Assembly: GCA_013911835.1 (NCBI GenBank)
Contig: JACESM010000006.1
Location: 1 to 35,035 of the forward strand
Reading direction: 5' to 3'
Origin: Porphyrobacter sp.
Lineage (GTDB): Bacteria; Pseudomonadota; Alphaproteobacteria; Sphingomonadales; Sphingomonadaceae
Length of the DNA stretch: 35,035 bases
Shown: piece by piece, positions 1 to 35,035 of the stretch
Numbering within the stretch: the first letter of the stretch is position 1
Layout of the letters: the number at the start of each line of letters is the position of its first letter
Notes under the pieces: model-generated
The model's input: only the letters and a program-made list of their open reading frames with translations
Database searches by the model: none
Told to the model about the DNA's origin: nothing
Position numbers and translations under genes: made by a program

Positions 1-22
1 ACCCTTGCCACTGAAACGGATG

Positions 23-319
23 TCATCGCGGCGCATGGAATTCCTCCATGCGTTCGTGGGCAATCTGCTCCAGGCCGGGAGCAAGATCGCTGTGTTCCCG
101 GTGGACGATCAGGTCGACCGCAGCCTGGGTGTATTCGAGGAGAAGGATGAGGCGCTGCGGGTCGATCGAATAGCCGTGGAGCACACCTTTGGCTCCGGCA
201 CGGATCGCTATGCGAACTGCTTCGTTCCGAGAGCAGTTTCGTTGCGCCGCAATTGCGTCAATCAACGCGAGCTCGTCGCTGTTGCACCGAACGCCGATTA
301 GGCTGTTTGTTTTTGGCAT
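23..319 (-). CDS. Ribbon-helix-helix DNA-binding protein (small regulator)
   Basis: The 98-residue protein opens with a short beta strand (SLIGVRC), then two helices around DELALIDAIAAQRNCSRNEAVRIAI, the layout of the ribbon-helix-helix (CopG/Arc-like) fold. Such proteins act as dimers that bind short repeated operators, often their own promoter, and are common on plasmids and integrative elements. The C-terminal half (about residues 45-98) has no family I recognise. I chose the ATG at 319; a GTG at 322 is also possible. Neither has a clear ribosome binding site, but an inverted repeat (ATCCAC/GTGGAT) sits directly upstream at 325-341 and could be an autoregulatory operator. The next gene downstream lies outside the window, so its partner is unknown. 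It could be an antitoxin, a copy-number regulator or a mobilisation accessory protein; the sequence does not decide. Confidence 0.72.
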   Translation of the reverse strand: MPKTNSLIGVRCNSDELALIDAIAAQRNCSRNEAVRIAIRAGAKGVLHGYSIDPQRLILLLEYTQAAVDLIVHREHSDLAPGLEQIAHERMEEFHAPR

Positions 320-324
320 CACAC

Positions 325-341
325 ATCCACTGTTGGTGGAT
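325..341. promoter_or_regulatory. Inverted repeat beside the RHH gene start (candidate operator)
   Basis: ATCCAC-TGTTG-GTGGAT is a perfect 6-bp inverted repeat ending a few bases from the start codon of the minus-strand RHH gene. Ribbon-helix-helix proteins usually bind such short repeats, so autoregulation is the natural inference. As RNA it could also form a hairpin over the ribosome binding region. Confidence 0.4.
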
Positions 342-464
342 GGTGGGGGTTTCGTGAGACGTGTATAACACGATGTCCAAGCCTTCGAAAGGCTCGAGGC
401 GTAACATTTTGACGCAAGTTTAACGCGTTGATTTATCGCGCGAATAATGCTATATAACGCAGGC

Positions 465-499
465 GTTACAGTTTGTTACGCTGCTACAGATCGTTACAG
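465..499. repeat. Iteron-like GTTAC direct repeats
   Basis: Four same-strand words, GTTACA, GTTACG, GCTACA and GTTACAG, start at 465, 475, 483 and 493, so they are close to one helical turn apart. The first also forms the right half of TAACGC-AG-GCGTTA. This pattern suggests a binding array for a DNA-binding protein, for example the adjacent RHH protein, or a partition or replication site. The copies are imperfect and short. Confidence 0.35.
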
Positions 500-501
500 G
501 T

Positions 502-522
502 CTGAAAACCGTAGGTTTTCAG
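502..522. terminator. Perfect 9-bp hairpin (CTGAAAACC/GGTTTTCAG)
   Basis: CTGAAAACC-GTA-GGTTTTCAG is a perfect inverted repeat with a 3-nt loop. No T-run follows on either strand, so it is at best a weak terminator. It lies between the methyltransferase gene, which is read leftward and ends at 795, and the RHH promoter region, where it could stop read-through. Confidence 0.3.
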
Positions 523-794
523 CACGCGGGCGCCGCGTAGGGTGTGCTTTCGTCAAGAGGGACTTTGGCCGTGATCCTGAAATTGTAGCGGTTTCTGGAA
601 GTGCATGATTTTTCGGGCTTCCGCTGGGGATAAGCGGGGCCGTGCGGCCGTGAGATTGCTGCGATGCCGTGGCCAAAATCTTGGTTTGTTCCGGAATGGG
701 GACCAAATAGCCATCACTGGCCGGTATGCTCGCGGCATTGATTTCGCTTGCGGGTTCAGGGCCCAGGATGCGCGGTCAGCCATGGCGGACGGGT

Positions 795-3700
795 TCATGC
801 CGTCAGCTTGCTGGCGGGGATCAGGGGGCCGTCGCAGACACGCTTCATAAGGTCCGCCTGCTTCGGCTCCAGCTCGACCAGCAGCGCCAGGACATTGAGC
901 ACGTTGATGAGCTCGCTTGTGTATTCGGGCAACCACCGATCGGGCTGGATATCGCCCAGCGGAGAAGGCGGGCGCTTGTCGCCGATCAGGGGGCGTTCGC
1001 GGTTCTTGCGGCGGTAGCTGAACCACTGGCGCAGCACCTGCTTGCCCGAGACTTCATAGGCCCAGACGGCGGGCGGAACATTGTCGATGAAACCGGTGCC
1101 GACGAGCAGGCGGCGCCTGGCGGCATCGTATTCGAGCGTGTCGGGAAAACCCTCGGGCGTGGAGGGGATTGCGCCGTCCTTGGGCTGGGTCGGGCCGCCT
1201 TCGCCAACGCGCGGCGGACGGGGTGGATCTTCGGTGGCGAAGCGTTCCCCGAAGGTGTGCAGCCGGATCACCTCGCGGCCCAGCTTTGCGGCCTCGGCGA
1301 AGAGCGCCGCGTCGGCAGTCAGCGGCACGCGCAGACCGGGGCGGACAAGGTCTTCGGCGAAGCTGGCGGTGTAGGCCGGATGGGCCAGCAGCGCCGCGAC
1401 ATAGGCAAAGATATCGACCGGATCGACGGCTGCGCCGAATGCCTTGGAGAGCAGCGCGACGACGGCGGGGGAGATGTTGGATTCGGTTGCAGCGGCGTTC
1501 TTCCAGAGGGCGAAGACGCGGCCACCGCGACCATTGAAATGGTCGTGGTCAGGAATGTTCGATGTCAGGGTAATCCCTGGCCCCGCTTTCGGTGATGTTT
1601 GGCTCAGTGCTGTCAGGAACACCTGGCGAGAACTATTTGTGTTCCACAGAGACGCGTTTTCGCGATTGACCAGTCGGTTGTCGGCAATGATCCACTGCCG
1701 GTCGAATGATCTCACAGAGTAGCCTTGGATACCCTGAATTTGCAGTGCTGCTGTGGCCGTTGAAGCGATCTTCGGGTCCGCATGATTCACGTCCTTCAGT
1801 GCGCCATTGATGGACTGAATTTGCGAATGATATCCGGCCAATGCCTTGGCCCCTCGGTCCAGTGAAGGCCCCCCGCTCAGGTGCGGATGGAAGAGCTTGG
1901 ATCTTGCATCGACTTTTTGCTCGGAGATGAGTGTATTCCACCGCTTCTTCAGGGTGACTTGATCGGGGGCAATGGGCCAAACGCGTCCAGGCATAACGCC
2001 AAGTCCCATGTCGCCCAGAATTTCTTCGATTGCGACAAAATCAGCCCAGCCACCGGCGTGCTGCGGCAGAAATGGATCTCTCCAGTCTTTCCCGCATGTG
2101 CTCCATTCCGAGCCCGCAAGACTTATCGTGCTCAGTTCGACAAACTTCTCGTTCCGGTGGGCTTTGCCGAGAGCGCGATATCGTACTCTCGCCGGTTTCG
2201 CTGGATCATTGGCAGGTGTTCGCAATGCAAGAACGATACACACCGGGTGCTTTACGCCTTGGAATATCCTGCTCGGAACTGGTGGCAGCAAGCCTTCGGG
2301 GGAGCAGTCAATTACCCAGATATCGTCGCAGTCGCGACGGAGATCCGCCCTCATTTTTTGGAAGCCGGGGCCGTTCAGAAATCCTGCTACGGTTATGTAG
2401 CAGACTATCCCCGAGAGCTTTTCTTCAACCGGCGGTTGTTTATCACGTCCACCGATGCCTTGCTCAAAAACTTTCCACGCGGCCCAGCGCCAGAAATAGA
2501 CGTAGAGATTGCGCAGGTGTTTTGCGTTTGCTGTAGCACCACGGCCGTAGGACTTTGGTGGTAACCAGTCCTTGTAAGGGGCGGCCTTGTTGCCGCTGCC
2601 AGACTCAATCCATGCGCCCTTACCTTTGGCCTTCTCTTTGTAGGGCGGATTGCCGATTACCACGGTAATTGGTTCGCTCTGTTTGACCTCGTTTGCCTCA
2701 GCCCGTGATCTGGAGATGGCACCATAAACTCCGGGCGCGCGTTCGAAGGTTTCGAACGGGTCGCCCAATGTATCGGTGACGAATAGGCGCGGGGTGGCGT
2801 CTGCGCCGATTTCCAGCATCTCCGCCAGCAGCCGTAGCTGTGCCACAGCGAAGGCCCCGAATTGCAGCTCGAAGCCGACCAGGCGGCCCGCGATTTCGTT
2901 CATCGATGCCGCGACATTGCCCTCGCCATCGCGCGCAGCGATCGTGGCCTTGATCCGCTCGATCAGGCCCAGCAGAAAGGTGCCCGATCCGGTCGCGGGA
3001 TCGACGATATGCACGTCCTTGCCGGCGAGGCCATCGGCGATGCCGAAGCGGGGGCTTTTCAGCGCCTCGTCGCACAATCGCACCATGGTGCGCACGACTT
3101 CGGGCGGGGTGTAGTAGCTGCCTGTCAGCTTGCGGAGCTTGTTGTCGTAGACCTCGAGGAAATCCTCGTAGAAATAGAGCCAGGCCTCGGGATCGCCCTT
3201 GGACACCTTGGCCCATGAAACCTCGTCCAGAACGCGGGTCAGCGTATCGAGCGCGGGGCCGAGGTTGAGGTCCTGTTCGGTCAGCAGCCGCAGCGCGGTG
3301 CCGATCAGCGTATTGGCCTTGCCGAGCTCGCGGGCGACATGGTCCAGCCCGCCGGTCAGCGCCATGTCTTTCGACTTCGCCATGAGCAGACCGAAGGTGA
3401 CGGCCTGCGCATAGCCATCGGCGAACTTCTCGTCATCGGCATCGGGGAAGAGCAGCGCCTTCCAGTCGTCCTTGAGGTCGGTCAGCCGCGCGTTCTTTTC
3501 GGACGCGCCGAGCTGTTCCAGCACCTCGTCACGCAGGAACCGGCACAGCCGCGCGGAGACCCGCGCCAGTTCGGTCGCGCTTCTGGGGGGAATGGGGTTC
3601 CAGGTGAGGAAATCGCTCAGCAGCGGCAGGAAGGTTTGCGGCGCGGCGAGCTTCGCTCCCGCCTGCTCGATCCCGCCATCGAGGTGGACGATCTGTCCAA

Positions 3701-4097
3701 CCAGCACGCCATCGCGCCACAGCGAGAAGCTGTCACCATCGGTGTAGAGCAGGTTGGGCAGCGCCTTGAGCTTGTCCCATTGCTCCTTGTCGTGGCCGGT
3801 CTTCCATTTGCGCGGGTCGGCCCCTTTGCCGGGGGCCTTGACCTCGATGAAGCCGACGAGGGCGTTCTTGACCTTGACTGCATAGTCGGGCCGGGTGCGC
3901 ATCTCCGCAAGTGAGGTTTCGCCGGTCAATACAAGGTTCTGCACTGCCGGATGCAGGATTGCCGCAACGTCAGCGAACAGGGTTTCGAGCGGCGCGCGAA
4001 GCTGATCCTCCGGCTGACCGTCACCTCCCGCGAGCTTGGCCTTGGCCGCAGCGCCGAATTCCCCCACAGCCTTTTCGATGGTTTTGGCTTGCGTCAC
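795..4097 (-). CDS. Single-chain restriction-modification enzyme, N6-adenine methyltransferase (type ISP/IIG-like)
   Basis: This 1100-residue protein probably both methylates and cleaves DNA at one target sequence. Near residues 70-87 a PD...EVK pattern (PDYAV, then GFIEVKAPGKG) fits a PD-(D/E)xK nuclease. A helical linker leads to GSYYTPPEVV (about 326), the SAM-binding motif DPATGSGTFLLG (about 366-377) and the catalytic motif NPPYKEKA (about 483), typical of N6-adenine gamma-type methyltransferases. The C-terminal half resembles the target-recognition region of type ISP enzymes. Full type ISP proteins such as LlaBIII also carry a helicase; none is seen here or nearby, so cleavage is probably type IIG-like. 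The start is a GTG at 4097 preceded by GGGAGG with 6-nt spacing; the longer ORF-track start lacks such a site. The 1550-2600 part is less GC-rich than the flanks. Confidence 0.85.
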   Translation of the reverse strand: MTQAKTIEKAVGEFGAAAKAKLAGGDGQPEDQLRAPLETLFADVAAILHPAVQNLVLTGETSLAEMRTRPDYAVKVKNALVGFIEVKAPGKGADPRKWKTGHDKEQWDKLKALPNLLYTDGDSFSLWRDGVLVGQIVHLDGGIEQAGAKLAAPQTFLPLLSDFLTWNPIPPRSATELARVSARLCRFLRDEVLEQLGASEKNARLTDLKDDWKALLFPDADDEKFADGYAQAVTFGLLMAKSKDMALTGGLDHVARELGKANTLIGTALRLLTEQDLNLGPALDTLTRVLDEVSWAKVSKGDPEAWLYFYEDFLEVYDNKLRKLTGSYYTPPEVVRTMVRLCDEALKSPRFGIADGLAGKDVHIVDPATGSGTFLLGLIERIKATIAARDGEGNVAASMNEIAGRLVGFELQFGAFAVAQLRLLAEMLEIGADATPRLFVTDTLGDPFETFERAPGVYGAISRSRAEANEVKQSEPITVVIGNPPYKEKAKGKGAWIESGSGNKAAPYKDWLPPKSYGRGATANAKHLRNLYVYFWRWAAWKVFEQGIGGRDKQPPVEEKLSGIVCYITVAGFLNGPGFQKMRADLRRDCDDIWVIDCSPEGLLPPVPSRIFQGVKHPVCIVLALRTPANDPAKPARVRYRALGKAHRNEKFVELSTISLAGSEWSTCGKDWRDPFLPQHAGGWADFVAIEEILGDMGLGVMPGRVWPIAPDQVTLKKRWNTLISEQKVDARSKLFHPHLSGGPSLDRGAKALAGYHSQIQSINGALKDVNHADPKIASTATAALQIQGIQGYSVRSFDRQWIIADNRLVNRENASLWNTNSSRQVFLTALSQTSPKAGPGITLTSNIPDHDHFNGRGGRVFALWKNAAATESNISPAVVALLSKAFGAAVDPVDIFAYVAALLAHPAYTASFAEDLVRPGLRVPLTADAALFAEAAKLGREVIRLHTFGERFATEDPPRPPRVGEGGPTQPKDGAIPSTPEGFPDTLEYDAARRRLLVGTGFIDNVPPAVWAYEVSGKQVLRQWFSYRRKNRERPLIGDKRPPSPLGDIQPDRWLPEYTSELINVLNVLALLVELEPKQADLMKRVCDGPLIPASKLTA

Positions 4098-4164
4098 CCG
4101 ATGCCTCCCGTGCATATTCTGTGGCACAGGGCGCACTGTGCCCGCAACGGCTTTGGACAAGTAA

Positions 4165-4464
4165 ATGGCGGAAGATTCTGGCAATCTGTTCGGTGGCTCG
4201 GCCCAATTGGGCTTCGACCTCGGCGACGATGTGCCTGCGCCGTCATATGAGCCGGATCGTGATGAAGTCCGCCGCGAACTGCACGACATACTGGCCGAGG
4301 CTCGCAGCGCTCAGGCCGAATGTCCGTGGGACCGGCAGACGTTCAAATACCACAAGGTGGTTTTCCCGCAGATGGCTAATTGGTTGCCTGAGGATGAGCG
4401 GGACCAGTTGCGCTTCGAGTTCGCGCGGGAAGTCGAGCGGATCGAGCTGCTGCTGGCGGCATGA
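4165..4464 (+). CDS. Conserved small acidic protein divergent from the RM gene
   Basis: The 99-residue product is soluble, acidic and mostly helical, with an ordered C-terminal part (from DEVRRELHDILAEAR through FEFAREVERIELLLAA). It shows no signal peptide, membrane segment or enzyme motif that I recognise. Its start lies 67 bp from the GTG of the restriction-modification gene, so the two share a divergent promoter region. That placement suggests a regulator or partner of the methyltransferase, but it is inference; it could equally be an independent conserved hypothetical. The codon pattern and the clean C-terminal helix argue for a real gene. A weak hairpin with a T-run follows its stop codon. 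Confidence 0.7.
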   Translation: MAEDSGNLFGGSAQLGFDLGDDVPAPSYEPDRDEVRRELHDILAEARSAQAECPWDRQTFKYHKVVFPQMANWLPEDERDQLRFEFAREVERIELLLAA

Positions 4465-4469
4465 ACGCG

Positions 4470-4497
4470 CTTCGCCGGGCGAAGGCTGACCGTTTTT
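4470..4497 (+). terminator. Weak intrinsic terminator after the small conserved gene
   Basis: CTTCGC-CGG-GCGAAG forms a 6-bp hairpin just after the stop codon at 4464, followed after 8 nt by TTTTT. The gap between stem and T-run is longer than usual, so this is a weak call. The remaining bases up to 4714 hold nothing I can identify. Confidence 0.35.
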
Positions 4498-4714
4498 CAG
4501 AAGGCATAGGCCAGTCAGACGCAGGCCGCATTGCTAGGGTGTCGCGGGCAGATTGCGCCGGAAACGATAGTCTACGGCAGCTTTCGGGCATGCTGCCTGT
4601 CATCCGGATTGACCGCTGGTGGGTGGAAGCCGGAATGGCCGCTCAATGCCTTTGTGCTTGGCCTTGCTGCCGGTCACGTTGCGTGGGCCGCCGAGCCGCA
4701 TTAACAAGCCAGAC

Positions 4715-5095
4715 ATGTCATCCGATCCGTCGATCAAGATCATCTTGCGCCTCTACTGCGGCAGGGAAATCGCCATGGGTCCGGGTAAGGCCGATCTGCT
4801 CGACGCCATCGCGCGGCACGGGTCGATCTCGGCAGCGGGGCGGAGCATGGGGATGAGCTACCGGCGTGCTTGGTTGCTGGTCGATACCATGAACCGCTGC
4901 TGGAGGGAGTCGCTGGTCGCTACCGTGCCCGGCAGCGCTCATGGCGGGGGCGCGCGGTTGACTGACTTCGGCGCAGCTGTGCTGGCGCATTACCGCGCGC
5001 TGCAAAGCGGTTTGATCGACGCCTCCGCGAACCCCGATCGCGCTGCCTTGGCCGAGGCGATGCTGAGCGCCCCGAGGACAAGCCAGAAGGACTGA
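4715..5095 (+). CDS. ModE-like winged helix-turn-helix regulator (DNA-binding domain only)
   Basis: The 126-residue protein matches the N-terminal DNA-binding domain of the molybdate regulator ModE: a LysR-type winged helix with LLDAIARHGSISAAGRSMGMSYRRAW as the helix-turn-helix and GGGARLTDFGAAVLAHYRAL closing the wing and dimer helix. In E. coli ModE (about 262 residues) two Mop domains follow and bind molybdate; here they are absent. The ATG at 4715 starts the family-like sequence; the ORF track begins 32 codons earlier in unrelated residues. It sits 64 bp before modA on the same strand, so it most likely controls the mod genes. How it senses molybdate, if it does, cannot be seen from its sequence. 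Confidence 0.85.
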   Translation: MSSDPSIKIILRLYCGREIAMGPGKADLLDAIARHGSISAAGRSMGMSYRRAWLLVDTMNRCWRESLVATVPGSAHGGGARLTDFGAAVLAHYRALQSGLIDASANPDRAALAEAMLSAPRTSQKD

Positions 5096-5119
5096 CTTTA
5101 TCGTTGGTCTCGGAACGCG

Positions 5120-5137
5120 CCTGCCATATATGGCAGG
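5120..5137. promoter_or_regulatory. 18-bp perfect palindrome upstream of modA (candidate ModE-type operator)
   Basis: CCTGCCATATATGGCAGG reads the same on both strands and lies between the regulator stop codon (5095) and the modA GTG (5160). The TATAT core recalls ModE boxes of other proteobacteria, although the flanks differ from the classic CGTTATAT form. Its place suggests that modABC has its own regulated promoter inside the gene cluster. Confidence 0.55.
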
Positions 5138-5159
5138 ACATAGCCGAGGAGGCCAAGAC

Positions 5160-5927
5160 GTGACGCTGTTTCGCCAGCTTGGACTATTGCTGTCACTGCT
5201 GCTGCTCGGACTTTCCCCGGCGCCCGCGGAAGAGCGGGGCCCGGTGGTGCTCGCTGCAGCAAGCTTGCAGGAGGCGCTCACCGATGCGGCGAATGCATGG
5301 GCTGCCAAAGGGCACCCGCGCCCGGTGATCTCCTTTGCCGGATCATCCGCGCTTGCTCGCCAGATCGAGGCGGGCGCGCCGGCCGACATCTTCGTCTCTG
5401 CCGACAAGGAATGGATGAATTACGTCGCCGCCAAAGGCCTGCTGCGCAAGGGCAGCCGCGCAGCTTTCCTGTCCAACCGGCTGGTTCTGATCGCGCCGCT
5501 TGGCAGCAAGGTACAGCTGACCCCCGCCCGCGGGTTCCCCCTCGCCCGCGCGCTGGGTCAGGGGCGGCTCGCGATGGCCGATCCGGACAGCGTGCCTGCC
5601 GGGCGTTACGGCAAGGCGGCGCTGACCAGCCTCGGGGTCTGGGCATCGGTCTCCGGCAAGCTCGCGCGCGCCGAGAACGTGCGTGCCGCGCTGGCGCTGG
5701 TCGAGCGCGGCGAGGCGCCGTTCGGGATCGTCTATGCGACCGACGCCCGCGCCTCGCGCAAGGTGCGGGTGGTGGGGATCTTCGCTGCAGGCACCCATCC
5801 GCCGATCACCTATCCGCTGGCGCTGCTGCAGCGTTCGACCAACCGCGAAGCCGAAGGCTTTCGCGCCTTTCTCCTTTCGCGCGAGGGTAAAGCGATCTTC
5901 GCCCGGCGCGGCTTCGGCACCCGTTGA
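5160..5927 (+). CDS. modA: Molybdate ABC transporter, periplasmic binding protein ModA
   Basis: ModA captures molybdate (and tungstate) in the periplasm and hands it to the ModB/ModC transporter. The 255-residue protein has a signal peptide (FRQLGLLLSLLLLGLSPAPA) and then the family's LAAASLQEALTDAA start, the oxyanion-binding FAGSSALARQIEAGAPADIFVSA block, and the late VYATDAR and YPLALL segments. Its length is normal. I chose the GTG at 5160 because AGGAGG lies 7 nt upstream and the signal peptide begins there; the ATG at 5130 would run through the upstream palindrome. It is followed by modB after 13 nt, so the three transport genes form one operon. Confidence 0.93.
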   Translation: MTLFRQLGLLLSLLLLGLSPAPAEERGPVVLAAASLQEALTDAANAWAAKGHPRPVISFAGSSALARQIEAGAPADIFVSADKEWMNYVAAKGLLRKGSRAAFLSNRLVLIAPLGSKVQLTPARGFPLARALGQGRLAMADPDSVPAGRYGKAALTSLGVWASVSGKLARAENVRAALALVERGEAPFGIVYATDARASRKVRVVGIFAAGTHPPITYPLALLQRSTNREAEGFRAFLLSREGKAIFARRGFGTR

Positions 5928-5940
5928 GTCCTGCACGCGC

Positions 5941-6639
5941 ATGAACCTGTCGCCCGAGGAATGGGAGATCATCGCTCTGTCACTCAAGGTCAGCGGCGTG
6001 GCCGTGGCAGCCAGTCTGCCGGTCGCCTTCGGGCTAGCATGGGTGCTGGCGCGGGCGCGGTTTCCGGGGCGGGTTCTGCTCGATGCGGCGGTGCATCTGC
6101 CGCTGGTTTTGCCTCCGGTGGTGACCGGCTGGCTGCTGCTGATCGCCTTCGGCAACAACGGCCCCGCCGGGCGCTGGCTGGCCGAGACGCTGGGCTTCAC
6201 CTTCATGTTCCGCTGGACCGGCGCGGCGCTGGCGGCGGCGATCATGGCGCTGCCGCTGATGGTAAGGGCGATGCGCCTGTCGATCGAGGCGGTCGACCGC
6301 AGGCTGGAACAGGCCGCTGAGACGCTCGGCGCCTCGCGGGTGCGGGTGTTCGCGAGCGTGACCCTGCCGCTGGCGCTGCCTGGGATGCTGGCGGGCGCGG
6401 TGCTGGGCTTTGCCCGCTCGCTCGGCGAGTTCGGGGCGACGATCACCTTCGTCTCGAACATCCCGGGCGAGACCCGCACGCTGCCGATCGCGATCTACAG
6501 CGCGCTGCAGGTGCCCGGCAGCGAGGATGCGGTGACCCGCCTGGCGCTGATGGCCGTCGCGCTCTCGCTGGCGGCACTGGTCGTGTCGGAGGTGCTGACC
6601 CGCCGCGCCGGGCAGGGGACGAGCGGCGATGGCCTTTGA
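5941..6639 (+). CDS. modB: Molybdate ABC transporter permease ModB
   Basis: This 232-residue inner-membrane protein forms the molybdate channel of the ModABC importer. Several hydrophobic helices are visible, and the cytoplasmic coupling loop that docks on ModC is present around EQAAETLGASRVRVFASVTLP, followed by the family's FARSLGEFGATITF. The start at 5941 sits 13 nt after the modA stop and gives the normal ModB length; the longer ORF in the track overlaps modA. Its last 11 bases overlap modC, indicating translational coupling. Confidence 0.93.
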   Translation: MNLSPEEWEIIALSLKVSGVAVAASLPVAFGLAWVLARARFPGRVLLDAAVHLPLVLPPVVTGWLLLIAFGNNGPAGRWLAETLGFTFMFRWTGAALAAAIMALPLMVRAMRLSIEAVDRRLEQAAETLGASRVRVFASVTLPLALPGMLAGAVLGFARSLGEFGATITFVSNIPGETRTLPIAIYSALQVPGSEDAVTRLALMAVALSLAALVVSEVLTRRAGQGTSGDGL

Positions 6640-7252
6640 TGTCAGGGCCGAGCGCAGGCTGGGCGAGCGGATCATCGCCGCCGACTTCACCAGCGAAGGC
6701 GGGCTGACCGCACTTTTCGGACCATCGGGAGCTGGCAAGACCTCGCTGCTCAACATGGTTGCCGGGCTGCTGCGCCCGGATGCGGGGCGCATCGCGGTCG
6801 GCGGCGTCGTGCTGTTCGACGCGGCGGCCGGCGTCGATCTGCCCGCCCGCCGGCGCCGCGCCGGATACGTGTTCCAGGACGGTCGGCTGTTCCCGCACCG
6901 CCGGGTGCGCGACAATCTTCTCTACGGCTGGAAGCTGGCGCGGCCCGATGATCGCTGGATGGATCTGAATGAGGCTACCAGCTTCCTCGGCATCGCACAC
7001 CTGCTTGACCGCTGGCCGCGCACGCTTTCGGGCGGTGAGGCGCAGCGGGTGGCGATCGGGCGGGCGTTGCTGTCAGGCCCGCGATTCCTGTTGATGGACG
7101 AACCGCTCGCCTCGCTCGACCGGGCGCGGCGCGAGGAAATCATGGCTGTGATCGAGCGGCTGCGCGACGAGCTCAAGCTGCCGATCCTCTATGTCAGCCA
7201 TGACCGCGACGAGGTGGCGCGATTGGCCAACCATGTCGTGCCGGTCGGCTAG
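6629..7252 (+). CDS. modC: Molybdate ABC transporter ATPase ModC, short form without Mop/TOBE domain
   Basis: ModC hydrolyses ATP to drive molybdate import through ModB. All nucleotide-binding elements are intact: Walker A GPSGAGKT (31-38), Q-loop glutamine 83, signature LSGGE (133-137), Walker B LLMDEP (about 154-159) and the switch histidine 191. The protein ends at 207 residues, whereas typical ModC has about 350 with a C-terminal TOBE/Mop domain that binds molybdate and gates transport. The end is a clean stop with no sign of a frameshifted continuation: the sequence beyond codes on the other strand. The stop overlaps the stop of the convergent secreted-protein gene within CTAG. Confidence 0.9.
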   Translation: MAFDVRAERRLGERIIAADFTSEGGLTALFGPSGAGKTSLLNMVAGLLRPDAGRIAVGGVVLFDAAAGVDLPARRRRAGYVFQDGRLFPHRRVRDNLLYGWKLARPDDRWMDLNEATSFLGIAHLLDRWPRTLSGGEAQRVAIGRALLSGPRFLLMDEPLASLDRARREEIMAVIERLRDELKLPILYVSHDRDEVARLANHVVPVG

Positions 7253-7746
7253 GGCAGGCGAGCGACCAGCATCGTGGTGCCCGGTTCGGGGCTGCCTGCG
7301 ATCTGGATCGTGTAGGGACCGGGGGTAAGCGCGAAATCGACCATTTTGCGGATGCCGGTGCATTCCGGGCCGTGACCATGCGCGCTCGAGGCGATGGTGC
7401 TGCCTGCGCTCACCATGTCGATCCAGCCTCTGGTGCTGAGCGCCACTCGATAGGTGCCGGGGGCGCTGACGGTGAGGGTGAAGACCCCGCCAAAGCTGGC
7501 ATCATCGGCGGGCCTCTCTGGCGGGGCGGCATAGTGCACTTCGGGCGCCGGGAACAGGTTGACCCGCGCTGCCTGCCCGACCGGCAGTTCGGACCCGGTC
7601 AGCGCAGCCGGGCTGTTCCACGGAGCCAGCACCCCCTCGGCCAGAACCGGCGCGGGGCAGGCCGCAGGGGCCGTTTGCGCCAGTGCTGCAGCGGGGACCG
7701 TCGAGCCGATAAGCGCCAGCGTCATGCGCAGTTTCACCATTTCCAT
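7249..7746 (-). CDS. Small secreted periplasmic protein with HGHGPEC motif, unknown function
   Basis: The 165-residue protein has a signal peptide (cleavage probably after PAAALA, near residue 23) and then a beta-rich domain. The conserved-looking block is AHGHGPECTGIRKMVDF, followed by LTPGPYTIQIAG and an MLVARLP end. Two cysteines in the mature protein could form a disulfide, and the HGHG/Cys cluster could hold a metal. Similar short secreted proteins occur beside TonB-dependent receptors in sphingomonads and are sometimes given unlikely enzyme names; I recall this only loosely. It ends tail to tail with modC and is divergent from the receptor remnant at 7839, with an inverted repeat between them. 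A role in outer-membrane uptake of a molybdenum compound is inferred from context only. Confidence 0.72.
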   Translation of the reverse strand: MEMVKLRMTLALIGSTVPAAALAQTAPAACPAPVLAEGVLAPWNSPAALTGSELPVGQAARVNLFPAPEVHYAAPPERPADDASFGGVFTLTVSAPGTYRVALSTRGWIDMVSAGSTIASSAHGHGPECTGIRKMVDFALTPGPYTIQIAGSPEPGTTMLVARLP

Positions 7747-7767
7747 ACTTGCCCCCGCGATGATTGC

Positions 7768-7787
7768 CTATATTTCAACGAATATAG
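7768..7787. promoter_or_regulatory. Inverted repeat CTATATT-N6-AATATAG in the divergent promoter region
   Basis: A perfect 7-bp inverted repeat with a 6-nt spacer lies between the divergent starts of the secreted protein (7746) and the receptor remnant (7839). The TATAT half sites and spacing recall ModE-type boxes, and the mod operon is adjacent. It is a good candidate operator shared by both directions. Confidence 0.5.
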
Positions 7788-7838
7788 CGAGTCGCCGCCC
7801 ACGGCAACTGGCAAAGCGGCATAATCAAGGGGTCTTTC

Positions 7839-9121
7839 ATGCGTCGTCTTGCTCTTCTCGCCTCCACGTCACCTCGCCGCAAGCGCAGGCGTGGCGCTGG
7901 CCGTTCTGGAACCTCGACAGCGTCTATTTCCTGTCGACCACCGCGATCACAGAGGCCGTGACGCTCAAGACCCGCGCCTATCTCAACAGCTTCGACAACC
8001 TGCTGCGCGGCTTCGACGACCGCACCCAGACCACCCAGACGCTGACCGCGGGGCGCGTGTTCAACAGCTGGTATGAGGACGAGGCCTATGGCGGCTCGGC
8101 CCAACTCGATTACGCCGCAGGCCGAAACCGCATCGCGCTGGCCTTCCACTATCGCCGCGATGAGCACGTCGAGTTTTCACAGGTCTTCCCCACCGGCTTC
8201 ATCGAGCCGCCGCAGCGCAGCCGCGAAGACACCTACAGCATCGCGCTGGAGGACACGCTGCAAGTGACGCCGACCCTGGTCCTGACGCTGGGCGGCAGTT
8301 ATGACTGGCGCGATCTGATCCAGTCGGATGATTTCGTGGTCAACACGGCCCGCACCGGCGGGAGCTTCGTCAACTATCCGCTGGTCGATGCCGACGCGTG
8401 GAACGCGCAAGGTCGTCTGAGCTGGCAGGTCGATGCCGCCAGCGAAGCCCACCTCTCTCTCTCCTCGCGCACACGCTTCCCGACGCTGTTCGAACGGTTC
8501 AGCTCGCGCTTCGGTGGGGCGACCTCGAACCCCGATCTACAAGCCGAACGCTCGACCAATCTTGAACTCGGCGGCAGCACCGAGCTGGGCGCGGTGCGGA
8601 TCGAAGGCGCGGCGTTCTATTCGTGGCTCGACGACGCGATCGTCGCCTTCCCGTTCATCTTCAACAACGCGATGGTGAGCCAGAGCCGCAATGTCGGTCA
8701 GGGCGAATACTACGGCGCAGAGGCCGCCGTGAACGCGCGCGTCAGCGAGACGCTGGAACTGGGCGGCAACTACACCTGGATCGAGCGCAACTTCACCGAT
8801 CCGAGTATCCCCGCTTTCGAACCGATCGGCGTGCCCACCCATAAAGGGTTCGTGTGGGCACAATGGACCCCGACCTTGCGCTTGGCCGTCATCCCCTCGC
8901 TGGAGATCACCTCTGACAGATGGACTGTGACGCCCACCGGCGCGCTCTACTACCGCACCGGCGCCTACACCCGCGCTGACCTGCGGATCGATTACGAGGT
9001 CGCGGACGGCATCGTGCTGGGCGCAGGCGTGCGCAACGCTTTCGACGAGAACTTCGCGCTCACTGACGGATTCCCCGAGCCCGGGCGGAGCTTCTATCTC
9101 AGCGCTCGCTCGCAGTTTTGA
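7839..9121 (+). pseudogene. TonB-dependent receptor remnant (signal start fused to second half of barrel)
   Basis: TonB-dependent receptors are outer-membrane barrels that import metal chelates, vitamins or sugars. From about 7900 the sequence encodes a clear barrel half (FWNLDSVYFLSTTAIT, YEDEAYGGSAQLDY, TSNPDLQAERSTNLELGG, VRNAFDENF) ending in the expected phenylalanine. The N-terminal plug and first strands are missing. Just upstream, ATGCGTCGTCTTGCT (7839) starts a signal peptide in one frame (MRRLALLAST), its continuation LAASAGVALA reads in a second frame, and the barrel in a third. One small indel plus a large internal deletion explains this. The ORF-track start at 7559 lies inside the opposite gene and is not credible. 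The intact gene was probably linked to the mod locus and the divergent secreted protein. Confidence 0.8.
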
Positions 9122-9152
9122 GGTCGGCTACTGGTGCGATGACTACCGATCT

Positions 9153-9301
9153 GGGGCCGCTTTCCGTATGGCGGCTCTTGGGAACAGATCTCGCAATAGC
9201 TGTCATTGACGGCGCAAATTGGACCCTATCGGCTGTCTACTCAGACCTGGCCGTTCCAGATGACCACAGCCATCGCCTGGTTCCGCCGAAAGCCGCCATT
9301 C
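9153..9301. repeat. Dispersed intergenic repeat, copy A (149 nt)
   Basis: The left end GGGGCCGCTTTCCGTATGGC and the right end CGAAAGCCGCCATTC match the ends of copies at 14744 and 16315 with few differences. The middle is longer and unrelated. TATGGCGGCT on the left and AGCCGCCATT on the right are inverted to each other. Confidence 0.5.
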
Positions 9302-9368
9302 TGTTTTCGGTACTGGCCCGATTATCGCGAGAGATACCGTGGATTTTGCACCCAAGGTTGCGTAATTC

Positions 9369-9386
9369 GTTGCATCCAAATGCAAC
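9369..9386. promoter_or_regulatory. Inverted repeat GTTGCAT-CCAA-ATGCAAC upstream of the phosphotransferase operon
   Basis: The arms are a perfect 7-bp inverted repeat and lie 27 nt before the chosen start. A related word, TTGCACCCAA, occurs 24 bp upstream. This looks like a repressor operator, but no regulator gene is adjacent to assign it to. Confidence 0.45.
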
Positions 9387-9413
9387 ATTTCGAAAATGAA
9401 GGGCCTGCTCAAA

Positions 9414-10391
9414 ATGTCAAATAATTCGGCAGCGTCTGCATCGGAGGTCATGGCGATGCTAGGCTGGTTGCCCGGTGATCGTCATGTGATTTCGGTCATA
9501 CCGGCCGGCGCAGGCAATATGAACCTTGTTGAACGGGTAGCGCTCGATAATCAGACATCGGTAATTCTGAAACGCGCCCGCGGCTGGGTTGAGAAGTATC
9601 CTCACATTCCTGCCCCAATTGAACGCGCTGAAGTTGAAGCGGCCTTTTATGCTGCGGTGGCGGCTAGCACTGCCGGTCGGGTAATGCCTAGGCATCTTGG
9701 CTTCAGCAAAGAATTTGCAGCCAATTTGTTTGCTGACCTTGGTGAAGGCACGGACGGAATGAGCGCCTATGCCGGACAAGTTATTAGTGATGATGCGCTT
9801 GATGCGATCGCCGACTGGATGCTTGCATTGCATGGTCTCGACGGCCCGTTCGATGACATTCTGACTAACACAGCAATGCGTTCCCTCAATGCTTTTCACA
9901 TTTTCGATTATCCGCTCGACCTCAATAATGGCTTGGTTCTTGAGGCAATCACGCCCGGCTTGCAGGTCCTAGCCGATGAGCTCAAACAGGATGATCGCTT
10001 CGTCGCGGCGGTTAAGGCGATTGGTCAGCGTTATCTTGGGGACGAGGGAGGAGTGTTGCTCCACGGCGATCTTTACCCTGGAAGCTGGTTGACGACCGAA
10101 ACAGGCATCTTTGTGATCGATCCGGAATTCTGCTGGATTGGCCCCCGTGAATGGGATGTGGGCGTGCTTGCTGCGCATCTCCGGCTCAGCGGCCAGCCTG
10201 AGAATTCTGCCAAACGGATCATCGAACGTTACGGCGTCGCGCTTGATCACCAGCTGCTGAATCAGGTTGTCGGCACAGAAATCATGCGGCGTTTGATCGG
10301 AGTAGCCCAACTGCCATTAAATATTGACCTTGAAGCCAAAGCCATGTTGCTTGCTGAAGCACGTAAGCTTGTCCTCGGAATTGCGAAATGA
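9414..10391 (+). CDS. Phosphotransferase resembling 5-methylthioribose kinase
   Basis: The 325-residue protein has the aminoglycoside-phosphotransferase/choline-kinase fold and looks most like 5-methylthioribose kinase (MtnK). Visible elements are a glycine-rich AGAGNMNLVERV, the ATP-binding lysine in SVILKRAR, catalytic HGDLYPGSW (H217, D219) and the metal-binding IDPEFCWIGPREWDVG (D236, E238), which is close to the MtnK form. It would phosphorylate a sugar, probably ribose-like, in the cytoplasm. I prefer the ATG at 9414 (AAGGG about 10 nt upstream) over 9396; an ATG at 9456 has the best ribosome binding site but would cut the first helix. It overlaps the nucleoside hydrolase gene in ATGA. 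Base composition is less GC-rich than its neighbours, hinting at transfer. The exact substrate is not settled. Confidence 0.82.
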   Translation: MSNNSAASASEVMAMLGWLPGDRHVISVIPAGAGNMNLVERVALDNQTSVILKRARGWVEKYPHIPAPIERAEVEAAFYAAVAASTAGRVMPRHLGFSKEFAANLFADLGEGTDGMSAYAGQVISDDALDAIADWMLALHGLDGPFDDILTNTAMRSLNAFHIFDYPLDLNNGLVLEAITPGLQVLADELKQDDRFVAAVKAIGQRYLGDEGGVLLHGDLYPGSWLTTETGIFVIDPEFCWIGPREWDVGVLAAHLRLSGQPENSAKRIIERYGVALDHQLLNQVVGTEIMRRLIGVAQLPLNIDLEAKAMLLAEARKLVLGIAK

Positions 10392-11263
10392 CGCGGCGCC
10401 GCGTCTGGATTGATACTGATCCTGCGATCACGGCTGGCAATGGCGAGGTCGATGATGCTTTTGCGCTTGTTCAGGCGCTCCGTTCGCCCGAGTTAGAAAT
10501 TGCGGGAGTGTCGGCAGTTTATGGCAACTCCGGCATTGATCACACATTCGCGATGGCGCGCGAAATTGTGGCACGCGCCGATTGCGCAGACATTCCGGTC
10601 TACCGCGGGAGCCGCTGCAGGGAAGATCGATCGGCAAACGATGCCACATCCGCGCTTACGCGAGCGCTCAATGATGGGCCATTGACGATCCTGGCGCTGG
10701 GCCCCCTGACCACCATCGCCGCAACGCTTGGTCTAAGCGATGCCCCGATAGGAAATGTTGAGGAGATTGTGTTTGTGGGCGGCAGACGTGATGGCTTGGA
10801 GTTTCTTGCAACGCGGATGCAGAAGAAGCCGTTCGGTGACATGAATTTCGAATGCGACCCTGCCGCAGCGTCCGAACTGCTTGCCCTCGGCGTGCCGATG
10901 ACTCTCGCTGGGTGGGAAGTCTCTTCAAAGACGTGGCTGACGCCTCATGATCTTGATCGGTTGCGTGACGAAGGGGGAGAATGTGCCCGGTGGCTTGCGG
11001 CGAGTGCGCGCGCGTGGCAGTCGGACTGGCAGCGCAATTTTGCCGCGCGGGGGTTTACCCCCTTCGATACTTTGGCTGTGGGTTGGTTGCTTTTACCTGA
11101 TGCTTTCACCCGATACCGCTGGCCAACCAGGATTGACCATGACGGGCACCGACCTCTTTTTGTCGCTGACCCTTCCTTCGATGGGCCAATCGTCACCTAT
11201 CTGCGCGAAGTCGACAATGATCGATTTCACGCCAATCTGATGCGGCGGTTGCTGCGCAGCTGA
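10388..11263 (+). CDS. Nucleoside hydrolase (IunH/CU-NH family), variant
   Basis: Nucleoside hydrolases cleave the N-glycosidic bond of ribonucleosides to give base and ribose, using a calcium ion held by clustered aspartates. The 291-residue protein has the N-terminal aspartate motif in a stretched form, WIDTDPAI-TAGNGEV-DDAFAL (D9, D11, D22, D23), then ILALGPLTTIA, the substrate-binding MNFECDPAAA and the late aspartate in FDTLAVGWLL. The usual histidine before that aspartate (HDPLA in classic members) is a phenylalanine, so leaving-group activation must differ. It overlaps the kinase-like gene by 4 bp and is certainly co-translated. Together they could release and phosphorylate the sugar of a nucleoside; methylthioadenosine or another 5'-modified nucleoside is possible. 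GC content is below the window average. Confidence 0.87.
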   Translation: MTRRRVWIDTDPAITAGNGEVDDAFALVQALRSPELEIAGVSAVYGNSGIDHTFAMAREIVARADCADIPVYRGSRCREDRSANDATSALTRALNDGPLTILALGPLTTIAATLGLSDAPIGNVEEIVFVGGRRDGLEFLATRMQKKPFGDMNFECDPAAASELLALGVPMTLAGWEVSSKTWLTPHDLDRLRDEGGECARWLAASARAWQSDWQRNFAARGFTPFDTLAVGWLLLPDAFTRYRWPTRIDHDGHRPLFVADPSFDGPIVTYLREVDNDRFHANLMRRLLRS

Positions 11264-11324
11264 GACAGGACTGCAAAGCTATCCCCCTCAACGGCCCTTG
11301 CGGCTTGCTCGGTCGCCACGGTGG

Positions 11325-11362
11325 CGGCCCTCGACCGGCTTCATGGCAAGCGGTCAGGGCCG
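11325..11362. terminator. Strong hairpin between convergent genes (bidirectional terminator candidate)
   Basis: CGGCCCT-c-GACCG pairs with CGGTC-AGGGCCG around a 13-nt loop, giving a 12-bp stem with one bulge. It sits between the stop of the nucleoside hydrolase gene (11263) and the end of the convergent receptor gene (11376). There is no T-run, so it may act as a read-through barrier rather than a classic intrinsic terminator. Confidence 0.45.
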
Positions 11363-11375
11363 AGAGAAATTGTGA

Positions 11376-14300
11376 TCAGAACTTGTAGGCCAGTCCGAAC
11401 TGGAACTGTCGCGGGGGACCGGCATTGCGTTGCACGAAGGGTGCGCCGCCGCCGAACTGGATCTGGTTTGAAGTGGTCGCGGCATTGGCGAAGCCGCTTT
11501 CGTTGTTGGTGTTCAGCACGTTGAACACGTCCGCGCTCGCCTCGATCCGCCCGCCAAGCACCGGCAGAGCATAACGCACGCCGACATCAATCGTGGCTGA
11601 CCATGGCAGGCGTCCGGAATTGCGGCTTTCCCCAGGGAAGCGGTCCGAATTGCCGAGGAAATTCTCGCCAAAGCTCGCCCCGTCGCCGTTCAGGTCCTGC
11701 GTGCCGAAGATGAGCGCATCAGGCACCAGATTGACCGGCTGACCCGATTGGAACAGTCCCGCCAGCGTCACCGTCATCCCATCCACCGGGTAAAGATAGC
11801 CCACCGCCGAGATCACGTGCCGCCGGTCGTTGGCCGAGGGTCCGAACTCCGTGCTGAAGTCATTGGCGTTGGCTGCGCGGAAGTTGATATCATCGGTATC
11901 GTTGCGTAGGCGCGAGAGGGTGTAGCTGACGCGGAAGGCATAGGGATCATCGCCGCGCGCCTTAATCGCTTGCAGGATCAAAGCGAGGTACTCGGCCTCG
12001 CCAGCAGTTTCCGAAACCGTGATCTGTCGCGCCCCACCTGGCAGAAGGCCGACTGGGCGCGACGCATCCGCCGCTGCCTGCGAGCGCGCCAGCCCGAGGC
12101 TTTGCGCCAGCGCGAAACGCGCGGCATTGTCTGGCTGCGCGCGCAGCAGGGCGATATTGGCATCGGTCAGATTGGCAAGGTTGGGGGTGAAGGGTGTAGG
12201 CGCGTTGAGATCGCGCAGCCGCACCAGATTCTCCGAACGGCTATAGAGCGCGTCGACCGAAAGAGTCAGCGTGCTGGTCGCCTGATATTGGTAGCCGCCG
12301 CTGATCTGCACGCTCCAGGGATTGTCATAGCCGGTCGGACTGAGGATCCGCGCTTCGTTGATGATTGCCGTGTCGCGCAAGTTCTGCACGGCCTCCGGCG
12401 CGGGGCATTCCGCAACTGTGGCACAGACGGGCGAGACGGTGAGATTACCGTCAAAGGTGATATCGCCAAGGTCGACACCCGCCGGGATCACGCCGCGACT
12501 TTGCAATTGCCCCAGCTGGCTGAGGAAGCCCGCCGAGGTGGTGTTGCGCTGCAAAGCGTCCGAAATCACCGCGTAGGACAGTTTGCCAGTGAAGATCCCG
12601 GCCCCGAACCGCACCGAAGACCGCGCATCGGGCTGCCAGTTGAGCGCGAGGCGCGGGGCGATGTTGTCGGTATCGCCGTCTCCCGCGCCGCGCTCGGTCA
12701 GGGTGTCGTAATCCCAGCGCAGCCCCAGGGTGGCGGTAAAATCGGGGGCAAGCTGCCATTGATCCTCGAGATAGAAGGCAATCAGCGTCTGGCTGGTGCC
12801 AAAGCTTTGCGGGCGCAGCTCCACCGAATAGTTGGCGACCAGCGGGTTCAATGCCAGCACATCCTGCGCGTTCAGCGCGAGCCCGCGCGATGTCAGGCTG
12901 GCGAGTTGCGCGGCAGTCAAATCGACCGTGAAATTGCCATCGGGATTGCCGCCGCCGAGCAGGTCGAAGTCCGAATGGATCACGTCCGCGCCGACCCGCA
13001 GCGTATGCGCGCCAAAGTCACGCTGGAGCCGGTGGGTGGTTTGCCACGTCTCCTCCAGATCGTCGAACACAAAGCCGGGGTGGCCGACCACCCCCGCCAC
13101 TAGCCCGGAAGGATCGCGCAGCACCACCTGTGGCCCCGGCGCGCCCACCGGCTCGCCGAAATCCCAGCGGAAGCGGCTGAACTGCACCGCGCCGTCATAG
13201 CTCCACACCGCCCCGGCATAGCTGGCAGTCGCGGCGACCAAAGTTGAGAAGCGATCCTGACGCGATCCCGCCGAAGGAAAGGTATTGTTGCCCCCGCCCA
13301 GCCCGCCGCCCGGCCGGTCCACCGTCACGCGCCCGATATTGACTCGCGCGCCAAGGGTCCAGTCGTCCGTCAGACGGTGATCGAGCCGCAGCGATCCAAG
13401 GTGGAATTCATTGTTGCCAGTAACCGTATCGACGATCCCCAACGCCGGCGCGTCCACCACCTGGGTGTTGCGATCACGGGTGTATTCATAGTTCGCGTAG
13501 AAGAACGTCCGGTCGCGCGCGATCGGTCCACCAACGGCAAAGCCACCCTGATAGCGTTCGAAGCTTTCGCCCACCGCATTGCCGGTCAGATCGCGGCGCG
13601 GGAAAGGTGAACTGGAATCGAGCGGGCGGCCGGGGCGGATCAGGCCATAGACCTCGCCGGTCAGATCATTGCTGCCGGAGGGGGTGGTGTAATTGACGAT
13701 GCCATTGGCGGTGCGACCGTAGGCGGCGGAATAGGAGTTGGCCAACACCGTCACCTCGCGGGTGAAGCCCAGGGGCACCGGAAACTTGATCCCGCCGAGG
13801 AAATTCTCGTTATTGTCCAGACCGTCGATCAGGTAATTGGTATCGAGCCCGTTCGCGCCATTGATCGATATCGATGGCGCTTCCGAGAAGAACCCGGTCG
13901 AGGGAACCACGTTGGGCAAGCGGATCAGGGAGCCGATCACGTCGCGCCCCTCGATCGGCAGGGCGAGCAGCTGCTCGCGCGCCAAAGAGGCGGAAATCTC
14001 GGCATTGGCGGTGTTGAGCCCGGTGATCGCGCGCGCGGCAGTAACGATGATCCCGGCGCTTTCCGGTGCGGTGAGTTGCAGGATAACGCTGCGGACAAAA
14101 TTGGCGCGCAGTTGGATCGGCTGAGCGTCAAGGCCGGCATATTGATCCGAAGCCGGCACCGACACGAGATACTCGCCCGCCGTGGTCAACCCGTCAGCGC
14201 CGACCCGCCCACGTGCATCGGTGCGCAGCCGCCGTTCAAAGCCGATTGCGCGGTTTGCGATCACCACCTCGGTATCGGCGACCGGTGCCCCGGCCTCATC

Positions 14301-14414
14301 CACCACCGCAATCTCGATCCCGGCCTGCTGCGCCAGCACCGGCGGAGCCATGACAACCGAAATGGCGCCGAGGGCGGTTGCCCCGACGGTGGCACGAAGG
14401 ATGGTCGCAAGCAT
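11376..14414 (-). CDS. TonB-dependent receptor with carboxypeptidase-regulatory-like domain (OAR type)
   Basis: This intact 1012-residue outer-membrane receptor has a signal peptide ending near VLAQQ (residue 28), then a carboxypeptidase-regulatory-like beta sandwich (IEIAVVDEAGAPVADTEVV to about 115), a plug domain (SISINGANGLDTNYLIDGLDN near 190-215) and a long barrel ending in LAYKF with terminal phenylalanine. Proteins of this type import or bind larger substrates such as oligosaccharides or peptides; the substrate here cannot be read. The start at 14414 is set by the signal peptide and by GAGGGG about 7 nt upstream; the ORF track runs 57 codons too far. It stands alone, convergent with the nucleoside hydrolase operon. 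A palindromic word cluster lies upstream. Confidence 0.92.
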   Translation of the reverse strand: MLATILRATVGATALGAISVVMAPPVLAQQAGIEIAVVDEAGAPVADTEVVIANRAIGFERRLRTDARGRVGADGLTTAGEYLVSVPASDQYAGLDAQPIQLRANFVRSVILQLTAPESAGIIVTAARAITGLNTANAEISASLAREQLLALPIEGRDVIGSLIRLPNVVPSTGFFSEAPSISINGANGLDTNYLIDGLDNNENFLGGIKFPVPLGFTREVTVLANSYSAAYGRTANGIVNYTTPSGSNDLTGEVYGLIRPGRPLDSSSPFPRRDLTGNAVGESFERYQGGFAVGGPIARDRTFFYANYEYTRDRNTQVVDAPALGIVDTVTGNNEFHLGSLRLDHRLTDDWTLGARVNIGRVTVDRPGGGLGGGNNTFPSAGSRQDRFSTLVAATASYAGAVWSYDGAVQFSRFRWDFGEPVGAPGPQVVLRDPSGLVAGVVGHPGFVFDDLEETWQTTHRLQRDFGAHTLRVGADVIHSDFDLLGGGNPDGNFTVDLTAAQLASLTSRGLALNAQDVLALNPLVANYSVELRPQSFGTSQTLIAFYLEDQWQLAPDFTATLGLRWDYDTLTERGAGDGDTDNIAPRLALNWQPDARSSVRFGAGIFTGKLSYAVISDALQRNTTSAGFLSQLGQLQSRGVIPAGVDLGDITFDGNLTVSPVCATVAECPAPEAVQNLRDTAIINEARILSPTGYDNPWSVQISGGYQYQATSTLTLSVDALYSRSENLVRLRDLNAPTPFTPNLANLTDANIALLRAQPDNAARFALAQSLGLARSQAAADASRPVGLLPGGARQITVSETAGEAEYLALILQAIKARGDDPYAFRVSYTLSRLRNDTDDINFRAANANDFSTEFGPSANDRRHVISAVGYLYPVDGMTVTLAGLFQSGQPVNLVPDALIFGTQDLNGDGASFGENFLGNSDRFPGESRNSGRLPWSATIDVGVRYALPVLGGRIEASADVFNVLNTNNESGFANAATTSNQIQFGGGAPFVQRNAGPPRQFQFGLAYKF

Positions 14415-14457
14415 GAAGGTCCCCTCTTCTGAGTGTCTGCACCCTGCCGGATGCCAC

Positions 14458-14473
14458 CATTGCTGCAATGCAG
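14458..14473. promoter_or_regulatory. Overlapping short palindromes upstream of the OAR-type receptor
   Basis: CATTG-CTG-CAATG and CTGCA-A-TGCAG overlap about 44-60 nt upstream of the receptor start. Such nested TGCA palindromes resemble operators of LacI- or GntR-type repressors, but no regulator gene is adjacent and the sites are short. Confidence 0.25.
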
Positions 14474-14743
14474 TTCCGTTTGAGGCTTTTGAAAAGTTAC
14501 GGCAGAAGCGATTTTCCAACCGATAACCCCTGGCAATCTCGGTTCGGACAAGAGGGCTCGCGACCACAAGGCCCTTTGTCGGCACGTAACTCGCAGATCT
14601 TTTATCTTCCGGTTTCAGCCGAATTGGTCGTCCCGGAATGCGGCGCCGTTCGGCAGTCAGGTCCCCAATTTAAGATGTTTCGAACGGAATGAACAAGTAG
14701 CTGCTTTCAGGAAGTCGCATGTCACAACCCGAACGTTTGACAT

Positions 14744-14798
14744 GGGGTCGCTTTCGGAATGGCGGGAATTTTCCAACAGCCGGGGAAAGCCGCCATGC
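14744..14798. repeat. Dispersed intergenic repeat, copy B (55 nt)
   Basis: It begins GGGGTCGCTTTCGGAATGGC and ends GGAAAGCCGCCATGC. Compared with copy C, which has the same length, the first 20 bases agree at 17 positions and the last 15 at 14, while the middle 20 differ. ATGGCGG and CCGCCAT form an inverted pair, so a hairpin is possible. Confidence 0.55.
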
Positions 14799-15004
14799 GG
14801 CTTTCGGGATCGCGCGTAGGCCCGGCTCATGGCAGGTCGTGGGTGGATTGCTGAAGGACGGCTTAAGGACGTTTTGCGAGCGGGGTCAGGCACCAGGCCA
14901 ACCTCTTTTGATCGCTCACCGATTCCATGAAAGTTGCCGAGATCAGGAGATCCTCAATCTTTTCATGCCAGATTCCAGCGGCTTGAAGAAGGAGCTGGTG
15001 TCGC

Positions 15005-16291
15005 ATGAAAACCCACGAGCAGTTGCGCGAATTGCGGCACTATGGTCCTGACCGGATGAGAGGCACGACGTTCGCCGTCGACGCCAAGTTGGCCGATGAG
15101 CTGCCCGCGCTCTCGCTACCGACCATGAGCCAAGCAGCGCGTGAAGCGTTTCGGGCGGTGCTGGCCTACGAGGCTCCTCCGGCAAACGGATCGGTCCGCG
15201 ATACGCTCGCGCTGATCGAGGCGCGCGGTTACACGGTGCATTCCTGCGACTGGATTCCGGACTTCCGCTGGTTCTATGCCGGCGATCACCCGGCTATATA
15301 CCAACCCTGGAGCGATTACCTTTCCGAACGCGGTTTCACGCGCTTCCATCGGGGAAACACGCTGACGCCCGACAATTGCCGGCATTTCGCACCGCGTGAA
15401 CGAGCAGGTGCCTTTAAAGAGCTCGTTCTCCGTGACGATCCCCACAGGCTCGCATGCGCCAAGGCGATTCTCGTTTCCCAGCCGGCGGGGTTGCGTGCGA
15501 AGTTGCTGAATGAAGTCCATGCCAGAGGCGCGTTCGACGGGCTCTACCCCTGGCAAGTCCGGTTCATTCGCGAGTTTCTGGACGACAAGGCGGCCAATGT
15601 CCGCAATACCGCTAAGGCGCTGCTCGACCGGGGCAGCGGCCGAGTGAGCGAGAAGGCGTACGCCGAGGTCATCGCGAACCATCTGATGGTGTCAGAAGAC
15701 ATCGTAACCTTCCGCCAACCTCCAGAATCGCATACCTTCCTGTTCACGGAGTTCCTGTGCACTTCGTTTGTCAGCCTCGCTGAAACGCTCGGGTTGTCAC
15801 CGCAACAATTGGCTGAGCGCGCAGACATCACGGGACTGGGACCGAACTTCATGCAGCTGGCCAACAACTCGGACAGTCACGACGTATGGCATATTCTGGC
15901 GCGGCGGGCACTGGATCAGGGCATCGGCGCCGAGTCCCTCTACATCGGGTGGTTCAGGGATGCCGACCCCGATTTGTGGCGTCGCGGTCTCGAGGCGACC
16001 AAGGCCTCACCCTATGTGAACCGTGTCCAGGAATTCCTAGGCGAGAAGACTGGCACGATGTCGGCTGCGGAAATGCTGGCGTGGCGAGAATTCGAGACCA
16101 TGCGGCTCTCGGTGATCAGGGAAAAGGAAGAGGGGAAACTTCCGGTCAACATCCAGTACGACCCGCTGCGCTACCTCGGCAAAGTCGTTGATAAGGAGGC
16201 TGCGCAGATCATTCTCGACGAAGCCACAACGCTGGGCATGAGCCCGGACAATCCGCGCCTGACCATGGTGAAGCTCAATCTTGCGCTTTGA
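15005..16291 (+). CDS. Orphan conserved-looking protein of unknown function
   Basis: I do not recognise a family for this 428-residue soluble protein. It has no signal peptide or membrane helix. Residues around 110-205 contain tryptophan-rich and helical stretches, including DDKAANVRNTAKALLDRG, which resembles one HEAT-type helical repeat; a later part, from ADITGLGPNFMQLANNSDSHDVWHIL, is distinctive but matches no catalytic motif I know. The start at 15005 has AAGAAGGAG about 10 nt upstream. It stands alone, with somewhat lower GC than its neighbours, and is bracketed by two copies of a dispersed repeat (14744 and 16315), which suggests insertion as a cassette. DUF5691-like helical proteins are one possible relation, at low confidence. 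Confidence 0.72.
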   Translation: MKTHEQLRELRHYGPDRMRGTTFAVDAKLADELPALSLPTMSQAAREAFRAVLAYEAPPANGSVRDTLALIEARGYTVHSCDWIPDFRWFYAGDHPAIYQPWSDYLSERGFTRFHRGNTLTPDNCRHFAPRERAGAFKELVLRDDPHRLACAKAILVSQPAGLRAKLLNEVHARGAFDGLYPWQVRFIREFLDDKAANVRNTAKALLDRGSGRVSEKAYAEVIANHLMVSEDIVTFRQPPESHTFLFTEFLCTSFVSLAETLGLSPQQLAERADITGLGPNFMQLANNSDSHDVWHILARRALDQGIGAESLYIGWFRDADPDLWRRGLEATKASPYVNRVQEFLGEKTGTMSAAEMLAWREFETMRLSVIREKEEGKLPVNIQYDPLRYLGKVVDKEAAQIILDEATTLGMSPDNPRLTMVKLNLAL

Positions 16292-16314
16292 GTGTCCGCA
16301 GGCATGGCAGCTTC

Positions 16315-16369
16315 GGGGTCGCTTCCCGAACGGCACGTTTTTTCTGCTCTGTCACGAAAGCCGCCATGC
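16315..16369. repeat. Dispersed intergenic repeat, copy C (55 nt)
   Basis: It begins GGGGTCGCTTCCCGAACGGC and ends CGAAAGCCGCCATGC, the same ends as copy B at the same distance. It lies between the stop codon of the orphan gene and the end of the convergent glutathione S-transferase gene. Confidence 0.55.
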
Positions 16370-16379
16370 CAGCCGCGCC

Positions 16380-17027
16380 CTATTCGGCCTGCTTCCAGAT
16401 CGCCGCACACGGCCGCTGGTTGTGCGTGGCGACGAAGCGCACAAGGTTGTCGGTGCCTTGCGGTAGCTTCCACCCCACCGTGAAGCCGAAATTGGCGAAG
16501 GCGAAGATCAGCAGGTCGGCAAAGGTGAAGCGGCCGAGCGCGATGTTGTCCTTCTCGCCGAGGTAGCCGTCGAACAGCCGCCACTTCTCGTCCGCGAGTC
16601 CCGAGAGTTCCGCCCCCGCTCCGGTCGAGACGACGCTCATGCGCGGCTCGAACATCGGGCGGCCCGCGCCGGCGCGGAAGCCCATCGTCATCGGCACCAC
16701 CACCTCCTGATCGAACAGGCGCGCCCATTTCCTCACCGTCGCCCGCTCCACCGCGGTCTCGCCGAACAGGTTGGGGGAGGGGTGCAGCTCCTCGAGATAT
16801 TCGCAGATCGGCCAGCTTTCGGTGAGGCAGGTGCCGTCCTCCAGCTCGAGCGTCGGGGTGGTGCCTTGCGGGTTCCTCGCCATGTAGCCCGCGTCCTGCC
16901 GGTTCTGCCCGGTGATGATGTCGTAATGCACGCGGGCGAAATCGCGGCCCTCCTCGAGGCCCTTCTCGATCATGAACATCCGCACCAGGCGGGGGTTGGG
17001 GCCAAGGCTGGAATGGAGCGTGATCAT
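16380..17027 (-). CDS. Glutathione S-transferase family protein
   Basis: The 215-residue protein has the GST layout. An N-terminal thioredoxin-like half runs from MITLHSSLGPNPRLVRM, with the cis-proline segment GTTPTLELEDG and the glutathione-binding LTESWPICEYLEE. An all-helical second half contains the family's N-capping region (FTFADLLIFAFANF). It probably conjugates or reduces small molecules with glutathione in the cytoplasm; the substrate is unknown. The putative active residue near the start would be a serine (HSSLGPNP). The start has a GGGAG-type site upstream. It is divergent from the PH-domain gene at 17162. Confidence 0.88.
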   Translation of the reverse strand: MITLHSSLGPNPRLVRMFMIEKGLEEGRDFARVHYDIITGQNRQDAGYMARNPQGTTPTLELEDGTCLTESWPICEYLEELHPSPNLFGETAVERATVRKWARLFDQEVVVPMTMGFRAGAGRPMFEPRMSVVSTGAGAELSGLADEKWRLFDGYLGEKDNIALGRFTFADLLIFAFANFGFTVGWKLPQGTDNLVRFVATHNQRPCAAIWKQAE

Positions 17028-17161
17028 GAGGTTCTCTCTCCCGGAGTGGACGTTCGGGCGTTCTAGGAGGCCGAGCCCCGCGCGTCGCCCTCCTAAATGC
17101 GCTAGGAAAGGGGCGGAAAAGCGGCTTGCGCGCGGCGGCTGTATTGCGCAGATAAGGCACC

Positions 17162-17668
17162 ATGGACCAGACGCCCCTGCCCCAGCCGCCCGGCGATGAT
17201 GACGCGCTGACGAAGCTCCACCCCAACTATTCGCATGTCCTGCGCGTGCAGGCGACGCTGTCGTCGATCCCGTTCCTGGTCGGCGCGCTGGTGCTGGAGA
17301 CCGCCGTCAAGGGCGAGGGCCTGTTCCCGAGCGGCATCATCGCCGGCCCCGTGCTGCTGATCGCGCTGGCGCTGATCATCCGCATTCCCCAGACCCGTTA
17401 CAACGCCCGCGGCTACCAGATCGGCGCCGACCGGCTGCGCGTGGTGCGCGGTCTGATGTTCCGTTCCGACACGGTCGTGCCCTTCGGCCGGGTGCAGCAT
17501 ATCGACGTCGCGCAGGGCCCGCTCGAGCGGTTCTTCGGCATCGCCACGCTGACGCTCCACACCGCGGGCAACCACAATGCCAGCGTCTCCCTGCCGGGCC
17601 TCGGCGAGGCGCTGGCGCGCGAGATGCGCGAGGAGATCCGCGCGCATATCCGCCGCGAGACCATGTGA
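17162..17668 (+). CDS. Membrane PH-domain protein, YdbS-like
   Basis: The 168-residue protein has two adjacent transmembrane segments (about residues 36-52 and 60-77), followed by a bacterial PH domain (bPH2, formerly DUF304) with the typical RLRVVRGLMFRSDTVVPFGRVQHIDVAQGPLERFFGIATLTLHTAG pattern. In Bacillus, YdbS and YdbT form a pair that protects against certain bacteriocins; elsewhere their role is poorly known. The gene is followed after 10 nt by a second, larger protein of the same family, so the pair is an operon. The ATG at 17162 has AAGG 4 nt upstream. Confidence 0.85.
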   Translation: MDQTPLPQPPGDDDALTKLHPNYSHVLRVQATLSSIPFLVGALVLETAVKGEGLFPSGIIAGPVLLIALALIIRIPQTRYNARGYQIGADRLRVVRGLMFRSDTVVPFGRVQHIDVAQGPLERFFGIATLTLHTAGNHNASVSLPGLGEALAREMREEIRAHIRRETM

Positions 17669-17678
17669 GGCCCCGGGC

Positions 17679-19232
17679 ATGAGCGACACCCGCCGCACCG
17701 CGCCGCTCGGCGTCGTCATCGGCGCGCTCGGGGCGATCCGCAGCGCGGTGATCCCGGCCATCGCCATCGCCTTTTCCGGCATCGGCGGTGGCGGGCGGTT
17801 CCTCGTCGCGCTGGGCGTTGGCCTCGCGGCGTTCGCGATCGGCGTGGCGACGAGCTATATCGGCTGGCGGCGGCTGACCTACACCATTTCCGAGACCGAC
17901 ATCCGGGTCGAGAGCGGTATCGTCAGCCGCGCCGCGCGCTCGGTGCCATTCGAGCGCATTCAAGATGTGAGCCTCGAAGCCAAGCCGCTGCCGCGCCTGC
18001 TGGGGCTGGTGGCGGTCAAGTTCGAGACCGGGGCGGGCGGGGCGGATGACATGGCGCTCCAGTACCTCACCGCCGCCGAGGGCGAGGCGCTGCGCCAGCT
18101 GGTGCGCGAGCGGCGCGAGGACGAGGCGGCAGCCGAGGGTGCCGCCGCCGCAGACCCCGCCATGCCTGCTCGCACCGTTGACGAGGCAGGCGAGGTGCTG
18201 TTCGCGATGGCACCTGGGCGGCTCCTGACCTTCGGCCTGTTCGAATTCTCGCTCGCGGTCTTCGCGGTGCTCGGCGGCGCGCTGCAATATCTCGACAATG
18301 TCACCGATATCGACGTCTGGTACGGCTGGCTCAAGGAACAGGGCAGCACGGTCGCCACGCTCGGTCGCGAGGCGCAAGTCTTCGGCGCGGTGGCCGGGAT
18401 CATCGGCTTGCTGGTCGTCGGCTCGGTGACCGGGGTGGTGCGCACGGCCTTGCGCGATTGGGGCTTCACCCTGACCCGCTCGGCACGCGGCTTCCGGCGC
18501 CAGCGCGGGCTCTTCACCCGCACCGATGTGGTCATGCCCGCCCACCGCGTGCAGGGGCTGGTGATCGGCACCGGCATGGTGCGCTACCGCTTCGGCTGGC
18601 ATTCGCTGCGCTTCGTCAGCCTCGCGCAGGACGACAAGGAGCAGAGCCACGTCGTCGCGCCCTTCGCGACCATGGAGGAGATCGCGCCGATCGTCGCGGC
18701 ATCCGGCTTCCGCCTGCCGGGCGAGGCCACCCGCTGGCAGCGCGCCAGCACCCGCCACCGCACCGATCTGGCGATCCGCGATGCGGCGATTTTCGCGGCT
18801 GCGGCGATCGCGACCGCTATCCTTGCGCCTCCGGGCCTGTTCCTGATCCCGCTTGGCCTCGCGGTGCTGGCGGTGGGGGCTAACCTCTATGCCTGGGAGT
18901 TCCGCCGCCACGCGATCGACGACAAGCAGGTCTATGCCAGCCACGGCTTCCTCTCGCCCCGGCAGGAAATCGCGACGCGGCTGAAGCTGCATTCGGTCGA
19001 GATCGCGCAGGGGCCGGTCGCGCGCTTCAGAGGCTATGCGACGGTGCACTTGGGGCTCGCCGGGGGCAGCTTCGCGATGCGCGGCGTGCCGATCGAGGAC
19101 GCGCGCGCGCTTCGTGCGCAGGTGATGGAGACGATCACCGCGACCGATTACTCGCGGCTTGATGCCCCGCCTGCTCCTCAGGCCTTGAGCGCGGCCCAGT
19201 CAGGGTTCTCGGAAAACTTCCTCGCCACGTAA
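17679..19232 (+). CDS. Membrane protein with repeated PH domains, YdbT-like
   Basis: This 517-residue partner of the preceding gene contains pairs of transmembrane helices, each followed by a bPH2 domain: the first near VESGIVSRAARSVPFERIQDV, the second near RQRGLFTRTDVVMPAHRVQGL, the third near SHGFLSPRQEIATRLKLHSVE. This matches YdbT. The start at 17679 follows the upstream stop by 10 nt; the ORF track begins inside the upstream gene. Its 3' end overlaps the convergent GNAT gene by about 55 nt. The function is probably in the membrane or envelope, with no substrate visible. Confidence 0.86.
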   Translation: MSDTRRTAPLGVVIGALGAIRSAVIPAIAIAFSGIGGGGRFLVALGVGLAAFAIGVATSYIGWRRLTYTISETDIRVESGIVSRAARSVPFERIQDVSLEAKPLPRLLGLVAVKFETGAGGADDMALQYLTAAEGEALRQLVRERREDEAAAEGAAAADPAMPARTVDEAGEVLFAMAPGRLLTFGLFEFSLAVFAVLGGALQYLDNVTDIDVWYGWLKEQGSTVATLGREAQVFGAVAGIIGLLVVGSVTGVVRTALRDWGFTLTRSARGFRRQRGLFTRTDVVMPAHRVQGLVIGTGMVRYRFGWHSLRFVSLAQDDKEQSHVVAPFATMEEIAPIVAASGFRLPGEATRWQRASTRHRTDLAIRDAAIFAAAAIATAILAPPGLFLIPLGLAVLAVGANLYAWEFRRHAIDDKQVYASHGFLSPRQEIATRLKLHSVEIAQGPVARFRGYATVHLGLAGGSFAMRGVPIEDARALRAQVMETITATDYSRLDAPPAPQALSAAQSGFSENFLAT

Positions 19233-19495
19233 GAGCAATCGGGGCGGATCAGGAAGCCCTGCCGCTCGGCGTCCTCGACCAGCCGATCCACCAGCGCGCC
19301 TGCCACGCCGCGCCCGCCGATGGCGCGCGGGACGATGGTGTGCGCGGCGATGCGGATCTCCTTGCCATCGCGGCTGCCACCCGGCTCCCATTCGAGATAG
19401 CCTTCTTCCGGCGACCCCTCGACCACCGCGACATAGCGGCCGCCCTGGCCTGCGACATGATGGGTTATTGTCGGCTTTGCGCTTTCTTCGTCCAT
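19178..19495 (-). CDS. Small GNAT-fold N-acetyltransferase (YjdJ/CG type)
   Basis: The 105-residue protein is a minimal GNAT domain of the YidJ/YjdJ type. It has a beta strand with GYLEWEP, then IAAHTIVPRAIGGRGVAGALVDRLVEDAERQG carrying the acetyl-CoA pyrophosphate-binding loop (here IGGRGVAG), then the cysteine-containing strand FLIRPDCSYVARKF. Such proteins are about 90-110 residues long and their substrates are mostly unknown. It overlaps the tail of the YdbT-like gene on the opposite strand and is divergent from the aldolase gene at 19549. Confidence 0.86.
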   Translation of the reverse strand: MDEESAKPTITHHVAGQGGRYVAVVEGSPEEGYLEWEPGGSRDGKEIRIAAHTIVPRAIGGRGVAGALVDRLVEDAERQGFLIRPDCSYVARKFSENPDWAALKA

Positions 19496-19548
19496 CGGTT
19501 GCTCCTCCGGCTTGCCACGCCCGAATGTAAGGTTAAGGGCGTGCCGAA

Positions 19549-20568
19549 ATGACCCTCGCCAAACCCTTCCTGTCCGACAATGCCGCTGCCGTCCACCCCA
19601 AGCTGTGGGAGGCGATGCGCGCTGCCGACCAGCCGGACAACCCGTACGACGGGGACCGCCTCTCGGCCGAGCTCGACGCCCGCTTCACCGCGCTGTTCGG
19701 GCGCGAATGCGCCGCGCTGTGGGTGGCCACCGGAACTGCGGCGAACTGCCTGGCGCTGGGCACTATGGTCCAGCCCCATGGCGGGGTGGTGTGCCACCGC
19801 GAGGCGCATATCGAGGTCGACGAGGGCGGCGCGCCCGGCTTCTTCCTCCACGGCGCCAAGCTGATGCTGGCAGAAGGTGAGGGCGCGAAGCTGACCCCCG
19901 CCGATATCGCCGCGCTGGTCGACCCGATCCGCAATGATGTTCATCAGGTGCAGCCCCACGCCATTGCGATCACGCAGGCCTCGGAATATGGCCGCGGCTA
20001 CAGCCCCGCCGAGCTGGCGGCGCTAGGCGACTTTGCGAAGGAGCGCCGCCTCGGCCTCCACATGGACGGGGCGCGCTTCGCCAATGCGGCGGCCTTCCTC
20101 GGCGGCTCGGCGGCGGAGGCGGCGCGGGCGGCGAGCGGCCCGGTGGACAGCCTCGCCTTCGGCTTCATCAAAAACGGCGGCATGGGCGCCGAGGCGGTGG
20201 TGCTGTTCGATCCCGAGCGCGCGATGGAAGTGCGCTACCGCCGCAAGCGCGCCGGGCACCTGCAATGCAAGGGGCGCTATCTCGCCGCACAGATCCTCGC
20301 GATGCTGGACGGCGACCTGTGGCACGCCAATGCCGCGCATGCCAATGCCGCCGCGCAGGAAGTGGCCGCAGGCTGCGCCGACCGGCTGCTCCACCCGGTC
20401 GAGGCCAACGAGCTGTTCGTGCGCCTGACTGCGGCGGAGCGTGAGGCGCTTCGCGCGCAGGACTTCGCCTTCTACGACTGGGGCGCCGATAGCGCGCGCT
20501 TCGTCACCGCCTGGAACACCCGTCCCGAGGATGCCGCCGCGCTCGGCAAGGCGATTGCCGCGCTATGA
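19549..20568 (+). CDS. ltaE: Low-specificity L-threonine aldolase (PLP enzyme)
   Basis: Threonine aldolase splits L-threonine (and allo-threonine) into glycine and acetaldehyde with pyridoxal phosphate. The 339-residue protein shows the FLSDNAAAVHPKLWEAM start, PLP-site elements TGTAANCLAL and CHREAHIEVDE (H83 stacking), HMDGARFANA (D173) and the Schiff-base lysine K208 in FGFIKNGGMGAEA. The sequence around the lysine differs from the common S-K-G pattern but matches a bacterial subgroup. Its stop overlaps the following exporter gene in ATGA, so glycine/threonine breakdown and export may be coupled. Confidence 0.88.
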   Translation: MTLAKPFLSDNAAAVHPKLWEAMRAADQPDNPYDGDRLSAELDARFTALFGRECAALWVATGTAANCLALGTMVQPHGGVVCHREAHIEVDEGGAPGFFLHGAKLMLAEGEGAKLTPADIAALVDPIRNDVHQVQPHAIAITQASEYGRGYSPAELAALGDFAKERRLGLHMDGARFANAAAFLGGSAAEAARAASGPVDSLAFGFIKNGGMGAEAVVLFDPERAMEVRYRRKRAGHLQCKGRYLAAQILAMLDGDLWHANAAHANAAAQEVAAGCADRLLHPVEANELFVRLTAAEREALRAQDFAFYDWGADSARFVTAWNTRPEDAAALGKAIAAL

Positions 20569-21518
20569 CCCTCGCGCCGCCGCCTGCGCCCGCGATGCTG
20601 AGCCCGCGGGTGCTGGTTCCGTTCATGCTGACCGGTACGATCTGGGGCTCGACCTGGTTCGTCATCACCGGACAGATCGCGGGCGTGCCCGCCGCATGGG
20701 GCGTGTTCTACCGCTTCATGCTGGCCACCCCGGCGCTGTTCGCCCTCGCGCTGGCGATGGGCAACCGGCTGAGGCTGTCGCGGACCGAGCACGTTCTCGC
20801 GCTCGGGGTCGGGATCGCGCAGTTCTCGGGCAACTTCCTGTTCGTCTACCATTCCGAGCAGCACATCACCTCCGGCATCGTCGCGGTGATGTTCGCGCTG
20901 CTGATGGTGCCCAACGCGATCTTCGCGCGGGTGTTCATCGGCGAGCGGGTGCAGGGCGGCTTCATCGGCGGGAGCCTGGTCGCCATCGCGGGGGTTTCGC
21001 TGCTGCTGGTGCATGAATGGAACGCGGCCCCGCTCGGCGGCGACGTGGCGCTGGGCATCGTGCTCGCCATCGGCGGGATGCTTGCCGCCTCGATCGCCAA
21101 CGTGGTGCAGGCCAACCCCACCGGGCGCAAGGTGCCGATGGTGAGCCTGCTCGCCTGGGCGATGCTTTACGGCACGATTTTCGATTTCGGCTTTGCCCTG
21201 CTGACCGCCGGCCCGCCGCAGGTGCCGACAGCGTGGCAGTTCTGGGCGGGGACGGCCTATCTCGCGATCATCGGTTCGGTGGTGACCTTCCCGCTGCATT
21301 ACAATCTGGTACGCGAGATCGGCGCGGGGCGGACCGCCTATAACGGTATCGTCACCGTGTGCGTGGCGATGCTGCTCTCGACCCTGTTCGAGGACTTTCG
21401 CTGGGACCTGCTCTCGGCGAGCGGGATGGCGCTGGCGCTGCTCGGCATGGGCCTGGCATTGCGGGCGCGGCGGGTGAAGGCGGTGCAGGTGCAGCAGTCG
21501 GGCGCGCTGCGGCGGTAG
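20565..21518 (+). CDS. DMT-superfamily (EamA) transporter
   Basis: The 317-residue inner-membrane protein has about ten hydrophobic helices in two EamA halves. The first opens with TGTIWGSTWFVITGQIAGVPAAWGVFYRF and the second with VALGIVLAIGGMLAASIANVVQ. Members export amino acids and other small metabolites. Because it is translationally coupled to threonine aldolase by a 4-bp overlap, an amino-acid or related substrate is plausible but unproven. A REP-like repeat follows the stop codon. Confidence 0.88.
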   Translation: MTLAPPPAPAMLSPRVLVPFMLTGTIWGSTWFVITGQIAGVPAAWGVFYRFMLATPALFALALAMGNRLRLSRTEHVLALGVGIAQFSGNFLFVYHSEQHITSGIVAVMFALLMVPNAIFARVFIGERVQGGFIGGSLVAIAGVSLLLVHEWNAAPLGGDVALGIVLAIGGMLAASIANVVQANPTGRKVPMVSLLAWAMLYGTIFDFGFALLTAGPPQVPTAWQFWAGTAYLAIIGSVVTFPLHYNLVREIGAGRTAYNGIVTVCVAMLLSTLFEDFRWDLLSASGMALALLGMGLALRARRVKAVQVQQSGALRR

Positions 21519-21528
21519 GCCCTGCGTT

Positions 21529-21639
21529 CGTCATCGCGAGCGAAGCTGGCCGTAGGCCTACCAATCCGTCGACTGCGGTCGCCCACAGCGGAACGGGCGT
21601 TCCATGGATTGCCGCGTCGCTTCGCTCCGCGCGATGACG
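21529..21639. repeat. REP-like palindromic intergenic repeat
   Basis: The left arm CGTCATCGCGAGCGAAGC and the right arm GCTTCGCTCCGCGCGATGACG are near-perfect inverted repeats around an 85-nt centre. This CGTCAT...GCGAGCGAAGC form is a common dispersed element of sphingomonads. It lies between two convergent genes and can fold into a long stem that may also block transcription. Confidence 0.7.
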
Positions 21640-21641
21640 AG

Positions 21642-22433
21642 CTAGAGAAGTCCTGCCAACCCTTCCACATAGGTAGGGTACTTTGGCGACCACCCCAGCA
21701 CGCGCCTTGCCTTGCCGTTGGCGACGCGGCGGTTCTCCATGTAGAAGCCGCGCGCCATTTGGGAGAGGTTCGCTTCCTCGAGTGTCTCCATCGGCGGCAG
21801 CGGCAGGCCGAGCAACCGGCAGGCATGTTCGGTGACTTCATTGCCGCTGCACGGGTAGTCGTCGCCGAGGTTGTAGGCCCCGCTCGGCGCATCCCCGACC
21901 AGCGCGGCGACCACCCCGCTGGCGATATCCTCGACATGCACGCGGCTGAAGACCTGCCCCGGCACGTCGATCCGCCGCGCCTTGCCCTCCTTCACCCGGT
22001 CAAGTGCCGAGCGGCCCGGGCCATAGATCCCCGGCAGGCGGAACACCCGTGCGCCCATGGTCAGCCATGCGAGGTCGGCCTCGGCCCGCGCATTGCGACG
22101 GCCTTCCCCACTTTGCGCGATGGTCGGCGTGGTCTCGTCCACCCATGCGCCTGCGCGGTCGCCATAGACGCCGGTGGAGGAGAGGTAGAACAGCGCCTTG
22201 CCTTGCAGAGCCTCGCCATAGGCCTCCAGCACCGGGTCGCCGCCTGCTCGCTCCGGCGGCACCGAGGAGAGGATGTGGCTCGCCGCGCCCAGCGCCGCCA
22301 GCACCGCCTCGCGGTCGGCGAAGGCGAGGTCGCCCGCGCTCCCGGTCGCGCGCACCTGCCAGCCCTGCGCCTGCATGGCGATGGCGATGCGCCCGGCGGT
22401 GTAGCCGAGACCGAAGATCAGCAATTGTCCCAT
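21642..22433 (-). CDS. NAD(P)-binding SDR-type epimerase/dehydratase (YeeZ-like)
   Basis: The 263-residue cytoplasmic protein has a Rossmann fold with an atypical nucleotide-binding loop (LIFGLGYTAGRIA), the FYLSSTGVYGDRAGAWVDE strand carrying the catalytic serine and tyrosine region, and RLPGIYGPGRSALDR, as in extended SDR proteins of the YeeZ type. The reaction is unknown; nucleoside-diphosphate-sugar modification is the usual guess for the superfamily. It is divergent from the pepN gene with about 52 bp between the starts. Confidence 0.85.
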   Translation of the reverse strand: MGQLLIFGLGYTAGRIAIAMQAQGWQVRATGSAGDLAFADREAVLAALGAASHILSSVPPERAGGDPVLEAYGEALQGKALFYLSSTGVYGDRAGAWVDETTPTIAQSGEGRRNARAEADLAWLTMGARVFRLPGIYGPGRSALDRVKEGKARRIDVPGQVFSRVHVEDIASGVVAALVGDAPSGAYNLGDDYPCSGNEVTEHACRLLGLPLPPMETLEEANLSQMARGFYMENRRVANGKARRVLGWSPKYPTYVEGLAGLL

Positions 22434-22485
22434 AAGAGCAACCTAATGATTGGCCCCGCGCCCAATACAACCTAAATCGGGCCGC

Positions 22486-25146
22486 ATGGACATCGCAACC
22501 ACCCCCACCACCCCTGACGGCAACCCCGAAATCGCGGATGCCGCGCCCACTCCGCACGAGCCGCCGGTGATCCGGCGCGAGGATTATGCGCCCTTCGCGT
22601 GGCGCGTCCCGACGACGCAGCTCGATTTCCGGCTGGGGCTGGAGGCGACCCGCGTCACCGCGACGCTTGCGGTCGAGCGCAACCCCGCCGCCGCGCCGAC
22701 GCACGAGCTGCGCCTCAACGGCGACAGCCTCATCGCGACCAGCGTGATGGTGGACGGCGCGGCTGCCGCGTGGCGGATGGACGGGCCCGACCTCGTCGTC
22801 ACCCTGCCGGGGGACAGGCACATGGTCGAAATCGTCACGCAGATCGATCCCAGCGCCAACACCCAGCTGATGGGCCTCTACGCCTCGAACGGCATGCTTT
22901 GCACCCAGTGCGAATCGGAGGGCTTCCGCCGCATCACCTTCTTCCCCGACCGACCCGACGTGCTTTCGACCTATGCGGTCAGGATGGAGGGCGACAAGGC
23001 CGCCTTCCCAATCCTGCTGTGCAACGGCAACCGCACCGCGGCGGGCGAGAATCCTGACGGCACCCACTGGGCCGAGTGGCACGACCCCTGGCCCAAGCCC
23101 TCCTACCTCTTCGCGCTGGTCGCGGGCGATCTGGTGGCGAATTCGAAACCCTTCACCACCCGCTCGGGCCGCGTGGTCGAATGCAATGTCTGGGTGCGCA
23201 GGGAAGACCTCGAACGCACGGATCACGCGCTCGAAAGCCTGCACCGCTCGATGAAGTGGGACGAGGACACCTTCGGCCGCGAATACGACCTCGATCTCTA
23301 CAACATCGTCGCCGTCTCCGACTTCAACATGGGGGCGATGGAGAACAAGGGGCTCAACGTCTTCAACACCAAATATGTGCTGGCCGACCCCGACACCGCG
23401 ACCGATGCCGATTTCGACGCGGTCGAGGGGGTGATCGCGCACGAATATTTCCACAACTGGTCAGGCAACCGCGTGACCTGCCGCGACTGGTTCCAGCTCA
23501 GCCTCAAGGAAGGCTTCACCGTGCTGCGCGACCAGCTGTTCTCGCAGGACATGCGTGGGCAAGCGGTCAAGCGGATCGAGGATGTGCGCATCCTGCGCGC
23601 CGCGCAGTTCCCCGAGGATGCCGGGCCGCTCGCGCACCCGATCCGGCCCGACAGCTACCGCGAGATCAGCAACTTCTACACAGCCACCGTCTACAACAAG
23701 GGCGCCGAGGTGATCCGCATGATGCGCTCGATGGTGGGCGAGGCGCGGTTCCGGGCCGGATGCGACCTCTATTTCGACCGCCACGACGGGGAGGCGGCGA
23801 CCTGCGAGGATTTCGTCAAGGCGATCGAGGACGGGGCGGGGATCGACCTCACCGCCTTCCGCCGCTGGTATTCACAGGCCGGCACGCCGCGCGTCGCCGT
23901 GTCGCAGGCGATCGCGGGCGACACGCTCAAGCTCACCCTCAAGCAGACCGTCCCGGCCACGCCCGGCCAGCCCGAGAAGCTGCCGATGCCGATCCCGCTC
24001 AAACTCGCGGTGCATGCGCGGTCCGGCGTGCTCGGGGCCGAGCGGCTTGTGGTGCTGGAGGAGGAGCAGCAGAGCTTCGACCTGCCGCTCGCGGGCGGCG
24101 ATCCGGTGGTCTCGATCAACCGCGGCTTCACCGCGCCGGTCGTGATCGAGCGGGCGCTGGCGCGCGAGGATCTGGTGTTCCTTGCGGCGCATGACGATGA
24201 TCCCTTCGCGCGCTCGGAGGCCTTGCAGGAGCTCGCGGTCGGCCATCTCGTCGCTGCGGCGAGCGGCGCGCTCCCGGCCGACGAGCAGGCGGCGGGCGAG
24301 GCGGCGATCATCGGCGCCTTCCGCGCGAGCCTCGCCGACAACGCGCTCGAGGATGCGATGCGCGGCGAATTGCTGGTGCTGCCTTCCGAAACCTACCTGT
24401 TCGAGGCGATGGCGACCGGGGAGCGCAAGGCCGATCCGGGCGCGATCCATGCCGCGCGCGAGGGGCTCAAGGCCGCGATCGGCACCGCGCTCGCGGGCGA
24501 GCTTGCGGCGCTCCATGCGCGGGCCTCGGGCGTTGCGCAGGGCGATCCGGCAGGGCGCGGGGCGCGCAAGGTCAAGACCATCGCGCTTGGCCTGATTGCC
24601 GCCGCCGACCCGGCCACGGCGGCAGAGCTCGCCGCGGCGCAGTTCGATGCGGCGGACAACATGACCGACCGGCAGGGGGCGCTGATGGTGTTGTGCGGGC
24701 TCGACACCCCGCATCGCGAGGACAAGCTCGCCGCCTTCTACGAGCGCTACAGGGACAATGCGCTGGTGGTCGACAAGTGGTTCACGCTGCAGGCCCTGTC
24801 GCTCCACCCCGATGTCATCGCGCATGTCCGGGCCTTGGCCGAACATCCCGACTTCACGCTCAAGAACCCCAACCGCGTGCGCTCGCTGCACATGGCCTTC
24901 GCGGGCAATCCCAAGGCGTTCCACAAGGCGACTGGCGAGGGCTACCGGATGGTCGCCGACGTGATCCTCGCGCTCGATCCGATCAACCCGCAGACCGCCG
25001 CGCGCTTCGTGCCCTCGCTCGGGCGCTGGCGGCGGATCGAAGAGGGCCGCGCGGCGCTGATGAAGGCGGAGCTCGAGCGGATCCTCGCCGCGGGCAATCT
25101 CTCGCGCGACACCTTCGAGCAGGTCAGCCGCTCGCTCGAGGGCTGA
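22486..25146 (+). CDS. pepN: Aminopeptidase N (M1 zinc metallopeptidase)
   Basis: PepN removes N-terminal residues from peptides in the cytoplasm. The 886-residue protein has the exopeptidase signature GAMEN (283-287) and the zinc site HEYFH (H319, E320, H323), with the third ligand E342 eighteen residues on, followed by the C-terminal PepN helical domain (ending RSLEG). The length is normal for the bacterial PepN subgroup. I chose the ATG at 22486; the track start at 22450 adds 12 unlike residues. The next gene, pgeF, begins 4 nt after its stop, so they are co-transcribed. Confidence 0.95.
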   Translation: MDIATTPTTPDGNPEIADAAPTPHEPPVIRREDYAPFAWRVPTTQLDFRLGLEATRVTATLAVERNPAAAPTHELRLNGDSLIATSVMVDGAAAAWRMDGPDLVVTLPGDRHMVEIVTQIDPSANTQLMGLYASNGMLCTQCESEGFRRITFFPDRPDVLSTYAVRMEGDKAAFPILLCNGNRTAAGENPDGTHWAEWHDPWPKPSYLFALVAGDLVANSKPFTTRSGRVVECNVWVRREDLERTDHALESLHRSMKWDEDTFGREYDLDLYNIVAVSDFNMGAMENKGLNVFNTKYVLADPDTATDADFDAVEGVIAHEYFHNWSGNRVTCRDWFQLSLKEGFTVLRDQLFSQDMRGQAVKRIEDVRILRAAQFPEDAGPLAHPIRPDSYREISNFYTATVYNKGAEVIRMMRSMVGEARFRAGCDLYFDRHDGEAATCEDFVKAIEDGAGIDLTAFRRWYSQAGTPRVAVSQAIAGDTLKLTLKQTVPATPGQPEKLPMPIPLKLAVHARSGVLGAERLVVLEEEQQSFDLPLAGGDPVVSINRGFTAPVVIERALAREDLVFLAAHDDDPFARSEALQELAVGHLVAAASGALPADEQAAGEAAIIGAFRASLADNALEDAMRGELLVLPSETYLFEAMATGERKADPGAIHAAREGLKAAIGTALAGELAALHARASGVAQGDPAGRGARKVKTIALGLIAAADPATAAELAAAQFDAADNMTDRQGALMVLCGLDTPHREDKLAAFYERYRDNALVVDKWFTLQALSLHPDVIAHVRALAEHPDFTLKNPNRVRSLHMAFAGNPKAFHKATGEGYRMVADVILALDPINPQTAARFVPSLGRWRRIEEGRAALMKAELERILAAGNLSRDTFEQVSRSLEG

Positions 25147-25150
25147 CCGG

Positions 25151-25900
25151 GTGGAGTTCCAGATCGAAACCCACCCGCTGCTCGAAGGCGTGCCGCACGG
25201 CTTCTTCGGCAGCGCGGGCGGCGCGCAGCAGTTCGGCTTCGGCGGGCCCGGCGAGGGCGAGGGCGTCCGCGCGCTGCGGGCGGCGGCGGCCGAGGCGATC
25301 TGCCCCGGCGGCACTCTCGCCGCCCCGCATCAGGTGCATTCGCCCGATGTCGTGACGGTCACCGGGGCGTGGGACGATGGCGCAGAGGGCCGCCCGGTCG
25401 GCGATGCGGTCGTTACCGCCACGCCCGGGATCGTGCTCGGGATCGTCACCGCGGACTGCGGCCCGATCCTCTTCGCCGACCGCGCGGCAGGCGTGGTCGG
25501 CGCAGCCCACGCGGGCTGGCGCGGCGCGGTGAACGGTGTGCTCGAGAACACCATCGCCGCGATGGAGGCGCTGGGGGCCAGGCGCGCCCATATCGCCGCC
25601 GTGCTCGGGCCGACCATCGCGCAGGCGAGCTACGAGGTCGACGCGCCCTTCCGCGACCGCTTCCCGGCCGCCGCCGAGCGCTTCTTCGCCCCCGCGCCCG
25701 AACGCGAGGGTGCGGCGCGCTGGCACTTCGATCTGCCGGGATTCATCGCCGCCCGGCTTGTCGACGCGGATATCGGGAAATTTGCGGATATTGCCCGGGA
25801 TACATTCTCACACGTCGCGCGTTACCACTCCCACAGACGCTCCACGCAGGGCGGCGAGGCGAATTATGGTCGGCAGATCAGCATGATCGCGCTGCCCTGA
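25151..25900 (+). CDS. pgeF: Purine nucleoside phosphorylase / polyphenol oxidase family protein (YfiH/PgeF)
   Basis: YfiH-family proteins phosphorolyse adenosine, inosine, guanosine and methylthioadenosine, and in E. coli edit peptidoglycan precursors. The 249-residue protein carries the zinc ligands His63 (HQVHS), Cys103 (TADCGPI) and His120 (AAHAGWRG), plus the terminal YHSHRRSTQGGEANYGRQISMI block. The start is a GTG at 25151, 4 nt after pepN, with GAGGG upstream. The family's usual GPCIG loop reads GPTIAQASYEV here. Confidence 0.9.
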   Translation: MEFQIETHPLLEGVPHGFFGSAGGAQQFGFGGPGEGEGVRALRAAAAEAICPGGTLAAPHQVHSPDVVTVTGAWDDGAEGRPVGDAVVTATPGIVLGIVTADCGPILFADRAAGVVGAAHAGWRGAVNGVLENTIAAMEALGARRAHIAAVLGPTIAQASYEVDAPFRDRFPAAAERFFAPAPEREGAARWHFDLPGFIAARLVDADIGKFADIARDTFSHVARYHSHRRSTQGGEANYGRQISMIALP

Positions 25901-26051
25901 CCCGGCCTTGCACGGCGGCGAACGCGGCTTGACTAAAACACGGTTGGAATCTCGCAGGATTGCCGTTAATTGCCCCGCCCAAGTTTCAGGCCGGGTTCGC
26001 CGCAAGGGGCACACGGCCATGAAGCAGGGACCAATCGACGGATAGGCTCAG

Positions 26052-26067
26052 GGGCTTTCGCGCCCCG
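26052..26067. other. Small hairpin in the petA leader region
   Basis: GGGGC and GCCCC pair across a short TTTCGC loop in the 229-nt gap between pgeF and petA. The gap otherwise shows no gene; a TTGACT word near 25930 could be a -35 element but has no matching -10 box. Confidence 0.25.
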
Positions 26068-26129
26068 CAACGCAACACCACGCCGCGCAGGCCCATTCCG
26101 GCGCGGCAAAACGAGCAGGGCAAGACGAA

Positions 26130-26696
26130 ATGGCTAATGACACGGCCGCTACCACCGAAGTCTCCACCGGCGATGAGGGCGTGCGCCGCCGCGACTGGAT
26201 CCACATCGCCGCGCTCGGCACTGCGGGCGTGGGCGGGGCTTCGGTCCTGTTTCCGCTGATCAGCCAGATGGCGCCCTCGCAGGACGTGCTCGCCGCGAGC
26301 ACCACCGAAGTCGATGTCAGCGCGATCCAGCCGGGCCAGTCGATCAAGGCCACCTTCCGCAAGCAGCCGCTGTTCGTGAAGCGCCTCACCGCCGAGGAAA
26401 TCGCCAAGGCCAAGGCCGATGACGCGTCCGACATGCGCGATCCCGCCACGCTCGCCGAGCGTACCAAGACCGGGCACGAGGACCTGCTGGTCACCATGGG
26501 CGTTTGCACCCACCTGGGCTGCGTGCCGCTGGGCGCTGCCGAGGGCGAGAACAAGGGCGAGTTCGGCGGCTATTTCTGCCCCTGCCACGGCTCGCACTAC
26601 GATGTCGCGGGCCGTATCCGCAAGGGTCCGGCGCCCAAGAACCTGCTGGTGCCCGAATACGAGTTCACCTCCGACACCGTCATCCGGGTCGGGTGA
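26130..26696 (+). CDS. petA: Ubiquinol-cytochrome c reductase, Rieske iron-sulfur subunit
   Basis: PetA carries electrons from ubiquinol to cytochrome c1 in the bc1 complex of the inner membrane. The 188-residue protein has a twin-arginine-like start (VRRRDWIHIAALG), one transmembrane anchor and the two Rieske boxes CTHLGC (C126, H128, C131) and CPCHGSHYD (C150, C152, H153). C126/C150 and H128/H153 hold the 2Fe-2S cluster, and C131/C152 form the disulfide. It is the first gene of petABC. Confidence 0.95.
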   Translation: MANDTAATTEVSTGDEGVRRRDWIHIAALGTAGVGGASVLFPLISQMAPSQDVLAASTTEVDVSAIQPGQSIKATFRKQPLFVKRLTAEEIAKAKADDASDMRDPATLAERTKTGHEDLLVTMGVCTHLGCVPLGAAEGENKGEFGGYFCPCHGSHYDVAGRIRKGPAPKNLLVPEYEFTSDTVIRVG

Positions 26697-26761
26697 TCGC
26701 GCGTATCTGATCCGACACAATAATCGCCTGACCTTTCATCCGATCAAGCCGAGAGAACGCC

Positions 26762-28138
26762 ATGAGTTTCGCCTGGGCCAAGCAATACGAACCGCAGTCC
26801 GCCTTCACCAAGTGGATTGACGAGAAGCTGCCGCTGCCGCGCCTCGTCTACAACGCGGTCGGGGCCGGTTATCCGGTGCCGCGCAACCTCAACTACATGT
26901 GGAACTTCGGCGTGCTCGCCGGCTTCTTCCTGGTGGTTCAGATCGTCACCGGCGTCGTCCTGGCGATGCACTATGCGGCCAACGGCCTCGTCGCCTTCGC
27001 CACGGTCGAGCACATCATGCGCGACGTGAACTACGGCTGGATGCTGCGCTACGCCCACGCCAACGGGGCGAGCTTCTTCTTCATCGTGATCTACCTGCAC
27101 ATCTTCCGCGGGTTCTTCTATTCCTCCTACAAGGCCCCGCGCGAGATGATCTGGCTGCTGGGCGTGGTGATCTTCCTGCTCATGATGGCGACCGCCTTCA
27201 TGGGCTACGTGCTGCCGTGGGGCCAGATGAGCTTCTGGGGCGCGCAGGTCATCACCGGCCTGTTCTCGGCGATCCCGCTGGTGGGCGAGCCGCTGCAGGT
27301 GTGGCTGCTGGGCGGCTTCGCGCCCGACAATGCCGCGCTCAACCGCTTCTTCAGCTTGCACTTCCTGCTGCCCTTCGTGATCGCGGGCGTGGTGATCCTG
27401 CATATCTGGGCGCTGCACATCCCCGGCTCGTCGAACCCGACCGGCGTCGAGGTGAAGCAGGAATCGGACACCGTGCCGTTCCACCCCTACTACACCGCCA
27501 AGGACGGCTTCGGCCTCGGCGTGGCGTTGATCCTGTTCACCGCGATGGTGTTCTTCCTGCCCAACGCGCTCGGCCACCCGGACAACTACATCGAGGCGAA
27601 CCCGCTCTCGACCCCGGCGCACATCGTGCCCGAATGGTACTTCTGGCCGTTCTACGCGATCCTGCGCGCCTTCACCGGCGATCTCACCATCCCCTTTACC
27701 GGGATCGTGCTGGTCCAGGCGAAGCTGCTCGGCGTGATCGCGATGTTCGGCTCGATCCTGCTGTGGTTCGTCCTGCCCTGGCTCGACAAGAGCCCGGTGC
27801 GCTCGGGCCATTACCGCCCGCTGTTCCGCAAGTTCTTCTGGTTCGGCCTGATCCCGGCGATGGCGGTGCTGTTCTACTGCGGCGGCGCCCCGGCCGAGGA
27901 GCCCTTCGTGGTCCTCAGCCAGATCGCCACGGCGTACTACTTCCTGCACTTCCTGGTGATCCTGCCGATCATCAGCCAGATCGAAGTGCCCAAGCCGCTG
28001 CCGTTCTCGATCACCGAAGCCGTGCTCGGCGGAACCAAGCCCGGCAGCACCTCGGGCGGCGGCAAGGTCGATCCCGAAAGCGTTGTCGAGGGCCTGCCCG
28101 GCACCGCCACCGACGGCTCGCTGCAACCGGCCGAGTGA
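26762..28138 (+). CDS. petB: Cytochrome b subunit of the bc1 complex
   Basis: This 458-residue membrane protein binds the two b haems and both quinone sites. Visible landmarks are the paired haem-ligand histidines in the second and fourth helices ([48 protein letters not shown]), [13 protein letters not shown], and the PEWYF motif of the quinol oxidation site. It is a full-length alphaproteobacterial form with a short C-terminal extension rich in glycine and proline after the last helix (about 425-458). It follows petA by 65 bp and precedes petC by 54 bp. Confidence 0.96.
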
Positions 28139-28192
28139 TCGGCCGGGACACAGCCCAAGCAATCTGAACCGATAACGAGAAAGAGCTCGGTC

Positions 28193-29047
28193 ATGACTAT
28201 TCGTCTCGGAGGCATCCTCGCAGGCCTCGCCATCACCGCGGTGCTGGTGCTGTGGTCGCTCCTGCCCGGTGTCTACAACTACGCCTTCGGCCCGGCGCCG
28301 GAAAAGCAGCCGTCCTATGCCTTCTACGAGCACGGCCACGGTCCCGAGGGCGGCTTCGCCTTCGACGGCCCCTTCGGCAAGTGGGACATGGCGCAGCTGC
28401 AGCGCGGCTATCAGGTCTACAAGGAAGTCTGCAAGGCGTGCCACAGCCTCAAGTTCGTCGCTTTCCGCGACCTCAAGCAGCTCGGCTACACCGACGCCGA
28501 GGTTGACGCCGAGGCGGCGACCTGGACCGTTCCGGGCATCGACCCCGCCACCGGCGAGGCGACCACCCGTCCGGGCGAGCCGACCGACTACTTCCCCTCG
28601 CCCTTCCCCAACGCCATCGCCGCCGCGGCCGCGAACAACAACGCAATCCCGCCCGATCTCTCGCTGATGGCCAAGGCGCGTCACGACGGGTCGAACTACA
28701 TCTACGACCTGCTGGTGGGCTACGGCGAGGCGGACCCCGCCAAGGCCGCCAAGGTCGGCTTCGAGACGCCCGACGGCCTCTACTTCAACAAGCACTTCCC
28801 CAACGTCAACATCGCCATGCCCCCGCCGCTGAGCGATGATCAGGTGACCTATGCCGACGGCACCAAGGCCACCGTGGCGCAGATGTCGAAGGACGTCGCC
28901 GCCTTCCTGACCTGGACCGCCGAGCCCAAGCTCGTCGAGCGGCGCCAGACCGGGTGGTTCGTGCTGGGCTTCCTGCTGTTCGCGACCACGCTGGCCTTCC
29001 TCAGCTACAAGCAGATCTGGGCCGGCATGAAGCCGAAGAAGAAGTAA
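28193..29047 (+). CDS. petC: Cytochrome c1 subunit of the bc1 complex
   Basis: Cytochrome c1 passes electrons from the Rieske protein to cytochrome c on the periplasmic side. The 284-residue protein has an N-terminal hydrophobic export segment, the haem-binding motif CKACH (C80, C83, H84), conserved FPNPNAI-type and PPDLSLM segments, a probable axial methionine in IAMPPPLSDDQ, and a C-terminal membrane anchor (GWFVLGFLLFATTLAFLSY) ending in a lysine-rich tail. A strong hairpin follows the gene. Confidence 0.95.
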   Translation: MTIRLGGILAGLAITAVLVLWSLLPGVYNYAFGPAPEKQPSYAFYEHGHGPEGGFAFDGPFGKWDMAQLQRGYQVYKEVCKACHSLKFVAFRDLKQLGYTDAEVDAEAATWTVPGIDPATGEATTRPGEPTDYFPSPFPNAIAAAAANNNAIPPDLSLMAKARHDGSNYIYDLLVGYGEADPAKAAKVGFETPDGLYFNKHFPNVNIAMPPPLSDDQVTYADGTKATVAQMSKDVAAFLTWTAEPKLVERRQTGWFVLGFLLFATTLAFLSYKQIWAGMKPKKK

Positions 29048-29073
29048 GCCTTTCACGCGGTTCAATACATCGG

Positions 29074-29106
29074 GCGCCCCGTCATCCCTTGCGGATGGCG
29101 GGGCGC
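29074..29106. terminator. Strong 14-bp hairpin after petC
   Basis: GCGCCCCGTCATCC pairs with GGATGGCGGGGCGC around a CTTGC loop, with a single T-G wobble. It lies between petC and apt. The bases after it (TCTGCTTTG) are only moderately T-rich, so it may reduce rather than fully stop read-through into apt. Confidence 0.6.
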
Positions 29107-29141
29107 TCTGCTTTGAGGGGACCGAAAGGGGCCAAGCCGAC

Positions 29142-29693
29142 ATGACTGCACCGCATCTCTCTCCCGAAGAGCTCAAGGCGCTTGTGCGCACCGTGCCGGA
29201 CTTCCCGCATCCAGGGATCCAGTTCCGCGACATCACCACGCTGATCGGCCACCATCAGGGCATGGCGGCGAGCGTCCATCACCTGGCCGCGGCCGCCGGC
29301 GCTGCGGGGGCGCACAAGATCGCCGGGATGGAAGCGCGCGGCTTCATCTTCGGCGCGGCGGTCGCGGTGCAGCTCGGGCTCGGCTTCGTGCCGGTGAGGA
29401 AGCCCGGCAAGCTGCCGATCGACACTATCGGCATCGACTACGCGCTCGAATATGGCACCGACCGGCTCGAGATGGACCCGGGCGCGATCGAGCCCGGGAA
29501 GCAGGTGGTGATCGTTGACGACCTCATCGCCACCGGCGGCACCGCGCTCGCCTCGGCCGAGCTGCTGCGCAAGGCGGGGGCCGTGGTGACCCACGCGCTG
29601 TTCGTGATCGACCTGCCCGACCTCGGCGGGGCCGAGCGGCTGCGTCAGGCGGGCATCACCGTATCCTCGCTGATAGAGTTCGAGGGGGATTGA
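29142..29693 (+). CDS. apt: Adenine phosphoribosyltransferase
   Basis: Apt salvages adenine by joining it to PRPP to give AMP. The 183-residue protein has the typical start (LVRTVPDFPHPGIQFRDITTL), the flexible-loop region GFVPVRKPGKLP and the PRPP-binding motif VVIVDDLIATGGTA. The length is normal. Placement directly after petABC is common in related genomes. It has its own terminator downstream. Confidence 0.95.
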   Translation: MTAPHLSPEELKALVRTVPDFPHPGIQFRDITTLIGHHQGMAASVHHLAAAAGAAGAHKIAGMEARGFIFGAAVAVQLGLGFVPVRKPGKLPIDTIGIDYALEYGTDRLEMDPGAIEPGKQVVIVDDLIATGGTALASAELLRKAGAVVTHALFVIDLPDLGGAERLRQAGITVSSLIEFEGD

Positions 29694-29703
29694 TCCATCC
29701 CCC
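29684..29703. other. Hairpin overlapping the apt stop codon
   Basis: GGGGGAT and ATCCCCC form a perfect 7-bp stem whose 6-nt loop holds the apt stop codon. It lies immediately before the terminator at 29704 and may stabilise the transcript end. Confidence 0.4.
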
Positions 29704-29726
29704 CCGGGCCGAAGAGGTCCGGTTTT
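29704..29726 (+). terminator. Intrinsic terminator after apt
   Basis: CCGGGCC-GAAGA-GGTCCGG forms a 7-bp stem with one G-T wobble, followed directly by TTTTGGTTGTGTT. This is the clearest Rho-independent terminator in the window and separates apt from the Mrp antiporter operon. Confidence 0.65.
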
Positions 29727-29828
29727 GGTTGTGTTGTCAAAGAGGCCTCGGCTATGCCCGAGGGCAGACGCCGCCACCGCGCGTCCGTGACCTGAACCCC
29801 GTCCGCGCAAGGATCCGAGACGCCGCCT
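29727..29828 (+). promoter_or_regulatory. Leader of the Mrp antiporter operon with several inverted repeats
   Basis: The 102-nt leader contains CCTCGG-CTATGC-CCGAGG (29746-29763), GCGCG...CGCGC (29779-29808) and a 10-bp direct repeat AGACGCCGCC at 29766 and 29818, the second copy ending 1 nt before the ATG. No good ribosome binding site precedes the start. It may be a folded regulatory leader, but GC-rich sequence yields such stems easily and I do not match it to a known riboswitch. Confidence 0.3.
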
Positions 29829-32659
<2,831 letters not shown>

Positions 32660-32663
<4 letters not shown>

Positions 32664-33043
32664 GCTACGAATTCCTCGTCGCCAGCGCCATCGGCGTGCT
32701 GGTCGCGGGCGGGATCTTCCTCGCATTGCGGGCGCGCACCTTCCAGGTGGTGCTGGGGCTGACGCTGATCTCCTATGCGGTGAACCTGTTCCTGTTTGCG
32801 AGTGGGCGGCTGGTGCTGAACCGCCCGCCGATCTGGGACAAGGCTGTGAGCGAGTATACCGATCCCCTGCCGCAGGCGCTGGTGCTGACCGCGATCGTCA
32901 TCACCTTCGGCATGACCGCCTTCGTGGTGATCCTCGCATTGAGGAGCTTCCTCGAGACGGGCAGCGACCATGTCGATGGCGACCGGGTGCCGTGCGACGC
33001 GCAGGACGGGCTGGCAGATGATGGGGAGGAGGACGAGCCGTGA
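32660..33043 (+). CDS. mnhC: Mrp Na+/H+ antiporter subunit C (NuoK-like)
   Basis: The 127-residue membrane protein has three helices and is homologous to NuoK: SAIGVLVAGGIFLALRARTFQVVLGLTLISYAVNLFLF, then PPIWDKAVSEYTDPLPQALVLTAIVITFGMTAF, which is the MnhC signature. The start is a GTG at 32660 overlapping the mnhA stop, and the end overlaps the next GTG start, so translation is coupled. An acidic hydrophilic tail closes the protein. Confidence 0.93.
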
Positions 33044-34560
33044 GCCTTGCCGATCATCTCCCGATCTTGCCAGTGGCGATCCCCGCGCTCGCGGCGCCTT
33101 TCGCGCTCCTGGTGATGCGGCGGCGGCGGGCGCTGGCGGTGGGCATCGGCTTTGCCGCCTGTCTGGCGCAGCTCGCTGTCGCCCTGCTGCTGATGGAGCG
33201 GGTGAGCGGGGGAACCATCCTTGCCTATGCCTTGGGCGATTGGCCCGCGCCCTTCGGGATTGTGCTGGTTGCCGACCGGCTCGCGGCGCTGATGCTGGTG
33301 CTGACCGCAGTTCTCGCGCTGATCGTTCTCCTCCACGCCGTCGTCACCCGCGCTGACCGCAAGGGCTGGCACTTCCACCCGCTGTTCCAATTCCAGCTGA
33401 TGGGGCTGAACGGCGCTTTCCTGACCGGTGACCTGTTCAACCTCTTCGTCTTCTTCGAGGTGCTGCTGATCGCCTCCTACGGGCTGATGCTGCACGGACA
33501 GGGCGCAGGCCGGCTGAAGGCGGGGGTGCAGTATGTCGTGGTGAACCTCGTCGGATCGGCGCTGTTCCTGATTGCGCTGGGGATGCTCTATGCGCTGACC
33601 GGCACGCTCAACATGGCCGACATGGGCTTGGCAGTGCGCGAGGTTGCGCCCGAAGATCAGGGGTTGCTGCGGATCGCGGCGCTGTTGCTGGCGAGCGTAT
33701 TCGCCTTGAAGGCGGCGATCGTGCCGCTCCACCTGTGGCTGCCGCGCACCTACGCCGCCGCCACCCCTGCAGTGGCAGCGCTGTTCGCGATCATGACCAA
33801 GGTCGGGGTCTATTCGCTGATCCGGGTGGTGCCGCAGGTGTTCGGCGCGGGCGCGGGCGCGGCGGCCTGGGCGCCTGCGCCGTGGCTGCTCCCGGCTGCG
33901 CTGGTGAGCGCCTGCATCGGCTTTGCGGGCGTGTTCACGGCGCGCGGCCTTGCCGAACAGGCCGCCTACGCCATCATCGGATCGACCGGCACGCTGCTGA
34001 TCGCGGTCGCGGGATGGAGCGGGGCGAGCCTTGGCGCAGGACTCTACTACCTCGTCCACTCGACCCTTGCGGGCGCCGCGCTGTTCCTCGTCGCCGACAT
34101 CGTCGCCCGGCGGCGCGGGAGCTTTGGAGACACCGCGAGCCCCGGCCCGGCCTTCGGCGGGCGCCGGACCGTCGCGCTCCTGTTCATGGCCGCCGCGATC
34201 GCCACCACCGGCCTGCCGCCGCTGTCGGGCTTCATCGGCAAGCTGCTGATCCTGCAATCGGTCGCGGCGCTGCCAAACTGGGGCTGGGCGTGGAGCGTGA
34301 TCCTTGGCACCACCTTCATCGGCGTGATCGGCTTTGCGCGCGCGGGCAGCGCCGTGTTCTGGAAGACCGGCGAGGACTGCCAAACCCCGCCCGCGCCCGG
34401 AACGCGCCTCGACCTCGTCGCCCCCGCACTGGCGCTCGCCTGCCTTGCTGCGCTGTCGGTGGGCGCAGGGATCGCGACCGCCTATGCCGATGCCGCCGCA
34501 GCGCAGGTGCTTAGCCCCGCGGCAAGCGCGGCGGCGGTGCTGACGGAGGGCCCGCGATGA
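33040..34560 (+). CDS. mnhD: Mrp Na+/H+ antiporter subunit D (NuoN/M-like)
   Basis: This 506-residue NuoM/N-like proton-channel subunit spans the membrane about fourteen times. Diagnostic stretches are LTGDLFNLFVFFEVLLIASYGL, LKAAIVPLHLWLPRTYAAATPAVAALFAIMTKVGVYSLIRV and ATTGLPPLSGFIGKL. The GTG start at 33040 overlaps the mnhC stop within GTGA, and its stop overlaps the ATG of mnhE. Confidence 0.94.
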   Translation: MSLADHLPILPVAIPALAAPFALLVMRRRRALAVGIGFAACLAQLAVALLLMERVSGGTILAYALGDWPAPFGIVLVADRLAALMLVLTAVLALIVLLHAVVTRADRKGWHFHPLFQFQLMGLNGAFLTGDLFNLFVFFEVLLIASYGLMLHGQGAGRLKAGVQYVVVNLVGSALFLIALGMLYALTGTLNMADMGLAVREVAPEDQGLLRIAALLLASVFALKAAIVPLHLWLPRTYAAATPAVAALFAIMTKVGVYSLIRVVPQVFGAGAGAAAWAPAPWLLPAALVSACIGFAGVFTARGLAEQAAYAIIGSTGTLLIAVAGWSGASLGAGLYYLVHSTLAGAALFLVADIVARRRGSFGDTASPGPAFGGRRTVALLFMAAAIATTGLPPLSGFIGKLLILQSVAALPNWGWAWSVILGTTFIGVIGFARAGSAVFWKTGEDCQTPPAPGTRLDLVAPALALACLAALSVGAGIATAYADAAAAQVLSPAASAAAVLTEGPR

Positions 34561-35035
34561 TGCGCCGCCTGCTCCCGCACCCCGGCCTCTCCGCCCTGCT
34601 GGTGGCAATGTGGATGGTGATGGTGAACGACCTCACCTTCGGCACGCTGTTCCTCGCGCTGGTGGTGGGCGTGGCGGTGCCGCTGTTCACTGCGCCATGG
34701 TGGCCCGGCCGCCCGAAGTTGCGGTTCCTGCCCGCGCTTTCCTATGCCGGAGTGGTGCTGTGGGACATCGTGATCGCCAACTTCCAGGTCGCCGCGATCA
34801 TCCTGTTCAAGCCCTCCCGCGATCTGCGCCCGGCATGGCTGACCGTGCCGCTCGAGCTTTCCTCCCCCGAGGCGATCACCGTCTTCGCGGGCACGATCAG
34901 CCTGACGCCCGGCACGGTCTCGGCCGATGTCTCGGCCTGCGGGAAATACCTGCTCGTCCACGCCCTCCACGCCCCCGATCCTTCCGCCGAGATCGCCAAG
35001 GTCAAGGCGCGCTACGAGGCGCGGCTGAAGGAGAT
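34557..35035 (+). CDS. mnhE: Mrp Na+/H+ antiporter subunit E, truncated by the window end
   Basis: The frame opens at ATGATGCGCCGCCTG with GGAGGG 6 nt upstream and runs open to the last base, so it is absent from the ORF track. About 159 residues are visible: two N-terminal membrane helices, then the MnhE hallmarks SYAGVVLWDIVIANFQVA, KPSRDLRPAWLTVPLE and ITVFAGTISLTPGTVSAD. The family is about 160-170 residues long, so only a short tail is missing. Genes for subunits F and G are expected just beyond the window. Confidence 0.92.
   Translation, partial: MMRRLLPHPGLSALLVAMWMVMVNDLTFGTLFLALVVGVAVPLFTAPWWPGRPKLRFLPALSYAGVVLWDIVIANFQVAAIILFKPSRDLRPAWLTVPLELSSPEAITVFAGTISLTPGTVSADVSACGKYLLVHALHAPDPSAEIAKVKARYEARLKE

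Follow-up and report, generated by a model that had tools for sequence, protein, structure and literature searches.

The 35,035-nucleotide stretch of Porphyrobacter sp. DNA analysed here (contig JACESM010000006.1, hereafter the window) contains two overlapping genes, coding for a kinase whose place is beside methylthioribose (MTR) kinase (MtnK) and for a nucleoside hydrolase with a variant active site, and this pair, rare yet a true unit, is found with the same gene order in three phyla. We propose that the two proteins may well constitute a coupled two-step module feeding glycoside synthesis. The features of the window considered below are (loci, genomes and contigs elsewhere are cited by our L, G and C numbers):

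9414-10391, + strand: kinase gene, 325 amino acids, ORF open and complete
10388-11263, + strand: nucleoside hydrolase gene, 291 amino acids, ORF open and complete
10388-10391, + strand: ATGA overlap of the kinase stop and the hydrolase start, spacing -4, conserved
9369-9386, no strand: inverted repeat GTTGCAT-CCAA-ATGCAAC upstream of the kinase gene, not conserved, function doubtful
11376-14414, - strand: Oar-type TonB-dependent outer-membrane receptor (PF25183, Plug, CarboxypepD_reg), convergent with the pair

Both genes lie exactly where an initial annotation of this DNA had placed two overlapping genes, and the ATGA is common to them. The kinase likely starts at 9414, because an upstream ATG at 9396, kept in L008, is absent from L009. 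The reduced GC content that had been reported was also recovered, with 53.6% for the kinase and 58.9% for the hydrolase versus 65.6% for the whole window, and third-position GC is 0.54 and 0.61, respectively, with 0.76 for the neighbouring TonB gene. The initial annotation had further described an operator-like repeat. Such a sequence is indeed present at 9369-9386, upstream of the kinase (one exact match versus 0.13 expected from shuffling, with up to 2 mismatches allowed), but the operator role finds no support because the repeat is not conserved even in L008, the closest relative of the window. Comparison of positions 9122-11263 with L008 gave 82% protein identity for the kinase and 87% for the hydrolase, the flanking TonB genes sharing 95-97%; since the pair diverges more than both of these, its faster evolution, or its replacement by recombination, is suggested. 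Elsewhere, the window encodes a large type ISP restriction-modification protein (795-4289, - strand; Type_ISP_C 229.8 bits, N6_Mtase) and, at 4619-7252 on the + strand, a ModE-like regulator and a molybdate substrate-binding protein followed by apparent ModB and ModC, as judged from position and reading.

Among 301 genomes of the window's own family, the thresholds used returned the hydrolase in 3 and the kinase in 2. A contig scan identified 10 loci with the kinase, in sphingomonads, Robiginitomaculum, Luteitalea (Acidobacteriota), a Myxococcota and Pseudomonadales, to which a genome search added 2 sphingomonad loci (L010 and L006 are one and the same record, that of Blastomonas natatoria). 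The hydrolase gene lies directly downstream of the kinase gene in all 12 aligned kinase loci, and the pair thus withstands, across three phyla, the conservation test set by the initial annotation. The overlap is of -4 in 11 of them, and also in L014 if the alternative start at 10972 is used, which points to translational coupling of the kinase and the hydrolase. Kinase identity is correlated with hydrolase identity over 66 pairwise comparisons of loci (r=0.93). A solitary hydrolase gene occurs in genome G011 (L007, 5216-6160), without a kinase; this copy is apparently degenerate, because the aspartate fingerprint is absent from it in any frame. A 3.9-kb contig binned as Porphyrobacter (L011) encodes two pair proteins identical to those of Blastomonas natatoria and is likely mis-binned. 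Plasmid searches returned no close kinase (best match 43% identity) and no close hydrolase (best 28%), and no family in the libraries searched here names the kinase-hydrolase pair as such.

The kinase scores 44 bits against the Pfam APH model (cut-off 23.2) and 84.9 bits against the NCBIfam MTRK model TIGR01767, whose cut-off of 275 places it outside MtnK by score. A maximum-likelihood tree was built with 12 members of the kinase family, 22 MtnK and 8 other APH proteins from the same genomes, no choline kinase being part of it; the family forms one clade (97/99), sister to MtnK and outside the MtnK clade (100/99), and is split, jointly with MtnK, from the APH proteins with support of 98/94. 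The AlphaFold model (pLDDT 84.9) retrieved with Foldseek, which included both choline and aminoglycoside kinases, MTR kinase for all its best matches (E 2.6e-15), the other two being weaker (E 1e-7 to 1e-6), and MTR kinase also ranks first in a profile search of solved structures. The MtnK-like character proposed by the initial annotation is thus upheld by tree, fold and profile, and a grouping with aminoglycoside or choline kinases was seen neither in the tree, for the proteins it contains, nor with Foldseek; sequence and model together place the protein in a sister family of MtnK, not of aminoglycoside kinases.

The window's kinase carries a G-loop (GAGNMN), a catalytic HGD, a DPE (DxE) and a twin-Arg motif (EIMRRLIG). 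GxGNxN, HGD, DxE and RR are invariant in the kinase family and all found in MtnK, GxGNxN and RR being absent from the APH rows of the alignment; the roles of these motifs in MTR kinase, including the binding of MTR O2/O3 by RR, have been described (PMC2194712). MtnK (TIGR01767; PDB 2olc, 2pul, 2pyw) and DrdK, for which 5-deoxyribose and MTR are substrates and ribose is not (PMC6079011), have the fold in common with the family and stand nearest to it in the tree. They differ from it in their length (~400-430 amino acids vs ~325), in their separate clade and in the MTRK score, and neither mtnA nor mtnN was seen near the kinase here. A further difference concerns the W-loop, whose Trp caps the 5-methylthio group in MTR kinase and is semi-conserved: in the kinase family it is replaced by an invariant Ile in a loop one residue shorter (ESWPL in MtnK, KY-PxIxAP here). 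As the MTR-kinase motifs are invariant but the W-loop Trp is lost, the protein, while distinct from MtnK, most likely phosphorylates a 5-modified ribose at its anomeric position.

The hydrolase belongs to PF01156 (IU_nuc_hydro), with 140.7 bits for a gathering cut-off of 34.2, and its AlphaFold model (pLDDT 86.6) is closest, among solved folds, to plant NRh and RihA (Foldseek, E 4.8e-22 and TM about 0.84 against nucleoside hydrolases). Like RihA, RihB, CfNH and plant NRh, it has the four fingerprint Asps and the last Asp (227) of the Ca site, Asn47 and Asn153, all conserved in the family. Unlike them, it presents the fingerprint DTDPAITAGNGEVDD in place of DxDxxxDD, an insertion of ~7 extra residues (11 in L016/L017) that is family-wide save for the degenerate L007 copy, and Phe226 instead of His before the last Asp (GFTPFD; Trp in L016/L017). 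Both traits had been recognized in the initial annotation, which proposed a variant hydrolase of the calcium type, and both can now be attributed to the whole family. The crossover loop is ~26 residues shorter than that of RihA, as measured from the gap between two matched stretches, and because of this shortening its His/Trp is gone. Asp151 occupies the position of a Glu in RihA (Glu166-equivalent), which we take to be the O5' contact of the Crithidia enzyme. Finally, new Trp residues at positions 210 and 214 are invariant, as is Arg208 save for a Ser in L082, and the helix bearing the three residues should face the base.

Nucleoside hydrolases fall into structural groups I-III, according to whether the last Asp is preceded by His, Trp or Cys (PMC8910321). 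The present family lies outside all three, since it has neither the DxDxxxDD fingerprint nor the His before the last Ca-binding Asp that define group I, and departs from group II by its shortened crossover loop without Trp and by the Phe before the last Asp, save in L016/L017 where this residue is Trp. The hydrolase lacks both groups on which group I enzymes usually rely to activate the leaving group. The invariant Trp210 and Trp214 together with Phe226 would suit aromatic stacking on a purine, a feature of group II (PMC8910321), and by analogy such stacking appears as the most natural substitute for the lost acid. Literature on the queuosine hydrolase QueK contained nothing linking that enzyme to the kinase-hydrolase pair. 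Apparent signal peptides were recognized by eye in the hydrolases of L014 (10972-12039) and L015 (10960-11943), the latter lipoprotein-like, and these two proteins may be periplasmic; the membrane would then separate the two steps there, which counts against the module that we propose.

The use of the product in glycoside synthesis is suggested by the neighbouring genes. The longest run, in L081, reads in one direction TIGR04282 - kinase - hydrolase - DUF547 - GT - GT2, with the TIGR04282 gene overlapping the kinase gene, and L082 has the run kinase - hydrolase - DUF547 - GT - GT2. A TIGR04283-TIGR04282 fusion is directly upstream of the pair in L014, and in L015 the pair is next to divergent TIGR04283 and DUF547 genes. 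The pair is accompanied by 'arsenosugar biosynthesis' genes (TIGR04282/TIGR04283, DUF547) in three deep branches, with TIGR04282 or TIGR04283 in L014, L015 and L081. Three independent adjacencies within ~3 kb are very unlikely to arise by chance, because there is one such locus per several-megabase genome; we put this chance in the order of 1e-6, a rough estimate and not a formal test. In the clade of the window, glycosyltransferase genes are located elsewhere in the genome and not beside the pair. Contig C231 of the window genome carries, in one run, GT/GT2, TIGR04282 (171.6 bits) and a TIGR04283-like gene (163.6 bits, cut-off 182); the GT2 domain there shares 54% identity with that of L081. 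Neither gene set, glycosyltransferase genes included, was found near the pair in L016/L017, L012 and L013, and both observations speak against the proposed scheme.

TIGR04282 and TIGR04283 owe their names to an association with ArsS, and the arsenosugar set comprises ArsM, ArsS, TIGR04282, TIGR04283, DUF547 and TIGR04169. The pair has TIGR04282, TIGR04283 and DUF547 as neighbours, as in that set. Unlike in that set, ArsS (TIGR04167) is over cut-off in a single one of the 13 pair genomes (G495; the window genome is 73% complete), where it adjoins MtnP and a TIGR04169 protein and not the pair, and for this reason membership of the pair in a canonical arsenosugar cluster was dropped. In the G495 locus (L090, 6618-8895) the methylthioadenosine (MTA) phosphorylase gene is directly divergent from those of the TIGR04169 peroxidase-like protein and the canonical ArsS, and this phosphorylase may play, for ArsS, the part that falls to the kinase-hydrolase pair in other genomes. 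Genome G490, which has the pair, shows another arrangement (L085, 3649-14034): MtnP - TonB - radical SAM (Rv1681-like) - ArsM-like - TIGR04283-like - TIGR04282 - GT/GT2 - DUF547, which may represent an arsenosugar cluster of variant type that uses another radical SAM enzyme. This radical SAM gene (L085, 6993-7979) gave weak matches to the Rv1681-like and ArsS models; full copies occur in G248 and G011 and a contig-end fragment in the window genome, with none in the other nine.

Other neighbours hint at uptake. A convergent Oar-type TonB receptor lies beside the pair in the window (11376-14414, first codon taken as in L008), L006, L008, L009 and L011. The receptor of L082, 61% identical, precedes a NupC-type nucleoside transporter, after which comes the kinase-hydrolase run on the other strand, and L117, from the same-genus genome G459 in which the hydrolase was not found, has the order TonB receptor - NupC-type transporter - CDP-alcohol phosphatidyltransferase (7500-12902). 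In L012 the gene immediately preceding the kinase codes for a CDP-alcohol phosphatidyltransferase 64% identical to that of L117. In Blastomonas the TonB receptor has a YnjB-like ABC transporter set as its neighbour. The receptor is a probable uptake partner of the pair, and it constitutes support and not proof, because it also occurs, with varied neighbours, in same-genus genomes without the pair; its use as proof of the substrate was accordingly abandoned. A second TonB gene lies just upstream of the kinase (window 7559-9121, + strand; 97% identical in L008); only the barrel part is present, no plug being matched, and it looks like a truncated remnant. The second upstream TonB genes of the window and of Blastomonas are not homologous to each other.

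From these data we infer the substrate of the pair, the direction of its reactions and the use of its product. The hydrolase would take the base, most likely a purine, off a 5'-modified ribonucleoside, and the kinase would phosphorylate the anomeric (C1) hydroxyl of the released 5-modified ribose. Judged from the anatomy of both proteins, this sequence of nucleoside, 5-modified ribose and 1-phosphate is probably correct, and the 5'-modified nucleoside put forward by the initial annotation remains the substrate that would best fit both active sites. The net product, a 5-modified ribose-1-phosphate, would be of the type made in one step by methylthioadenosine phosphorylase. Entry of the nucleoside in sphingomonads would probably involve the TonB receptor next to the pair, along with an ABC or nucleoside transporter. 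The sugar phosphate would then most likely be activated and transferred by TIGR04282, a CofC-like nucleotidyltransferase, and by TIGR04283/GT2 glycosyltransferases, without being routed via MtnA into methionine salvage. Nucleotidyl transfer by TIGR04282 is a guess from its CofC homology, and for the glycosidic fate of the product, which we deduce from the neighbours, the arguments for and against are about in balance.

Catabolic fates of the nucleoside were weighed against this scheme. The initial annotation had proposed a salvage module and a search for MtnA-like isomerase genes nearby. Disposal of methylthioadenosine or 5'-deoxyadenosine, either in a nucleosidase-plus-kinase branch of methionine salvage or in a DHAP shunt, would follow the reaction logic of MtnN plus MtnK and of DrdK (PMC6079011); a 5-modified ribose-1-phosphate is likewise the product type of MtnP. 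MtnA is moreover present in G482, G448, G489, G494, G496 and G497. The nucleosidase fold family here is unrelated to that of MtnN. Against disposal, the W-loop Trp of the kinase is lost, and none of the pairs had an mtnA, isomerase or aldolase gene among the neighbours seen. The MTAP model matches a protein in each of the 13 pair genomes (10 over cut-off), and MtnA was not found in 7 of them, among which are Blastomonas natatoria, 100% complete, and the window genome, 73% complete, so that methionine salvage is unlikely. Methionine salvage and the DHAP shunt are thus poor explanations for most pair genomes and were rejected as the main role of the pair; a catabolic route through an MtnA-like isomerase finds no support, and we regard disposal of this kind as improbable.

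Common nucleosides, which are the usual substrates of PF01156 enzymes, could instead be taken up through TonB and NupC and cleaved, the kinase giving ribose-1-phosphate to central metabolism. The conserved TonB neighbour in sphingomonads and the NupC-type transporter by the same receptor in L082 and L117 agree with such ordinary catabolism, but the kinase is MtnK-like and its relative DrdK rejects ribose (PMC6079011), the hydrolase misses both leaving-group-activating groups usual in group I, and the recurrent glycosyltransferase neighbours would be left unexplained, which makes this scenario rather unlikely. An external O-glycoside or nucleoside-like compound, for example a foreign arsenoriboside, might also be hydrolysed and the released sugar trapped by the kinase. 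Glycosyltransferases beside the pair point to synthesis and no catabolic gene was seen downstream of it, so we consider this breakdown very doubtful, even if the TonB receptor and ABC transporter neighbours, the apparent signal peptides of the L014 and L015 hydrolases and the loss of the usual base-activating residues would accord with it.

The coupled module feeding glycoside synthesis remains our preferred reading. A proposed algal route to arsenosugar lipids needs an adenosyl nucleosidase (PMC10456119). The pair could provide the middle steps of a bacterial arsenosugar-type pathway, the hydrolase and the kinase replacing the ArsS-side phosphorylase: adenine would be removed from 5'-deoxy-5'-dimethylarsinoyl-adenosine or an analogue, and the arsenoribose phosphorylated at C1 and passed to TIGR04282 and TIGR04283. 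We offer this pathway as tentative and on balance unlikely, and any link of the pair to arsenic likewise as unlikely but testable.

With one fixed overlap across three phyla, the pair represents a clean functional unit. Through it, the orphan TIGR04282/TIGR04283 glycosyltransferases become connected with a sugar kinase resembling MtnK and with a nucleoside hydrolase of a new type. The pair provides a concrete two-enzyme candidate for turning a 5-modified nucleoside into an activated sugar, a step that, for arsenosugars, we found in the literature solely as a proposed nucleosidase.
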